Positions 1 to 64,000 of a DNA stretch of 64,000 nucleotides are shown piece by piece (position 1 is the stretch's first letter; every line of letters starts with the position of its first letter). The notes beneath the pieces were generated by a model that made no database searches, was not told the origin of the DNA, and worked only from the letters and a program-made list of their open reading frames with translations. Origin of the DNA: Alphaproteobacteria bacterium PA4 (GTDB lineage: Bacteria; Pseudomonadota; Alphaproteobacteria; Sphingomonadales; Sphingomonadaceae); contig NKIQ01000013.1 in assembly GCA_002256005.1 (NCBI GenBank), positions 1-64,000 on the forward strand. The letters run 5' to 3'. The position numbers and the translations under genes are program-made.

Positions 1-2
1 TG

Positions 3-1703
3 ATCCGCAACCAGTACGCCAACTTCCGCGCGTTCGAGCCGGCGATGGCCGCCACCGCGGCTGGCCGCCAGTGGGCCGAGGAGATGGCCGCCGCGCTGTC
101 GGGCCACGGCGCGTTTGACATCGACCAGTTGCTGTACGACGTGCACGCCGGCACCGTGGGCGGGCCGCACGACAGCGGCCTGCTGCACAGCTGCACCCAG
201 TTGCTGCTCACGCGGGTGCGGGAGCAGAAGGTGCCGATCGAGCTGGCGTACGGTGCGCTGGAGGCGCTGTTTGCCGACCTGCTGGGTGTGCAGGCGAGCG
301 GGCTGATGCTGGCGGTGGAGGCGCTGAACTGGCGCGATGCCGCGGCGGCGCAGACCGCCGCCGCCGGCGGGGCGGCCGCCGCGCCGCATCTGCTGGCCTT
401 CCCCGGTGACGCCAGGCGCTTCGTCACGGTCAAGTTCAACCCGCACATCGAGGAGCAGGTGGACTTGTTCCTGCGCTGCGTCGACCGGCTGGTGGCCACC
501 GGGCTGGACCTGCGCACCGAACGCTGGGGCTTCGTCGGCCGCCGTGTGCAGACCGTGGGCTTTCTGCCGGCGGCAGCCGAAGGCGTGTACGTGCGTGCCG
601 ACCGGCTGGCGCGCAGTGCCTGCCCGCAAACCCACGGCTTTGACATCGTCGGCCGGCTGATTGGCGACCCCGGGCCGGTGCTGGCGTTGGTGGGCCGCGC
701 CGACGCGCCCGCGCCGGTGCCGCAGTTCGAGTGGCTGGCGCCGATCCGGCCGCACCATGGCGGGGCTGCGGCCGCGGTGCCCGAGATGCCGGCGCCGCAG
801 CCGATGCAGTGGCTGCCGCTGGCGGGTGCGTTGGTGCACGAGGTCGGCCCCGACGAGCTGGCGCTGCCGGCTGACCGCTTTCCCGCTGGGCAATACCTGC
901 AATGGCAACGGCGCGCCGACGGCAGCCTGGGCTGCCGGCCGCAGAACCGCGTGGCCTTCGCTCGCGTCGGGCTGCGCCACGCGCCGGCGCCGGCCGGTTG
1001 CGCCTGGTTCGTGGTCAGGTTGCCCGGCATGGCAGCAACGGGCATGCTGATGGTGCCGGAAGCGCCCCCGGCGCTGGCCGCCGCCGAGCCGCTGCCGCCG
1101 CACGGCTGCTTCTTGATGCCGCTGCGCGGCGAGCCGGCGTACGAGGACGCGGTCTTCCACGGCCCGCCGCAGCACCCGCACGAGCACCCGTTGCCGCTGT
1201 ACCGCGCGGTACCCGATGACGAGGCCCGGCGCACCGTTCTGCGCTTCGTTCCTGAAGGCGATTGGCAGGGCAAGGTGCTGGCAGCGCGCTACACGGTGGC
1301 CGAGCGGCTGGACTACGCGCCGGTCCACACCGGCAATGGGCCGCCCTACACCGTGCGCACGCGGATGGACTTCTCGTTCGCGCTGGGGTCCAGCTCCGAA
1401 GCGGCCTGGCTGACGCAGCAATTGCGCCCTTACGAGAAGACCGCACCGGCATCCGATGTGGCACTGCGCCAGCCCGGCTGGGTGAGCGTGACGCGGCCGG
1501 CCGACACCGCCGCCAAGGACGCCGCGCCACCCGTGGTGGACCTGGCGCTGTGGCACCGCAACAGCTCCAGCCTGAAGCCCGAGTTTTGGGACAAGGGCAC
1601 TGCCGGGCTGCCCTACGACATCGTCGTGAAAGGCGTGGTTCTGCAGGCGGCATGGGCTTGGCTGGCCGATGTGGAGCTGACGGTGATGCCGGCGCCGAAG
1701 TAG
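3..1703 (+). CDS. Unrecognised protein, 5' end outside window
   Basis: The frame is already open at base 3, upstream of the first ATG at 45, so the gene is cut by the window edge and at least 566 codons are present. The protein is rich in Ala, Pro and Gly, with no signal peptide, membrane segment or motif I recognise. It has a Gln/Trp-rich middle and a C-terminal part with several aromatic residues (around WHRNSSS and YDIVVKG). It ends in TAG at 1701-1703 and overlaps the antisense end of nuoN by about 90 bases, an unlikely natural arrangement. The sphingomonad neighbours usually expected after nuoN (birA, coaX, rnj) are absent. I therefore suspect a transferred segment or an assembly chimera. 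Function unknown. Confidence 0.6.
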   Translation: MRNQYANFRAFEPAMAATAAGRQWAEEMAAALSGHGAFDIDQLLYDVHAGTVGGPHDSGLLHSCTQLLLTRVREQKVPIELAYGALEALFADLLGVQASGLMLAVEALNWRDAAAAQTAAAGGAAAAPHLLAFPGDARRFVTVKFNPHIEEQVDLFLRCVDRLVATGLDLRTERWGFVGRRVQTVGFLPAAAEGVYVRADRLARSACPQTHGFDIVGRLIGDPGPVLALVGRADAPAPVPQFEWLAPIRPHHGGAAAAVPEMPAPQPMQWLPLAGALVHEVGPDELALPADRFPAGQYLQWQRRADGSLGCRPQNRVAFARVGLRHAPAPAGCAWFVVRLPGMAATGMLMVPEAPPALAAAEPLPPHGCFLMPLRGEPAYEDAVFHGPPQHPHEHPLPLYRAVPDDEARRTVLRFVPEGDWQGKVLAARYTVAERLDYAPVHTGNGPPYTVRTRMDFSFALGSSSEAAWLTQQLRPYEKTAPASDVALRQPGWVSVTRPADTAAKDAAPPVVDLALWHRNSSSLKPEFWDKGTAGLPYDIVVKGVVLQAAWAWLADVELTVMPAPK

Positions 1704-3136
1704 GCGCGGCCGGCGGCGGCGACGATCGGCGTCATCACCAGCATGCCGACCGGCGAGCAGAACAGCGCGGCAGCGGCGATCATGGCGCCATTGGCGCGGC
1801 CGCCATCGCTGGTGACGGCAACGCCAGCCTCATCGAAGTACATCAGCTTGATGATGCGGAGGTAATAATAGGCGGCGATCACCGAGGTGATGAAGCCGAT
1901 GATGGCGAGCGGCAGCAGCCCGGCGGCGATGGCGGCCTGGAAGACCGCGAATTTCGGCCAGAAGCCGAGCAGTGGCGGGATGCCGGCGAGGCTGAACATG
2001 AAGATGGCAAGCGCGGCGGCAAGGCCGGGCTGCACCTTGGACAGGCCAGCGAGGTCGCTCATCGCTTCCACCGGCGCGCCATCGGCGCGGCGCAGCTGCA
2101 AAACGACAAGGAAGCTGCCCAGCGTCATCGCCAGATAGACGGCGGTGTAGAACAGCAGTGCCTCGATGCCCTGCGGTGTCGCGGCGGCGAGGCCGACGAG
2201 GGCGAAACCGATATTGGCGATGGAGGAATAGGCCAGCAGGCGCTTGATGTTGGTCTGGCCGATGGCGGCGACGGCGCCGAGCGCCATCGAGGCGACGGAG
2301 AGGAAGAAGACGATCTGCTGCCAGTCGAGCGCCATCGGACCAAAGCCCTGCACCAGCACGCGCACCATCAGGCCGAGCGCCGCCGCCTTGGGCGCCGCCG
2401 AGAAGAAGGCAGCAACCGGCGTCGGCGCGCCTTCGTAGACATCGGGCGTCCACATGTGGAACGGCACGGCGGAAATCTTGAAGGCGAGGCCGGCGAGGAT
2501 GAAGACGAGGCCGATCAGCACGCCGAGCGACCGCTCCTGCATCCCGGCCAGCACGTCGCGGATGCCGCCGAAACCGGTAGAGCCGGTGAAGCCATACACC
2601 AAAGTGATGCCATAGAGCAGGATGCCCGAGGCGAGCGCGCCAAGGACGAAATATTTGAGGCCGGCTTCCGACGAGCGCGCCTCACCGCGGTGGAAGGCGG
2701 CAAGCACATAGGAGGCAAGGCTGGTCAGTTCGAGACCGACATAGAGCGACAGCATGTCATCGGCCGACACCATCATGCACATGCCCAGCGTCGCCAGCAT
2801 CAGCAGCACCGGATATTCGAAACGGCCGGTGCGCGCCGTGCCGAGATAGGGCAGCGCCAGCAGCATCGAGGCGGCGGCGGCAGCGAGGATCAGCACCTTC
2901 AAAAAGCTGGAAAAGGCGTCGGCGACATAGAGCCCGTCAAAGCCGCGCTGGATGGTGGCGGGATCGTCGAGGAGCGTCAGCCCGGCGAGGCCAAGGATCA
3001 GCACCGCGACCCAGGTCAGCCCGCGCAGCGCCTTGTCGCCACCGCCGAAGGTGCCGATCATCAGCGTAAGCAGCGAGCCGGCGGTGAGCACGGCTTCCGG
3101 CCCGGCGATGGCGATGGAGGCAAAGGTCGGGTTCAT
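1613..3136 (-). CDS. nuoN: NADH-quinone oxidoreductase subunit N, abnormal C-terminus
   Basis: Proton-pumping membrane subunit of complex I, homologous to Mrp antiporter subunits. About 14 hydrophobic helices run through the protein, with the family's conserved stretches such as YVGLELTSLASYVL and the KISAVPFHMWTPDVYEGAPT loop (catalytic Lys and proton channel). The ATG at 3136 overlaps the nuoM stop (ATGA). The family-like sequence ends near residue 480 (GRAYFG, about base 1700). The last 25 or so residues (ITVSSTSASQAHAACRTTP...) are polar, unlike NuoN, and are simply the antisense of the neighbouring unrelated ORF. The real stop is therefore probably lost at a joint near 1700. Confidence 0.93.
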   Translation of the reverse strand: MNPTFASIAIAGPEAVLTAGSLLTLMIGTFGGGDKALRGLTWVAVLILGLAGLTLLDDPATIQRGFDGLYVADAFSSFLKVLILAAAAASMLLALPYLGTARTGRFEYPVLLMLATLGMCMMVSADDMLSLYVGLELTSLASYVLAAFHRGEARSSEAGLKYFVLGALASGILLYGITLVYGFTGSTGFGGIRDVLAGMQERSLGVLIGLVFILAGLAFKISAVPFHMWTPDVYEGAPTPVAAFFSAAPKAAALGLMVRVLVQGFGPMALDWQQIVFFLSVASMALGAVAAIGQTNIKRLLAYSSIANIGFALVGLAAATPQGIEALLFYTAVYLAMTLGSFLVVLQLRRADGAPVEAMSDLAGLSKVQPGLAAALAIFMFSLAGIPPLLGFWPKFAVFQAAIAAGLLPLAIIGFITSVIAAYYYLRIIKLMYFDEAGVAVTSDGGRANGAMIAAAALFCSPVGMLVMTPIVAAAGRAYFGAGITVSSTSASQAHAACRTTPFTTMS

Positions 3137-4680
3137 GGCTGATGCGCCTCGGCGGCTGCGGCCGGTGCGGTCAGCACCGGCAGGCCGGGGGTGATGGTCA
3201 TGGCGGTCGGCAGCGTGGCGCGCGCGCGGCCATCGAGCCGGGCGACGATCTGGGCGATCGCCGGCTTCATCGGCACCTGGAAGCTGGCGGGATAGACGCC
3301 CATCCAGATGACCGCGGCGGTGATCGGTGCCAGAATGGCGATTTCGCGCAGGCTGAGGTCCGGCATCGCCCGGGTGTCGTCACCGGCGGCCGAGCCGAAG
3401 GCGATACGGCGATACAGCCACAACATATAGGCGGCACCGAGGATGATGCCGGTGGTCATCACGAAGGTTGCCCAGGTGCTGGTCTGGTAGAGGCCGATCA
3501 GCACCAGGAATTCGGCGACAAAGCCCGAGGTGGCGGGCAGGCCGACGCTGGCCATGGTGAAGAACAGCAGCAGCAGCGCATAGCGCGGCATGGTATCGGC
3601 GAGGCCGCCATAGCGGGCGATCTCGCGGGTGTGCAGGCGATCGTAGATGACGCCAACGCAAAGGAACAAGGCGCCGGACACCAGCCCGTGCGACAGCATC
3701 ATGACCAGGCTGCCCTCGATGCCCTGGGTGTTGAGCGCGAACAGGCCGGCGGTGACGAAGGCCATATGCGCGACCGAGGAATAGGCGATCAGCTTTTTCA
3801 TGTCGTTCTGCACCAGCGCGACCAGCGACGTGTAGACGACGGCGACCATCGACAGGCCGAACACCAGCCAGATCAGCTGCGCCGAAGCATCGGGGAACAT
3901 CGGCAGCGAGAAGCGCACGAAACCATAGCCGCCGAGCTTCAGCAGCACGCCGGCGAGGATGACCGAGCCGGCGGTGGGCGCCTCGACGTGCGCATCGGGC
4001 AGCCAGGTGTGCACCGGCCACATCGGCATCTTGACAGCGAAGCTGGCGAAAAAGGCAAGGAACAGCCAGAATTGCGCCGCCGGCGCGAAGTCGTACGCCG
4101 AAAGCACACCGATATCGGTGCTGCCGGCCTGGCCGACCATATAGATCATGCCAACGAGCATCAGCACCGAGCCGAGCAGCGTATAGAGGAAGAATTTGTA
4201 GGACGCGTAGATGCGCCGCGCGCCGCCCCAGATGCCGATGATGAGGAACATCGGGATGAGGCCGGCTTCGAAGAACAGATAGAAAAGGAAGATGTCGCGC
4301 GCCGCAAAGGTGCCGATCATCAGCGATTCCATGATGAGGAACGCCGCCATATATTCGGGCACGCGCTTCTGCACGCTTTCCCAGCTGGCGAGGATGCACA
4401 GCGGCATCAGGAAGACGCTGAGGAGGATCAGCATCAGCGCGATGCCGTCGATGCCGAGATGCCAATCGAGATAGGGCGCGAACAGCGGCAGTTTTTCGAC
4501 GAACTGGAATGCCGTCGCCGCATTGTCGTAATCCTGCCAGAGCAGCAGACCGAGGGCGAATTCCACCAGCGTCGTCACCAGCGCGACGATGCGGGCACGC
4601 CCGGCATCGACGCCCGGCAGCATGGCGATGACCAGTGCCGACAGCACCGGCAGCAGGATCATGATCGACAGGATCGGCAT
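3133..4680 (-). CDS. nuoM: NADH-quinone oxidoreductase subunit M
   Basis: Membrane antiporter-like subunit of complex I, about 515 residues and 14 predicted helices, the normal size. Conserved NuoM features are visible: the acidic helix residue in LFYLFFEAGLIPMFLIIG, the discontinuous-helix region KMPMWPVHTWLPDAHVEAPT, and KKLIAYSSVAHMAFV. I chose the ATG at 4680 because it overlaps the nuoL TGA as TGATG; an in-frame GTG lies one codon upstream. Its own stop overlaps the nuoN start as ATGA, so nuoL-nuoM-nuoN are translationally coupled. Confidence 0.96.
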   Translation of the reverse strand: MPILSIMILLPVLSALVIAMLPGVDAGRARIVALVTTLVEFALGLLLWQDYDNAATAFQFVEKLPLFAPYLDWHLGIDGIALMLILLSVFLMPLCILASWESVQKRVPEYMAAFLIMESLMIGTFAARDIFLFYLFFEAGLIPMFLIIGIWGGARRIYASYKFFLYTLLGSVLMLVGMIYMVGQAGSTDIGVLSAYDFAPAAQFWLFLAFFASFAVKMPMWPVHTWLPDAHVEAPTAGSVILAGVLLKLGGYGFVRFSLPMFPDASAQLIWLVFGLSMVAVVYTSLVALVQNDMKKLIAYSSVAHMAFVTAGLFALNTQGIEGSLVMMLSHGLVSGALFLCVGVIYDRLHTREIARYGGLADTMPRYALLLLFFTMASVGLPATSGFVAEFLVLIGLYQTSTWATFVMTTGIILGAAYMLWLYRRIAFGSAAGDDTRAMPDLSLREIAILAPITAAVIWMGVYPASFQVPMKPAIAQIVARLDGRARATLPTAMTITPGLPVLTAPAAAAEAHQP

Positions 4681-6743
4681 CACTGGCCACCCACGGCGGG
4701 ACCGCCGACAAACACCCAGGCGGCAGCGGCGGCGAGGCCGACCAGCATCACCAGCGCATAGGAATAGACATAGCCGGACTGGAAGCGCCCGGCAGCACGC
4801 GCGCCACCGGCCACCGCAGCGGCGGCGCCATCGGGGCCGAAGCGATCGATGGTCTGCTGGTCGCCGCGCACCCAGAGGAAGCGCCCGATGGCAAAGCTGG
4901 GCCGCACGAACAGCGCGTCGTACAGCTCATCGAAATACCATTTGTGGGTGAGGAAGGCATAGACGGCGGGCAGTGCGCCGGCGGCACGGCCGGGCAATGC
5001 CGGATTGCGCAGATAGGCGAACCAGGCGCCGGCAAGGCCGAGGAAGAAGGCGATGGACGGCGTCCACACCACCCAGGCCGGCACTTCATGCATGGCATGC
5101 ATCAGATGTTCGCGGAAAGCGAGGCTGCCGCGCCAGAAGGCACCGCCCTGCTCTGCGCCGACGAAATTCTCGTGCCACAGCCAGCCCGCGCCGAGCGCCC
5201 CGGCGCCGAGCACGAACAGCGGGATCAGCATCGAGATCGGGCTTTCGTGCGGGTGATAGCCGCCGGTGACGGTGGCGGGGGCGTGATGGGCGTGCGCGTC
5301 ATGGCCGTGATCGTGCGCATGATCGTCATGGCCGTGCGCATCGTGCAGCGCATGCTGGATATGCTCGGACCCTGCCCAGCGCGGGGCGCCATAGAAGGTC
5401 AGGAACACCAGCCGCCAAGAATAGAAGCTGGTTAGCAGCGCAACGAGCGCGCCGACGAAGAAGGCGAACTGGCCATGGCTGGTGCCGCTGGCAAAGGCGG
5501 CTTCCAATATGGCGTCCTTCGAATAATAGCCGGCTGTGAAGAAGAAACCGGTCAGCGCCAGCGTGCCGATGGTCATCAGCCAGAAGGTAACGGGGATATG
5601 CTTCCGAAGGCCGCCATAGAAGCGCATGTCCTGCTCGTGATGCATCGCATGGATGACCGAACCGGCACCGAGGAACAGCAGCGCCTTGAAAAAGGCGTGG
5701 GTGAACAGGTGGAACATCGCGGCGCCATAGGCGCCCGAGCCGGCGGCGAAGAACATATAGCCAAGCTGCGAACAGGTCGAATAGGCGATGACGCGCTTGA
5801 TGTCGGTCTGCACCAGCGCCACCGAGGCGGCGAACAGCGCCGTGGCGGCGCCGACATAGGTGACGACGGCCTGCGCGGTCAGGCTGGCTTCGAACATCGG
5901 CGACAGGCGGCAGACCATGAAGACGCCGGCGGTGACCATGGTCGCGGCATGGATCAGCGCGGACACCGGCGTCGGCCCCTCCATCGCGTCCGGCAGCCAG
6001 GTGTGCAGCCCCAGTTGCGCCGACTTGCCCATCGCGCCGACGAACAGAAGCAGGCAGAGCGTCGTCATCACGTCGAACCGCGCGCCGAGGAACGAGAAGG
6101 TGGCGCCGGCCTGGCCCGGCACAGCGGCGAGAATGGCGTCGATCGAAACGGTGCCGAACACCATGAAGGTCGCGAAAATGCCGAGCGAGAAGCCGAAATC
6201 GCCGACGCGGTTGACGACGAACGCCTTGATGGCGGCGGCGTTGGCGCTGGGCTTGTGATACCAGAAACCGATGAGCAGGTAGGACGCAAGGCCCACCCCT
6301 TCCCAGCCGAAGAACATCTGGACGAGGTTGTCGGCGGTCACCAGCATCAGCATGGCGAAGGTGAAAAGCGACAGATAGGCGAAGAACCGCGACTGCGACG
6401 GGTCCTCCTCCATATAGCCCCAGCTGTAGAGGTGGACGAGCGCCGAGACGCTGGTGACGACGACCAGCATGACCGCGGTCAGCGTATCGACCTTCAGCGC
6501 CCAATGCACGCTGAGGTCGCCCGACTGGATCCAGTCGAGCACCGGCACGGTGTACGGACCCAAATGCAGCCCATAAGCAGGGTTGGGTAGCCAGAACTGG
6601 CTGAAGATCACCCAGGCAAGGGCGGCCGACGTGAACAGCCCGCCGGTGGTAACGATCTTGGCGGCCTTGTGGCCGATGAGGCGACCACCCAGTCCGGCGA
6701 CAAGCGCCATCACCAGCGGCAGGAAGACGAGGAGCAGGATCAT
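4680..6743 (-). CDS. nuoL: NADH-quinone oxidoreductase subunit L
   Basis: Distal antiporter-like subunit of complex I, about 687 residues, with the long C-terminal lateral helix typical of NuoL. Recognisable motifs are [39 protein letters not shown] and [15 protein letters not shown]. The start is the ATG at 6743, preceded by a GGGGAGGGA ribosome site; a GTG sits one codon earlier. A run of roughly 25 residues near 464-490 is made almost only of His, Asp, Ala and Gly and lies in a loop after the core helices, an optional insertion in this family. It could bind metal, but that is inference. A purine-rich gap of about 45 bases separates it from nuoK. Confidence 0.96.
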
Positions 6744-6789
6744 CACTCCCTCCCCGCAGGGGGGAGGGAGGAAAGAGCAAACACGGACA

Positions 6790-7095
6790 TCAGCCCTTCA
6801 TCATGTCGGCATCGTCAACCGCGATGGTGCCACGGTTGCGGAAATAGAGAACGAGGATAGCAAGGCCGATCGCCGCCTCGCCGGCCGCCACGGTCAGCAC
6901 GAACATCGCGAAGATCTGGCCATGCACCTGGTGCAGATAGGCCGAAAAGGCGATGAAATTGATGTTCACGGCAAGCAGGATCAGCTCGATCGACATCAGG
7001 ATGATGATGACGTTCTTGCGGTTGATGAAGATGCCGAGCACGCCGAGCACGAACAGCACCGCCGAGACGGCGAGATAATGCGACAGGCCGATCAC
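6790..7095 (-). CDS. nuoK: NADH-quinone oxidoreductase subunit K
   Basis: Small complex I membrane subunit, 101 residues, the normal length, with three helices and the conserved Glu residues of the proton path ([17 protein letters not shown] and [10 protein letters not shown]). The start is GTG at 7095, overlapping the nuoJ stop as GTGA. The same frame stays open much further upstream, but that stretch is nuoJ read in another frame. The C-terminus ends DDADMMKG. Confidence 0.95.
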
Positions 7096-7709
7096 AGCTC
7101 CACCCCCTGGCCGACGCCGGGCTGGGCCGGGTGCACGGCATTCTTGGGCGTGCGCGCCACCTGATGCGCGATGCTCTGGCGCTTGGTGCCGATACGCTGG
7201 CGATGCGTCAGCACGATGGCGCCGATCATCGACACCAGCAGCACCAGCCCCGCCGCCTGGAAGATATAGAGATAGCGGGTGTAGAGCACCGAGCCGATCC
7301 ACTGCGTGTTGGTCATGCCATCGGGCACGCCGGCCAGCACATCGAACAGCGGCACGCCGGCACCGGCTTGCCAGCTGCCCACCGCCAGGATGATTTCGGT
7401 GAGCAGCACGCCGCCGACAGCAAGGCCGAACGGCAGATAGCGCGCCATGCCGGAACGCAATTCGGCGAAATCGATGTCGAGCATCATCACGACGAACAGG
7501 AACAGCACCGCGACGGCGCCGACATAGACGATGACCAGCAGCATCGCCAAAAACTCGGCGCCGAGCAGGATGAACAGCCCGCCGGCGTTGAAGAAACACA
7601 CGATCAGCCACAGCACCGAATGCACCGGATTGCGCGACAGGATGACCATCACCGCCGCGGTGATCAGCACCACGGCAAAGAGGTAGAAGGCAAAGACAGC
7701 GGCGGTCAC
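7092..7709 (-). CDS. nuoJ: NADH-quinone oxidoreductase subunit J
   Basis: Complex I membrane subunit, 205 residues, five helices. The conserved third helix with its pi-bulge region is seen as [21 protein letters not shown]. It sits between nuoI (about 85 bases upstream) and nuoK (4-base overlap) in canonical order. The hydrophilic tail ([20 protein letters not shown]) is typical of alphaproteobacterial NuoJ. Confidence 0.95.
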
Positions 7710-7794
7710 GGCAATACTCTATGCGCAGCCACGGGCAGATGCCGGGCGAGCGAAACCAGGGTGCGGCAGGCGGCCGCACCGGATGCAGGAGCCG

Positions 7795-8283
7795 TTACCG
7801 CCACTTCGCATCTGCCGCAAGGTTCGCGGCGATCGCGCGTTCCCATTTGTCGCCATTGGCGAGCAATTTGCCCTTGTCGTAGATCAGTTCCTCGCGGGTT
7901 TCGGTCGCGAATTCGAAGTTCGGGCCTTCGACGATGGCATCGACCGGGCAGGCTTCCTGGCACAGACCGCAATAGATGCACTTGGTCATGTCGATGTCGT
8001 AGCGCGTGGTGCGGCGGCTGCCGTCCTCGCGCGGTTCCGCCTCGATGGTGATGGCCTGCGCCGGGCAGATCGCCTCGCACAGCTTGCAGGCGATGCAGCG
8101 TTCCTCGCCATTGGGATAGCGACGCAGCGCATGCTCGCCGCGGAAGCGCGGGGAGAGCGGCCCCTTTTCATAGGGGTAGTTCAGCGTCACCTTGGGCCGG
8201 AAGAAATATTTGAGCGTCAGGCCGAGGCCACCGATGAACTCGAGCAGCAGCAACGACTTGGCGGCGCGGAAAACGGCGGTCAC
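7795..8283 (-). CDS. nuoI: NADH-quinone oxidoreductase subunit I
   Basis: Peripheral-arm iron-sulfur subunit of complex I carrying clusters N6a and N6b, 162 residues. Two complete 4Fe-4S motifs are present: Cys63, 66, 69, 73 ([12 protein letters not shown]) and Cys102, 105, 108, 112 ([12 protein letters not shown]). The start is GTG at 8283, overlapping the nuoH stop as GTGA. The N-terminal amphipathic helix and the [20 protein letters not shown] stretch are family typical. Confidence 0.97.
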
Positions 8284-9356
8284 AACACAACACTCCCCGG
8301 CGCGGCCACGAACTTGTCGGTGAAGAACATCAGCCAGCCCGACACGACCACCACCCAGAACAGCGACAGCGGCAGGAACACCTTCCAGCCCAGCCGCATC
8401 AGCTGGTCATAGCGGTAGCGCGGCACCGCGGCCTTCACCCAGGCGAAGCAGAAGAACATGAACGCCATCTTCACCAGCATCCAGACAAAGCCCGGGACGA
8501 GGTAGAGCGGCGCCCAGTCGAGCGGCGGCAGCCAGCCGCCGAGGAACAGCACCGGGATCAGCGCGCACATGAACAGGATGTTGGCATATTCGCCGAGGAA
8601 AAAGAGCGCGAAGCTCATCGAGGAATATTCGACCTGATAGCCGGCGACGAGCTCGGCCTCGGCCTCGGGCAGGTCGAACGGCGGCCGGTTGGTTTCGGCG
8701 AGCGCGGTGATGAAGAACATGATCCCCATCGGAAACAGCAGGGGATTGAAGATGTTGCCGTTGAGCAGCCCCAGCACATTGCCCTTTTGCGCCATCACGA
8801 TGTCGCTGAGGTTGAGGCTCTGCGCATAGAGCATCACCGCAACGAGGATGAAGCCCATCGAGACTTCATAGGAGACCATCTGCGCCGCCGAGCGCAGCCC
8901 GCCGAGGAACGGGTATTTCGAGTTCGACGCCCAGCCCGACATGATGATGCCGTAGACGCCCATCGAGGAGACGGCGAAGACATAGAGCAGGCCGACATTG
9001 AGATCGGCAAGCACCAGCCCGGCATCGAAGGGCATCACCGCCCAGATCGCCAGCGCCAGCACGAAGCTGATCATCGGCGCCAGCAGGAACACCGCCTTCG
9101 ATGCGCTCGACGGGATGATGGTTTCCTTGAGGAACAATTTCGCTGCGTCGGCAAAGGTTTGCAGCAGGCCGAAGGGGCCCACCACATTGGGCCCGCGCCG
9201 CATCTGCATCGCCGCCCAGATCTTGCGATCCGCATAGACCGCCATGGCGACGCCGACCATCACCGGCAGCATGATGGCGAGGATCAACACCAGCGTGCCG
9301 GCGAACCAGCCAAGGCCATCGCCGAGATAGGATTGGAACCAGCCGGTGAAGGTCAT
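8280..9356 (-). CDS. nuoH: NADH-quinone oxidoreductase subunit H
   Basis: Complex I subunit forming the quinone chamber roof, 358 residues, eight or nine helices. Conserved loops include [20 protein letters not shown] and the acidic E-loop [20 protein letters not shown], followed by GYQVEYSSM. The ATG at 9356 overlaps the nuoG TGA (ATGA), so the longer open frame upstream is discounted. The end overlaps nuoI. Confidence 0.97.
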
Positions 9357-11368
9357 TCCGCGGCCTCCTGCAGCGGAGCGAGAATCTCGGCCACGCAAGC
9401 CGCCATCGTCTCGCTGGCGCGGGCGATGGGGTTGGTCAGGTAGAAATTGGTCAGCGCCGGCGCCAGCGGGCCTGCAAGCGCCGCCGGGGGATTTTGGGCG
9501 ATTTCGGGCGCGGACAGGGTCGCCACCGGGGTGGCGCCACCAACAAGATGCGGCCATTCGGCGGCAATGCGGCGGCGCAGGGCCGGCAAATCGTCATAGG
9601 CCAGCGGCGTGCCGAGCACGGCCGACAGCGCGCGGCAGATCGTCCAGTCCTCGCGGGCATCGCCCGGCGGGAACACGGCGCGCAAGCTGCGCTGCACCAG
9701 CCCGGCCATGTTGACATAGGTGCCGGGCTTTTCGGTGTAGGCGGCGGCGGGCAGGATGACATCGGCGTGGCGCACGCCGCGGTCGCCATGCGTGCCGATA
9801 TAGATGGTGAAGGCCGAGCCGCCGGTATCGACCTCGTCGGCGCCGAGCAGGAACAGCGCCTTGATCGACGCATCGCCGGCAATCGCCGCGACGCCATCGG
9901 CAGCGAGGCCGAGGTCGAGCGCGCCGACTCGCGCGGCTGCCGTGTGCAGCAGGTTCCAGCCGTTCCAGCCGTCGCGGACGACATTGTATTTGGCAGCCAG
10001 CGCCCGCGCTGCGGCGAACAGGCCCGGCGTCTTCAGCGCACCCATGCCGACGATCACCGCCGGCCGCTCCGCCCTGGCCAGCGCCTCGGCCGCCGCTGCC
10101 GGCAGTGCCGCCAGCAGGCCCGCGTCATCGCCCAGCCAGGTCACCGGATAGGTCAGGTCGGTTTCCGGCCCGATGGCGAACACCTGCGACTGGCGGCGCG
10201 AGGCCGCCTTGCGCAGCCGCACGTTGAGCAGCGGCGCCTCGCGGCGCGGGTCGCTGCCGATCAGCAGCACGACATCGGCCTGCTCGATCCCGGCCAGGCC
10301 TGAATTGAACAGATAGTCACCGCGCGCGCCAACACCGAAATCGGCGCCGTCCTGCCGGCATTCGATGCGCGACGACGCCAAGGTCGCCAGCAGGTCCTTC
10401 AGGGCCACCATGTCCTCGACCGCCGCCATGTCGCCGACGATACCGGCAATGGCGCTGCCCGGCACACCGGCGAGGCCGGCCTTGATCGCCGCAAAGGCAT
10501 CGGCCCAGCTCGCCGCCTTCAGCTTGCCGCCGACGCGCACATAGGGGCGGTCGAGCCGGCGCTCGGCAAGGCCATCATGGGCAAAGCGGCTCTTGTCCGA
10601 CAGCCATTCCTCGTTGACGTCATCGTTGATGCGCGGCGTGATGCGCAGCACGGCGGGGCCGCGCGAACCGATGACGATATTGCTGCCGATGGCGTCCATC
10701 ACATCGATGCCGTCGGTCTTCTTCAGCTCCCAGGGCCGCGCCTGAAAGGCATAGGGCTTGGAGGTCAGCGCGCCGACCGGGCACAGATCGATGATGTTGC
10801 CCGAAACTTCGCTGGTCACCGCCTTTTCGAGATAGGAAGTGATCTGCATGTTCTCGCCGCGGCCGATGGCGCCGATGTCCTCGACTCCGGCGATTTCCTC
10901 GGCAAAGCGCACGCAGCGGGTGCAATGGATGCAGCGCGTCATGATCGTCTTGACCAGCGGCCCCATGTGCTTCTCGGTCACCGCCCGCTTGTTTTCCTGA
11001 TAGCGGGTGAAGCCCTTGCCATAGGCGATCGACTGGTCCTGCAGGTCGCATTCGCCGCCCTGGTCGCAGATCGGGCAATCGAGCGGGTGGTTGATGAGCA
11101 GGAACTCCATCACCCCTTCGCGCGCCTTCTTCACCCTGGGCGTCGTCGTCAGCACCACCTGGCCATCGGCGGCGGGCATGGCGCAGCTGGCGACGGGCTT
11201 GGGCGCCTTTTCCATTTCGACAAGGCACATGCGGCAATTGCCGGCGATGCTCAGCCGCTCATGATAGCAGAAGCGCGGTACCTCGACGCCCGCGGCCTCA
11301 CAGGCCTGCAGCACGGTGGCGCCGGCCGGCACCTCCACTTCAACGCCATCAACGGTCAGTTTCGGCAT
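9353..11368 (-). CDS. nuoG: NADH-quinone oxidoreductase subunit G
   Basis: Largest peripheral-arm subunit of complex I, 671 residues. The N-terminal ferredoxin-like 2Fe-2S domain has Cys34, 45, 48 and 62. Next come the His94/Cys98/101/107 cluster motif ([14 protein letters not shown]) and the 4Fe-4S set Cys146, 149, 152 and Cys196 ([11 protein letters not shown]). A molybdopterin-oxidoreductase-like domain fills the rest. It is the first gene of this minus-strand operon. In Sphingomonadales nuoF normally lies immediately upstream, but here only 198 noncoding bases separate nuoG from the divergent trmFO, so the nuo genes are split. Confidence 0.96.
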
Positions 11369-11566
11369 GGCTCAGGCTTCCGGCCAAGGGCGGCCACCGG
11401 GGGCCGAGATATGCGCGCGATGGCGGCTCGCCATGGTCCAATCCAACTGGGTCCGACGCGGCAGAATTCCCGCGTCGCGGCGGCTATAGCGGCGGGTTGC
11501 CGCAATGGGAAGGCAAAGTCGCCGCCCCCTTGCGCAAAATTGCGCCCTCGCCGCATAGGATGCGGC
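11369..11566. other. Intergenic region between divergent nuoG and trmFO
   Basis: This gap of 198 bases must hold promoters for nuoG (minus) and trmFO (plus). No nuoF coding remnant is visible in any minus-strand frame; the open minus frames here are antisense of trmFO. I see no clear -35/-10 pair or operator palindrome. Confidence 0.5.
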
Positions 11567-12895
11567 ATGAATCCCATCCATATCATCGGCGGCGGCCTTG
11601 CCGGGTCGGAAGCGGCCTGGGCCTGCGCCCGCGCCGGCCTGCCTGTCATCCTCCACGAAATGCGCGGCGTGATGGGCACCGACGCCCATCACACCGACAA
11701 GTTCGCCGAGCTGGTCTGTTCCAATTCCTTCCGCTCCGATGACCCGGACAACAACGCCGTCGGGCTGATCCACCAGGAAATGCGCGCGCTGGGCAGCCTG
11801 ATCATGGCGGCGGCGGATGCGTCGCGGGTGCCGGCGGGTTCGGCGCTGGCCGTCGACCGCGATGATTTCGCCGGGCGGGTGACGGCGGCGATCGAGGCCG
11901 AGCCGTTGATCGAAATTCGCCGCGAAATGATTGCCGGCCTGCCGCCGGCCGACTGGGGCCAGGTCATCATCGCCACCGGGCCGCTGACGGCGACGCCGCT
12001 CGCCGAGGCAATTCGCAGCCTGACCGGCGAGGACAGCCTCGCCTTTTTCGATGCCATCGCGCCGGTCATCCATCGCGATTCGATCGACATGGACATTGTC
12101 TGGGCGCAGTCGCGCTGGGATCGCCCCAACGAAAATGGCGACACCCAGGATTATCTGAACTGCCCGATGGACAAGGCGCAGTACAATGATTTCATCGACG
12201 CGCTGCTCGCCGCCGAAAAGACGGTGTTCAAGGATTGGGAGAATGTGCCCTATTTCGATGGCTGCATGCCGATCGAGGTGATGGCCGAGCGCGGCCGCAT
12301 GACGCCGCGCTTCGGCCCGATGAAGCCGGTCGGCCTGACCAACCCCGCCACCGGCCGCCGCGCCTGGGCGGTGGTGCAGCTGCGCCAGGACAATGCGCTG
12401 GGCACGCTGTGGAACATGGTCGGTTTCCAGACCAAGATGAAGCATGCCGAGCAGGTGCGGGTGTTCCGCATGATTCCGGGCCTCGAAAAGGCCGAATTCG
12501 CCCGGCTCGGCGGCCTGCATCGCAACACCTTCATCAAGTCGCCGGTGCTGCTCGACGCAACGCTGCGGCTGAAGGCCGATCCGCGCATCCGCTTTGCCGG
12601 CCAGATCACCGGCTGCGAAGGCTATGTCGAAAGCGCCGCCATCGGGCTGGTCGCCGCCCGCTTCGCGATTGCGGAGGCACGCGGACTGGCGCCGATGCCG
12701 CCGCCGGCGACGACGGCGCTGGGCGCATTGCTGGCGCACATCACCGGCGGCGCCGATGCCCGCGGGTTCCAGCCGATGAACATCAATTTCGGCCTGTTCC
12801 CGCCGCTGGTGCCGCCGCCGCTGTCGAAGGACCAGCGCAAGCCGGCGCTGGTCGCCCGGGCGCGGGCCGATCTGGCCGGCTGGATGGCCGCCTGA
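11567..12895 (+). CDS. trmFO: Methylenetetrahydrofolate-tRNA-(uracil-5-)-methyltransferase
   Basis: Folate- and FAD-dependent enzyme that makes 5-methyluridine at position 54 of tRNA. The FAD-binding GxGxxG is at the very N-terminus ([17 protein letters not shown]), followed by the family motifs [19 protein letters not shown] and [16 protein letters not shown]; the Cys in FDGCMPIE is the conserved catalytic cysteine. Length 442 residues, normal. The start ATG at 11567 gives the canonical N-terminus; the open frame running back to 10577 is antisense of nuoG and not coding. Confidence 0.97.
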
Positions 12896-12929
12896 ACCCG
12901 AATCCCATGCGGAAAAACCTTTGAAAAGA

Positions 12930-13052
12930 GCCTCCGGCGGCTGGGGTCGAAGACCCCAGACCCCAATCGATTATAGCGAAGAAACAATGTGGCTACGCTT
13001 GGACCGAGCCCATGAATGGGGCCTGGGGTCTTCGACCCCAGCCGCCGGAGGC
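12930..13052. repeat. Composite palindromic repeat, copy R1 (REPIN-like)
   Basis: Two inverted copies of a hairpin arm lie about 50 bases apart. The left arm reads GCCTCCGGCGGCTGGGG, a short loop, then CCCCAGACCCC (12930-12964). The right arm is its reverse complement in form and ends CCCCAGCCGCCGGAGGC (13016-13052). Each arm can form its own stem, and the two arms can pair with each other. The same design recurs at 15868, 44755 and 55278. The loop here is TCGAAGA/TCTTCGA, unlike the GGCC-type loops elsewhere. It lies downstream of trmFO; the rest of the gap up to 13233 holds nothing else I recognise. Confidence 0.85.
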
Positions 13053-13233
13053 CCCTTCCAGCAAGATTTTATCCATGGGATCTGGAATGAGTCATCATTA
13101 CCGGGCGTTGGCAGGAGTCGCGCCGGCGGCCTTGCGTATTTGTCCGTAATGGTCCGGCGCGCGATTTTCGCCATACTCCAGTCCAGACCCGCATGGCCCG
13201 AAATCGGCGCAATTGCGGGCGGGAGTGGCGACC

Positions 13234-14058
13234 ATGACGACGATTGCCCTGAAGACGATTGCCCTGCATGTGCATCAGGACAGCGGGTTTGAAAGCCGGT
13301 TGCAGGTGGCGCTCGATCTGGCGCGCGCGCACAATGGCCATCTGACCTGCATTCAGGCGACCGGCATCGAACCCATTGCCGGTGAGCCCTTTGGCGGCAT
13401 GTTCGGCTATGCCGCGATCGTCGACACAATGCTCGACCAGGACAAGGCGCTGCGCACGGCGATCAGCACCCGGCTGGAAAATGAAGGCGTGTCCTGGGAC
13501 TGGCGCTATCGCGACGATGGCGTGATCGAGGGGCTGATTGCCGAATCGCGCCTCGCCGATCTGACCGTGCTCAGCCAGCCGCCGGCAGCGCGCAGCCAGT
13601 TCGATTCGCCGCCGGCGATCATCGGGGAGCTGGCGCTGAATATCATGGGCCCGATCATGATGGTGCCGGTGACGGCGCGAGGCATCGCGCCCGATGCCCC
13701 GGCCATGGTGGCCTGGAACGGCTCTGCCGAGGCAGCCCATGCGCTGCGCCAGAGCCTCGGTCTGTTGCAGGGCGCTGCCTTGGTGCATCTCGTCGAAGTC
13801 AGCGATGAAAGCCCCGGCCGGCCGGCGCGCGAGGCTGCCACCTGGCTGTCGCGGCACGGCATCAAGGCGGAGATACACGATTGGCCGCCAAAGGGCCGCC
13901 GCATCAGCGTCGCCCTGTTGCATGCGGCCGAGGAACTGCACGCCGGCTATCTCGTGATGGGCGCCTATGGCCACAGCCGCTTGCGCGAAACCGTGCTGGG
14001 CGGCGTGACGCGCGAGCTGATCCAGACGGCGAACCTGCCGCTCGTCATGGCGCATTGA
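13234..14058 (+). CDS. Universal stress protein, tandem UspA domains
   Basis: 274 residues forming two Usp folds. The second domain has the ATP-binding signature MGAYGHSRLRETVLGGVTRELI, of the G-2x-G-9x-G-(S/T) type; the first is more degenerate. The start is the ATG at 13234 after a GGGAG site. Its position just before the FixL/FixJ-like genes suggests a role under low oxygen or stress, as Usp genes are often found in such regulons; that is inference. No FNR/FixK box (TTGAT-N4-ATCAA) is visible upstream. Confidence 0.88.
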   Translation: MTTIALKTIALHVHQDSGFESRLQVALDLARAHNGHLTCIQATGIEPIAGEPFGGMFGYAAIVDTMLDQDKALRTAISTRLENEGVSWDWRYRDDGVIEGLIAESRLADLTVLSQPPAARSQFDSPPAIIGELALNIMGPIMMVPVTARGIAPDAPAMVAWNGSAEAAHALRQSLGLLQGAALVHLVEVSDESPGRPAREAATWLSRHGIKAEIHDWPPKGRRISVALLHAAEELHAGYLVMGAYGHSRLRETVLGGVTRELIQTANLPLVMAH

Positions 14059-14090
14059 ACCCGTCGCCGGTCTGACGCACAACAGCCGGC

Positions 14091-15260
14091 ATGTGCCCGT
14101 TCAAGGATGCCCTTGCCGCTGCCGCCCCCGGCCATGGGGCCGCCGGTTTCGATGGTGATGATGCCTATCAGCGCTCGATCCTCGCCACCGTGCCCGATGG
14201 CATGGTCGCCATCGACAGCGCCGGCCATATCCTGTCGTTCAGTGCCGCCGCCACCGCCATGTTCGGCTATGACGAGGCGGACGTGCGCGGCCGCAACGTC
14301 AAGCTGCTGATGCCACAGCCCGATCGCGACGCGCATGACGGCTATATCCGCCGCTATCTGGAAACCGGCGAGGCGCGCATCATCGGCATCGGCCGGGTGA
14401 TGTCGGCGCAGCGCCGTGACGGCAGCCTGTTTCCCATCGAGCTCGCCATCGGCGACGCGCATACGCCGCAGGGCCGCGTCTTCACCGGCTTTGTCCGCGA
14501 CCTGACCGAGCGGCAGAATACCGAGCGCCGGCTCGCCGATCTGCAATCGGAAGTCAGTCACATGTCGCGGGTCAGCGCCATGGGCTCGCTGGCCTCGGCG
14601 CTGGCGCATGAACTCAACCAGCCGCTGACCGCCATCGCCAATTACATGGAAGGCGCCCGCGAGCTGCTGGCCGCCCCCGATGCCGAGCGCATCGCCATGG
14701 TGCGCGAGGCGATGGGCGAGGCCGCCGCCGAAGCCATCCGCGCCGGCGAGATCGTCCGCCGCCTGCGCGACTTCATCGCCCGCGGCAGCACCGAAAAGCG
14801 CGTCGAGAGCCTGCGCAAGCTGGTGACCGAGGCCAATGCCCTGGCGCTGACCGGGCTGGGCCAGACCGCCGTCGACATGGACATCCGCCTCGATCCGCAC
14901 GCCGACCGCGTGCTCGTCGACCGCATCCAGATCCAGCAGGTGCTGCTCAACCTCATTCGCAACGCCATTGAGGCGATGCAGCGCAGCCCGCGCCGCCGCA
15001 TCCAGATCCGCAGTGTCGCCGCCGACAACAATATGGTGCGGCTGAGCGTTTCCGATTCCGGCCCCGGCCTGTCGCCCGACATCGCCGCGCATCTGTTCGA
15101 ACCGTTCCGCAGCAGCAAGGCCGAGGGCATGGGGCTGGGCCTGTCGATCAGCCGCGGACTGATCGAGGGGCATGGCGGGCGAATCTGGGCGGAGCCTTCC
15201 GATGGCGGCGGCGCGGCCTTTCACTTCACGCTGATGCGGGCAGATAGCGAAGATGACTGA
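14091..15260 (+). CDS. fixL: FixL-like heme-PAS oxygen-sensing histidine kinase
   Basis: Cytoplasmic sensor kinase, 389 residues, without membrane segments. A PAS domain (about 25-140) carries the FixL heme signature: His82 in RDAHDGYIRRY aligns with the heme-ligating His, and Arg102 in RIIGIGR with the distal Arg that senses bound oxygen. A HisKA domain follows, with phospho-acceptor His163 (LAHELNQPLTAI), then an HATPase with NLIRNAIEA, DSGPGL and GMGLGLSISRGL. It overlaps the fixJ-like gene by 8 bases. In the known system low oxygen activates the kinase, and the phosphorylated FixJ partner drives microaerobic genes. The cbb3 genes next door fit this. Confidence 0.92.
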   Translation: MCPFKDALAAAAPGHGAAGFDGDDAYQRSILATVPDGMVAIDSAGHILSFSAAATAMFGYDEADVRGRNVKLLMPQPDRDAHDGYIRRYLETGEARIIGIGRVMSAQRRDGSLFPIELAIGDAHTPQGRVFTGFVRDLTERQNTERRLADLQSEVSHMSRVSAMGSLASALAHELNQPLTAIANYMEGARELLAAPDAERIAMVREAMGEAAAEAIRAGEIVRRLRDFIARGSTEKRVESLRKLVTEANALALTGLGQTAVDMDIRLDPHADRVLVDRIQIQQVLLNLIRNAIEAMQRSPRRRIQIRSVAADNNMVRLSVSDSGPGLSPDIAAHLFEPFRSSKAEGMGLGLSISRGLIEGHGGRIWAEPSDGGGAAFHFTLMRADSEDD

Positions 15261-15861
15261 ACGACAGGTCTATATCGTCGATGACGAGGCGGCGGTGCGC
15301 CGCTCGCTCGCCTTCATGCTGAAAACCGCCGGCTTTGCCGTCGAAGCCTTTGAATCGGGCGAGGCGTTTCTGAAGGTGGCCGCCACGCTGGTACCGGGCG
15401 CCGTGCTGCTCGACATGCGGCTGTCCGGCATGGATGGCCTTGCCGTGCAGGAGGCGCTGCGCGGGCGCGGGCTGCTGCTGCCGGTCGTCTTCATCACCGG
15501 CCATGGCGACATCACCCTCGCCGTCCGCGCCATGAAGGCCGGCGCCGTCGATTTCATCGAAAAGCCGTTCGAAAAGGCGACCTTGCTGGCGGCGCTCGCC
15601 CAGGCGCACCTGCACAATGACGGCCGGGACCAGCAGCACCGCCTGGCCGAAGCCGCCCGCACCCGGCTGAACGTGCTGACCCCGCGCGAGCATGACGTGC
15701 TGGCCGGGCTGGTCGATGGCCATGCCAACAAGGTCATCGCCTATGACCTCGGCATCTCGCCGCGCACCGTCGAAATCCACCGCGCCAATCTGATGGCCAA
15801 GCTGGACGTGAACAGCCTGTCGGAAGCGCTGCGTATCGCGTTCACGGCGCGGCTGGCTTAG
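15253..15861 (+). CDS. fixJ: FixJ-family response regulator
   Basis: 202 residues: a receiver domain with Asp10/11, phospho-acceptor Asp54 (VLLDMRLSGMDG) and Lys104 (FIEKPF), then a LuxR/NarL-type helix-turn-helix (LTPREHDVLAGLVDGHANKVIAYDLGIS). The start codon overlaps the end of the fixL-like gene (ATG at 15253, 8-base overlap), so the pair is co-translated. No fixK gene is in the window, so whether it acts directly on the oxidase genes or through a FixK elsewhere cannot be told. Confidence 0.93.
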   Translation: MTERQVYIVDDEAAVRRSLAFMLKTAGFAVEAFESGEAFLKVAATLVPGAVLLDMRLSGMDGLAVQEALRGRGLLLPVVFITGHGDITLAVRAMKAGAVDFIEKPFEKATLLAALAQAHLHNDGRDQQHRLAEAARTRLNVLTPREHDVLAGLVDGHANKVIAYDLGISPRTVEIHRANLMAKLDVNSLSEALRIAFTARLA

Positions 15862-15867
15862 GTTTTT

Positions 15868-16056
15868 GCCTCCGGCGGCTGGGGCCCAGCATCGCTAAAG
15901 CTGGCCCCAGACCCCATTTGTTGGGGGCACATTCATCCACGCGACGTCGTCATGCTGAACTTGTTTCAGCATGACGATGTCCGAAAATCGCGTATAATAT
16001 CAGGATTTCAACGGAATAAACGGGATCTGGGGCCTAAGGCCCCAGCCGCCAGAGGC
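15868..16056. repeat. Composite palindromic repeat, copy R2, with internal second repeat
   Basis: The left arm starts GCCTCCGGCGGCTGGGGCC (15868) and continues through a longer loop to CCCCAGACCCCAT. The right arm ends CCCCAGCCGCCAGAGGC (16056), with one mismatch to the other copies. Between them lies a different inverted repeat, TCGTCATGCTGAA (15947-15959) and TTCAGCATGACGA (15965-15977). The element sits between the convergent 3' ends of fixJ and the small Cys-rich gene and could also act as a bidirectional transcript end. Confidence 0.83.
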
Positions 16057-16059
16057 AAA

Positions 16060-16254
16060 TCAATCCCCCGCCACCCCACCCGTCGGCCGCACCCGCCGCT
16101 GCTGGCAGGCGAAATGACAGGCCTTGTCGCAATCCTGTTGCCGCGGTGGGGTGTTGCCCTGGCTGCACAGCGGCATCGCCGATGCCGGCGGGGCCAGCGC
16201 CAGCAGCACGGCGGCGAACAGCGCCGGCAGGAAGCCCAGGGGATCATCCCGCAT
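16060..16254 (-). CDS. Small exported Cys-rich protein of unknown function
   Basis: 64 residues. The N-terminus is a clear signal peptide (hydrophobic FLPALFAAVLLALAPPASA, likely cleaved after ASA), followed by a short mature part with four Cys: C-x(11)-C-x3-C-x3-C within PLCSQGNTPPRQQDCDKACHF. The ATG at 16254 overlaps the end of ccoS, so it is the last gene of the cbb3 assembly operon. The Cys pattern and periplasmic destination could suit a copper- or heme-handling factor for the oxidase, but nothing proves this. I do not recognise a named family. Confidence 0.65.
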   Translation of the reverse strand: MRDDPLGFLPALFAAVLLALAPPASAMPLCSQGNTPPRQQDCDKACHFACQQRRVRPTGGVAGD

Positions 16255-16411
16255 CGCGTGGCTCCAGCGGTGTGTCATCGTCGCCGAGGATGCGCAGGGC
16301 GGCGCCGTCCATATCGTCATACTGGCCGGCGCGCAGCGTCCAGAAGAACACCGCCAGCCCGCCGAGGCCGAGCAGCAGCGCCACCGGGATGAGCAGCATC
16401 AGGCCGTTCAT
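16244..16411 (-). CDS. ccoS: cbb3-type oxidase assembly protein CcoS
   Basis: 55-residue protein with one N-terminal membrane helix (MLLIPVALLLGLGGLAVFFW) followed by TLRAGQYDDMDG. This is the CcoS/FixS signature (W-x-x-x-x-G-Q-[FY]-D-D). CcoS is needed for cofactor insertion into the cbb3 oxidase. The ATG at 16411 overlaps the ccoI stop (ATGA). It is easily missed because of its size. Confidence 0.93.
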   Translation of the reverse strand: MNGLMLLIPVALLLGLGGLAVFFWTLRAGQYDDMDGAALRILGDDDTPLEPRDAG

Positions 16412-18528
16412 CGCGCGGCTCCACGCAGGCGCAGCGCATTGGCGACGACGATGATCGAGGAGCCGGACATGGCCAGCGCCGCCAGCAGCGGCGTGACCTG
16501 GCCGGCGATGGCGAGCGGCACTGCGATGGCATTATAGGCAATGGCGGCGATGAAGTTCTGGCGGACGATGGCTTGCGTCGCCCGCGCCACGCGGATGGCA
16601 GTGGCGACGGGGGCGAGGCTGTCACCCAGCCAGACCGCGTCGGCGGCGCTGCGGCTGGCATCCATCGCGGACGCGGGCGCCATCGCGACATGGCCGCCGG
16701 CCAGCGCCGGGCCATCGTTGAGGCCGTCGCCGACCATCAGCACGCGGCGGCCATCGGCGGCGAGCGCCCGCACCTTGGCGAGCTTTTCCTGGGGGCTGAG
16801 CCCGGCCAGCGCCGGCAGGCCGAGCTGGCGGGCGAGCGGCAGCACCGCGGCGCAGCGATCGCCGGAGAGGATTTCGCCGGGCAGGCCCAGCGCCGCGAGC
16901 TCGGCCAGCGTGGTTACGGCATCCGGGCGCAGCGGATCATCGAAGCCGATGACCAGCGCCGGCGCGGCGCCGATGCGGAGCGCACAGGCCATGCCGGCGC
17001 TGCCGTCGTCAGGGCGGCCGAGGCTGACGGCCACGCCCTGCCAGTCGCCCGTCACCCCCTGCCCTGCCGTTTCCTGCACCTCTGTCAGCACGGCCGGTTG
17101 CACACCGGCCAGCGTCAGCGCGCGGCGCAGCGCCTCGCTGAGCGGGTGGCGGCTGGCCTCCGCCAGCGCCAGCGCCACCGCCTGCTGTTCGGCATCGAGG
17201 GCGGCGAGCCGTTGCGGCACCGGGCGCCCCAATGTCAGCGTGCCGGTCTTGTCGAACACCGCATGATCGGCCTCGGCGAGGCGTTCCAGCGCCGAGCCGT
17301 CCTTGACCAAAACGCCGGCGCGCATCAGCGCACCGGCCGCGACGATCTGCGCCGCCGGCACCGCCAGCCCCAGCGCGCAGGGGCAGGTGATGATCAGCAC
17401 AGCGACGGCGATGAGCAGGCTGGCGTGCCACCCCGCCCCGGCCAGCATCCAGCCGGTGAAACTGAGCAGCGCCAGGCAGTGCACCGCCGGGGCATAGAGC
17501 CGCGCGGCGCGATCGGCGATGCGGACGTAGCGCGATTTCGACTGGCCGGCCTCGGCCATCAGCCGGGCAATATCGGCGAGGCCGGTATCGGCGCCGGCGG
17601 CGGTGATGCGCACCGTCAGCGCGCCCGACAGGTTCAGCGTGCCGGCGGCGACCGCGTCGCCCGGCACCACGGCGACCGGCGCACTTTCGCCGGTCAGCAG
17701 CGCGCAATCCAGTTCGCCGCGACCGGTGACGACGATGCCATCGGCGGCGAGCCGCTCGCCCACAGCCACAAGCATGACCATGCCTGGCGCCAGCGCGCCC
17801 GCCGCCACCCAGCCGCTAAGGCCATCGGCATCGCGCACCAGCGCGCCGGCGGCGGTGTGGCGCAGCAATTGCGTGACGCCGTCGCGGGCGCGGTCGCGCA
17901 TCACCGCATCGAGCCAGCGGCCGGTGAGCAGGAAAAACAGCAGCATGACGGCGCTGTCGAAATAGGCGTGGGCGCCGCCGTTGATCGTTTCGAACAGGCT
18001 GAGCGCCGTCGCCAGCGTCACGCCGATCGAGATCGGCACGTCCATGTTGGTGCGCCCGGCCTTTAGCGCCGTCCAGGCCGAGCGGAAGAAGGGCTGGCCG
18101 GCATAGGCGATGGTCGGCAGCGCGATCAGCGCCGACAGCCAGTGGAACAGGTCGCGCGTCACGCCGGTGGCGCCGGACCAGACCGACACCGACAGCAGCA
18201 TGATGTTCATGGCGGCAAAGCCGGCGACGGCGACGGCGCGCAGCAACGCCTTGCTGTCATCGCTGGTCACCGCCAGCGCATCGGCGAGCGGTTCGGCGGT
18301 GAAGCCGAGGCCAGCGAAGGCCGCCACCAGCGCAGGCGGCGTCAGGTCAACGCGATGCGTCACCCGCACGCGCTTGGCGGTGAAATTGACCCGCGCCGCG
18401 ACGACGCCGGGCACGGCCGCCAGCCCGGTTTCCAGCTTCGCGATGCAGCCGGCGCAGCGCATGCCGGGCACCGCGAACAGGCTTTGCGGTAGCGCCGCAT
18501 CGCCGGTGACAGGCGAGATGGCGTTCAT
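16408..18528 (-). CDS. ccoI: Copper-exporting P1B-type ATPase for cbb3 oxidase assembly
   Basis: 706 residues. An N-terminal heavy-metal domain has MRCAGC (Cys25, Cys28); about eight membrane helices follow. The metal-binding CPC is at 382-384 (IITCPCALGLAVP), phosphorylation Asp426 is in DKTGTLT, and the hinge is MVGDGLNDGPAL. It delivers copper to the periplasm for the binuclear centre of CcoN. It overlaps fixH and ccoS by 4 bases each, the standard fixGHIS order. Confidence 0.95.
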   Translation of the reverse strand: MNAISPVTGDAALPQSLFAVPGMRCAGCIAKLETGLAAVPGVVAARVNFTAKRVRVTHRVDLTPPALVAAFAGLGFTAEPLADALAVTSDDSKALLRAVAVAGFAAMNIMLLSVSVWSGATGVTRDLFHWLSALIALPTIAYAGQPFFRSAWTALKAGRTNMDVPISIGVTLATALSLFETINGGAHAYFDSAVMLLFFLLTGRWLDAVMRDRARDGVTQLLRHTAAGALVRDADGLSGWVAAGALAPGMVMLVAVGERLAADGIVVTGRGELDCALLTGESAPVAVVPGDAVAAGTLNLSGALTVRITAAGADTGLADIARLMAEAGQSKSRYVRIADRAARLYAPAVHCLALLSFTGWMLAGAGWHASLLIAVAVLIITCPCALGLAVPAAQIVAAGALMRAGVLVKDGSALERLAEADHAVFDKTGTLTLGRPVPQRLAALDAEQQAVALALAEASRHPLSEALRRALTLAGVQPAVLTEVQETAGQGVTGDWQGVAVSLGRPDDGSAGMACALRIGAAPALVIGFDDPLRPDAVTTLAELAALGLPGEILSGDRCAAVLPLARQLGLPALAGLSPQEKLAKVRALAADGRRVLMVGDGLNDGPALAGGHVAMAPASAMDASRSAADAVWLGDSLAPVATAIRVARATQAIVRQNFIAAIAYNAIAVPLAIAGQVTPLLAALAMSGSSIIVVANALRLRGAAR

Positions 18529-18965
18529 TTGACGTCGGCCGCCAGCCGCGCGGTTTCGCTGGCGCGCCTGACCGTCAGCCGCACCTGCCAGCGCCCCGGC
18601 GGCAGGCTTTCGCGGCTGTGCAGATGCCCGTCCGGCGCCAGCGCGAAGTGCAGCGCCATGTCGGGTGCCCGGCCCAGCGGGTGCAGGGCAAGGCCCGTGA
18701 CCGTGTCCCCGGGGCGGCTGTCGACAAGCACGACATGGCGCTTGTCATCGAGCGTCGGCGCCACCGTCCAGCCCAGCAGTCGCTGGCTGCGCGCCGCCTG
18801 CAACCAGCCGTTGAACTGCTGGCTGGCGACATAGGAGTTGTCGACGACGGTGCCGCTGAAGCTGGCACCCGCCAGCCAGGCCATGCCGAAGTTCACCGCG
18901 CCCACCGTGCCGAAGAATCCCAGCATGACCAGCCACATATGGCGTCCGGTAAAGGCGTGCATCAT
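18525..18965 (-). CDS. fixH: FixH/CcoH cbb3 oxidase assembly protein
   Basis: 146 residues with one N-terminal helix (MWLVMLGFFGTVGAVNFGMAWLA) containing the FixH pattern F-x(3)-VN-x-x-MA, then a periplasmic beta-rich domain (VVDNSYVASQQFN). The ATG at 18965 has a GGAGG site 9 bases upstream, so I prefer it over the longer open frame. It sits between ccoG and ccoI and is coupled to both. Confidence 0.92.
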   Translation of the reverse strand: MMHAFTGRHMWLVMLGFFGTVGAVNFGMAWLAGASFSGTVVDNSYVASQQFNGWLQAARSQRLLGWTVAPTLDDKRHVVLVDSRPGDTVTGLALHPLGRAPDMALHFALAPDGHLHSRESLPPGRWQVRLTVRRASETARLAADVK

Positions 18966-18969
18966 GGCG

Positions 18970-20490
18970 TCAATCCTCCCGATCCGGGCGTTCGAACACG
19001 GCATCATCCTCGGCGTCGTGATGGTCCTTGCCGGCCTTGTCCTGCGGCTCGACCTTCAGCTCGAAGCGTTCATGCTCCTCGCCATCCGCCGGCGCGACGA
19101 CGTAGAGGCGGATGCGCGTGGTGGCATCGGGCGCCAGCGTCAGCGCCAGGCGGCGGCTGGCGGCGGCGCGGTCGCCGCTGTCCGGCCACATCGTCGCGCC
19201 GGGCAGGTCGTCGAGCACCAGCGCCACCGGCCGCGGTCGGGTTTCCATGTTGCGCAGCTTGACGGTGTAGCTGTTGCGGATGCTGCCGTCGGAGAGTTGC
19301 ACGAAGCGCGGGTTGCGCTCGCTGGCGACGTTGAGCTCCAACCGGCTGCGCTGACCGAGGCTGAACAGCATGGCGGCGCCGATCGTCGCCCAGAGCCCGA
19401 AATAGATGAAGGTGCGCGGCCGCACCAACGTCCGCAACGCCGATGGTGCGGTGCCGCCGGCGCGTTCGACCACGGCATCGTCGAGCGTGGCATAATCGAT
19501 GAGGCCGCGTGGCCGACCGACCTGGGCCATGACCTTGTCACAGGCGTCGATGCACAGCGCGCAGGTGATGCAGCCGAGTTGCGGCCCTTCGCGGATGTCG
19601 ATGCCGGTCGGGCAGACGGCGACGCACTGATGGCAATCGATGCAGTCGCCGGCGCGGCCGGCGCCGCCTGCCGCCGCCAGCGCCGCCGTGATGCTTTCCG
19701 CCGGATAATCCGCCGCCAGCGCCGCCGCCTTCTTCAGGCCGTGCGAGCGCGGCTCGCCGCGCCAGTCCTTGTAGGTGACGATCAGCGATTTTTCATCGAG
19801 CATCGCCGTCTGGATGCGCGGCCAGGGGCACATGTAGATGCAGACCTGTTCGCGCATGAAGCCGCCGAGCAGGAAGGTGGTGAAGGTCAGCACGCCGACC
19901 GTCGCATAGGCGACGAACGGCGCCGTGCCGGTGACAAAGGCCTGCGCCAGCGTCGGTGCATCGGCGAAATAGAAGATCCAGGCGCCGCCGGTGGCGACGG
20001 CGATCAATAGCCAGATCGCCCATTTCGCCAGCCGCTTGCCGGCCTTGCCGGCCGTCCATGGGGCCGCCGCCAGTTTCATCTGCGCATTGCGATCGCCGTC
20101 GATGGCGCGTTCGACATGGACGAACAGATCGGTCCACACCGTCTGCGGGCAGGCATAGCCGCACCAGGCGCGGCCGACCGCCGAGGTGACGAGGAACAGG
20201 CCGATGCCGGCCATGACCAGCAGCCCGGCGACATAATAGAATTCCTGCGGCCAGATCTCGATGCTGAACATGTAGAAGCGGCGGTGCGCCAGATCGACCA
20301 GCACGGCCTGATCGGGGGCATAGGCACCGCGATCCCAGCGCAGCCAGGGCGTCACATAATAGATGGTCAACGTGACCAGCATGATCGCCCATTTCAGCCG
20401 GCGGTAGAAACCGCTGACCGCCTTGGGATAGACCGCCTTGCGCTTCTGGTAGAGCGGCCCCGACGGGCTGATGAGATCAAGCGCCGCCAT
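18970..20490 (-). CDS. ccoG: Cytochrome c oxidase accessory protein CcoG
   Basis: Membrane-bound polyferredoxin, about 506 residues (FixG/RdxA family), proposed to reduce Cu(II) for cbb3 assembly. Several helices in the first half include GRAWCGYACPQTVWTDL and CIYMCPWPRIQ. Two ferredoxin motifs follow, CIDCHQCVAVCPTGIDI and CITCALCIDACD, and an Ig-like C-terminal domain. The start ATG at 20490 lies inside the 3' end of ccoP (14-base overlap). An in-frame GTG three codons upstream is also possible. Confidence 0.95.
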   Translation of the reverse strand: MAALDLISPSGPLYQKRKAVYPKAVSGFYRRLKWAIMLVTLTIYYVTPWLRWDRGAYAPDQAVLVDLAHRRFYMFSIEIWPQEFYYVAGLLVMAGIGLFLVTSAVGRAWCGYACPQTVWTDLFVHVERAIDGDRNAQMKLAAAPWTAGKAGKRLAKWAIWLLIAVATGGAWIFYFADAPTLAQAFVTGTAPFVAYATVGVLTFTTFLLGGFMREQVCIYMCPWPRIQTAMLDEKSLIVTYKDWRGEPRSHGLKKAAALAADYPAESITAALAAAGGAGRAGDCIDCHQCVAVCPTGIDIREGPQLGCITCALCIDACDKVMAQVGRPRGLIDYATLDDAVVERAGGTAPSALRTLVRPRTFIYFGLWATIGAAMLFSLGQRSRLELNVASERNPRFVQLSDGSIRNSYTVKLRNMETRPRPVALVLDDLPGATMWPDSGDRAAASRRLALTLAPDATTRIRLYVVAPADGEEHERFELKVEPQDKAGKDHHDAEDDAVFERPDRED

Positions 20491-21388
20491 CGGCGCCACC
20501 TTCCGCCGTCGCGACCGGCGCCGGGGTCGCCTCGCCGCCGCCCAGCGAATGGACATAGGCGGCGAGCATGCGGATCGTCACGGCATCGAGGCGATTGCCC
20601 CAGCGCGGCATGACGCCGGCGTGCGGCACGGTGATCGAAGCGCGGATGGCGGCGGTATCGCCGCCATAGAGCCAAATGGCATCGCTGAGGTTCGGCGCGC
20701 CGACTTCGCGGCCGCCCTTGCCTTCCGGGCCATGGCAGACGGCGCAATTGGCGGCGAACAGCACGGCCCCGGCCGCGCTGGCGGCATTGGGCTTCTGCTG
20801 GCCGGAAATCAGCCGGACATGGGCAACGACCCGATTGATCTCCGCCGGCGTCAGTATCTCGCCGAACGCCGGCATCAGCGACAGGCGCGTGGCCTCGTGA
20901 TCGGGATTCCGGATGCCGTTGGTCAGCGTATATTCCAGCGTGGCGAGGTCACCGCCCCACAGCCAGTCATCGTCGTTGAGGTTGGGATAGCCCTTGCTGC
21001 CAGCGGCGCCGGCGCCATGGCATTGCACGCAATGCACCTTGAAGGCGGCGCGGCCGCCCTCCACCGCCTGGGCGAGCAGTTGCGGGTTGGCCGGCAGGTC
21101 GGTGATCGGCGTCGCGGCGATGGCGCGCAGCAGCGGCGCGCGGCGCTGGCGCTCGGCGGCCAGCTGCGTGTCGAGGTCGCCATGGCTGCTCCAGCCGAGC
21201 ACGCCGGCGCTGGCGCTGTGCCGGAACGGGATCGCCGGAAAGGCGATGACATAGCCGATGGCAAAGACGATGCAGGAAAAGAAGATCAGCAGCCACCAGC
21301 GCGGCAGCGGCGTGTCGAGCTCCTCGATCCCGTCCCATTCATGGCCGACCGTGCTGGTACCGGTGGGTTCGTCAATGCGCTTGGTCAT
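20477..21388 (-). CDS. ccoP: cbb3-type cytochrome c oxidase subunit III, di-heme
   Basis: 303 residues: one or two N-terminal helices (WWLLIFFSCIVFAIGYVIAF) and two periplasmic cytochrome c domains with heme sites CVQCH (Cys120-His124) and CAVCH (Cys215-His219). It delivers electrons to CcoN. The start ATG at 21388 has a GAGG site 6 bases upstream and lies inside the end of ccoQ (17-base overlap). Confidence 0.95.
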   Translation of the reverse strand: MTKRIDEPTGTSTVGHEWDGIEELDTPLPRWWLLIFFSCIVFAIGYVIAFPAIPFRHSASAGVLGWSSHGDLDTQLAAERQRRAPLLRAIAATPITDLPANPQLLAQAVEGGRAAFKVHCVQCHGAGAAGSKGYPNLNDDDWLWGGDLATLEYTLTNGIRNPDHEATRLSLMPAFGEILTPAEINRVVAHVRLISGQQKPNAASAAGAVLFAANCAVCHGPEGKGGREVGAPNLSDAIWLYGGDTAAIRASITVPHAGVMPRWGNRLDAVTIRMLAAYVHSLGGGEATPAPVATAEGGADGGA

Positions 21389-21542
21389 CATCGACCTCAT
21401 CATCAAAGATCATGGTGGCGGCTTCCTGCATGCGCGCCGGGGCGCCGGGCCGGAATGTCCAGCCGATGAAGATGACGAACAGCACGCCCATCATCACCAG
21501 CCCCCAGCTGTCGGCCAGGTGGCGCAGTTCGTCATAGCTCAT
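21372..21542 (-). CDS. ccoQ: cbb3-type oxidase subunit CcoQ (FixQ-like)
   Basis: 56-residue protein with one membrane helix ([18 protein letters not shown]) followed by [19 protein letters not shown], the FixQ/CcoQ layout of a short helix, then RP and an acidic tail. It stabilises the oxidase complex. The ATG at 21542 overlaps the ccoO stop (ATGA) and its 3' end overlaps ccoP. Confidence 0.92.
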
Positions 21543-22285
21543 CGCGGTGTCTCCTGCGGCGCGGCGGCCTGGAAATCGACCAGCGTGCCGAGCATCTGCA
21601 GATAGGCGACCAGCGCATCCATTTCGGTCAGCGCCTTGGGATTGCCGTCGAAATCCCTGACCTGCGCCTTGGGATAGCGGGCGAGCAGCGCCGTGCTGTC
21701 GGCATCCGGATCGGCCTGCACCTTCAGATCGTCATTGGCGGCGGCGATGGCGGCCTCCGTATAGGGCACGCCGACACGGCTCAGCGCGCGCAGATGATCG
21801 CGCAGATCGCCGGGGCTGAGCGGCCGTGTGGCGAGGAAGGCATAGCCCGGCATGATCGATTCCGGCACCACCGAGCGCGGATCGGTCAGATGCTGGACAT
21901 GCCAGCTGTCGGAATAGCGGCCGCCGGTGCGGGCGAGATCGGGCCCGGTGCGTTTCGACCCCCATTGGAAGGGATGGTCGTACATGCTTTCCGCGGCCAG
22001 ACTGTAATGGCCATAGCGCTCCACCTCGTCGCGGAACGGCCGGATCATCTGGCTGTGGCAGTTATAACAGCCCTCGCGGATGTAGATGTTGCGGCCGGCG
22101 AGTTCGAGCGGGGTATAGGGGCGCACCCCTTCCACCTTCTCGATCGTCGAATCGATCCAGAACAAGGGCGCGATCTCGACGATGCCGCCGATGGCGACGG
22201 CGACCAGCGCCAGCACCATCAGCAGGGTGACGTTCCTCTCGATGGTGCGGTGGGAAAAACCGGTGTCGGGGGTGGGCGTTACCAT
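21539..22285 (-). CDS. ccoO: cbb3-type cytochrome c oxidase subunit II, mono-heme
   Basis: 248 residues with an N-terminal membrane anchor ([23 protein letters not shown]) and one heme c site CYNCH (Cys73-His77) in the conserved context [23 protein letters not shown]. The Met axial-ligand region is [11 protein letters not shown]. The start is 12 bases after the ccoN stop. Confidence 0.96.
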
Positions 22286-22297
22286 GGCGCGCGCTCC

Positions 22298-23938
22298 CTA
22301 TGCTGCGATCTGGGCGACGAGCGGACGATCCGCCGCCGCGTTGATAAGCGTTTCGGTCATCGGCTTTTCCACCCGGATGCGGCCGGCGATGGTCATCACG
22401 ATGTTGAAGGCGAACAGCAGCGTGCCGGTGAGATACAGCACGCCGCCGGTGGCGCGGATCAGGTACATCGGGTGCATCGCCGCCACGACCTCGGCAAAGC
22501 TGTTCACCAGATAGCCGTCGGCCCCATATTCCCGCCACAACAGGCCCTGCATGATGCCTGCCACCCACATGGAGGCGGTGTAGAGCACGATGCCCAAAGT
22601 CGCCGTCCAGAAGTGCCAGTTGATCATGCGGAGGCTGTAGAGCCGCTGGCGACCCCAGAGCCGGGGGGCCATGTAATAGAGGCAGGCAAAGGTGATCATG
22701 CCGTTCCAGCCGAGCGCGCCGGAATGGACATGGCCGATGGTCCAGTCGGTATAATGGCTGAGCGAATTGACCGACTTGATCGACATCATCGGCCCTTCGA
22801 AGGTCGACATGCCGTAAAAGGCCAGCGCCAGCACCATCATGCGGATGATGGGATCGGTGCGGATCTTGTCCCAGGCACCATTGAGCGTCATCAGCCCGTT
22901 GATCATGCCGCCCCAGCTCGGCATCCACAGCATGATCGAGAAGACCATGCCCAGCGTCTGCGCCCAGTCGGGCAGCGCCGTGTAGTGGAGGTGGTGCGGG
23001 CCGGCCCAGATGTAGAGGAAGATCAGCGACCAGAAGTGGATGATCGACAGCCGGTAGGAATAGACCGGCCGCTCCGCCTGCTTCGGCACGAAGTAATACA
23101 TCATGGCGAGGAAGCCGGCGGTGAGGAAGAAGCCGACGGCGTTGTGGCCATACCACCATTGCGTCAGTGCATCCTGCACCCCGGCAAAGGCCGAATAGGA
23201 TTTGGAGCCGAACAGGCTGACCGGCATGGTCAGATTGTTGACCAGGTGCAGCATGGCGACGGTGATGATGAAGGCGAGGTAGAACCAGTTCGCCACATAG
23301 ATGTGCGGTTCGCGGCGCTGCACCAGCGTGCCGACGAACACGGCGAGGTAGGACACCCAGACGATGGTCAGCCAGATGTCGACATACCATTCCGGCTCGG
23401 CATATTCGCGGCCTTCGGTGATGCCGAGCACATAGCCGCTGGCGGCCAGCACGATGAACAGCTGATAGCCCCAGAACACGAAGCGGGCGAGGCCGGGAAA
23501 GGCCAGCCGCGTGCGGCAGGTGCGCTGCACGACATAGAAGCTGGTGGCGAGCAGGGCATTGCCGCCAAAGGCGAAGATGACGCCCGAGGTGTGCAGCGGC
23601 CGCAACCGGCCGAAGCTGGTCCATTCCAGCCCGAGGTTGAGCACCGGAAACGCCAGTTGCAGGGCGATGTAAAGGCCGGCCGTCATGCCGACGAGGCCCC
23701 AGACCACCACGGCGATCACACCCCAGCGGATGGGGTCATCGTCATAGCGGCTGCGGTCGACGACCGCGGTGCCGCCGACATCGGCGGTGCGCAGCGTGAC
23801 GATGGCGGCGATCAACGCGGCCAGGGCGAAAATCGCCATATGGATGGCGAAACCGCCGTCCACCGCCTTGGCCGCTGCCAGCAGCGCCAAGGCCATGGCG
23901 GCGAAATAGCCGGTCGATTTCAGTAAGGTTGCCTGCAT
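22298..23938 (-). CDS. ccoN: cbb3-type cytochrome c oxidase subunit I
   Basis: Catalytic heme b/b3-CuB subunit, about 546 residues and at least 12 helices. Ligand regions are visible: [45 protein letters not shown] (CuB His pair) and [12 protein letters not shown] prefer the ATG at 23938; an in-frame ATG at 23977 would add 13 residues. First gene of the cbb3 operon. The 174-base gap to the divergent OmpA gene shows no TTGAT-N4-ATCAA box, so control by FNR/FixK is not evident from sequence. Confidence 0.96.
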
Positions 23939-24044
23939 CGCATCGCCCCGTTGTTCGGCCAATGTTGCCGGCTGCATCCATGCCCCGGAGCGCGGGCGCG
24001 GCGGTATAAGGGCATTCCCGGATGCCGGGCGGAGACAGGGGGAC

Positions 24045-24069
24045 GGAACCTCTCGGACAATGGCTCGTT
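24045..24069 (+). promoter_or_regulatory. Putative EcfG (general stress) promoter of the OmpA-like gene
   Basis: GGAAC (24045-24049), exactly 17 bases, then GTT (24067-24069), 43 bases before the ATG at 24113. GGAAC-N16/17-GTT is the known alphaproteobacterial EcfG consensus. Four more copies with the same 17-base spacer occur in the next 5 kb. Confidence 0.6.
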
Positions 24070-24112
24070 AGGGCGGGGTCAGTCTGACACTCCATTCACA
24101 AAGGTATTCCCC

Positions 24113-25186
24113 ATGAAACGGTTCCTGATCGGGACAGCGCTGCTTGCTGTTGTCGCAGCATCGCCTGCTGCCGCCTATGAATTCGATGGCATTCGCATCG
24201 AAGGCCAGGGCGGCTTTGATCGCCTGCAGTTCAAGCAGAACAGCAACGGCATCGCCATCAACGGCAACGACAATGGCTGGACCTATGGTGCCGAAGCCGG
24301 TTTCGACTTGCGGCTGTCGCCCAAGGTCATTCTCGGCGCGCTCGGCAATTACAATTGGTCGTCGGTCGGCCGCACCTTCGCGAACGGCGCCGGCAGCAGC
24401 ATCGCTGCGGATTCGCGCGGCACATGGTCGGCGATGGGCCGGCTTGGCGTCAAGGTCACCGACACCACGCTGCTCTATGTCGGCGCCGGCTATGCCAGCA
24501 CCAAGGTGAATTATCTGGTGGTCCCGGCAACGCCCGGCGCCAGCTTCAACACTTCGGAACGCTATGGTGGCGTGCGCGGTGCCGTCGGTCTCGAACAGGG
24601 TCTCGGCCGCAGTCTCTATGCCAAGGTCGAATATCGCTACACCAACTACAAGGATGGCATGCAGGGCCATCAGGTGATCGGCGGCCTCGGCCTGCGCTTC
24701 GGCCAGTCCAGCCCGCCGGTGACCGAAGTCGCCATGGCACCGGCCCCGCCCGCCCCGGCGCCGCTGCCGATGGCCGCCCCGGTCCTGCCGCCCTGCCCGC
24801 CCGCCGCTGCGACGCCGGGTCCGTTCCTGGTGTTCTTCGACTTCAACAAGTCGGTGCTCAGCGCCGAGACTGCGACCATCCTCGACCGCGCTGCCGAGCA
24901 GTATCTGGCCACCGGCCAGACCAGCGTCGCGCTCGCCGGCCATGCCGATACCTCGGGCAGCCCCGACTATAACCAGGCGCTGTCGGAACGCCGCGCCAAT
25001 GCGGTGAAGGCCTATATGCTCGGCAAGGGCGTGCCGGAAACCGCCGCCATGGCCAGCGGCTTTGGCGAGTCGCGCCCGCTCGTCCAGACCGCCGATGGTG
25101 TGCGCGAACCGCAGAACCGCCGTGTCGAGCTGACCTTCGGTGGTGCCCCGGCCCCCGTCAACGCCGGCACCTGCACCCCACAGTAA
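24113..25186 (+). CDS. OmpA-family outer membrane protein
   Basis: 357 residues: signal peptide (FLIGTALLAVVAASPAAA, cleaved before YEF), an eight-strand beta-barrel-like part to about residue 200, a Pro/Ala-rich linker (residues 208-240), and a C-terminal OmpA peptidoglycan-binding domain (FFDFNKSVLSAE ... GHADTSGSPDYNQALSERRA). It anchors the outer membrane to the cell wall. It is divergent from ccoN and ends at a strong terminator. The upstream GGAAC-N17-GTT suggests stress induction. Confidence 0.93.
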   Translation: MKRFLIGTALLAVVAASPAAAYEFDGIRIEGQGGFDRLQFKQNSNGIAINGNDNGWTYGAEAGFDLRLSPKVILGALGNYNWSSVGRTFANGAGSSIAADSRGTWSAMGRLGVKVTDTTLLYVGAGYASTKVNYLVVPATPGASFNTSERYGGVRGAVGLEQGLGRSLYAKVEYRYTNYKDGMQGHQVIGGLGLRFGQSSPPVTEVAMAPAPPAPAPLPMAAPVLPPCPPAAATPGPFLVFFDFNKSVLSAETATILDRAAEQYLATGQTSVALAGHADTSGSPDYNQALSERRANAVKAYMLGKGVPETAAMASGFGESRPLVQTADGVREPQNRRVELTFGGAPAPVNAGTCTPQ

Positions 25187-25204
25187 CGGCAGACGACAGA
25201 AAAA

Positions 25205-25238
25205 CCCCCGCAGCGCGATGGCGCTGCGGGGGTTTTTT
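25205..25238. terminator. Bidirectional rho-independent terminator
   Basis: Perfect 12-base stem CCCCCGCAGCGC / GCGCTGCGGGGG with a GATG loop, a T-run (25233-25238) on the right and an A-run on the left. It lies between the convergent ompA-like and ecfG-like genes and can serve both. Confidence 0.93.
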
Positions 25239-25259
25239 CATGGCCGAAGCAAAGAACGG

Positions 25260-26042
25260 TCAGTGCCGCTGCAAGGCCTCGACCCCCGACATGATCTGGT
25301 CGACGATGGCGAGGTCGGACCCCAGCAGCGTCCGGTCGCGCGGGTTCATCGTGCCATCCTCGATCATCGCGACCAGCGCGGCGCGGGCGCGGCCGACCCG
25401 GCTCTTGATCGTGCCGATCGGGCATTCGCAGATCGCGGCGACCTCCTCGTAACTCATGCCGCCGGCGCCGACGAGCATCAGCGCCTCGCGCTGCAGCGCC
25501 GGCAATTGCAGCATGCCGCGCTGCACGTCCGACAGGGCGACATGCGCTTCCTGGTTGGCGGGCTCGGCCAGCAGCGCATCGGCAGTCAGATCATCCCATT
25601 CGCCCTTGAAGCGGGCGCGGCGCAACTGGCTGAAATAATGATTGCGCAGAATGACATAGGTCCAGGCCCGCATGTTGGTACCGGCCTGAAAGCGGCCGCG
25701 CGCCGTCCACGCCTTCATCAGCGTTTCCTGCACCAGATCATCGGCGATATCGCCGCCGCTGCAGATGGAACGGGCATAGATGCGCAGCTTGGGGATGACC
25801 TCGCCCAGCTGCCGCTTGAACTCCGTGTCGCTCAGCCCGTCGCGGGGCGGTTCGACCGTCGGTTCATCGGCGCCGAGCCGGGACAGGAGATCGACGAAGA
25901 CATCGGGCAGCGGCGCCGCCTCGGCTTGGGCATAGGCGATGCGCAGAAAGGCGCCGATGTCACGGACCGCCGGGGTCTGGTCGCCGGCGCCGCTCAGGCG
26001 CTTCGGCGAAGCAAGGGGACGGCCATAGGGTTTGCGGGACAT
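25260..26042 (-). CDS. ecfG: NepR-EcfG fusion: anti-sigma module joined to ECF sigma factor
   Basis: 260 residues in one frame. Residues about 28-58 (DIGAFLRIAYAQAEAAPLPD...FVDLLSRL) match the NepR anti-sigma pattern of helix, P-[VLI]-P-D-x-F-x-x-LL-x-x-L. After a short linker, residues about 72-240 are a complete EcfG-type sigma factor: region 2 (DDLVQETLMKAW, FQAGTNMRAWTYVILRNHYF) and region 4 (LPALQREALMLVGAGGMSYEEVAAI, GTIKSRVGRAR). Normally nepR and ecfG are separate, overlapping genes. In the linker I find no in-frame ATG, GTG or TTG, so the sigma part cannot readily start alone. Either this is a real fusion or one base is wrong. It lies 9 bases after phyR. Confidence 0.88.
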   Translation of the reverse strand: MSRKPYGRPLASPKRLSGAGDQTPAVRDIGAFLRIAYAQAEAAPLPDVFVDLLSRLGADEPTVEPPRDGLSDTEFKRQLGEVIPKLRIYARSICSGGDIADDLVQETLMKAWTARGRFQAGTNMRAWTYVILRNHYFSQLRRARFKGEWDDLTADALLAEPANQEAHVALSDVQRGMLQLPALQREALMLVGAGGMSYEEVAAICECPIGTIKSRVGRARAALVAMIEDGTMNPRDRTLLGSDLAIVDQIMSGVEALQRH

Positions 26043-26051
26043 GGATCTACC

Positions 26052-26858
26052 TCAGGCCGCGATGCGGGCGGTGGAATTGAAGAACAGCGCCTGGGCGATG
26101 GCTGCCTCGACACTGGCGACCTGGAAGGGCTTGGCGATCAGGAAGGTCGGCTCCGGCCGTTCGCCAGTCAACAGGCGTTCCGGGAAGGCGGTGATGAAGA
26201 TCACCGGCACCGAAGTCTGGGCGAGGATGGTGCGTACCGCATCGATGCCGCTGCTGGCATCGGCAAGCTGGATATCGGCGAGGACCAGGCCGGGGCCGGT
26301 GGCGCGGAAGGCGGCGACGGCCTCGCTGGCCGTGGCGGCGATGGCGGTCACGTCATGGCCGAGGTCGGTGACGATGCTTTCGAGGTGCAGGGCAATGATC
26401 GGCTCATCCTCGATGATCAGCACCCGCGAACGCGTCTGGCGGGCGATTTCCGCCAGCGCCTCGGCGATCAGATCCTGTACATCCCCCGGCGTGCAATCGA
26501 GCAGCCAGGCGGTGTCTTCGGTGGTGAAGCCGTCCATGGCACTGAGCAGCAGTGCCTGGCGCGACCGCGGCATCATGCCGGACAGGCGCTGGTCGACGAC
26601 CAGATCCGCCGTTTCGCCGGGCGCCGGCGCGTGCGCCGGAATCTGCACCGTCGCCGCGCTCAGATCGCGCAGGCTGTGGAAGGCACGGTACAGCCCCAGT
26701 TGCGGCGTGACGTCGACGGGGAACCAGCTGGGATCGGCAATGATGGCTTCCAGCGTCGCCGCCACCATGCCGTCCCCTGCCGTCTGTGAACCGCACAACG
26801 CGCGGGCATAGCGGCGCAGATAGGGCAGATGCGGCGCGATCGAAGCAGCGAGCGACAT
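26052..26858 (-). CDS. phyR: General stress response regulator PhyR
   Basis: 268 residues: an N-terminal sigma-factor-like domain (to about 140; LPYLRRYARALCG ... SRQALLLSAMDGFTTEDTAWLL) and a C-terminal receiver with acidic pocket IIEDEP, phospho-acceptor Asp195 (LVLADIQLAD), Thr in VIFITAF and Lys in LIAKPF. When phosphorylated, PhyR binds NepR and frees EcfG. The start at 26858 gives the canonical N-terminus. It is preceded by its own GGAAC-N17-GTT promoter, fitting autoregulation, and followed directly by the nepR-ecfG fusion. Confidence 0.95.
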   Translation of the reverse strand: MSLAASIAPHLPYLRRYARALCGSQTAGDGMVAATLEAIIADPSWFPVDVTPQLGLYRAFHSLRDLSAATVQIPAHAPAPGETADLVVDQRLSGMMPRSRQALLLSAMDGFTTEDTAWLLDCTPGDVQDLIAEALAEIARQTRSRVLIIEDEPIIALHLESIVTDLGHDVTAIAATASEAVAAFRATGPGLVLADIQLADASSGIDAVRTILAQTSVPVIFITAFPERLLTGERPEPTFLIAKPFQVASVEAAIAQALFFNSTARIAA

Positions 26859-26864
26859 TGACGT

Positions 26865-26889
26865 GGAACCTTCCGGAAGAATTGACGTT
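26865..26889 (+). promoter_or_regulatory. Putative EcfG promoter for the NepR-like/PhyP-like genes
   Basis: GGAAC (26865-26869), 17 bases, GTT (26887-26889), pointing right, 113 bases before the GTG start at 27003. It shares the 144-base divergent gap with the phyR promoter. Confidence 0.6.
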
Positions 26890-26945
26890 CTTGCTGTTAC
26901 GAACCCCGTGTCAGGCACCCTGCGCCTGCGCGGCCTAGCCCGAGT

Positions 26946-26970
26946 AACCCCCAAAGTCGTGTCGCGTTCC
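26946..26970 (-). promoter_or_regulatory. Putative EcfG promoter of phyR
   Basis: On the minus strand GGAAC (26970-26966), 17 bases, GTT (26948-26946), 87 bases before the phyR ATG. It matches the consensus used by EcfG and would make phyR and the sigma gene self-activating. Confidence 0.68.
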
Positions 26971-27002
26971 ATCAGGGAACTGAAATATTTTGCGGTGAAG
27001 AA

Positions 27003-27188
27003 GTGAACCAGGATGAGCCCAGCCGACCGGTCCCGGTGCCATTGGTGCCGCCCAGCAACGTGGCCACGATGATGGCGGAGCGCAAGGCGCTGGGCGGATT
27101 GCTGGAACAGGCCTTTGCGCCCGTGCTGACCACGCCATTGCCGGATCGGATCGCGGCACTGCTGCGCGCACTCGATCACAAAGCCTGA
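27003..27188 (+). CDS. NepR-like small protein, second anti-sigma module
   Basis: 61 residues from a GTG at 27003. The C-terminal half, LLEQAFAPVLTTPLPDRIAALLRALD, shows the same helix-P-x-P-D-x-hydrophobic pattern as NepR. The N-terminal part (SRPVPVPLVPPSN) is likely disordered, as in known NepR proteins. Its stop overlaps the next ATG (TGATG), so it is coupled to the PhyP-like kinase. With the NepR segment fused to EcfG next door, this locus holds two NepR modules. Which one binds PhyR or EcfG cannot be told by eye. Confidence 0.75.
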   Translation: MNQDEPSRPVPVPLVPPSNVATMMAERKALGGLLEQAFAPVLTTPLPDRIAALLRALDHKA

Positions 27189-28219
27189 TGGACGGTTTCC
27201 GGTTGCCGGACGCGGTGCGCAGACCGCGGCATTGGTCCTTGTCGGCACGGCTGACGGCGGCACTGGCGCTGGCCATGCTGCCGCTGCTCATCCTTTTGCT
27301 GTTCATGGTCATCGACGACTGGCGGCTGGTCGATGCCATCATCACCCCTGCCCGGCTGTTCGCCATGGCCTTGCCGCTGCTGCTGTGGATGCTGGCAATG
27401 TATCTGACGACCATCGTCGCCCGCACGATGCTGGTCGAGCCCCTGCAGCAGATTCGCGCCATGGTCGAAAATCCCGATGCGCCCGTGTCGCTATCCGATC
27501 TTGGCAGCGCGGAAATGCAGGTGCTGGCCGACAGCATCGTGACGATGCGCGAGGCGGTGACCACGCACAGCAACGAGCTGGTGCTGGCGCTGATCGAACA
27601 GCAGCGGCTGACCCGCGAGATGCATCACCGCGTCAAGAACAGCCTGCAGATCGTGTCGAGCGTGCTGGCGCTGCACGGCCGCGAAGGCCAGTCGGCGGAA
27701 GTGGCGCAATCCTATGCCGCTATGCAGGCCCGGGTCGGCGCGCTGGCGCTGGTGCACCGCTGGATCTTCGACGGCGAAACCCTGTCGAGCGTCGATCTGC
27801 AAGCGCTGGGCGCCGAACTGGCCAAGGGACTGGAAATCAGCCTGGTCTCACCAACCCATCCCGAAGTACGCATCATCAGCGATGACCTTGAGCCGTTGAC
27901 GACATCGGCCGACGCCGCCATCCCGGTGGCCTTCCTGATCACCGAGGCGAGCAGCATCGCGGTGACGACTGCACCCGACGGGCCGCTGTTGCTGCGGCTG
28001 GGCGCGCGCCGCGATGGCGACAAGGTGCTGCTGACCATCGCCGCGGAAACGCTGGTCAACCGCAATCCGCTCGAAAGCCACAAGGAAACCGCCTCGGTGC
28101 GCATCATCCGCGGGATGGCGCGGCAATTGCAGGCGCCGATCAGCCATGTCGGTGACGCGGGCGTCCTGGAAATCTGCTTTGTCGACAGCGGCCGCCTCGC
28201 CTCGCTGCGCTCGCAATAG
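27188..28219 (+). CDS. PhyP-like sensor, HisKA_2 protein with degenerate ATPase domain
   Basis: 343 residues with two N-terminal membrane helices (about 20-42 and 56-78) and little periplasmic sequence between them. The HisKA_2 dimerisation motif is REMHHRVKNSLQIVSSVLAL (His146). The ATP-binding domain is poorly conserved: where the N-box should read like ELVTNAxKHA there is LITEASSIAV, and no DxGxG box is visible. The sphingomonad PhyP protein, reported as a negative regulator (probable phosphatase) of PhyR, has this kind of layout. It is co-translated with the NepR-like gene, opposite phyR. Confidence 0.82.
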   Translation: MDGFRLPDAVRRPRHWSLSARLTAALALAMLPLLILLLFMVIDDWRLVDAIITPARLFAMALPLLLWMLAMYLTTIVARTMLVEPLQQIRAMVENPDAPVSLSDLGSAEMQVLADSIVTMREAVTTHSNELVLALIEQQRLTREMHHRVKNSLQIVSSVLALHGREGQSAEVAQSYAAMQARVGALALVHRWIFDGETLSSVDLQALGAELAKGLEISLVSPTHPEVRIISDDLEPLTTSADAAIPVAFLITEASSIAVTTAPDGPLLLRLGARRDGDKVLLTIAAETLVNRNPLESHKETASVRIIRGMARQLQAPISHVGDAGVLEICFVDSGRLASLRSQ

Positions 28220-28221
28220 GC

Positions 28222-28554
28222 TCAGCCGGCGCCGGTCAGCCGGTGCCAGAAGCGCGTGGCCACCGCGGCGATGCCGGTGCCGCCGGCATCGGGTCCGGCC
28301 AGCAGCGTGTCGCGCGCAGCGACAATCGCTGCCCGGGTGCGCACATCCTTGTCGGTGATGCCGGTGCGATCCGGCACCATGCCTTCATCGGTGGCGGCGC
28401 TGCGGGCATCGACATCCTCCAGCCAGGCCTCGAGCAGCGTCAGGCGTTCCTGTCGATCGAGCGTCGGATCCGCGAGAATGGCCTGCGGCTGGCGAAAATA
28501 GGCGCCGGGATCGCCCCGCACCATGTCGAAATCCGCATCCTCAACATCCGGCAT
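28222..28554 (-). CDS. Hypothetical protein, stress-promoter associated
   Basis: 110-residue soluble acidic protein without recognised domain. The stretch [31 protein letters not shown] resembles a short helical module seen in small alphaproteobacterial proteins near stress genes. It is convergent with the PhyP-like gene. A GGAAC-N17-GTT promoter lies 34 bases upstream, suggesting it belongs to the EcfG regulon. Confidence 0.75.
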
Positions 28555-28588
28555 CGGCCTGTTCCCTCATTGGCGTCATCCCCACTGA

Positions 28589-28613
28589 AACCCGCCGGGC
28601 GCGGCGCGGTTCC
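28589..28613 (-). promoter_or_regulatory. Putative EcfG promoter of the 110-residue protein gene
   Basis: On the minus strand GGAAC (28613-28609), 17 bases, GTT (28591-28589), 34 bases before the ATG at 28554. It is one of a divergent pair with the promoter at 28651. Confidence 0.65.
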
Positions 28614-28650
28614 GTCGCAGCGGCGCCCACCGCCATGGCGTCCCATTTGT

Positions 28651-28675
28651 GGAACCGGGCGGGCCAGCCGGTGTT
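28651..28675 (+). promoter_or_regulatory. Putative EcfG promoter of the DUF1328 gene
   Basis: GGAAC (28651-28655), 17 bases, GTT (28673-28675), 31 bases before the ATG at 28707, good promoter geometry. Confidence 0.68.
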
Positions 28676-28706
28676 GAGGCGACATCCCCAACCCAAAGGA
28701 ATCGTC

Positions 28707-28880
28707 ATGTTGCGTTACGCCATCATCTTTCTGATCATCGCCCTGATTGCCGGGGCGCTCGGCTTTGGCGGCGTCGCCGGCGCGGCCTCGTCCATCGCCG
28801 TGCTGCTGTTCTGGATCTTCGTTGTGCTGTTCGTCGTCGGCCTGGTCATGCACCTGGTCGGTGGCCGCCGCACGCTGTGA
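28707..28880 (+). CDS. DUF1328 small membrane protein (YtjA family)
   Basis: 57 residues, two tightly packed hydrophobic helices ([20 protein letters not shown] and [20 protein letters not shown]), the standard DUF1328 layout. The ATG at 28707 follows an AAAGGA site and gives the family N-terminus; the longer open frame is rejected. Members are often stress induced, and the upstream EcfG-type promoter agrees. Molecular function unknown. Confidence 0.9.
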
Positions 28881-28913
28881 GGCTGCTGGGCGGGACCAGC
28901 GGGTCCCGCCCGA

Positions 28914-31328
28914 TCATTTCGCGATGGGCGGACAGGCCGGCAGCGGCAGCGGCTGGCTGAGGCGCGCGGTGCGCAGCGTGACCGCCAGCCCGCGCGGCGC
29001 CTGCAACCGCAGCGGCGTGCCGACATGCGCCAGATCGGCGCCGGCCGCGACGAAACAGGCCAGCGGAATCGCCAGCCGGGCCGGTTCGCCCACCGGCAGC
29101 CCGCGCACCAGCCCGCCGATATCGAGCGTGGCGCCGCCGAAGCTCAACCGGATGGGCCCCGCCACCGGCGCATCGATGCGCCAGTCGAGTTGCAGCGCGA
29201 AGCCACCCGTCGCCTGGCGCGACAGGCCGACCGGCGGGCCATCGATGGCGATGGCACCGGCAGCGGTCCAGCGGAACTGGCGGGCGTCCTCCTGGGCCGA
29301 CAGGTCGACGGCGCGCGCCACGACCGCGCTGTCGATGCCCAGCCGCCACGGCGACGGCACCTTGCCGCGCACCATATAGCTGTCCTCGCTGGCCAGCGCC
29401 GCGAGATCGACCTTCGGGTCTTCGCTCAGCGCCGCCACGGTGACGGAGCTGCGATAATCAAGGCCATGGCCGATCGGCCATAGCGGCGTCGTGATCGGTG
29501 ACCGCGCATCGGCGGGCCAGGCAAAGGGCAGCCGGCCGGTGAAATCGCGCGCCACCGTGCCATCACGCTGCGCGACCAGCACATCGGCGACGCCCTGCCC
29601 CTGCGACCCCGGCAGCCAGGCGGCGACAAAGGCATCCGAGGCATTCATCAGCTGCGGCACGAACAGCGGCCGGCCGGACAGGAACACCGACACGATCTTG
29701 ACGCCCTCAGCCTTCAGCCGGGCGATCAGCGCGGCCTCGCCGGCCAGCGCGCGGAACGCCAGATCGGGCACATCGCCCTGGAATTCGGCATAGGGCTGCT
29801 CGCCATAGACGATGATGGCGACGTCGGGGCGGGTATCGCTGGCGCCGTCCCGGGCGATGACCGCGTCACCGCCGGCGGCGCGCACCGCATCGGCCACCGC
29901 GCGGCCGATGGTCTGGCCCTTCGGGAAATCCGCGGCTGTGGTATCGGTGCCCTGCCAGGTCACCGTCCAGCCGCCGGACTGCATCGCCATGTCATCGGCA
30001 CCGGGGCCGGCGATCAGCACGCGCGCGCCGGGGCGGATCGGCAGCACGCCGCCATTGTTCTTCAGGAGCACCAGCGACTTCGCCACGGCTTCACGCGCGA
30101 TGGCGAGATGGTCGGCCGTGCCGATGCGCGCTGGCGCCGCACGCAGCAGCGGTGGCGTGTCGAGCAGGCCGAGCCGCGCCTTGACGCGCAGGATGCGGCG
30201 CACCGCGTCATCGATGCGCGCCAGCGGGATGGTGCCGTCGCGGGCATGACGCAGCGTGCTGTCGAACATGCCCTTCCAGCTGTCGGGCGCCATGACGAGA
30301 TCAAGCCCGGCGTTGATGGTCGGCGCGCAATCGGTGGGCGTGCAGCCCGGCAACTGGCCATGGCCGTTCCAGTCCCCGACCACCAGCCCGGCAAAGCCCA
30401 TCCGGCCCTTCAGCACATCGGTGAGCAGATAGCGGTTGCCATGCGCCTTGACGCCATTCCAGCTCGAAAAGCTCGCCATGACCGCCAGCACACCGGTCTC
30501 GATCGCCGGGGCATAGCCGGCGGCATGGGTTGCGACCAGGTCCGCCTCGCCGATTGCCGCATCGCCCTGGTCCTTGCCGCCGAGCGTGCCGCCATCGGCG
30601 ATGAAATGCTTGGCGGTTGCTGCCACCTTGTCGGCGGCCAGCGGCGTGGCGCCATTGATCGGCCCCTGCAACCCCATTGTCAGCGCGCCGGCATAGGCAG
30701 CGATGATCCCGGTGTCAGCGGAAAAGCCTTCATAGCTGCGGCCCCAGCGCAGATCCTGCGGCACCGCCAGTGTCGGCGCAAAGGTCCAGTCGATGCCGCT
30801 GCCCGACAGTTCGGCGGCGGTCACCACGCCGATGCGGCGGATGAGATCGGGATCATGGGCGGCACCCAGCCCGATATTGTGCGGAAAGATGGTGGCGCCG
30901 GGCAGGTTGGAATGGCCGTGCACGGCATCGATGCCGAACAGGATCGGGATCCGCGCGCCGGTCTTCTGCGACGCCGCGCGGAATTCGCCGACCAGCTTCA
31001 CCCAGGTCGCGGCATCGGCGCGTTCATTGCCATAGGGGCCGCCATTGCCGCCGGCGAGGATCGACCCCAGCGGATAATGTTTCAACTGGCCGGGCTTGAT
31101 GGCGGTGATATCGGCCTGGATCATCTGGCCGATCTTTTCGCGCAGCGTCATGCGCTGCATCAGCGCGGTGATGCGTGCTTCTATGGCCGGATCGCTGAGC
31201 GCTGCCGGGCTGTGCGTGGCCAGCCAGGTGGCGGGATTGCCCGTAGCGGCGGCTGGCGTCTGGGCGCCAGCCTCGGCCGATATCAGCACGGCAAGACCGA
31301 TGCGCCATGCTGCCTTGAACGTCGCCAT
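28914..31328 (-). CDS. Glycoside hydrolase family 3 beta-glucosidase, exported
   Basis: About 804 residues. A signal peptide (AAWRIGLAVLISAEAGAQT) leads into the GH3 N-terminal barrel (GQMIQADI, GIDAVHGHSNLPGATIFPHN, KHFIADGGT), with nucleophile Asp319 in LVVGDWNGH. The GH3 C-terminal domain and an extra C-terminal beta-sandwich of about 160 residues follow, as in exo-1,3/1,4-beta-glucosidases. It should release glucose from beta-glucan oligomers in the periplasm. I chose the ATG at 31328; a GTG seven codons upstream is possible. It has its own LacI-type operator upstream and is the last gene of the utilisation locus. Confidence 0.93.
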   Translation of the reverse strand: MATFKAAWRIGLAVLISAEAGAQTPAAATGNPATWLATHSPAALSDPAIEARITALMQRMTLREKIGQMIQADITAIKPGQLKHYPLGSILAGGNGGPYGNERADAATWVKLVGEFRAASQKTGARIPILFGIDAVHGHSNLPGATIFPHNIGLGAAHDPDLIRRIGVVTAAELSGSGIDWTFAPTLAVPQDLRWGRSYEGFSADTGIIAAYAGALTMGLQGPINGATPLAADKVAATAKHFIADGGTLGGKDQGDAAIGEADLVATHAAGYAPAIETGVLAVMASFSSWNGVKAHGNRYLLTDVLKGRMGFAGLVVGDWNGHGQLPGCTPTDCAPTINAGLDLVMAPDSWKGMFDSTLRHARDGTIPLARIDDAVRRILRVKARLGLLDTPPLLRAAPARIGTADHLAIAREAVAKSLVLLKNNGGVLPIRPGARVLIAGPGADDMAMQSGGWTVTWQGTDTTAADFPKGQTIGRAVADAVRAAGGDAVIARDGASDTRPDVAIIVYGEQPYAEFQGDVPDLAFRALAGEAALIARLKAEGVKIVSVFLSGRPLFVPQLMNASDAFVAAWLPGSQGQGVADVLVAQRDGTVARDFTGRLPFAWPADARSPITTPLWPIGHGLDYRSSVTVAALSEDPKVDLAALASEDSYMVRGKVPSPWRLGIDSAVVARAVDLSAQEDARQFRWTAAGAIAIDGPPVGLSRQATGGFALQLDWRIDAPVAGPIRLSFGGATLDIGGLVRGLPVGEPARLAIPLACFVAAGADLAHVGTPLRLQAPRGLAVTLRTARLSQPLPLPACPPIAK

Positions 31329-31387
31329 TTCCAGCCCCCGGAGCGTCACTGGCGCCGGGCCGTGCGCGGCCCGGCCCTGCCATTATT

Positions 31388-31403
31388 CTGTGAACGTTCA
31401 CAG
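31388..31403. promoter_or_regulatory. LacI-type operator upstream of the GH3 gene
   Basis: Perfect 16-base palindrome CTGTGAACGTTCACAG, 60 bases before the GH3 ATG and after the MFS stop. Its core GTGAACGTTCAC recurs at 42464-42475 before the TonB receptor. A central CG in an even palindrome is typical of LacI-family operators. Confidence 0.8.
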
Positions 31404-31441
31404 CTTTGCCATGGTCACAATGTCAAATCAAGGGGCCGCAA

Positions 31442-32617
31442 TCAGCCGCGGCGCGGTGCCAGCAGGATCGCGCCCAACAGGCTGAGCAGCGCCAGCGCCA
31501 CGAAAACCCCGGAAAAGCCATATCCCGGCATCATGCCCAGCGTCAGCCACGGCATGATCAGCGACGGGATCGTGTTGGTCAGGTTGAACAGGCCCAGGTC
31601 GCGGCCACGCCGGTCAGGGCGGCGCAACACGCGCAGGGTCTGCGCCGAATGCAGCGCCAGAAACCCGGCAGAGGCCAGCGAAAACAGCGAGAACCCGGCC
31701 ATGGCGACGGCAAGACCCTGCGCCGATGCCATCACCAGCAGCCCGGCCGCGGCGCCGAGGGCCGCCCAGCGCAGCGGCAGAAAGGGTCGCCCGCTGCGAT
31801 CGGACCAGCGCCCGGCCCACAGCGACAGCGGCGCCGAGACGAGCAGGATGACGGCGAAGAGGTTGGCGATGCGATTGTCGCTGACGCCGGCATCGATGCT
31901 GCGGAACCAGAAATAGAGATAGGCGAACAGCGTGGCTTCGGCGATCTGCACGGCCAGCCGCGCCAGCCACATGCGCCGCACACCGTCTGCCGACAGGCCG
32001 GCAGACGTCACATCGGCCGGCGGCGGGGCCGGCACCGGGGCAGGCAGGGGCCGCATCAGCACGGGCGCCAAGCAAAGGACGACCAGCGCTGCGACCAGCG
32101 CCAGCCGCGCCTCCGGCCCGGCCAGCCCCGGCCAGGTGACGATGGTGCCCGCCAGCGCGCCGCAGCCGGGTGCGAAGGCCATCAGGCCCCCCAATATCCC
32201 CTTGTGCGTATCGGGCACCACATCACCGGCCAGCGCGGCCAGCGGCGCCATCATCATGTTGAGGGCGAATTGCCAGGCGATGACCATGGCCACCAGCGTC
32301 GGCAGATCGCCGGGCCGGTCCATGGCGACCAGCAGCCCGGTGGACAGCAGCAGGCCCGCCGCGATCCAGGGGCGCCGGCGGCCGCTGATGTCGCTCAGCC
32401 AGCCGAACAGGATATGGCCACTGCTCGCCGCCAGCGCACCGAGAAAGGCCAGCTGCGCCACCCAGCCGATGCCCGGGCCGGCGCCGGCCAGCTGCGCGAC
32501 GCGCATCGGCAGCAACAGGATGAGGAAAGGCATATAGGCGATGGCGGTGCCGGCCCAGGCCAGCGCATAGACCGGCAGGAAGCGGCGCAGGCGGGCATCG
32601 CCGCCCGGATCAGCCAT
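31442..32617 (-). CDS. MFS sugar transporter of the glucan locus
   Basis: 391 residues, 12 predicted helices. The loop GWLSDISGRRRPWI is the MFS motif after helix 2, repeated in degenerate form as GRWSDRSGRPFLPL. The start overlaps the LacI stop by 8 bases, so it is coupled to it. It probably imports the glucose or short oligomers made by the GH enzymes; the substrate is inferred from context. Confidence 0.88.
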   Translation of the reverse strand: MADPGGDARLRRFLPVYALAWAGTAIAYMPFLILLLPMRVAQLAGAGPGIGWVAQLAFLGALAASSGHILFGWLSDISGRRRPWIAAGLLLSTGLLVAMDRPGDLPTLVAMVIAWQFALNMMMAPLAALAGDVVPDTHKGILGGLMAFAPGCGALAGTIVTWPGLAGPEARLALVAALVVLCLAPVLMRPLPAPVPAPPPADVTSAGLSADGVRRMWLARLAVQIAEATLFAYLYFWFRSIDAGVSDNRIANLFAVILLVSAPLSLWAGRWSDRSGRPFLPLRWAALGAAAGLLVMASAQGLAVAMAGFSLFSLASAGFLALHSAQTLRVLRRPDRRGRDLGLFNLTNTIPSLIMPWLTLGMMPGYGFSGVFVALALLSLLGAILLAPRRG

Positions 32618-33659
32618 GTCGGGCGACGGAGGCGCGGCTGATGAGCGTCGAGGGCACGCTGGTCAGGCTGGCGGGCGGCGGCGCGCCCTTCAGATGCGCG
32701 ATGATCAGTTCGACGGCGGTTGATGCGGTGGCGGCAATCGACTGATCGATGGCGGTCAGCGGCGGCTGCGCGAACTGGACGATGGGGGTATTGTCGAAAC
32801 TGATGATCGACAGGTCGTCGGGGACGCCCAGCCCCTGTTCGCGCGCCACCGCCAGCGTGGCGATCGCCATCTGGTCGTTGCTGGCGATGATGGCGGTGGG
32901 GCGGTCGGGCCGGGCGAGCAGGCGCAGCGCGGCGGCGCGGCCGGAGGCATGGGAAAAGTCGCCGGCATCGAGCAGGCCGGCCGTGTCCAGCCCGGCTTCG
33001 GCCATCGCCGCGCGCCAGCCGTCGACGCGCCAGCCGCTCAGTTCATAATCGCTGGCGCCGGCGATGCAGGCGATGCGGCGATGGCCATGGTCGATCAGAT
33101 GGCGGGTGGCGGTGGCCGCCGAGCCGGCATCGTCCATCGACACCGCGATGCCGGCATCCTGACGCTGCGAGCCGATGCGCACGAACGGCATGTCCTGTTC
33201 GGCGAGCAGATCGACGATCTGCGGATTGTCGCTGTGCGGCGGCGTCAGGATGATGCCATCGGGCTGCAGGGCGGCGATGGCGGCGAGCAGCTCGCGCTCG
33301 ACATGGTCGCTGTGCGTGTCGATCAGTTCGAAGATCATGCGATAGCCATGTTCGGCGCAGGTCAGCATGCCGCCGAGCAGCATCTGGTCGACCCAGTCGG
33401 TGCCCTGCCGCGCCTGCCAGTCGGCGATGGTGCGTTCGCGATCGTTGATGGCGAGGATGAGATAGGAACGCGACCCGCTCATCCGCTGCGCGGCGATGGA
33501 CGGCACATAGCCGAGGCTGTCGATGGCGGCCTGCACCCGGTCACGGGTTTCGGCGCGCACATTGGGTTCGTTGTTGATGACGCGGCTGACGGTCTGCAAC
33601 GACACGCCGGCCGCGGCGGACACATGCCGGATCGTCACGGCCTGGCGGCGACGTGCCAT
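32610..33659 (-). CDS. LacI-family transcriptional regulator
   Basis: 349 residues. The N-terminal helix-turn-helix is TIRHVSAAAGVSLQTVSRVINNEPNV with hinge helix AAQRMSGSRSY, then a periplasmic-binding-protein-like sugar domain (GDFSHASGRAAALRLL, IIASNDQMAIATLAVARE, ISFDNTP). Its likely targets are the GTGAACGTTCAC palindromes before the GH3 and TonB receptor genes. As it lies inside the regulated operon, it would be autoregulated. The gap to GH16 is only 3 bases. Confidence 0.94.
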   Translation of the reverse strand: MARRRQAVTIRHVSAAAGVSLQTVSRVINNEPNVRAETRDRVQAAIDSLGYVPSIAAQRMSGSRSYLILAINDRERTIADWQARQGTDWVDQMLLGGMLTCAEHGYRMIFELIDTHSDHVERELLAAIAALQPDGIILTPPHSDNPQIVDLLAEQDMPFVRIGSQRQDAGIAVSMDDAGSAATATRHLIDHGHRRIACIAGASDYELSGWRVDGWRAAMAEAGLDTAGLLDAGDFSHASGRAAALRLLARPDRPTAIIASNDQMAIATLAVAREQGLGVPDDLSIISFDNTPIVQFAQPPLTAIDQSIAATASTAVELIIAHLKGAPPPASLTSVPSTLISRASVARHG

Positions 33660-33662
33660 GAA

Positions 33663-34583
33663 CTATCTGCCTTCACTTGCTCTTGCGGCATTCCTAACGC
33701 CGGCCTCCGGCCTTTGCCAGACGCGAACCCAGTCGATGCGCAATTCGCGCGGGAACCCCCTGGCATCGACCCCGCCCGACCCGCGCCGTTCCGCCAAACC
33801 ACCGCCGATGGCAAGGTTGAGGATCAGGTGGAACGGCTGGTCGAAGGGCGCGCCCGCGGCGCTGCTGCCGCTGGTCTGCCACTGGCTGGCGCTGCGCGTC
33901 GCCCAGGCCTTGCCATCGACCAGCCAGGTGATGCGGTCCGCCTGCCAGTCGATGGCATAGGTGTGAAAGCCGGTCAGCGCCGGCGGCCAGGCCATTTCTT
34001 CGCCGGACTGGCGGTTGCCGGGCCACGCCCCGCCGAAATGCAGCGTGCCCAGGATGGTCGCCTCCCGCCCGTCCGGGCAGGCGGCGCAGGGCACGCCGAG
34101 GTTGACCGCCTCCACTATGTCGATCTCGCCCGATGCCGCCCATCGGCCATAGGCATCGTCATCGGGCAGCATCCACAGCGCCGGCCAGCTGCCCTGCCCC
34201 TGCGGCAGCTGCGCCCGGATCTCGATGCGGCCATAGCGCCATGAGGCATGCCCGCGCGTCGACAGCCGCGCCGAACTGTAGTCGCGAACAATGTCGGGCA
34301 CCGCGCCGCCGCTGCGCTGCCCGGCGGGCAAGGCCGGGCCGGACACGCGCTCACGCCGGGCGGTGATGACCAATTGGCCGTCAGCAACCGCCGCGTTGCG
34401 GTGCGCGCGCGTATAGCATTGCCGCTCCTGATTGCCGCCGCCCCAGCAATCATCGGCCTGGTGCCATTTTCCGGCGTCGATGGCCGTGCCGTCGAACTCG
34501 TCCGACCAGACCAGATGCCAGCCCGGCCCCGGCGGCTCCGGCGCCGCGGCGGCCAGCAGCAGGGCGGCCAGAGCGGCGCTCAC
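33663..34583 (-). CDS. Glycoside hydrolase family 16 endo-beta-glucanase
   Basis: 306 residues with a signal peptide (AALAALLLAAAAPE) and a GH16 beta-sandwich. The catalytic signature is GEIDIVEAV, with nucleophile Glu153, Asp155 and acid/base Glu158, flanked by SWPALWMLP and TYAIDWQADRITWLVDG. The form resembles laminarinase (endo-1,3-beta-glucanase) rather than agarase, though specificity needs a tree. The start is GTG at 34583, overlapping the halogenase stop as GTGA. Confidence 0.92.
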   Translation of the reverse strand: MSAALAALLLAAAAPEPPGPGWHLVWSDEFDGTAIDAGKWHQADDCWGGGNQERQCYTRAHRNAAVADGQLVITARRERVSGPALPAGQRSGGAVPDIVRDYSSARLSTRGHASWRYGRIEIRAQLPQGQGSWPALWMLPDDDAYGRWAASGEIDIVEAVNLGVPCAACPDGREATILGTLHFGGAWPGNRQSGEEMAWPPALTGFHTYAIDWQADRITWLVDGKAWATRSASQWQTSGSSAAGAPFDQPFHLILNLAIGGGLAERRGSGGVDARGFPRELRIDWVRVWQRPEAGVRNAARASEGR

Positions 34584-36091
34584 GCGGCGCGATGCACCGC
34601 CGCCGCCGCATCGCTGGCGCCGCAATAGCGGGCGACATAGGCGTGATGCTCGGGCAGGCTGGCGACAGTCTTTGCGACGGATTCGCGCAGCCCGCCAAGA
34701 AGCGCCGACAGTTCCTCCGGGCGCAGCCGCGCGGCGACGGGGTGATAGCTTTCGGGCACGATGCCCTGTCCCAGCATCACCTGCACCCAGCTGTTTTCGA
34801 TGAACAATTCCTCGTTCTTGCGGAACACCCGCCCGGTTTCGCGGAACAGCTCGATCTTGTGCGCCAGGCTGTCGGGGATCGCCATCGCTGCGCACTGCCG
34901 CCAGAACGGACTGTCGCGGCGCTGGGTGACCTTGTAGTGCAGAATCAGGAAATCGCGGATCTGCTCCATGTCGGTGAACTGCTGATCGTTGAATTCGGCG
35001 ATGTCGCGGGCGCTGATCCGGCCGGCGGGCAGCATGCGGGCAATGCGCAGCACGGCGCGCTGGATGAGATGGATGCTCGTTGATTCCAGCGGCTCCATGA
35101 AACCGCCGGACAGGCCGACCGCCACGCAATTGCGGTGCCATTGCCGGCGGCGCACGCCGGTGGTGAAGCGGATGAAATTGGGCTGGACGAGCTTTTCACC
35201 CTCGATCGAGCCGAATAGCCGGTCGAGCGCCGCATCCTTGTCGAGATAGCGGCTGCAATAGACGATGCCATTGCCCTGGCGGTGCTGCAGCGGGATGCGC
35301 CACTGCCAGCCGGCATCATGGGCAATGGCGCGGGTATAGGGAACCGCGGGGCGCACGCTCGCCGTCTGGATGGCGATGGCGGAATCGCAGGGCAGCCAGT
35401 GCGACCAGTCATCGAAGCCCGCGTGCAGCGCGCCTTCGATCAGAAGGGCGCGAAAGCCGGTGCAATCGATGAACAGGTCACCTTCGATGCGGCGGTCGCC
35501 GTCGAGCGTGAGCGCCGCGATATCGCCACTTTCGCCGTTCAGCTCCACCGCCGTGATGCGGCCCTCGATACGCGTCGCCCCGCCGGCTTCGGCGCGCTTG
35601 CGCAAAAAGGCGGCATAGAGCGCCGAATCGAGCTGATAGGCATAGTTCAGCCGGTCTTCGGGCAGATGCGCGAACTTGCCCTGCAGGGCGGCCTGCAATT
35701 CCAGCGCATAATCGTCGTAAGGGTGGGTGTGACCCTGGGTCTGGCCGTGCATCCAGAAATGCTGGAAGCCCGCGGTCCAGTGATCCTTGCCCGTCGCGCC
35801 GAAGCTGTGGAAATAGCGCGTCCCGACATCCTTCCAATTCTCGAACAAGATGCCGAGCTTGAAGGTCGCCTGCGTCGCCCGCATGAACTCGGCCTCGTTG
35901 ATGCCGAGCAGGCGGTTGAACAGCACGATCGGCGGGATGGTGCTTTCGCCGACGCCGATGGTGCCGATGGCATCGGATTCAACCAGGGTGAGATCGATGA
36001 CCGGGCCCAGCGCATGCGCCAGCGCCGCCGCCGTCATCCAGCCGGCGGTGCCACCACCGGCGACCACCACGCGCAAGGGCTTCCCGGTCAT
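34580..36091 (-). CDS. Flavin-dependent tryptophan halogenase family protein (second of pair)
   Basis: 503 residues. The FAD-binding motif is VVVAGGGTAGWMTAAALA and the halogenase motif GWQWRIPLQHR (GWxWxIP) is intact. The Lys of the hypohalous-acid step is probably in ATFKLGILFENWK, and the Glu in GGFMEPLEST. The ATG at 36091 overlaps the cupin gene stop (ATGA). Such halogenases are regularly found beside TonB receptors in sphingomonads and caulobacters. Their natural substrate in these loci is unsettled; free indole or a surface group are possibilities. Confidence 0.9.
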   Translation of the reverse strand: MTGKPLRVVVAGGGTAGWMTAAALAHALGPVIDLTLVESDAIGTIGVGESTIPPIVLFNRLLGINEAEFMRATQATFKLGILFENWKDVGTRYFHSFGATGKDHWTAGFQHFWMHGQTQGHTHPYDDYALELQAALQGKFAHLPEDRLNYAYQLDSALYAAFLRKRAEAGGATRIEGRITAVELNGESGDIAALTLDGDRRIEGDLFIDCTGFRALLIEGALHAGFDDWSHWLPCDSAIAIQTASVRPAVPYTRAIAHDAGWQWRIPLQHRQGNGIVYCSRYLDKDAALDRLFGSIEGEKLVQPNFIRFTTGVRRRQWHRNCVAVGLSGGFMEPLESTSIHLIQRAVLRIARMLPAGRISARDIAEFNDQQFTDMEQIRDFLILHYKVTQRRDSPFWRQCAAMAIPDSLAHKIELFRETGRVFRKNEELFIENSWVQVMLGQGIVPESYHPVAARLRPEELSALLGGLRESVAKTVASLPEHHAYVARYCGASDAAAAVHRAA

Positions 36092-37104
36092 CGTGACAAT
36101 CCTCTGAGCAAACGTGCCTTGATCTGGTTGGCGGTGGCGGCGGTCAACGGCGCCAGGATGCCGCGGGCCTCTGCCGGCAGATGCGCGGTGGCGGCCGCAT
36201 CGGGGGCGAAGACATGATGGTCGAACAGCGCCCGCCACTGATCGCGCTGCGCCGGCGGCAGGTCGCGCACCGCCAGGATGGCGTGGAGCAGCGCATCCTC
36301 CGGATTGCCCAGCCAGCGCGGCACATCGCGCCACCAGAAATTGACGAGGATATTGAACGGCGCCAGTCCCTCGACATGGTGCCACCATAGCGACGGCACG
36401 AAGATGGCATCGCCGGGCGCCAGTTCGGCGACCCGGGCGTGGCGCAGCGCCTCGGCATAGCGCGGATGCATGGCCAGATCGGGCGCACGCACATCGACCA
36501 TGCTGACCTGGCGACCAGCCGGGGTATTTTCCAGCGGGCCGAGATGGAGATTGGCGAACTGTTCGGGCGGAAACAGCGTGAAGCGGCGACGGCCGACGGC
36601 GCACACGGCGACATTGTCGGGCACGTCATTGTGCGCGGCGATGCGGCTGCGGTTGCCGATCCAGATGCTGGCCAGCGGCTGGCGATCACCGAGCGGCAGG
36701 CGGTGGCTTTCGGCGAGGCCGTGGAAATAATCGCCCATGTCGATGGAGGAAAGATAGACCGTCGGCGCCATGGGATCGGTTTCCGCCGCCGCCATGGCCG
36801 CCAGCCATTGCGGCAACGGCCCGGAATCGGAGCGGAAATTCATCGCCAGCGCAGCATCGTAGAACAGCCGGTCGTCGCCGGCCTGCAGGCCGATGCTGGC
36901 CGGAAAGGTGCGGTTGCGGGCAAGGCCGGCGAGATGGGCGCGGGCATCGGCGGCGCTGCGCTGCCCGGCCTGGACCAGCGGCCAGTCTGCCGCCAGCCCG
37001 CGCACCACGAAGGGCGTGGTGGCGCCGGTGAGGCGATCAGCCAGCGCGGCGGGGGCGAGGCGCTCCTCGGCGACCGGAGCCGGGGGTGCCAAGGCCTCAG
37101 CCAT
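36088..37104 (-). CDS. Cupin-like (JmjC/Cupin_8) oxygenase-type protein
   Basis: 338 residues in the cupin-8 fold. The metal triad is suggested by His and Asp in RIAAHNDVPDNVAV and His in WWHHVEGL; the WYxN-like element is seen as FTLFPPEQ. Family members are Fe(II)/2-oxoglutarate hydroxylases of proteins, but the target here is unknown. The start overlaps the SapC gene by 8 bases and the stop overlaps the halogenase by 4. Confidence 0.86.
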   Translation of the reverse strand: MAEALAPPAPVAEERLAPAALADRLTGATTPFVVRGLAADWPLVQAGQRSAADARAHLAGLARNRTFPASIGLQAGDDRLFYDAALAMNFRSDSGPLPQWLAAMAAAETDPMAPTVYLSSIDMGDYFHGLAESHRLPLGDRQPLASIWIGNRSRIAAHNDVPDNVAVCAVGRRRFTLFPPEQFANLHLGPLENTPAGRQVSMVDVRAPDLAMHPRYAEALRHARVAELAPGDAIFVPSLWWHHVEGLAPFNILVNFWWRDVPRWLGNPEDALLHAILAVRDLPPAQRDQWRALFDHHVFAPDAAATAHLPAEARGILAPLTAATANQIKARLLRGLSR

Positions 37105-37813
37105 CGCCGCGCCGGTTCTTCGCCCGCACCAGCCGGGCCAGATTGCCGATCGAGGCCAGCGCCATATAGGTCGGCAGCAGATGCCCCTCGGCGTGCAGTT
37201 CGGCGAGCGCGCCCGGCTCCAGCGCCGCCAGCCTGTCGTCGTCGATCATGTGATAGCCGACCAGCCGGTGCAGCGCGCCATTGTCGAGCGTCACGTCCAT
37301 CGAAAAGGGCTCGATCAGGTCATAGCGGGCGAGCGCTGCGAAATAATCGCCGCTGGCGCGATAGCCGGTGTCGAGCGCGCCGAGCATGTCGGCGATCCGT
37401 TCGACATGGGGCGTCGGCTGGCCACCGGCATCGAACAGCCGCATGCCTTCACCGTTCTGCGAGACGCGCGGATGCTCCATGTCGACATGCACCTGGCCGG
37501 GTGCATCGGCATCGCGGCTGCGGCCGACGAGGAAGGGCTGCACCGCCATCGCCAGCGGCCGGTTGAGCGCGTGCCATTCGGCGCCATCGAGATAGAGGTT
37601 TTCACCGGGTTCGAAGCCGAACAGCGCCAGCGCCGAAAACGCCCCGGTCGCATCGTCCTTGCGAAACAGGATGGGATAGTCATTGGCCAGCCGGCGGAAT
37701 TCGGCCGGCACCACCAGACAGGCCATGACAGCATCGCCGAGCGCGGCGCCGGCGCCGGTCAGCACGCGCAATTCGCCATGATCGGCGGGGTTGAGGATCT
37801 GATGGTTGCTCAT
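37097..37813 (-). CDS. SapC-like protein
   Basis: 238 residues, SapC family, with the typical N-terminus HxELRVLTGAGAALG...VVPAEFRRLANDYPILFRKD and a helical C-terminal part ending with basic residues. No catalytic motif. SapC-like genes almost always sit with a TonB receptor, a tryptophan halogenase and a cupin, as here, but their job is not known. The start is 16 bases after the first halogenase. Confidence 0.88.
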   Translation of the reverse strand: MSNHQILNPADHGELRVLTGAGAALGDAVMACLVVPAEFRRLANDYPILFRKDDATGAFSALALFGFEPGENLYLDGAEWHALNRPLAMAVQPFLVGRSRDADAPGQVHVDMEHPRVSQNGEGMRLFDAGGQPTPHVERIADMLGALDTGYRASGDYFAALARYDLIEPFSMDVTLDNGALHRLVGYHMIDDDRLAALEPGALAELHAEGHLLPTYMALASIGNLARLVRAKNRRGDG

Positions 37814-37829
37814 GCGGGGGTCCGATGCC

Positions 37830-39353
37830 TCAGGCGGCCTGTGCCGCCAGGGCGGCGAAATAGCTGCGATTGTCGGGCAGCGCCGCCGCGATATGGCGCG
37901 CCCGGCCCTGCACCTCGGCGATGCGCATGGCAGCGTCGGCAATGGGCGCGGCGGGCGGCGCCGGCGGCAGGGGATAGCCCATGCCGTAAAGAATGAACTG
38001 CTGGCTGGCGGCCGGAAACATTTCGTCCTGAAGCGGAAAATCACGGGCGGACGGCGGATGCTCGCGCCACAGTGCCAGATCCTCGGCCAGCCGTTCCGGG
38101 ATGGTGGCGGGGTCGCGCTGCGCCTGCCAATAGGGCTCGCTGCGCCGGCTGAGCACATAATGCAGCTTCAGGAACGCGATGATGCGGTCCCAGCGGGTGC
38201 GGAACAGCGTGTTGAAGCGGCGGGCGTGGATGGCCATGGTGGCGGGGCTGGCCGGCAGCGCCTCGGCAATCGCCCGCGCCGACAGCTCGATGAGCACGAT
38301 GGCCGACGCCTCCAGCGGCTCGATGAACCCCGCCGACAGGCCGATGGCGACGACATTGCCCTGCCAGAAGCGCGCGCGATGCCCGGTGGCAAAGGCGAGC
38401 TGGCGGGGCACGAGTGCCGCCGCATCGGCACCTGGCACCTGCGCGGCAACATGCGCGCGGAGGATCGTTTCGGCCTCGGCATCCGCCATGAAGCGCGTGC
38501 TGTAGACACAGCCGATGCCGCGCCGCGTCGGCAGCGCGATATCCCACAGCCAGCCGGCGCGATGCGCCGTGGCGATGGTCTGCGCGGCGATGGCGCTGCC
38601 CGGCAGCACCGGCACCTGCACGGCGAGCGCACGGTCGTTGAATGACACATCCGACCGGTCGATCCAGTCGACCGCACAATGCCCGCCGATCAGCCGGGCC
38701 GCCAGCCCGGTGCAATCGATGAACAGATCCGCGGCAAGGCAGCGGCCATCGTCCAGCTGCAGCTGCGCGATGTCGCCATTTTCGGCAGCGCTGGTGCCGA
38801 CCATGGTGGCGGCGATATGCGTGATGCCCAGCCGCGTCGTGCCGTGCCGGGCGAGCAATTGCGCGAATTTGCCGGCGTCGAAATGATAGGCATAGTTCAG
38901 CGCCCCGGCATAATCCGGCATGGCGCGCTGGCGCGGCGCGAGGTGCTGCGCACAGACGGCCGCCTGCGCCGTCATCGCGGCGGCAAAGGCCCGGTCCGGC
39001 GCCGTTTGCGCCCAGCCATGCAGCAGCGCCGCCATGTCGCCCGCCGGCGGCAGCGAGAAGGGGTGCAGATAGCTGTCGTCGGCGGCGCCCGTCACCCAGC
39101 CATCGAAGCGCGAGCCCTGCTTGAAGGAAGCATCACAGGCGGTGAGAAATTCGGATTCGGCAATGCCGATGGCGGCCAGCGTCTCGCGCATCGTCGGCCA
39201 GGTGCCCTCCCCCACGCCGATCGTCGCGATGTCGGGCGATTCCACCAGCGTGATGGCCATGGCGGGATGACGGGCGGCGAGGATGCACGCCGTCAGCCAG
39301 CCGGCGGTGCCTCCACCGACGATGACCAGCTGGAACGGCGCCGTCGCCTTCAC
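37830..39353 (-). CDS. Flavin-dependent tryptophan halogenase family protein (first of pair)
   Basis: 507 residues. The FAD motif is [18 protein letters not shown]; the family motif is altered, [13 protein letters not shown] instead of GWxWxIP, which may mean changed chemistry or specificity. The conserved Lys is in [12 protein letters not shown] and the Glu in [10 protein letters not shown]. The start is GTG at 39353 behind a GGGGAGAG site. It follows the TonB receptor by about 90 bases and is only distantly similar to the second halogenase of the locus. Confidence 0.88.
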
Positions 39354-39445
39354 GCAAAATCTCTCCCCGCGCTGCACAGTGACAGAGCGCGAGAAGAGCC
39401 GCAACGCGCCTGCGTGCGGCTCTTCAGCATGCCCATGCGTCCGTA

Positions 39446-42412
39446 TCAGAACGAATAGCGGACCCCGCCCGAATAGCGCGCATAGCCCGGTGCCGCGAAG
39501 AACACCGTATTATTGTTGCGCATATGGCCGCGACGATCGGCATTGGTGATGTTGATGCCTTCGACGAAGACGGTCAGGCCCTTCTTGAACTCCCAAGAGG
39601 CACTGGCATCGAACTGGCCATAGGCCTCGATGTAGAAGGGATCGAAGCCATAGCCCGACAGGAAACTGTCGCGCCAATTGTACGCGACACGCGCCTGGAT
39701 GCCATTCTTGTCATAATAGAGCACGGCATTGGCACTGTCGCTGACGCCGTTCACCGCGAACTGGGTGGCGGTGTAACGCAGCGTGTTGTCGAACTTCGTG
39801 TCGCTGCGCACGATGGTGTAATTCAGGATGGCACCGATGCCGGTATCCCAGAAGCTGTGCTGGACGGCGAATTCGAAGCCATGCAGCTTGGCGGTCTGGT
39901 CGCTGTTGCCGGGCTGGGTGATGGTGAACACCACATCCGGATCGGCGTTCTGGCCGATGACGCCGCTGGGCACGCCGTTGGTCAACTGGACAACGCTCGG
40001 CCGGTTGGTCGCCAGCCAGCCGAGGATGGCGGCAAAGTTGGGATTGCCACCCAGTGCAGCGCGCGCCGCCTGCACCGCGGCCCCCTGCGCCGGGTTGGGC
40101 AGGTCGAACAGCGGGCCCTGCGTTGTCGTGTTGGCGATGAAATTGCCGACATTCTTGTGGAAGAAGCCGACCGAGACATAGCTATCCTTGCTGTAATACC
40201 ATTCGGCGGACAGATCGATGTTCTTCGACTTGTAGGGCAGCAGGCCAGGATTGCCGCTGCCGGCGGTGCTGCCACCATTGGGGCGCAGCGGCTGGGCAAC
40301 GGTGATGCCGCCCTGCAGGCTGGTATAGTCCGGCCGGGTGATGGTGTGGCTGTACGACGCGCGCAGGCGGACATTGTCGATCGGCGCCAGATCGAAATCC
40401 ACGGCCGGCAGCCAGTTGCTGTATTCACCCTTCAGCGTGGTGAAATCCGAGGTATTGCCGCCGACAAGGCCCATTTCATTGTCGGACACCCAGACGACCC
40501 CGGTGGGGATCGGCACCAGCGCCGCCGAGGAAATGTTGGTCTTTTCATAGCGCAGGCCAAGCCGCAGATTGGCGTTCATGGTGCCGAGGTCGAACTTGTG
40601 GACGCTCTGGATATAGGGCGCCCAGGTCTTTTCCTGGATGCGGCGATCGGTGTTGTAGCTGGCAAGGCAGGCGCCCGGCACGGTGCTGGCGTTGCAGATG
40701 CCCAGCCGCGATTGCAGCAGGCCGATGAGGTCGGCGGTGTTGACCTGGAAATAATTGGCGATCAGCGCCGGATCCTGGGAGCCATTCATGCCGGCCAGCC
40801 GTTCGGCCAGCGGCGTGATGTTGTAGAGCGCATCCGGCGTATCGGCGGCGCTCAGCGTGCCGCCCCAGCTGTCGTTCTGGATGACGCCAAAGGCCGAGCG
40901 CACCTTGTTCTCGGTATAGGTCACGCCGAAATCGAGGCTGTCGATGAAGCGCGAGTCGAAATCATAGCCGCCACGCAGCGAGGCCTCGTTGATCTCGTCC
41001 TTCATATAGCCGTTGCGGAAGCTGTTGCCGGCCGGGCGGATGTTGGAGGCCTGGATGGCGGCGCCGGGGTGCATCGTCACCGAAATCACCGGCATGTCGG
41101 TCTGGAAATCGACCTTCTGGCTGGCGACGCCGAAGATGGCGCTGCCGACGCCGATGTTGCTGCCATAGGGCGAGGTCGGCTTGCTTTCCGCGGTCGAATG
41201 ATGCGCGTCGAGCTCAAGGCGCAATCCGCCCGGGCCATCCCATTTGATGTTGCCACCCAGCGACTTGTTGATGTTGCGGTTGGTGGCAATGGCGCCGGTG
41301 ATGGCCAGGTCCTTGCCGTCGCCGGGGGCGAAGACTTCGGAATAGAACAGCGGGCCGGCGGCCGGACCATCGGTCCAGCTGCTGGTCGTGTTGCCATGGT
41401 TGAACCAGACGCCGATGCTGTTGGTGCGGGCGTCGATGGTGTTCTGCGAATAGGTATAGTCGAGCACCACATCGAGCGTGTCGGTCGGCTTCACCTGCAA
41501 TACGGCCTGGCCGTTGATGCGCTCGCGATCGATGTCGGTGAAGTCATAACCGGCGTTCTGGGTGACCTGGTAGGTATCGGTCGCCTTGGGCCGGTTGGTA
41601 ACCTGGGCGTTGGGCGCCGGCGGCAGCGAGCCCCAATTGTTCTCGTTGCCCAGATAGCCTTCGCGCCAGCCGGCATTGAACTGGGCCAGGCTTGCCTTGC
41701 GGCGCTGATAGATGCCGGTGACAAGGATGCCGACGCGATCATCGGCAAAGGTCTTGCTGAGAATGCCGGAGACTTCCGGCGTGATCTTGGTGCCTTCGAA
41801 TGTATGGTCGATCAGGCCCTTCACCGACAGGCTGCCCTTGAAACCGGGGCGATCGAGCGGGCGCGGCGTGCGGATGTTGATGACCGAGCCGATGCCACCG
41901 CTCTGCAGCGTGGCGCGGCCGGATTTGTAGACCTCGACCCCGGCGACGCCTTCGGCGGCGAGATTGGCAAAGTCGAAGCTGCGCGAGGCCGGCGCTTCGC
42001 AGCAGCTGCCAAGGCCCGAGGCCGGCATCTGGCGGCCATTGAGCAGCACCAGGTTGAAATCCGGGCCGAAGCCGCGAACCGTGACCTTGGAGCCTTCGCC
42101 ATTCTGGCGATCGATCGATACACCGGTGATGCGCTGCAGCGATTCGGCGAGGTTGGTATCGGGGAATTTGCCGATGTCTTCGGCGGAAATGGCATCGACC
42201 ACGCCCAGCGCATCGCGCTTCAGGCTCAGCGATTTCAACAGGCTGGAGCGGATGCCGGAAACGACGATTTCTTCGGCATTTTCGCTGTCGGCGGCTGCGG
42301 CGGTTGCCGGCGATGCGGTCTGCGCCATGATCGGTTGCGCCGAGGCGCCCAGCGCCAGCACCGAAGCGCCCATCAGAAAACGGCCGAAAGCCGGACGGAA
42401 CGACGTGATCAT
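39446..42412 (-). CDS. TonB-dependent receptor of the glucan locus
   Basis: 988 residues: signal peptide, a TonB box-like [20 protein letters not shown], a plug domain ([37 protein letters not shown]), and a 22-strand barrel ending in aromatic YSGGVRYSF. This is the large sphingomonad/caulobacter carbohydrate-type receptor. It should import beta-glucan oligomers across the outer membrane. The ATG at 42412 follows a GGGGGAGAGA site. Two palindromes (42462-42477, 42492-42504) lie upstream. It is the first gene of the locus. Confidence 0.93.
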
Positions 42413-42461
42413 CAGCCTATCTCTCCCCCTCGAACGCGCGCCTGCCGGTTTGCCACGGCAG

Positions 42462-42477
42462 TTGTGAACGTTCACTG
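42462..42477. promoter_or_regulatory. LacI-type operator upstream of the TonB receptor
   Basis: TTGTGAACGTTCACTG, with the 12-base perfect core GTGAACGTTCAC at 42464-42475, the same core as before the GH3 gene, 50 bases before the receptor ATG. A likely binding site for the LacI protein encoded at 32610-33659. Confidence 0.8.
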
Positions 42478-42491
42478 TTGCATTTCCTATA

Positions 42492-42504
42492 TGAGAACGT
42501 TCCC
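42492..42504. promoter_or_regulatory. Second, weaker operator-like palindrome
   Basis: TGAGAACGTTCCC keeps the GAACGTT centre but not the outer bases of the full operator; it lies 30 bases centre to centre from the first site, about three helical turns. It may be an auxiliary operator. Confidence 0.45.
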
Positions 42505-42582
42505 TTCGTCAAGCCGCTGCGGACTTTGGATACAAACGCCGCGACGGCTGCAATCGCAGCGACAGCGTGTCATCGGGGAAGG

Positions 42583-42659
42583 TGGCGCGCCCGGCAGGAT
42601 TCGAACCTGCGGCCTCAGGATTAGAAGTCCCGCGCTCTATCCAGCTGAGCTACGGGCGC
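42583..42659 (-). tRNA. tRNA-Arg (anticodon TCT)
   Basis: 77-base cloverleaf read on the minus strand: acceptor GCGCCCG pairs with CGGGCGC, D arm TAGCTCAGCTGGATAGAGC, anticodon loop CTTCTAA giving TCT, T arm GCAGGTTCGAATCCTGC, discriminator G and an encoded CCA. Confidence 0.96.
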
Positions 42660-42671
42660 CCGGGAAAAACC

Positions 42672-42950
42672 CTAGCGGAAATTGTCCGCATAGGCCTGAA
42701 GTTTCAGTGTGCGCGGGCCGAGGGGCACGATCTCCACGGTCAGGCCATGCGCTTCGGCATAGGCCAGCGCCGCCGCCTCGCTTTCGAAACGCAGCTGCAA
42801 CTGGGTTTCGGTGGCGCCGGAGCCAGCCCAGCCGGTCAGCGGATCGGGGCGCTGTGCCTCGTCACGTTCCCATTCCAGCAGCCATTGCCCGGTTCTGGCC
42901 CGGCCGGACTGCATGGCATTTTTCGGACGCTGATAGAGGCGGGCCAACAT
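42672..42950 (-). CDS. NDUFS4-like accessory subunit of complex I
   Basis: 92 residues matching the alphaproteobacterial ETC complex I subunit family (NDUFS4 homologue): ARLYQRPKNAMQSGRARTGQWLLEWE, DPLTGWAGSGATETQ and the C-terminal LKLQAYADNFR. It stabilises the peripheral arm of complex I. It stands alone, directly beside tRNA-Arg and about 31 kb from the nuo genes. Confidence 0.92.
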   Translation of the reverse strand: MLARLYQRPKNAMQSGRARTGQWLLEWERDEAQRPDPLTGWAGSGATETQLQLRFESEAAALAYAEAHGLTVEIVPLGPRTLKLQAYADNFR

Positions 42951-43029
42951 GCTGCCTCCCTACGCGCATCCCGCCCCCATGTTCAAGACGAAGTCTTGAC
43001 GACAGCCATTCCGCAGCGGACCACAGGCC

Positions 43030-43329
43030 ATGATCGTCATCATCGGCACCATCCGCATCGACCCACGGCAGCGCGCTGCCACGCTGGCCGCCATGCAGGC
43101 AATGATCGGCGCCAGTCGCGCCGAACCCGGTTGCCGGCGCTATGGCTATGCCGAGGATGTGCTGGAGGCGGGGCTGATCCATGTCCATGAGGTCTGGGAC
43201 GATGCCGACAGTCTGGCCGTGCATTTCGCCAGCCCGCACATCGCCGCCTGGCGGGCGCAATGGCCGGCGCTGGGCATCCATGATCGCAATCTGGTCCGCT
43301 ACAGCGCCGATGCCGGCACGCCGACCTGA
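43030..43329 (+). CDS. Putative quinol monooxygenase (ABM domain)
   Basis: 99 residues with the antibiotic-biosynthesis-monooxygenase ferredoxin-like fold: SRAEPGCRRYGYAED and HVHEVWDDADSLAVHFASPHIAAW are family hallmarks (YgiN-like). Substrate unknown. It is divergent from the NDUFS4-like gene and convergent with the polyprenyl synthase, with only a few bases between. Confidence 0.88.
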   Translation: MIVIIGTIRIDPRQRAATLAAMQAMIGASRAEPGCRRYGYAEDVLEAGLIHVHEVWDDADSLAVHFASPHIAAWRAQWPALGIHDRNLVRYSADAGTPT

Positions 43330-44343
43330 TCAATACGCGCGGGCGATGGCGAATTCGACGGTTTCGGTCAGTGCGGTCTTGGCCGGGCCATTGGGGAAGC
43401 CGGCCAGCGTATCGATGGCGCGGGCGCCATAGTGGCGGGCGCGGGCCAGCGTGTCGGTGACGGCATTGGTCTGGGCGAGCAGCGTGCCGGCGCGCGCCAG
43501 TTCGGTATCGCCATTGGCGCGGCCGCTCATCGCGCGGCGCCAGAATTCGCGATCCTCCTCGCTGCCGCGGGCATAGGCGAGGATGACCGGCAGGGTGATC
43601 TTGCCGTCACGGAAATCATCGCCGCTGTCCTTGCCCATCGTGTCGGCGTCCGACACATAATCGATGGCATCGTCGACGAGCTGGAAGGCGATGCCGAGAT
43701 TGCGGCCATAGGCCTCCAGCGCGGCTTCGGTGGCGGCGTTGCGCTCGGCGACGATGGCAGCGATCTGGCAGGCGGCGGCGAACAGGGCCGCGGTCTTGGC
43801 CGTGATGATCTCGAGATAGCGATCCTCGCTGGTCTCGACATTGCGCTGCGCGGTCAGCTGCGCCACCTCGCCCTCGGCGATGATCGACGAGGCGCTGGAC
43901 AGGATCTTCAGCACCTTCAGGCTGCCATCCTCGACCATCAGTTCGAACGAGCGGCTGAACAGGAAATCGCCGACCAGCACGCTGGCCGGGTTGCCCCATA
44001 GCCGGTTGGCGGTCGGCTTGCCGCGCCGCAGTCCGGAGACATCGACGACATCATCGTGCAGCAGCGTCGCGGTGTGGATGAACTCCACCGCCGCCGCCAG
44101 CTTGTGGTGGCGGGTGCCGGCGTAATCGAGCAGCGCCGCACAGCCCAAAGTCAGCATCGGGCGCAGCCGCTTGCCGCCGCCGGCGATCAGATGGCCGGCC
44201 AGTTCCGGAATCAACGCCACCGGCGACTGCATGCGATCGATGATGACATGATTGACCTGGGTCAGCCCCGGCGCGGTCAACGCCATCAGCCCGGCCATCG
44301 ACGGCGTCGGGCGCTTGGGCAGGCTATGGATGGTCGCGGTCAC
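43330..44343 (-). CDS. Long-chain polyprenyl diphosphate synthase
   Basis: 337 residues. The first Asp-rich motif is LLHDDVVD (Asp97-Asp101) with following GKPTANRLWGN, and the second is FQLVDDAIDY (around 225), with RPML near the start. It makes the octa- or decaprenyl tail of ubiquinone (IspB/DdsA type); chain length cannot be judged by eye. The start is GTG at 44343 with AAGGA 7 bases upstream. Confidence 0.92.
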   Translation of the reverse strand: MTATIHSLPKRPTPSMAGLMALTAPGLTQVNHVIIDRMQSPVALIPELAGHLIAGGGKRLRPMLTLGCAALLDYAGTRHHKLAAAVEFIHTATLLHDDVVDVSGLRRGKPTANRLWGNPASVLVGDFLFSRSFELMVEDGSLKVLKILSSASSIIAEGEVAQLTAQRNVETSEDRYLEIITAKTAALFAAACQIAAIVAERNAATEAALEAYGRNLGIAFQLVDDAIDYVSDADTMGKDSGDDFRDGKITLPVILAYARGSEEDREFWRRAMSGRANGDTELARAGTLLAQTNAVTDTLARARHYGARAIDTLAGFPNGPAKTALTETVEFAIARAY

Positions 44344-44443
44344 GTGCCTGTCCTTACCCATCGCTGCCGCCCGCGCAACCCCATGACTTGCCAACGCGCG
44401 CATCCGCCGCAAAGGTGCGCACGGCAATGAACGGGGAAACGGC

Positions 44444-44725
44444 GTGTCTGACGAAATCCTGAGCGGCTATCGCGACAGCATCGACAATATCGATGCCGCC
44501 CTGGTCTTCATGCTCGCCGAACGCTTCAAGATCACCAAGGCGGTCGGCGCCTACAAGGCCATGGCCGGCCTGCCCGCCGCCGATCCGGGCCGCGAAGCCG
44601 CTCAGGTCGCCCGGCTGCGCGCGCTCGCCGAAACCGCCAAGCTCGATCCCGAATTCAGCGAAAAGTTCCTGCGCTTCATCATCGATGAGGTGATTCGGCA
44701 TCATCAGGTGGCGGCGAAGGGGTAA
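44444..44725 (+). CDS. Chorismate mutase, AroQ class
   Basis: 93 residues, all-helical AroQ fold: YRDSIDNIDAALVFMLAERFKITKAVGAYKA holds the conserved R-x-x-[IL]-D-x-[IL]-D and R/K residues. It converts chorismate to prephenate for Phe and Tyr. The start is GTG at 44444. It is divergent from the polyprenyl synthase. Confidence 0.92.
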   Translation: MSDEILSGYRDSIDNIDAALVFMLAERFKITKAVGAYKAMAGLPAADPGREAAQVARLRALAETAKLDPEFSEKFLRFIIDEVIRHHQVAAKG

Positions 44726-44754
44726 GGTCGGCTCACAAGCGCCGAAGCAAGCGG

Positions 44755-44990
44755 GCCTCCGGCGGCTGGGGCCGACGGCCCCAGACCCAGTTTGTTGGTG
44801 TTGGCCAGTGACACATCGTTTCTGGCCGGATCGTCATGCTGAACTTGTTTCAGCATCCACCGCGCCAGCGGAACACGCGTCCGCGCACCGCAATGGATGC
44901 TGAAACAAGTTCAGCATGACGACATCCTGGTAACGCATGAAATCGCAAAACGAATGGGGTCTGGGGCCGACGGCCCCAGCCGCCGGAGGC
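44755..44990. repeat. Composite palindromic repeat, copy R3, longest copy
   Basis: The left arm begins GCCTCCGGCGGCTGGGGCC (44755) and the right arm ends GGCCCCAGCCGCCGGAGGC (44990). Inside lies a perfect 28-base inverted repeat, 44832-44859 and 44894-44921, starting CGTCATGCTGAACTTG, with a 34-base loop. The inner unit is longer and more perfect than in R2. The element fills nearly all of the gap between the convergent chorismate mutase and sensor kinase genes. Confidence 0.88.
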
Positions 44991-45008
44991 ATCTTCTTCT
45001 GATCCCCC

Positions 45009-46412
45009 CTACCCCGCCGCCGGCAAATCCAGCCGCACCAGCAGCCCGCCCAGATCCTCCGATTCCTCCAGCGCGATGGTGCCGCCATAGAGTTCGGCGA
45101 CGTCGCGGGCGATGGCGAGGCCGAGGCCGGTGCCGGGCTTGTCGGTGTCGAGGCGTTCGCCGCGTTCGAACAGGCGTTCGCGTGCCTCGGCCGGGATGCC
45201 GGCACCGTCATCCTCGATCAGGATTTCGACCCGGCCGGGCCCGCCGGCGACGGTGACGAACACCCGGCCGCCGCCATGCAGCGCGGCATTGTCGATGAGG
45301 TTGCCGACCATTTCGTCGAGGTCCTGGCGCTCACCCTGAAAGACCTTGGCCTGGTCGCCGTCGAGATCGATGGTGACATGGCGGTCGGTGTGGATGCGTT
45401 CGACGGTGCGGATGATCGCCTGCAGCGCCGGCCACACCGGCGCCCGCGCCGTTGAGGCACCGCGGCGGCCGGCGGCGCGGGCGCGGGCGAGCTGGTGATC
45501 GACATGGCGGCGCATCACCTGCAGCTGCGTCTGCACCGTCTGGGCCAGCGGATCGTTGCGGCCCTCCGCCTCGCCGATCAGCACGCTCATCGGCGTTTTC
45601 AGCGCATGGGCGAGGTTGCCGGCATGGCGCCGCGCGGCTTCGGCCTGGCGTTCGTTGTGATCGAGCAGTTCGTTGATTTCGCTGACCAGCGGCGCGATTT
45701 CCTGCGGAAAATCCCCCGGCACCTGCCGCGCCGCGCCGGAGCGGATGGCGGCGATGGACCGGCTGACCCGGCCGAGCGGCGACAGGCCATAGGTCGATTG
45801 CAGCGCCGCCAGCGCCAGCAGCGCCAGACTGAGGCCACCCAGCGACCAGAACAGGATGGCGCGCAATTCGCGCACCTGGGCATCGCGGTCGCGCGTCGAT
45901 TGCGCCACCTGGAAGTAGAAGACGGTCGGCGAGCCCGGCAGCTTCACATCGCGACCGACAACGCGCAGCGGCTCGCCCGGGAAGCTGCGGTTTTCGTAGC
46001 GGCACGGCTTCACGCAGCCGAGCTGCGGCGGCGGACCCAGCACGCGATCCCAGAGCGAACGCGACGGAAACGGCGGCTGTTCCGCGGCGGAGACCTGCCA
46101 GTAAAGACCGGAATAGGGTTCCGAAAAGCGCTGGTCGCCGAGCGGGCGGAGAAAGCGCACCGCGCCCGCTTCATCGAGATCGGCAGCGTTGATCATGCCG
46201 GCCAGGGTGAAATCCAGCTGGGCATCGAAATTGCGGGTGAGCGCGCCGACCAGCACGCGATCGAGCGCGAAACCGCCGAGCCCCAGCAGCGGGATGATCC
46301 AGATGGCCGCCAGCGCGATCATCCGCAGCCGCAGCGACCCCGCCAGCGAAAAGCGGCGGCGCGGCCGCGCGGCCGCCAGCGGCTCAGCCGGCGTCGTTGA
46401 GACTGTAGCCAA
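45009..46412 (-). CDS. Two-component sensor histidine kinase, PhoQ-like
   Basis: 467 residues: two membrane helices (about 33-54 and 185-210) enclosing a periplasmic domain, then HAMP, HisKA with NLAHALKTPMSVL as phospho-acceptor site, and HATPase with NLIDNAALHGGGR, DDGAGIP and TGLGLAIARDV. The periplasmic part has a Cys pair (QLGCVKPCRYENR) that could be redox or metal sensitive. It overlaps the regulator gene by about 29 bases. Confidence 0.93.
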   Translation of the reverse strand: MATVSTTPAEPLAAARPRRRFSLAGSLRLRMIALAAIWIIPLLGLGGFALDRVLVGALTRNFDAQLDFTLAGMINAADLDEAGAVRFLRPLGDQRFSEPYSGLYWQVSAAEQPPFPSRSLWDRVLGPPPQLGCVKPCRYENRSFPGEPLRVVGRDVKLPGSPTVFYFQVAQSTRDRDAQVRELRAILFWSLGGLSLALLALAALQSTYGLSPLGRVSRSIAAIRSGAARQVPGDFPQEIAPLVSEINELLDHNERQAEAARRHAGNLAHALKTPMSVLIGEAEGRNDPLAQTVQTQLQVMRRHVDHQLARARAAGRRGASTARAPVWPALQAIIRTVERIHTDRHVTIDLDGDQAKVFQGERQDLDEMVGNLIDNAALHGGGRVFVTVAGGPGRVEILIEDDGAGIPAEARERLFERGERLDTDKPGTGLGLAIARDVAELYGGTIALEESEDLGGLLVRLDLPAAG

Positions 46413-47046
46413 GGCCGCGCGTCGTGCTGATCAGATCGGGGCCGAGCTTCTTCCGGATACGGGTGATGAACACCTCGATCGTGTTGGAATCGCGATCGAA
46501 ATCCTGATCATAGATATGTTCGATCAATTCGGTGCGGCTGACCACCTTGCCCTTGTGGTGCATGAGATAGCTCAAGAGCTTGAACTCCTGCGCCGTCAGC
46601 TTGACCGGGTCGCCATTCAGCGTGACGCGCCCCGACCGGGTGTCGAGCCGCACATCGCCGGACACCAGTTCCGATGTCGCCTGACCGGCGGCGCGGCGGA
46701 TGAGCGCGCGCAGCCGGGCGATCAGCTCTTCGGTCTGGAACGGCTTTGCCAGATAGTCATCGGCGCCGGCGTCGAGCCCGGCCACCTTGTCCGACCAGCT
46801 GTCGCGCGCCGTCAGCACCAGCACCGGCATCACCCGGCCATCCTTGCGCCAGCGGTCGAGCACGGTCAGGCCATCGACTTCGGGCAGGCCGAGATCGAGC
46901 ACCACGGCGTCATAGCTTTCGGTCAGCCCCAGATAATGGCCGTCCTCGCCATCGCTGGCGGTGTCGACGGCATAGCCGGCCCCCTCCAGCGCCGCCTTCA
47001 ACTGGCGCAGCAGATTGGGTTCGTCTTCAACAACGAGAATGCGCAT
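46384..47046 (-). CDS. OmpR-family response regulator
   Basis: 220 residues: receiver with Asp51 (AVVLDLGLPEVDG) and Lys in YLAKPFQ, then a winged helix with SRTELIEHIYDQDFDRDSNTI and VFITRIRKKLGPDLISTTRG. Partner of the downstream sensor kinase. A PepSY-domain gene lies directly upstream, the arrangement of PhoPQ-like systems in alphaproteobacteria. Confidence 0.94.
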   Translation of the reverse strand: MRILVVEDEPNLLRQLKAALEGAGYAVDTASDGEDGHYLGLTESYDAVVLDLGLPEVDGLTVLDRWRKDGRVMPVLVLTARDSWSDKVAGLDAGADDYLAKPFQTEELIARLRALIRRAAGQATSELVSGDVRLDTRSGRVTLNGDPVKLTAQEFKLLSYLMHHKGKVVSRTELIEHIYDQDFDRDSNTIEVFITRIRKKLGPDLISTTRGLGYSLNDAG

Positions 47047-47079
47047 CAGGAAGCCTTGTAAGGGAAATCGCCGAAATCG

Positions 47080-47370
47080 TCAGTAGCTTTGCCGCGTCGT
47101 GATGCGGCGCCCGGTGCGGGCATCGACATCGACATTCACCAGCGCCCCTTCGACCAGAAAGCGGAAGCGATAGCGCTTGCTCGCCGAATCGAACTCGACA
47201 CCGACGAATTCGCCGCGTGTCTGTGAAAGCACGCGATTACGGATTGGTTCCAGCGGCATGATCTCGCCGGCTTCCACCAGATCCTGCACGCCGTTGCTGC
47301 CAAGGCCGAGCGAAGGCGTGGCCGCGACGATGGCCAGGCCGACAAGGGGAAGGAGCATCAGGGAACGCAT
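47080..47370 (-). CDS. PepSY-like small exported protein
   Basis: 96 residues from the ATG at 47370: signal peptide SLMLLPLVGLAIVAATPSLG, then a PepSY-type module (GEIMPLEPIRNRVLSQT, GEFVGVEFDSASKRYRFRFL, VNVDVDARTGRRI). PepSY proteins next to two-component systems often modulate the sensor or a protease. First gene of a three-gene operon, 33 bases from the regulator. Confidence 0.82.
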   Translation of the reverse strand: MRSLMLLPLVGLAIVAATPSLGLGSNGVQDLVEAGEIMPLEPIRNRVLSQTRGEFVGVEFDSASKRYRFRFLVEGALVNVDVDARTGRRITTRQSY

Positions 47371-47554
47371 GGTGGCAAATCGGACTTTCTCGGGCCTTCG
47401 CAATCGCATGGTCGCCGTGAATAGCCGATGAATGTCACACTTCATCTGTCATGAGCAATGCCGATTCCGACAGGCTGCAGCGACATGGTCACCAGCAATG
47501 TTGCGCTGCGGCGCAATTGCGGCCACTGCACGCCCCAGCCCCATACGGATCCCT

Positions 47555-49363
47555 ATGCCCGAACCCATTCTCACGCTCGAAAACGCCGGCCTGCGCCAGG
47601 GCGGCTCCTGGCTGTTCCGCGGCCTCGACCTGACCATCGACGCCCGCGACCGGCTGGCGCTGATCGGCCGGAATGGCGTCGGCAAGACGACGCTGCTGAA
47701 GCTGATCGCCGGCGAGATCGAGCTCGACGAAGGCCGCCGCGCCCTGTCCCCCACCCTGCGCATCGTCCGGCTGGAGCAGGACCCCGACCTTGCCGGCTTC
47801 ACCACGCTGGGCGACTATGCCCGCGCCGGCCATGACGCGCCGCCGGATCATCGCCTCGAATCGGTGGCGAGTCGGCTGGGTGCCGATCTTGACCGCGAGG
47901 CCGGCACCGCATCGGGCGGGGAGCGTCGCCGCGCCGCGCTGGTGCGGGCGCTGGCCGAACAGCCCGATCTGCTGCTGCTCGACGAGCCGACCAACCATCT
48001 CGACATCGCCGCCATCGAATGGCTGGAAAACTGGCTGGACCGCTACAGCGGCGCCTTCCTGTCGATCAGCCATGACCGTGCCTTTCTGACCCGGCTGACA
48101 AAGAACTGCCTGTGGCTGGATCGCGGCACGCTGCGCCGCGCCGAAGTCGGCTTCGGCGGCTTCGAGGACTGGTCGGACCGCGTCGCCGCCGAGGAAGCCA
48201 AGAATGCCGCCAAGCTCGACACCAAGCTGAAGGCCGAGGAGCATTGGCTGCTGCGCGGCGTCACCGCCCGGCGCAGCCGCAACGAGGGCCGCCTCGCCAA
48301 GCTGATCGAGCTGCGCGCGACACGCAAGGCCATGACCACCGGCGATGCGGTGGCCAAGATCGCCACTACCGCCGATGATGGCAAAACCAAGGTGCTGATC
48401 GACGCCCAGCATGCGGCGCTGGCCTTCGACGGCCGGCCGATCCTGCGTGACCTTAGCTTGCGCGTCCGCCGCGGCGATCGCATCGGCATCATCGGCCCCA
48501 ATGGCGCCGGCAAATCGACGCTGATCCGCCTGCTGCTCGGCCAGCTGGCGCCCGACAGCGGCACGGTGAAGCGCGCGCAATCGCTGAACCCCACCATCAT
48601 CGACCAGCGCCGCCAGCGGCTGGATGCCGAAAACGGCGTCGGCAAGACGGTGCGCGACGTGCTGGCCGATGGCGGCGAATGGCTGGAGGTCAACGGCGTG
48701 CGCAAGCATGTCGCGGGCTATCTGAAGGAATTCCTCTTCGACCCTTCCGTCATCGATGCGCCGGTGGACAGTTTTTCGGGCGGCGAGCGCTCGCGCCTGC
48801 TGCTCGCCCGCGAATTCGCGACACCGTCGAACCTGCTGGTGCTCGACGAGCCGACCAATGACCTCGACATGGAAACGCTCGACCTGCTCGAAGAGGTGCT
48901 CGATGGCTATGCCGGCACCGTGCTGCTGGTCAGCCATGACCGCGAATTCCTCGATCGCGTCGTCACCATGGTGGTGGCGCTGGATGGCGAGGGCAATGCC
49001 GAAACCAGCGTCGGCGGCTGGTCGGACTGGGCAGCCTTCCAGAAGGAAAAGACCGCCGCCGCGCGCGACGCCAACCGCCCGCGCGCCGGCAATGCCAACA
49101 CGCCGGCCAGCCCCAAAAAGGCCGCCGGCAAGCTGAGCTACAACGACGCCCGCGAACTCGCCGAACTGCCGAAGAAGCTGGAGCTGCTTGCCGCCGCCAT
49201 CGCCCGGCACGAGGCGGTGCTGGCCGACCCTGCCCTTTACACCCGCGACAACAAGCGCTTCACCACGGTCACCGCCGAACTGGAACGCGTGCGCGCGGAT
49301 CTGGCGGCGGCGGAAGAACGCTGGCTGGAACTGGCGGAAAAGGAAGCGGCGCTGGCGGGGTGA
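47555..49363 (+). CDS. ABC-F family ATPase, Uup-like
   Basis: 602 residues with two ABC domains and no membrane segment. Walker A motifs GRNGVGKTT and GPNGAGKST, signatures ASGGERRRAALV and FSGGERSRLLLA, Walker B LLLLDEPTNHLD and LLVLDEPTNDLD; a linker of about 70 residues joins them and a C-terminal coiled coil (from about 545) is typical of Uup. ABC-F proteins act on the ribosome or, for Uup, in DNA transactions. The ATG at 47555 gives the family N-terminus; the open frame upstream is rejected. Confidence 0.93.
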   Translation: MPEPILTLENAGLRQGGSWLFRGLDLTIDARDRLALIGRNGVGKTTLLKLIAGEIELDEGRRALSPTLRIVRLEQDPDLAGFTTLGDYARAGHDAPPDHRLESVASRLGADLDREAGTASGGERRRAALVRALAEQPDLLLLDEPTNHLDIAAIEWLENWLDRYSGAFLSISHDRAFLTRLTKNCLWLDRGTLRRAEVGFGGFEDWSDRVAAEEAKNAAKLDTKLKAEEHWLLRGVTARRSRNEGRLAKLIELRATRKAMTTGDAVAKIATTADDGKTKVLIDAQHAALAFDGRPILRDLSLRVRRGDRIGIIGPNGAGKSTLIRLLLGQLAPDSGTVKRAQSLNPTIIDQRRQRLDAENGVGKTVRDVLADGGEWLEVNGVRKHVAGYLKEFLFDPSVIDAPVDSFSGGERSRLLLAREFATPSNLLVLDEPTNDLDMETLDLLEEVLDGYAGTVLLVSHDREFLDRVVTMVVALDGEGNAETSVGGWSDWAAFQKEKTAAARDANRPRAGNANTPASPKKAAGKLSYNDARELAELPKKLELLAAAIARHEAVLADPALYTRDNKRFTTVTAELERVRADLAAAEERWLELAEKEAALAG

Positions 49364-49403
49364 ACGCGGGCCGGGCCACCGGGTTCGTCAGCCCCCGGCA
49401 CTG

Positions 49404-50570
49404 TTATGCCGCGCGCGCTGTGGCCAATTGCGTCTCATAGGCGGCGAACAGGTCGCGGAAATGCGCGTCCATGGTGCGGGTGCCGGCAGCGGCCGCGCGG
49501 GCATTGGCGCTGAGTGTCGGCAATTGCGCAATGGCCTCGCCGATGACGGTGGCGGCGCTGGCGGCGTCACCGGCGGCATAGCGCAGGCCGAGACCGGGCA
49601 GCGCCTGGTCCGCAGCGCCGCCTTCATCGGGCACCACCAGCGGCAGGCCGGAGGCCAGCGCCTCGGCCTGGACCATGCCGAAGGTTTCGGCGTTGGCGCC
49701 ATGGACCAGCAGATCGGCGCTGGCCATCAGCCGCGCCATTTCGTGCCGGTCACCGATGGGTGACAGCAGCTGGATATGCGGATTTTCGCCAACGGCGCGC
49801 AGCACGGCGGTGCGGCCATGGCCATCGCCGACCAGCACCAGCCCCAGCGGCCGACTGTAGCCGGCAGCGACCGCGCCGGCGATGATCAGCGGCCAGCGCT
49901 TTTCCGGTGAAAAGCGGCCGATGCCGAGCAGCAGCGTTGCCGATTCCGGCAGTTCGCAGCGCGCCAGCAGCCGGGCACGCAGCGCCGGATCGCGATGCGC
50001 CGGCGAAAACACGCCCGGATCGACGCCCATCGGAATGGTGTGGACATGGCTGAGCCCGCCGGCGGTCATCCGCCCGGCCAGGCTGGGCGAGGCGCAGACC
50101 ACCATGTCGAAATGCGCATCGAGCCGGCGCAAATGCCGCCAGAACCAGTCGAAACCCCTGTCGATGGTCTTGCGGCTGACCATGCCTTCCAGCCAGCGAT
50201 AGGCCCAGGCCGACAGCGGGTCGGCGTGCATGATGAGGGCGCGCGGCGCCTTGCCCTGCCATTCGGCGACGGCGGTGGCGCTGCCCCAGGGCGAGGAGGC
50301 CTCGACGAAATCCGGGTTTTCGGCGTCGAGCGCCGCATGGATCACCGCATCGCTTTCAAAATAGAAATAGCTGCGATCGAGCGGGAAGCGCGGCGAGCGG
50401 ATGCTGATCAGCCGCGCCGTGCCGAACTGTTCGACGCTGTTGTCGGCGCCCGGGGCGATCACCGTCATGCGCTGGCCGAGCGATTCGGCGATGCGCAGCT
50501 TGCGCTGGGTATAGGTGCGGATGCCGCCGCCGGTGGGCGAATAGAGCGCCGAGATGTCGACGATATGCAC
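49404..50570 (-). CDS. Glycosyltransferase family 4 protein
   Basis: 388 residues, GT-B fold: N-terminal VDISALYSPTGGGIRTYTQRK; C-terminal donor-binding domain with LLGIGRFSPEKRWPLII, GLVLVGDGHGR and the E-x7-E motif NAETFGMVQAEALASGLPLV. Start GTG at 50570, 2 bases after the DUF2141 gene. It probably adds sugars to a lipid or surface glycan. Confidence 0.9.
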   Translation of the reverse strand: MHIVDISALYSPTGGGIRTYTQRKLRIAESLGQRMTVIAPGADNSVEQFGTARLISIRSPRFPLDRSYFYFESDAVIHAALDAENPDFVEASSPWGSATAVAEWQGKAPRALIMHADPLSAWAYRWLEGMVSRKTIDRGFDWFWRHLRRLDAHFDMVVCASPSLAGRMTAGGLSHVHTIPMGVDPGVFSPAHRDPALRARLLARCELPESATLLLGIGRFSPEKRWPLIIAGAVAAGYSRPLGLVLVGDGHGRTAVLRAVGENPHIQLLSPIGDRHEMARLMASADLLVHGANAETFGMVQAEALASGLPLVVPDEGGAADQALPGLGLRYAAGDAASAATVIGEAIAQLPTLSANARAAAAGTRTMDAHFRDLFAAYETQLATARAA

Positions 50571-50572
50571 GC

Positions 50573-51109
50573 TCAGCCCTTCACCGGCGCGAAGCAGAAC
50601 AGGCCGCTGCGATAGTTCATGCGGACAACGACATTGCCGACACCGGCGCCGGTGCTGACCCGCGCCGTCTCGACGCCGGGCTTGGAAAAGCAGAATTTCG
50701 CCGGGTTGCCGGGCACGCCGAAGCCGTCGCTCGACAGGCCGAACTTGCGGTTGCCGTCGCGATCGTGGAGCACCGACAGGGCATAGGTGCCGGGGCCGGG
50801 CACGCGGATGCACAGTTCGACGGCGCCGGCGTGCGGCACCGGCACTTCCACCCGCCGGAAGGTCTTGCCGGCCATCACCAGCAGATTGTCGTCGGCGAGG
50901 AAGTCATCGTCATTGGCGGGGTAGAGTTCGGCCTTCAGATTGCCGCGCCGGTCCTTCAGGCCCGAAATCGTCACCAGCAGCGCCGGGCCGCTTTCGTTCG
51001 GCCGACACTGGCCCTCGGCCTTGCCGAGGTCGGGGGTGGAACGCAGCGCCGGCTCGGCAGCCAGCACCGGCGGGGACAGCAGCAGCGCCAGCGCCAGCAG
51101 CCGCCGCAT
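50573..51109 (-). CDS. DUF2141 exported protein
   Basis: 178 residues with signal peptide (LLALALLLSPPVLA). The DUF2141 body shows LLVTISGLKDRRGNLKAELYP, GTYALSVLHDRDGNRKFG and GFGVPGNPAKF. It looks like a periplasmic beta-sandwich; function unknown. ATG overlaps the stop of the membrane protein gene upstream (TGATG). Confidence 0.9.
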   Translation of the reverse strand: MRRLLALALLLSPPVLAAEPALRSTPDLGKAEGQCRPNESGPALLVTISGLKDRRGNLKAELYPANDDDFLADDNLLVMAGKTFRRVEVPVPHAGAVELCIRVPGPGTYALSVLHDRDGNRKFGLSSDGFGVPGNPAKFCFSKPGVETARVSTGAGVGNVVVRMNYRSGLFCFAPVKG

Positions 51110-52032
51110 CAGGCGGCCTTGATCTTGGTGGCGTCGCCGGCGGCCAGCATCAGGCCCAGCGCCAGGTGCGTGGCGAGGATCAGGCTGGCCATCATCGTCA
51201 TCAGCGCGGCGATATCGGCATCATGGCCGACAAGGAATACGGCGAGCCCGGCAAAGACGATATCCTTGTTGGGCAGCAGCGGCAGGCGCGACAGCAGCAG
51301 GCGCATCGCCGACAGCAGCAGCCACCATTGGATGCCGACCTGCGGCAACACCAGATGCCAGGCCCAGGCGTTGCAGCCGGTGGTCAGCGCGATGCGCAGC
51401 AGATGCATGCCGCTGACGAACAGCAGTTCCGGCCGCGGCAGGCTGAACAGCTGGCGCCGGAACAGCAGCACCAGGCTGGAGGTGACGAGCACGACGGCGA
51501 CCGAGGCCATCAGCGTGCGGCTTTCGATGCCGAGGTGAAGGCTGCCGAGCAAAGGATAGGCCAGCGCCAGCATCACCAGCGTCACGGCGTTGCCCATCAG
51601 CGCCGACAGGATGGCGACATCCTTCACCGCGCCGAACGGTGCCGAGACCATGCCGGTGCGCCGCCGCGCCCAAGTGTAGAAATAGACTTCGCCGATATAG
51701 CCCATCAGCAGTTCATTGCCGATCAGCTTCTTCAGCAGTGCGCCGAAGCCGGCGGCCGGAATGTCCCACAAGCGCTTGAAAATGGCGAAATCGATCAGCG
51801 GCGCCGAGAAATAGGCCGCGCCGAAGGCCACCCAGAACCAGGGGTTGGTCGGCAGCATGGCGCGCATTTCGGTGAAACTGACGCTGCGCAGCTGCCAGAG
51901 CACGGCAATCAGGATGGCGATGGAGATGCCGGCGCTGAGCCACCACGATACACCGCGCCGTTCCGCCACCAGTGGCGCCGGATCAGCGACCGGCGGCGGC
52001 AGGCGTTCGGCAGTGGCGGGGGCGGTCAACAC
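51109..52032 (-). CDS. Multi-pass membrane protein of the glycosyltransferase cluster
   Basis: 307 residues with about seven hydrophobic helices. It resembles the lysylphosphatidylglycerol synthase/UPF0104 flippase-like transmembrane family in layout, but I see no firm motif. Coupled to DUF2141; a role in moving or anchoring a lipid-linked product is only inferred from neighbours. Confidence 0.7.
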   Translation of the reverse strand: MLTAPATAERLPPPVADPAPLVAERRGVSWWLSAGISIAILIAVLWQLRSVSFTEMRAMLPTNPWFWVAFGAAYFSAPLIDFAIFKRLWDIPAAGFGALLKKLIGNELLMGYIGEVYFYTWARRRTGMVSAPFGAVKDVAILSALMGNAVTLVMLALAYPLLGSLHLGIESRTLMASVAVVLVTSSLVLLFRRQLFSLPRPELLFVSGMHLLRIALTTGCNAWAWHLVLPQVGIQWWLLLSAMRLLLSRLPLLPNKDIVFAGLAVFLVGHDADIAALMTMMASLILATHLALGLMLAAGDATKIKAA

Positions 52033-52152
52033 AGGGGGCGGGGTCCGATAATCTGACGTGACAGCTATTAGTGCACCAATATGGCAATTTCGGGACTTTG
52101 CGGCGCAACATTGACCATAGCAGGCCCGGCTGACCCGGGCATGAACGACAGA

Positions 52153-53289
52153 TTACGCTTTCGGCAGCAACGCCGCGGCGCGGAACAGGGTGGCATAGGC
52201 GGTGGCGGCACGCTCGACGGTGAAGGCCTGCATGGCCGTCGCTGCGGCCGCCCGCTGCGCCGGGGTGAGCGCCGGCTGCGCCACCATGGCGGCCGCCAGC
52301 GCCGCCGCATCGCCGACCGGCACGACGCTGCCCCATGCGCCGATCAGGCCGCGCATCGACACGGCGCAATCGGTGGCGACGACCGGCAGCCCGCTGGCCA
52401 GCGCCTCGATCACCACCGCCGGCACGCCTTCATAATCGGACGAAAGCAGGAAGACGTCGGCCGCCGCCAGCGCCGGCGGCACCGCGCCATGGCCGGGCAG
52501 CTGCACGCGCCCGGCAAGGCCGAGGCTCGCCACCTGGCGTTCCAGCGCCGGCCGCGCACCGCCTTCGCCGACGATGGTCAGCGTGTCGTCCGGCCCGGCG
52601 GCGCGGGCGAAGGCGGTGATGGCCAGCCCGAAATTCTTCTGCGCCGCCAGCCGGCCGACGGCGACATAGCGACGACCGGGGCCCGTCTGTCGTGCATCGC
52701 CCAGCGCCGCCAGCGCCGCGACATCGGCCAGCGTCAGCGCCGGGTCCTCGATCACCGCGATGCGGGCATCGTCGACCGCCATGAAGCGCGCGATCTCGGC
52801 GCGCATCGGCCCGGCAAGACCGGTGAAGCGCTGCAGGCGCCGACCCTGGATGCGCAGCCAGCGATGATAGATCCAGCGGATCGGCTGCGGCAGGTCGCGG
52901 CGTTCGAGATCGTTGGAGAGTTTCAGCACCACCGGCGGGCAGCGCCGGCCGAACAGCAATGTCATCACCACGGCGACGATCGAATAGCTGTTGCCGGCGG
53001 CGAACAGCACGTCCGGGCGGTGGGCGCGGATCATCCGCCACAGCACGATGCACAGCCAGATGGTTTCCCAGGCGGCGGTCGGGAAGGGCTCGGGGATGAC
53101 CAGCCGCGGCACATGCGCCGGCGCCTCGTCGCGCATGGCGCCGGCCTCGCGGCCCATCACCAGCTTGAGGTCGATACCCGGATCGCGCCCCCAGGCGCCG
53201 CACAGGCGCAGTGCCACCCGCTCCACCCCGCCGGGTTCGAAGCTGTGCAGGAACACCATCACCCGCAGGGGGGCGGCACCGTCAGCCAT
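52153..53289 (-). CDS. Glycosyltransferase family 4 protein
   Basis: 378 residues, GT-B fold: HSFEPGGVERVALRLC at the N-terminus (acceptor domain), then YVAVGRLAAQKNFGLAI, LTIVGEGGARPALE and the E-x7-E motif DYEGVPAVVIEALASGLPVV. Overlaps the deacetylase-like gene by 8 bases. Clearly different from the other transferase of the cluster. Confidence 0.92.
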   Translation of the reverse strand: MADGAAPLRVMVFLHSFEPGGVERVALRLCGAWGRDPGIDLKLVMGREAGAMRDEAPAHVPRLVIPEPFPTAAWETIWLCIVLWRMIRAHRPDVLFAAGNSYSIVAVVMTLLFGRRCPPVVLKLSNDLERRDLPQPIRWIYHRWLRIQGRRLQRFTGLAGPMRAEIARFMAVDDARIAVIEDPALTLADVAALAALGDARQTGPGRRYVAVGRLAAQKNFGLAITAFARAAGPDDTLTIVGEGGARPALERQVASLGLAGRVQLPGHGAVPPALAAADVFLLSSDYEGVPAVVIEALASGLPVVATDCAVSMRGLIGAWGSVVPVGDAAALAAAMVAQPALTPAQRAAAATAMQAFTVERAATAYATLFRAAALLPKA

Positions 53290-54004
53290 TCAGGTCCGCA
53301 TAGCGCGCCGCCACCCGGCCGTGGCCAAGCCTGACCAGAGTTGCATCGATGGAATCGAGCAGCGCCGGCACGCCGGTATCGCCGGGATGGACGGCGACAC
53401 GGACATTGGCCAGCGGTGAAAGGCCAATGCGGGCCACCCGCGCAAAGAACAGCGAGCTGCGGATGCGCCCCGGCGAGCGGCTGGCCCAGGTGATCACCGG
53501 GCCGCGCGTCAGCACCCGGCCATCGCCGGGCCGCCACACCTTCATATGATCCTCGGCGAGCGCAAAGCCTTCGGCGCGGATCGCCGCCAGCGCGCCTGGC
53601 GAATAGAGCCAGGCCGGCGCGATGAAGCCGGCCACCGGCCGGCCGATGGCATCCTCCACCACCGCGCGGCCACGCCGCAGCCGCGCCGTCGCCTCGGCCT
53701 CGTCCAGTGCCGCGAACTCGCCCTCGCCCGCGGTCATGTGCTTCTGGCGGAAACTTGCCGGCGCATCGTCGAGATGCTTCCAGCCGTGCAGGAACATTTC
53801 CACCCCGGCATCGGCCCAATTTCGCAGCCGCGCCTGGAACGGTTTGTCGACGGCGAGCGGCGACTGGTCCCAATGATCGGGCACCACCAGCATGGCAAAG
53901 CGCGCCGCTCCGAGCCGCCGGTCGATGCGTTCGGCGAGCTGATCGACCTGCCGCTCGAATCGCGGCGAGACGTCGTGGATGGAGGCGAGCAGGCGCTTGG
54001 TCAC
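53282..54004 (-). CDS. Polysaccharide deacetylase-like (DUF2334) protein
   Basis: 240 residues of the carbohydrate esterase NodB-like barrel: SIHDVSPRFERQ carries the metal-binding His-Asp, FLHGWKHLDD the second His pair, and GFIAPAWLYS the later motif. Start GTG at 54004. As first gene of the cluster it may trim the glycan made by the two transferases. Confidence 0.85.
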   Translation of the reverse strand: MTKRLLASIHDVSPRFERQVDQLAERIDRRLGAARFAMLVVPDHWDQSPLAVDKPFQARLRNWADAGVEMFLHGWKHLDDAPASFRQKHMTAGEGEFAALDEAEATARLRRGRAVVEDAIGRPVAGFIAPAWLYSPGALAAIRAEGFALAEDHMKVWRPGDGRVLTRGPVITWASRSPGRIRSSLFFARVARIGLSPLANVRVAVHPGDTGVPALLDSIDATLVRLGHGRVAARYADLNG

Positions 54005-54122
54005 CGGCCAGCCTTTGACGATGCGCGCGCATTTCGCAAGCGGTGACGGTCGGTTGCCTTGCCGCGCCCGGACCCAAAATAATCAGTTGGCGCCGGGCGC
54101 GGCGCGTCGCCATAAGCGCGGC

Positions 54123-55259
54123 ATGACCGCCGTTTTCGCCCTGCCGCCAGCCCCGCCGCTGGCCGGTGCCGCTGCCCTCAGGGCCGCCATCCGCGGCTTT
54201 CTGGCCGCGCATCTGCCACCGGGCGATGCCACACGCCGCGCCAACAGCTGGTCGGTCGCCGACGCCGATTTTTCGCGGGCGCTCGGCGCCGCCGGCTATA
54301 TCGGCATGGTCTGGCCGCGCGAATATGGCGGGCATGAACGCCCGGCGCTGGAACGCTATCTGGTGCTGGAGGAGCTGCTTGCCGCCGGCGCCCCCGTCGG
54401 CGCGCACTGGATCGCCGACCGGCAAACCGGGCCACTGCTGCTGCGCTATGGCACCGAGGCACAGCGCCGGAAATATCTGCCCGGCATGGCCGCCGGCACG
54501 CTGTTCGCCTGTATCGGCCTGTCGGAACCGGGGGCCGGCTCGGACCTTGCCGGCGTGCGCTCGCGGGCCGAGAAAATCCCCGGCGGCTGGCGCATCAACG
54601 GCCAGAAACTCTGGACCAGCGGCGCCCATCGCGCCCATGCCATGCTCGCCCTGCTGCGCAGTGAGGCCGGCAGCGAACGCGGCGCCGGGCTCAGCCAGTT
54701 CCTCATCGATCTCGACACGCCGGGCATCACCATCCGTCCGGTCATCGACCTGACCGGCGCCCATGATTTCAACGAGGTGTTCTTCGACGATGTGCTGGTC
54801 GGCGACGAGGCGCTCGTCGGTGCCGAAGGCAATGGCTGGGCGCAGGTGACGGCGGAGCTGGCGCTCGAACGCTCCGGCCCGGAACGCTACCTGTCCAGCC
54901 ACGCCCTGCTGGTGGCGCTGATCGATGCCGCCGGCGACAATCCCGTGCTGCGCGCCACCATCGGGCAGCTGACCGCCGAACTCTGGACGCTGCGCCAGAT
55001 GTCGCTGGCCACCGCCGCCAAGCTGGCCGGTGGCGAGGACCCCGTGGTCGAAGCCGCCATCGTCAAGGACCTCGGCAATGATTTCGAACAGCGCGTGCCG
55101 CAGCTGATCCAGGCCGTGCTCGATGCCGATCTCGATGGCTCCACTGACCTCGTCCGGCTGCTGGCGCACCTGCTGCAGGTCAGCCCCAGCTTCTCGCTGC
55201 GCGGCGGCACGCGGGAGATCCTGCGCGGGATCATCGCGCGCGGGCTGGGGTTGCGGTGA
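54123..55259 (+). CDS. Acyl-CoA dehydrogenase family protein
   Basis: 378 residues, standard three-domain fold: FACIGLSEPGAGSDLAGVR binds FAD and substrate, INGQKLWTSGAHRAHAML follows, then FNEVFFDDVLVGDEALVG. The C-terminal helical domain ends SLRGGTREILRGIIARGLG. It oxidises an acyl-CoA; the chain or steroid substrate is not evident. It faces the same way as the next dehydrogenase, with a repeat between. Confidence 0.92.
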   Translation: MTAVFALPPAPPLAGAAALRAAIRGFLAAHLPPGDATRRANSWSVADADFSRALGAAGYIGMVWPREYGGHERPALERYLVLEELLAAGAPVGAHWIADRQTGPLLLRYGTEAQRRKYLPGMAAGTLFACIGLSEPGAGSDLAGVRSRAEKIPGGWRINGQKLWTSGAHRAHAMLALLRSEAGSERGAGLSQFLIDLDTPGITIRPVIDLTGAHDFNEVFFDDVLVGDEALVGAEGNGWAQVTAELALERSGPERYLSSHALLVALIDAAGDNPVLRATIGQLTAELWTLRQMSLATAAKLAGGEDPVVEAAIVKDLGNDFEQRVPQLIQAVLDADLDGSTDLVRLLAHLLQVSPSFSLRGGTREILRGIIARGLGLR

Positions 55260-55277
55260 TGCAGGGTGAAGGCAGGC

Positions 55278-55403
55278 GCCTCCGGCGGCTGGGGCCGCAG
55301 GCCCCAGACCCCATTCATGGGGTTGGTGCAAAAACACAGCTGGGGTGCAGGAACCGACTCCAACAAATGGGGTCTGGGGCCCAAGGCCCCAGCCGCCGGA
55401 GGC
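55278..55403. repeat. Composite palindromic repeat, copy R4
   Basis: Left arm from GCCTCCGGCGGCTGGGGCC (55278), right arm ending AGCCGCCGGAGGC (55403). There is no inner repeat; the spacer is about 45 bases. Unlike the other copies, it sits between two genes of one orientation, so it may weaken read-through to the second acyl-CoA dehydrogenase. Confidence 0.86.
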
Positions 55404-55425
55404 ATTCTTCCTTCAGGATAGCGCC

Positions 55426-56388
55426 ATGAGCGAAATGCGCGCGCAACTCGTCGCCACCGCCGAGGCGCTGTTTCCGACCGCGCCGGACTGGCTGGCGCTT
55501 GCCGATGCCGGCTTTCCGTTCCTGCTGGTCAGCGAGCGCCAGGGCGGTTTCGGGGGCGATTGGGGCGATGCGGAGGCGATCCTGCGCGTCGCCGGGGCGA
55601 CGGCGCTGGCGCAGCCGATCGGCGAGGCGATGGTGGCGCTGGCGCTGCCCGAAAACGCGCGCTGGCCGCATGATGGCCGGCTGCCGGCGCTGGCGGCGCA
55701 GGTGGAGGGGGTGGTCAGCGCCGACCGTTTCACCGGCGTGCTGGCGGCAGTGCCCTGGGGGCGCGCGGCGGGGCAGGTGCTGGCGGATTGCAATGGCCGG
55801 CTGTTGCTGCTGCCGGCGGCCGATCATGTGGCGGAGGGCAGCAGCCCGGCCGGCGAGCCGCGCGACACGCTGCACTATGCCGATGCGCCGGCGCAATGCG
55901 TCGGCCATGGCGAGCTGAAGGCGATGGGGGCGTTCGTGCGGGTGGCGCAATCGGCCGGGGCGCTGGCAGCGGCGCTCGATCTCGCCGTTGCGCATGTCAA
56001 CACGCGCGTGCAGTTCGGCAAGCCGCTGGCACGGTTGCAGGCCGTGCAACAGGCACTGGCGGTGCTGGCCAGCGAGGCGGCGGCACTCGGCATGGCCTCG
56101 GCGGCGCTGGCCCGCGCGCTCGATGCCGGCGACGCCAGTTTCGAGATTCCGGCGGCCAAGCTGCGCGCCAACCTTGCCATCACCCGCGGTGTCGCCATCG
56201 CCCATCAGGTGCACGGCGCCATCGGCTTCACCCGCGATTACCCGCTGCACCCGTTCACCCGCCGTTTGATGGGCTGGCGCTCCGATTTCGGCAATGATGC
56301 GTTCTGGGCGGATCGACTCGGCACGCTGGCGGTGACGGCGGGCGGCGCCGGTCTATGGGCGGATATCACCCGGCGGGGCGACCGGTAG
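55426..56388 (+). CDS. Acyl-CoA dehydrogenase family protein, small second subunit type
   Basis: 320 residues, shorter and less conserved than the partner upstream. The N-terminal part lacks the usual FAD loop; the C-terminal helical domain is recognisable (VNTRVQFGKPLARLQAVQQALA ... AHQVHGAIGFTRDYPLHPFTRR). Pairs of a normal and a degenerate subunit form heteromeric acyl-CoA dehydrogenases in some catabolic pathways (FadE pairs in steroid-type degradation); that assignment is inference. Confidence 0.87.
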   Translation: MSEMRAQLVATAEALFPTAPDWLALADAGFPFLLVSERQGGFGGDWGDAEAILRVAGATALAQPIGEAMVALALPENARWPHDGRLPALAAQVEGVVSADRFTGVLAAVPWGRAAGQVLADCNGRLLLLPAADHVAEGSSPAGEPRDTLHYADAPAQCVGHGELKAMGAFVRVAQSAGALAAALDLAVAHVNTRVQFGKPLARLQAVQQALAVLASEAAALGMASAALARALDAGDASFEIPAAKLRANLAITRGVAIAHQVHGAIGFTRDYPLHPFTRRLMGWRSDFGNDAFWADRLGTLAVTAGGAGLWADITRRGDR

Positions 56389-56518
56389 CAGCGATTGCCG
56401 CGCGGCCGCGGGGCCGCGAACCCATTCGCCCGGCTCTGCCGTCATGACCGTTGCCGACACGGGTGGGCGGTCCGACCGGACGCTGCCGGTGGCGAGCCGC
56501 CGGAACGCCGGGGGACGA

Positions 56519-57361
56519 TCAGCGCGGCGCAAATTGTCCGGCAAAGGCGCGCAGCCAGGCCAGCATGGCAGCGGCGGCGGTGTCGGACAGGGTGATATAG
56601 GATCGGCGGGCGTCGCCGGGGTCGGTGTGGCGCAGGAACAGCCCGGCTTCCTGCAGGCTGCGCACCCAGCGCAGGGCTGTGCTGGTCGGCACGGCCGAGG
56701 CGATGCACAGGCTGGAGACCGGCACGGTCTTGCCCTCCATGCGCGCGGCGATCAGATCGAGCAGCATGTCCCATGCCGGATCGGCGAAGATTTCGGCGGG
56801 GAACCAGCGGTCGCGTTCCCGCCGCACCCGGATCAGGCGGCGCACCAGGGCGGCATCGACGGGGCTGGTGTCGATGGGCTGCTGGCGCTCCTCCGCCGCC
56901 AGGCGGTTCAACGCCTCGGCGATGCGCTGCGCCTCGGCCGACAGGGCGTTGATCTTGCCGCGGGTGGTGTCCGAAAAGTCGCCGACTCGCCAGCCGCTGG
57001 CCGGTGCCACGGCCTGGGCCAGCACGGCCGCGACCACCGCTGCATCGTCATCGGCGAAGATCACCCCGGCGGCGCCATCGATTACCGCAGCGGGCACATC
57101 GTCGGATGCCGCGATGACGATCGGCACGGCGATGGCGGCAACACCCGCGGCGCCGAGATCGGCAAGCAGCGCCGCATCGGCGAACAGCACATCGCCGTCG
57201 CGGCCGCCGGCGGCGCGCAATTCGGCCAAGCTGGTCGGGCGCGCCTGGCCGCCGACAAGACGCTGCGCCAATTCGGGTCCTGCGGTCAAAACGCGCAGAC
57301 CCGTATAATCGAATCCGGAATGGTTCCAGTTCTGGCGGTCTTGCTGTTGTTGTTCTGTCAT
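56519..57361 (-). CDS. MarR-like winged-helix regulator with N-terminal receiver-like domain
   Basis: 280 residues. The C-terminal half is a MarR-like winged helix: DPAWDMLLDLIAARMEGKTVPVSSLCIASAVPTSTALRWVRSL and DPGDARRSYITLSD. The N-terminal half (VLTAGPELAQRL ... AVPIVIAASDD) resembles a receiver fold but lacks the phosphorylatable Asp pattern. Target unknown. It is divergent from the sigma-54 activator, so it may control it. Confidence 0.85.
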   Translation of the reverse strand: MTEQQQQDRQNWNHSGFDYTGLRVLTAGPELAQRLVGGQARPTSLAELRAAGGRDGDVLFADAALLADLGAAGVAAIAVPIVIAASDDVPAAVIDGAAGVIFADDDAAVVAAVLAQAVAPASGWRVGDFSDTTRGKINALSAEAQRIAEALNRLAAEERQQPIDTSPVDAALVRRLIRVRRERDRWFPAEIFADPAWDMLLDLIAARMEGKTVPVSSLCIASAVPTSTALRWVRSLQEAGLFLRHTDPGDARRSYITLSDTAAAAMLAWLRAFAGQFAPR

Positions 57362-57484
57362 TCCGGTGCCACTTTCATCACAATTGTTCTTCGCGATGTT
57401 CTACCGTGAATGCAAGCTGTTCGGAGGGTCAGCTGTTTCGGGTCAAGTGTTAAAAAAGAGTTTAGCACATATCGGAAACTGCTC

Positions 57485-58531
57485 ATGTCCCATCGTGCCG
57501 CCAAATCTGTGCCGCAACTTGCCAACATGGTCGGTATCAGCAAGGCGATTGTCACCATTCGTGGCGAAATCGAAAAGATCGCCGATTCCAGCGCCAGCGT
57601 GCTGATCACCGGGCCCTCCGGTTCCGGCAAGGATGTCGCCGCGCAACTGCTGCACCAGCGCAGCCGCCGCGCCGCCGCGCCCTGTATCGCCCTCAACTGT
57701 GCCGCCGTGGCGCCGGACCTGCTGGAAAGCGAGATGTTCGGCCATGAAGCCGGTGCCTTCACCGGCGCCATCAAGGCGCGCGCCGGCCGGTTCGAGGCGG
57801 CAAACGGCGGCACGTTGTTCCTCGATGAAGTCGGCGACATGCCGCTGGCCATGCAGGCCAAGCTGTTGCGCGCGCTGGAAACCCGGGTTGTCGAACGCGT
57901 TGGCGGCATGCTGCCGATCGCCGTCAATGTGCGGCTGGTGGCGGCGACCAGCGTCGATGTGTTCGCCGCCATCGATCGCGGCGCCTTCCGCTCCGATCTG
58001 CTCTACCGGCTCGATGTCATCCGCCTCGAAATGCCGGCGCTGGCCGACCGGGTGGAGGACATCCCGCTGCTCGTCCAGCATTTCAGCCGCCAGATCGACG
58101 GGCCGCCGGTGCGTTTCAACACCGCGGCGCTGGCGCAGCTGATGGAGCAGCCCTGGCCCGGCAATGTCCGCGAGCTGAAGAATCTGGTAGAGCGCGCCCA
58201 GGCCCATTTCCCCGGCCAGTCGCTGTGCCGCGACGATGTCCACCGCCTGTTGCGGCTCGACGACAATGGTGCGACGCTGCCGGCGCGCCAGCCCCTGCGC
58301 ACGGCGCCATCGCCGCCGCTGCCGGCCATCGATCCCGGCGCCAGCGTCGCCGCCGGGCGCAGTGTCGATCTGAAGACCATCCTCAGCCAGCTGGAGCAAG
58401 CCTATATCGAGGCAGCGCTGAAGGCGTCGGGCGGCGCCATCACCGCTTCGGCACGGCTGCTCGGCCTGCAGCGCACCACGCTCATCGAAAAGATGCGGCG
58501 GCTGCACATCGGACCGCACGCGGCGGCCTGA
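57485..58531 (+). CDS. Sigma-54-dependent transcriptional activator, flagellar type
   Basis: 348 residues: AAA+ domain with Walker A GPSGSGKD, the sigma-54 contact loop GAFTGAIKAR, Walker B GGTLFLDEVGDM and WPGNVRELKNLVERA, then a Fis-type helix-turn-helix (GGAITASARLLGLQRTTLIEKMRRL). There is no receiver; the N-terminus is short (about 30 residues). Start chosen at 57485; an open frame begins 25 codons earlier. It lies back to back with the decayed flagellar genes, like FleQ/FlbD-type activators. Confidence 0.9.
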   Translation: MSHRAAKSVPQLANMVGISKAIVTIRGEIEKIADSSASVLITGPSGSGKDVAAQLLHQRSRRAAAPCIALNCAAVAPDLLESEMFGHEAGAFTGAIKARAGRFEAANGGTLFLDEVGDMPLAMQAKLLRALETRVVERVGGMLPIAVNVRLVAATSVDVFAAIDRGAFRSDLLYRLDVIRLEMPALADRVEDIPLLVQHFSRQIDGPPVRFNTAALAQLMEQPWPGNVRELKNLVERAQAHFPGQSLCRDDVHRLLRLDDNGATLPARQPLRTAPSPPLPAIDPGASVAAGRSVDLKTILSQLEQAYIEAALKASGGAITASARLLGLQRTTLIEKMRRLHIGPHAAA

Positions 58532-58537
58532 ACGAGA

Positions 58538-58696
58538 TCAGCGATTGTCGGAATTCGTCCAGATCTTGATCTGCTGGTCGAGCTGGCTGCCCACCGCCTT
58601 GGATTCCGCCACCAGCCGGTCCATCGCCGCATATTGCCGGGTCAGCCCGTCGCGATAGGCGGCCAGCGGTTCGGAGCGGATGCGCAGGTCGCTCAC
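58538..58696 (-). pseudogene. fliD C-terminal remnant
   Basis: 52-codon frame from GTG at 58696 (overlapping the stop of the fliL-like remnant) to TGA at 58538. Its product, YRDGLTRQYAAMDRLVAESK followed by LDQQIKIWTNSD, matches the extreme C-terminus of flagellar cap protein FliD. The other several hundred FliD residues are absent. Confidence 0.65.
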
Positions 58697-58760
58697 TGGA
58701 TGACCAGGCTGGTGAAGAAGACATCGTCGATGCTGCCGATGGGGCGTTGGCCACTGCCGG
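58693..58760 (-). pseudogene. fliL C-terminal remnant
   Basis: The minus frame ending TGA at 58695 reads PIGSIDDVFFTSLVIQ, the kind of ending (D-V-x-F-T-x-F/L-V-x-Q) that FliL proteins carry. It emerges without a start from the end of the fliK remnant, so only the last 15-25 codons of fliL seem left. The joint to fliK lies at roughly 58745-58830. Confidence 0.5.
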
Positions 58761-59648
58761 CGCGGTCGGCGGCGCTGGTGGCAGCGGGGCCGGAGCCGTG
58801 GCGGTGACGGCGGCTGCGCCCATTACGGCGACCAGCGGGGCCGCGTCGGACGGCGCGGCGGCCGGTGCTTCGGTGCTGGCTCGGCCGCGGTCAGCGTCTC
58901 CGCTTCGAGCAGCAGGGCGCGGCGCCGTAGCCGCCATGTCCGACCGCATCAAGCCGATGGCCGGGTTCGCCGGCCCAGCCTTGGCGACGGCTGCAACGTC
59001 GATGCCCAGGGGTGCGGCAAAGCCCGGCTCGGCTGCGGCTGTCGCGCCCCTGCCCTCAATGACCGACGCGCCGTCACGTCCGGGATCGCTCTGGCCAAGC
59101 GCCGCGCCGGGCAGCCGATGCGGGGTGGTCGCCAGCGGCAATTGCAACACCGGGGCGCCAGCCGGCGGCATCGGCGGCTCGACCGGCAGCGGGCGGGCGA
59201 CGCGACGCAGTGTCGCCCAGCGCGGTCCACGGTCCGGTGCGATGGGCGCCGTGCTGTCCGGCGACGGCGCGGCGGCCGTCCCGGTGGGGCGACTGGCCGG
59301 CGGATCATGGGCCGCAAGCGCCGGCGTGCGGACCTGCGCCGCCGCACCCGAACCGTCGCTGTCATCGCTGCCGGGCGCGATGGCGACATCGCTCTCGGGC
59401 CGGACGGGCGGCAACGCTTGCGGGCCGGCGGTGACAATGACGGAGGGTGCTTCCGATAGCAGTGCGGCGGCGGCCGTTGCGCCGCTCTCCGGCACAACCG
59501 ATGCCGGCGCCACGGCTACCGGCACCCCCGGCGCCACCGCCGCCATCACAGCATCGAATCCGCCCGCCGCACCCGGCGCCACCGCCGGTGCCGCACTGCC
59601 CTCAATCCCGCCGCCACCCGCCAGCAATGTCATCGCGCCGATCGTCAT
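58760..59648 (-). pseudogene. fliK N-terminal remnant, C-terminal domain lost
   Basis: Begins ATGACGATC at 59648, overlapping the preceding stop (ATGA). The product starts MTIGAMTLLAGGGGIEGS and stays Ala/Pro/Ser rich for about 290 residues, as in the disordered N-terminal part of hook-length protein FliK. The conserved C-terminal Flg_hook domain is missing: the frame runs on into fliL-like and fliD-like sequence in the wrong frame (to 58482). Probably non-functional. Confidence 0.6.
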
Positions 59649-59925
59649 AAGCCCCGCTCCCGATCATTGCGCCGTGCGATGGCGGCATCGACGGCGGCGC
59701 GGGCGCGGGCCAGCACGTCCGCCAGATGCTGGCGCTCGCCCAATGTCACCGCCAGGCGCGCCGCCGAATCCGCCGCCAGCGCACCAAGCAGCGCCTCGCC
59801 GCTCTTCCTCGCCTGCAACGCCATCGCGGCGCTGCTGCCGGTCGGCATGTCCGTCGCGATCAGCCCGGTGATGCGCTGCTGCAACGCCGCCTCGCTGGCC
59901 CGCCGTGCCTCGGCCTTGGGCGCCT
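59645..59925 (-). pseudogene. fliJ-like C-terminal remnant fused behind fliF'
   Basis: In this frame a helical, Ala/Arg-rich stretch (ARRASEAALQQRITGLIA ... RAAVDAAIARRNDRERGL) ends at TGA 59645, coupled to fliK. Position just before fliK and the helical composition fit FliJ, but FliH is possible. It has no start of its own; upstream the frame merges with fliF sequence. Confidence 0.45.
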
Positions 59926-60374
59926 TGCAGCCGGGCGGCCTCGACAGCGCGGGACAGGCCCAATGGCATGTCGCCCACCGGATCGGCACTGTGCGCCGAT
60001 TTGGGCAGGCCCTGGCCCGCCAGCAGGATGCGCGCCGCCGCGACATCGCCGCCCGCCACCTCGATGCCGCCGGTGTCGGGGTTGACGCGCGCCTGGTAAT
60101 TGCCGGCCTGCAGGGCGCCGAGCACCGCCGCCTTGTCGCCATCCGACAGATCGGCATAGAGCGGGCGCCAGTCCGGGCTGCGCAGCAACAGCCAGACCGC
60201 GGCCAGCACCATCACCGCCAGCGCGATGAGAATGGCCGGCCAGGCGCGGCGCACCGCCGGACTGGCCAGCGCCGTGCGGGCGCGTTCCGGCAGGGCGTCG
60301 GCGAGGGCGGCTGGCACCATCGGTGGCAGCACGGGCGCCGGCAGGGCGATCCCGTCGATAGTCGTATCGGTCAT
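59925..60374 (-). pseudogene. fliF N-terminal remnant (MS-ring protein)
   Basis: ATG at 60374, 10 bases after fliE. Residues 44-68 are the first membrane helix (AWPAILIALAVMVLAAVWLLL), followed by WRPLYADLSDGDKAAVLGALQAGNYQARVNPDTGG, LLAGQGLPKS and MPLGLSRAVEAARLQ, all FliF N-terminal sequence. After about 150 residues the similarity stops (a whole FliF has over 500), and the frame continues as unrelated GRGTAGQRGG to 59664. Confidence 0.75.
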
Positions 60375-60384
60375 GCCTCGCCCC

Positions 60385-60714
60385 TCACAGCGGCATGCTC
60401 ATCACGTCCTTGTAGGCCCCCAGCAGCCGGTTGCGGACCTGCAGGGTCGCCTCGAACGCGATGGACGCCTTTTGCCGGGCGATCATCACGCTGGCGAGGT
60501 CATGGCTGTCGCCGCGTTCATAGGCGGCCGATGCGGCACCGGCCTGGTCCTGCACGGCGCTGACCGCCTTCAGCGCATCCGACATGGCCGTATCGAAACG
60601 CTGCGGCGCGGCGGGGGTGAGCGCCGGCGGCTGCACGCCGCCCAGCGCGCTGCTGCGCTGCAGGATCTGCGCGCGCAGGGCCAGCACGCTGGCGGTATCG
60701 ATACCGCCGACCAT
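60385..60714 (-). CDS. fliE: Flagellar hook-basal body protein FliE
   Basis: About 109 residues, full length. FliE C-terminal motif present: FDTAMSDALKAVSAVQDQAGAAS and DLASVMIARQKASIAFEATLQVRNRLLGAYKDVMSMPL. It joins rod and MS ring. ATG at 60714 overlaps the upstream regulator stop (TGATG). It is the only complete structural flagellar gene here. Confidence 0.92.
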   Translation of the reverse strand: MVGGIDTASVLALRAQILQRSSALGGVQPPALTPAAPQRFDTAMSDALKAVSAVQDQAGAASAAYERGDSHDLASVMIARQKASIAFEATLQVRNRLLGAYKDVMSMPL

Positions 60715-61898
60715 CACTGCACCGCCAGCGCCGCCGGCCGCTGCGCCATGGCGGCGAGCTTGTAGCGCAAGGTCCGCTCGCTGATGCCCAGGCGCTGCGC
60801 GGCGGCGCGCCGCCCGCGGGTTTCGGCGAGCGCGCTGCGGATGGCGCGGTCTTCATGGCTGCGCGCCAGCAGCGGCAGCGGCGCTGTGACCTGCGGGGCG
60901 GCGGCGCGCGTGTCGAACACCAGATGCTCGGGCGCGATGACATCGCCATCGGTCAGCACTAGGGCGCGATCGAGGACATTGCCCAGTTCTCGTACATTGC
61001 CTGGCCAGTCATGGTCCAGCAGCCGCGCCAGCGCCGCCGGCGTCGGCCAGCACAGCCGGCCGTGCTGCGTCGCCTTCAGCAGCCAGTGCGCGGCGATGGC
61101 GATGATGTCCTGCGGCCGCGCCGCCAGCGGCAGGGTGCGCAGCGGGAACACCGCCAACCGGTAATAGAGATCGGCGCGGAACCGCCCGGCGGCGACATCG
61201 CCGGCAAGATCGCGGTTGGCGGCGGCGATGATGCGCACGTCCACCCGTTCCGGCCGGGTCGCGCCCAGCGGCAGCACCTCGCGTTCCTGCACGGCGCGCA
61301 GCAGCTTCGCCTGCAACGCCAACGGCAGTTCGGCGACTTCATCGAGCAGCAGCGTGCCGCCGTGCGCGGCGCGGAACAGGCCCTGGCCGGCGCCGGCCGC
61401 CCCGGTAAAGGCGCCGCGCTCGTGACCGAACAATGTGGCTTCCAACATGGTTTCGGGGAGCGCGGCGCAGTTGACCGCGACAAGGGACGCATCGCGGCGG
61501 GGGGACAGGGTGTGAATCAGGCGGGCCAGGCCTTCCTTGCCAGTACCGGTGGCGCCTTCGATCAGCACCGACACGTCGCGCGGCGCGACACGGGCGGCGA
61601 GGCCGAGCAGCGCCTGCGACGCCGGTGCGGCGGCGGCGGGCATGGCATCGGGGGCGGCAAAGGCGGCGATCAGCGCCAGCGCGAAATCATGGTCGCCGGC
61701 GGCCACCGCCAGCGCCAGCCGATCGCCGGAGAGCGTCGCCGTCGAGCGCCGCGCCGGAGCGAGCACAATATGGCGGCCCGGCGCGCGGCCATCGGCGACC
61801 AGCAGCGTGTCACGCAGCGGCAGATCCTCGACACCGGGCAACCAGCGGAACGGTTGGACCGGCGGCGGAGCAGGCAGGGGAGCGGGCGAATTGGTCAT
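60714..61898 (-). CDS. FlbD-like sigma-54-dependent activator
   Basis: 394 residues: a divergent N-terminal domain without receiver Asp, AAA+ domain with Walker A EGATGTGKE, GAFTGAAGAGQ, GTLLLDEVAELP and WPGNVRELGNVLDRAL, then a Fis-type helix-turn-helix (RRAAAQRLGISERTLRYKLAAMA). Position upstream of fliE and fliF matches FlbD-type flagellar activators. A near-perfect sigma-54 promoter lies directly upstream. Confidence 0.9.
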   Translation of the reverse strand: MTNSPAPLPAPPPVQPFRWLPGVEDLPLRDTLLVADGRAPGRHIVLAPARRSTATLSGDRLALAVAAGDHDFALALIAAFAAPDAMPAAAAPASQALLGLAARVAPRDVSVLIEGATGTGKEGLARLIHTLSPRRDASLVAVNCAALPETMLEATLFGHERGAFTGAAGAGQGLFRAAHGGTLLLDEVAELPLALQAKLLRAVQEREVLPLGATRPERVDVRIIAAANRDLAGDVAAGRFRADLYYRLAVFPLRTLPLAARPQDIIAIAAHWLLKATQHGRLCWPTPAALARLLDHDWPGNVRELGNVLDRALVLTDGDVIAPEHLVFDTRAAAPQVTAPLPLLARSHEDRAIRSALAETRGRRAAAQRLGISERTLRYKLAAMAQRPAALAVQ

Positions 61899-61910
61899 GC
61901 CGGGACCAAA

Positions 61911-61925
61911 GCAAAAGCCGTGCCA
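61911..61925 (-). promoter_or_regulatory. Sigma-54 promoter of the FlbD-like/fliE operon
   Basis: On the minus strand TGGCAC (61925-61920), 5 bases, TTGC (61914-61911): the -24/-12 consensus TGGCAC-N5-TTGC. Transcription would begin about 12 bases on, nearly at the ATG at 61898, giving an almost leaderless message. Confidence 0.8.
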
Positions 61926-62011
61926 ATCCTGCTAAAGCCTCAGTCGCTGCGGCCGTTGCAAGAGGGAGGGCCGTCCCCATCTGCGACAGCCTGCCGCAGA
62001 ACCTACGCGAC

Positions 62012-62055
62012 CCCTGTCAAAAAACTGACGGCCGGGCTTCAAAATTTTGACAGGG
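62012..62055. promoter_or_regulatory. Inverted repeat upstream of the sigma-54 promoter
   Basis: CCCTGTCAAAA (62012-62022) and its exact reverse complement TTTTGACAGGG (62045-62055), 22-base spacer, with a further TTTTGAC at 62067-62073. About 90 to 140 bases upstream of the -24 element, a usual distance for activator sites of sigma-54 promoters. No protein can be named. Confidence 0.5.
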
Positions 62056-62106
62056 CAGCGTCAGTCTTTTGACGCCGGCAAAGCGTTGAATTTTCTTGTT
62101 ATTTCA

Positions 62107-63225
62107 TTAACCTTGCGGATGCGTTACCGCAATCGTGCCGCCCCCCAACACCCGGCTGCCGCGATAGGCGACCGCAGCCTGGCCCGGCGCCACCCCCAGC
62201 TGTGGCGCGGCAAAGCGCACGTCTTCGCCCTGCCAATCCGCCGCGACCAGCGGCGCCAGCGAGCGCACCTTCACATCGAGTGTGCCAGCGAGATCGCCCA
62301 GAATGTTCAACCCTTCCACCTGCATCGCCGCCACCGCCAGCGCGGCGCGCGGCCCGGCAACGACGCGATTGGCCGAAGCATCGATACGCACCACGTAAAG
62401 CGGTTCCGGCGTGCCGCCGATATCGAGGCCGCGGCGCTGCCCGACAGTGAAGCGGTGGATACCGCCATGGCCGCCGATCACCCGGCCCTCGGTATCGACG
62501 ATCTCGCCCGGCGTCGCCAACTCCGGCCGCAGCCGTTCGACGACGCTGGCATAATCCTTGCCCCCGACGAAGCAGATATCCTGGCTGTCGGGCTTGGCCG
62601 CCACAGCGAGGCCAAAGCGTTCCGCCTCGCGCCGCACATCGGGCTTGGCCATGCCGCCGAGCGGAAAGCGCAGATAATCGAGCTGCGCCTGGGTCGTCGT
62701 CCACAGGAAATAGCTCTGGTCCTTGGCCGGATCGGCGCCGCGGTGCAGCTCCGCCCCCGCCGGCGTCTCGACGCGCTGCACATAATGGCCGGTCAGCAGC
62801 GACTCGGCACCCAGGCTCTGCGCCAGTTCGAGCAGGTCGGTGAACTTCACCGTCTTGTTGCATTCGACGCAAGGCACCGGCGTCTGGCCGCGGGCATAGC
62901 TGTCGGCAAAGGCGTTCATCACGCTGGCGCGGAAGCGTTCTTCCATGTCGATGACATAATGCGCAATGCCGAGCCGGGCGGCGACGGCGCGGGCGTCGCG
63001 GATGTCGGCGCCGGCGCAACAGGCCCCGGGCTTGGCCGCGGTCGCCGCGCCATTGTCATAAAGCTGGAGCGTGACGCCGATGACCTCCGCCCCCGCTTCA
63101 TGCGCCAGCGCCGCCACCACCGAGGAATCGACGCCGCCCGACATGGCGACAGCAATGCGGCGGCCGGCCAGCGGCGCCAGAATGGCGGCGGCATCGGCAA
63201 AGGCGGGATTGGCAACAACAGACAT
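62107..63225 (-). CDS. mnmA: tRNA 2-thiouridylase MnmA
   Basis: 372 residues. PP-loop [13 protein letters not shown], first catalytic Cys in [11 protein letters not shown], second in [13 protein letters not shown], and [20 protein letters not shown] and [12 protein letters not shown]. It thiolates U34 of tRNA Lys, Glu and Gln. The ATG at 63225 is chosen because similarity starts soon after; the open frame extends 19 codons upstream. Confidence 0.95.
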
Positions 63226-63371
63226 GCGGCGCGCTTTGTCCGGTTCCGGCGGCACGTCAAGTCCTCGGCATCCCATGGTCAAGGCCGATTAACCACGCCC
63301 GCAGCTTAGCGTGCCGCCGTTGCCGCCGTGAACAGCGGTGGGACAACAGTGTTACAGATAGGGTCAAGACC

Positions 63372-63650
63372 ATGGAGGCAACGCGGATACCGCATGATGA
63401 CAGGAGCACCCCCCTTCCTGAATTGCCGCCCATCGATACGACGCGCTGGGTGGCGCGCCGCAAGGCGGCAGTGCTGACGGCGATCGAGCATGGCATCCTG
63501 ACCCGCGCCCAGGCCTGTGCCCGCTACAATATCAGCGAGGCGGAACTGCGGCTGTGGGAACGGGCCGTGCATTTCGCCGGCGTGCCGGGACTGCGCGTCA
63601 CGCGCGTACAGATCTATCGGCCAATATTTGAAGGAACGGTTAAAAAATGA
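63372..63650 (+). CDS. sciP: CtrA inhibitor protein SciP (DUF1153)
   Basis: 92 residues: PPIDTTRWVARRKAAVLTAIEHGILTRAQACARYNISEAEL and the C-terminal GLRVTRVQIYRP are the DUF1153/SciP hallmarks, a small helix-turn-helix protein. In Caulobacter SciP binds CtrA and blocks its promoters. It sits just before ctrA in the same direction, as a cell-cycle pair. Confidence 0.92.
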   Translation: MEATRIPHDDRSTPLPELPPIDTTRWVARRKAAVLTAIEHGILTRAQACARYNISEAELRLWERAVHFAGVPGLRVTRVQIYRPIFEGTVKK

Positions 63651-63685
63651 CGGCAATTCACCCTATTGATGGCTCAACTCGACTA

Positions 63686-63728
63686 TTAACACTTTACCTT
63701 TGGCAGGGACCGGCGTCTAATGGTTAAC
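63686..63728. promoter_or_regulatory. Candidate CtrA half-sites upstream of ctrA
   Basis: TTAAC at 63686-63690 and again at 63724-63728, with TTAA at 63640-63643 at the end of sciP. CtrA recognises TTAA-N7-TTAA; only half-sites are seen, so autoregulation is possible but unproven. Confidence 0.4.
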
Positions 63729-63788
63729 AGGGGTCAGCGGCGTGAAGGGGGCCCACGCCGGCCACACTGACAGACTGGAGACGTACCG

Positions 63789-64000
63789 ATGCGCGTGTTG
63801 TTGATCGAAGATGACAGGGCCATGGCCCGGACGATCGAGCTGATGCTCGACGCCGCCGGCTTCGAGCATGAGACCGCGGGCACCGGCGAGGCTGCGCTTG
63901 AATATGCCCGCAGCTATGAATTCGATGTCATCCTTCTCGATCTGACGCTGCCCGATCTCAACGGCCAGGAAGTGCTGAAGCGGCTGCGCATGCTGCGCGT
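63789..64000 (+). CDS. ctrA: Cell-cycle response regulator CtrA, 3' part outside window
   Basis: The first 70 codons of an OmpR-family receiver: MRVLLIEDDRAMARTIELML and DVILLDLTLPDLNGQEVL with phospho-acceptor Asp51, almost identical to CtrA of other alphaproteobacteria. The window ends before the DNA-binding domain. Confidence 0.93.
   Translation, partial: MRVLLIEDDRAMARTIELMLDAAGFEHETAGTGEAALEYARSYEFDVILLDLTLPDLNGQEVLKRLRMLR

Follow-up and report, generated by a model that had tools for sequence, protein, structure and literature searches.

A NepR domain joined in frame to EcfG at a sphingomonad phyR locus: a candidate self-inhibited general-stress sigma factor

How would the PhyR-NepR-EcfG partner switch work if the anti-sigma factor and the sigma factor were one protein? 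The canonical switch of S. melonis Fr1 and C. crescentus uses NepR and EcfG as two proteins, whereas in the window, the whole 64,000-nucleotide stretch of DNA analysed here, they are covalently joined; as originally predicted, such tethering would alter the switch. The locus shares with the canonical systems the three modules, a PhyR with a receiver domain, an HRxxN-type neighbour and EcfG-type promoter-like sites. Its genes and domains are the following.

25260..26042, minus strand: nepR::ecfG fusion gene, a single open frame of 260 aa (ATG start at 26042-26040, stop at 25262-25260)
25863..25961, minus strand: NepR domain, residues 28-60 (PF18557 and AlphaFold2 helices 29-42 and 47-55)
25821..25874, minus strand: linker, residues 57-74, from the NepR motif end to FKxxL of sigma region 2, start-free
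25263..25820, minus strand: EcfG (ECF15) sigma part, with region 2 at residues 84-144, region 4 at 173-223 and a C-terminal helix at 243-259
26052..26858, minus strand: phyR, anti-anti-sigma response regulator (NF006623 at 333.9 bits, cut-off 240; PF22029, PF22233 and Response_reg)
27003..27188, plus strand: separate, weakly conserved nepR of 61 aa with a GTG start (PF18557 at 19.9/19.7 bits, below 25.7)
27188..28219, plus strand: HisKA_2/HWE protein, PhyT/PhyP-like, with an HRVKN motif and no HATPase match

NepR and EcfG in one open frame

The fusion starts 9 nt past the phyR stop on the same strand, and a GAGGT stretch resembling a Shine-Dalgarno sequence overlaps that stop (by eye). The separate nepR is divergent from phyR and its own stop overlaps the start of the HisKA_2 gene (TGATG); in published work PhyP/PhyT counts as an HRxxN protein whose ATPase domain has degenerated (PMC5898713).

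As originally claimed, one frame holds a NepR domain and the full EcfG sigma regions. The NepR region of the window protein aligns with PF18557 over residues 28-60 at 26.3 bits, barely above the cut-off of 25.7 (E 5.7e-6; 29.1 bits on the DNA), and the known contact residues are kept, L33, R34 and Y37 corresponding to S. melonis L32, R33 and Y36. A profile of 26 fused NepR domains, the window's included, clearly matched the PDB chains 2LFW_B (3.4e-15) and 3T0Y_B (9.1e-8) and weakly matched 5UXX_B (0.028) and 4QIC_B (0.044). For the sigma part, Pfam places Sigma70_r2 at residues 84-144 and Sigma70_r4_2 at 173-223, the best PDB sequence match is 5UXX chain A (4.4e-38), and TIGR02937 (sigma70-ECF) scores above its cut-off, with the five top-scoring NCBIfam models below theirs. 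ECF regions 2 and 4, the adjoining phyR and a place in the tree among sphingomonad EcfG proteins identify it as EcfG (ECF15). In the AlphaFold2 model of the fusion, the ten-residue pLDDT means are 72, 80 and 63 across residues 31-60, and pLDDT falls below 50 at residues 1-27 and 58-63, which flank the NepR helices. The placement of the domains relative to each other is poorly modelled (pTM 0.37), so docking of NepR onto its own sigma factor is not visible, and structure comparison was good for sigma region 2 only.

From after M1 to about residue 85, the window frame has no in-frame ATG, GTG or TTG, which confirms that its linker offers no start for a sigma-only product. Across the 26 fused genomes described below, the linker measures 11-26 residues (NepR motif end to FKxxL), and none has an in-frame ATG between the NepR motif end and 20 codons beyond the region 2 anchor. 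In 17 of the 26 this stretch contains no start codon whatever; the other nine have one TTG or GTG, six within region 2 and three just upstream of it. These counts led us to reject a hidden internal start for sigma. Given the start-free linker, the sigma part seems, as far as sequence can tell, to be produced only as the fusion.

Distribution and origin of the fusion

Other genomes with the same fusion, which the original prediction had proposed to look for, do exist: the fused frame is present in at least 26 genomes, which fall into seven GTDB genera (Pacificimonas, Polymorphobacter and Glacieibacterium among them), and 18 aligned relatives share 49-66% protein identity with the window fusion. 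A profile of 19 fusions was run over 397 family genomes sampled evenly from a larger group. EcfG was found at E<=1e-35 in 347 of them and, among the matches listed, the fusion in at least 22 genomes, each verified by running a NepR profile over the individual sequence; four congeners of the window genome (G003, G004, G016, G020) complete the 26. By genus, eight belong to the window genus (g1), five each to g84 and g106, four to g6 (Pacificimonas), two to g93 and one each to g4 and g13. G204 (g4), whose fused gene is cut by a contig end, stands outside the 26. A class-wide sample covered 385 genomes, 146 with an EcfG-like match, and 20 places were inspected. The in-frame NepR profile scores of ~44-60 bits are partly circular, the profile having been seeded with 18 of these fusions; the independent Pfam model PF18557 puts 13 of the 26 fused domains above its cut-off and nine below, with four unmatched at E<=0.1, and 15 of 19 translated fusion proteins match Pfam NepR at E<=0.05.

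The 24 genomes of g1 comprise eight with the fusion, one with a degraded fusion (G022), eight with unfused EcfG only and seven without EcfG at E<=1e-35; this stress-response sigma factor is thus patchy inside a single genus. Seven of the eight unfused EcfG proteins were placed in the tree and form a separate lineage. G022 is nested in the fused clade and has mostly lost its NepR part, and its best PhyR match reaches 25.2 against a cut-off of 27; at this locus (L261, ~652-1480) the decayed NepR part and the lack of a PhyR match over the cut-off may be a joint loss. In both g106 and g84, five of six genomes are fused, and the sixth genomes (78% and 76% complete, respectively) gave no EcfG match. 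Two unfused members of the family that were inspected (G033, G095) have nepR divergent from phyR and an ecfG without a NepR domain. Sphingomonas-type EcfG proteins were also met on contigs titled Microvirga sp. SRT01 (L013) and Arthrobacter sp. TPD3018 (L078); L013 groups within Sphingomonas in the tree and L078 resembles L060, and the titles are probably wrong.

The fusion frame is genuine and no sequencing error. It is intact in 26 of 26 genomes from seven genera, a finding that refutes a read error and leaves the earlier suggestion of a one-indel origin unsupported; for the idea that a frameshift or an assembly error had merged two genes we found no supporting point, and its probability is negligible. 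The out-of-frame ATG in the window linker (GCC GAT GAA), originally taken for a former overlapping start, is there, but its own frame closes after 11 codons. Such an ATG occurs in only nine of the 26 fused linkers and is missing from 17, and the linkers vary in length (11-26 residues) across the seven genera, so we rejected it as a relic start. In two genomes of the sister genus g87 (L183, L184) the TGA stop of a separate nepR abuts the ecfG start codon ATG, both in one reading frame, and loss of a single stop codon would therefore suffice for fusion. This layout suggests a natural precursor state and an easier route than an indel, one that may have been the path taken.

The kind of fusion itself is already known, contrary to the novelty implied by the original prediction. 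The EcfG proteins of M. extorquens have been described as carrying a NepR-like N-terminal extension of ~55 residues, possibly an ancient fusion, whose role is given as unknown and which is said to be absent from Alphaproteobacteria other than Methylobacteriaceae (PMC4814048). That paper places none of the six ecfG genes of M. extorquens AM1 at the phyR locus and assigns an EcfG-type promoter to none of them. The sphingomonad fusion differs in standing behind phyR, in its well-kept NepR core and in being sometimes the sole NepR found. When Methylobacteriaceae-type N-termini were scanned with Pfam NepR, three of eight matched and none of the eight exceeded the cut-off. The tree of 86 sigma parts puts eight Methylobacteriaceae-type rows together in a separate starred clade (99/87), with a long-branch warning; these rows and the eight scanned N-termini share seven members, L232 being in the scan only and L231 in the tree only, and L230-L232, from G713, were filed with Methylobacteriaceae by tree position. 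A joint clade, and with it a common origin with the Methylobacteriaceae fusion, was rejected (p-AU 3.7e-7), in a test that takes the groups as fixed in advance of the tree, not strictly the case here, and with long branches among the Methylobacteriaceae rows. The separate clade and the rejected joint clade point to the sphingomonad form as a second, better preserved case. The sphingomonad fused rows are themselves split in the tree (three changes, with L186 scored as unfused there), and a single sphingomonad fused clade is not rejected (p-AU 0.153 for L186 + L099, 0.27 for L099 alone), L186 being treated as fused in the AU test. L186 is the second EcfG of G035 and has its own NepR-like extension; the 12 kb around it contain no phyR match. 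Within titles and abstract openings of the open-licence literature, subscription papers being mostly outside this scope, no NepR-EcfG fusion outside Methylobacteriaceae was found.

Selection, remaining NepR proteins and the state of the switch

Over 28 pairs of close relatives, which are not independent of one another, pN/pS is 0.18 for the NepR core (29 codons), 0.37 for the linker, 0.50 for the N-terminus, 0.32 for the C-terminus and 0.06 for sigma. On these sequence comparisons, the fused NepR core is under purifying selection. In an alignment of 19 fusions, D28, G30, L33, R34, A38, P46, L52, L53 and L56 never vary, and the position of S. melonis Y36 is F or Y in all 19; L32 and Y36 of S. 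melonis NepR mattered in cells, and R33A caused no drop in activity (PMC6599016). Were the NepR part a vestigial, functionless extension, Pfam scores straddling the cut-off, as they do across the 26 domains, could be expected, but a core at 0.18 with its known contact residues kept makes us give this idea very little credence.

A separate nepR divergent from phyR is present at the phyR locus in 12 of the 26 fused genomes and was not found there in 14, namely all five fused g106 genomes, the four of g6 and five of g1 (G002, G003, G012, G016, G020). Each of the four g6 loci has, besides the fusion, a small NepR2-like ORF after ecfG on the opposite strand, and G002 and G020 encode another NepR elsewhere in the genome. 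Two genome-wide profile searches found no second credible NepR in eight of the 26 genomes (G131, G195, G245, G285, G319, G003, G012, G016), of which G319, at 83% completeness, shows a single further weak NepR match (16.1 bits). Divergent small NepRs may hide from such searches, since profile A2 missed the separate NepR of the window, which was found by Pfam. Selection on the core, the missing separate nepR and the decay in G022 are each weak alone, and together they favour the fused NepR being a working anti-sigma domain. At the G016 locus (L178, 6672-7121), phyR is apparently reduced to the sigma-like domain, ending short of any receiver domain, with a stop that overlaps the fusion start; phosphorylation could scarcely switch a PhyR of this kind.

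We consider it somewhat probable (roughly 0.55) that the fusion is a self-inhibited general-stress sigma factor, held by a clamp in cis that PhyR-P opens and that relocks at reset. In unstressed cells, the tethered NepR helices would clamp regions sigma2 and sigma4 of their own chain. Under stress, phosphorylated PhyR would present its sigma-like domain and capture the NepR helices, freeing sigma for RNA polymerase; the freed sigma would keep NepR and PhyR-P attached through the linker of 11-26 residues, and as PhyR-P decays NepR would drop straight back onto its own sigma. The ratio of sigma to fused anti-sigma would be fixed at 1:1, leaving no free pool of that anti-sigma to titrate.

This reading gains from the 14 of 26 genomes with no nepR beside phyR and the eight of 26 with no other credible NepR. 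It also gains from the tight core of g106, where the fused NepR is the only one we found, with pN/pS of 0.069 (bootstrap 0.015-0.136; sigma region 2 of g106 is at 0.040), against 0.214 (0.102-0.382) in g84, where a separate nepR is kept and itself scores 0.175; this contrast involves 29 codons and five related genomes on each side, with overlapping intervals, and 2% of bootstrap draws reverse the order. Against it counts g6, which also has no nepR beside phyR and yet has a fused core that is not tightly held (0.230, 0.103-0.378), its NepR2-like ORF being present. A separate nepR persists in the window and in 11 more of the fused genomes, so cis inhibition need not be the sole control. The fused NepR does not move as a separate protein, and with a weakly conserved separate NepR in the window genome a normal partner switch is possible there beside the fusion. 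Binding data from M. extorquens bear on the clamp in both directions (PMC4814048). In two-hybrid and in vitro assays only EcfG1 minus the NepR-like extension binds NepR, as expected if the extension occupies the site, and both EcfG1 isoforms present in vivo pulled down NepR, a result hard to square with an occupied site.

The retention of a separate nepR in 12 of the 26 genomes would also suit a division of labour in which the separate NepR inhibits and the fused NepR mainly traps PhyR-P as negative feedback. S. melonis NepR2, a second NepR encoded beside ecfG according to its numbering, interacts with PhyR and reduces the response (PMC6599016), albeit as a separate small protein, unlike the fusion. 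In the eight genomes where no other credible NepR was found sigma must still be held in check, and we regard the trap as unlikely. Action in trans, on another copy (a head-to-tail dimer or domain swap) or on an EcfG paralogue, appears less probable again: the 11-residue linkers of G003, G012 and G020 might strain docking in cis, and a second EcfG match occurs in G020, G035 and G179, but 20 of the 22 fused genomes of the family sample have a single EcfG match (E<=1e-35) and local concentration would favour cis.

Sigma and anti-sigma also share one chain in IutY/ECF243 and ECF36, which differ from the fusion in having other types of anti-sigma, membrane parts, (proposed) proteolytic activation and no PhyR switch (PMC8999054). 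By analogy the sphingomonad protein could be an inactive precursor from which a protease releases sigma by cutting the linker. Proteolytic activation has been described for IutY (ECF243) and suggested for ECF36 (PMC8999054), and the fusion linker changes more quickly than the NepR core and is partly disordered in the model (residues 58-63). The linker sequence is unconserved, however, and phyR remains adjacent to the fusion, which leaves this route with a very small chance.

If the cis clamp is right, the three-part stress switch may act as a self-locking protein in species seemingly without a separate inhibitor. We put forward tentatively, at somewhat below even odds, that g106 and some congeners of the window genome have no dissociable anti-sigma factor: the tethered NepR would both lock sigma and receive PhyR-P, the active species on RNA polymerase would be sigma-NepR-PhyR-P with the latch intramolecular, and a fusion would have been reached at least twice in Alphaproteobacteria. 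The discussion of the NepR-like EcfG extension in PMC4814048 leaves open whether it "provides additional features". The second fusion has a well-kept NepR, and its genomes range from those that keep a separate nepR, via a degenerate-looking one, to those in which none was found; with this natural range of versions, the role of the extension can be tested directly. The fusion also touches on a design question, namely whether the threshold and reset of a partner switch depend on a free pool of inhibitor.

Promoter-like sites around the operon

Two EcfG-type promoter-like sites lie between the divergent transcription units.

26946..26970, minus strand: GGAAC-N16-GGTT, upstream of phyR and the fusion
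26865..26889, plus strand: GGAAC-N16-CGTT, ahead of the divergent unit with the separate nepR and HisKA_2 genes

Among 26 phyR loci (25 fused genomes plus G204, with G016 left out), six have a promoter-like site on the phyR strand and 20 have none, against 0.15 expected from mononucleotide shuffles. The window contains three GGAAC-N16/17-CGTT sites against 0.41 expected, two of them at this operon and the gene beyond. For the self-inhibited stress sigma factor, the six loci with a site count in favour, the 20 without one and the genome-wide pattern against. Genome-wide, the EcfG promoter pattern shows no excess, with 27 matches against 47 for the reversed control, and on this basis we rejected an attempt to draw up an EcfG regulon for this genome. 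The two sites at the operon, 26865-26889 (plus) and 26946-26970 (minus), face each other, and the two transcripts would thus overlap at their 5' ends; both sites recur in an identical arrangement in G021 (L185). A perfect GGAAC-N16-CGTT at 24045-24069 on the plus strand stands ~44 nt ahead of the likely ATG (24113) of a gene for an outer-membrane protein, apparently OmpA-like by eye, which is a candidate stress-response target adjoining the operon.
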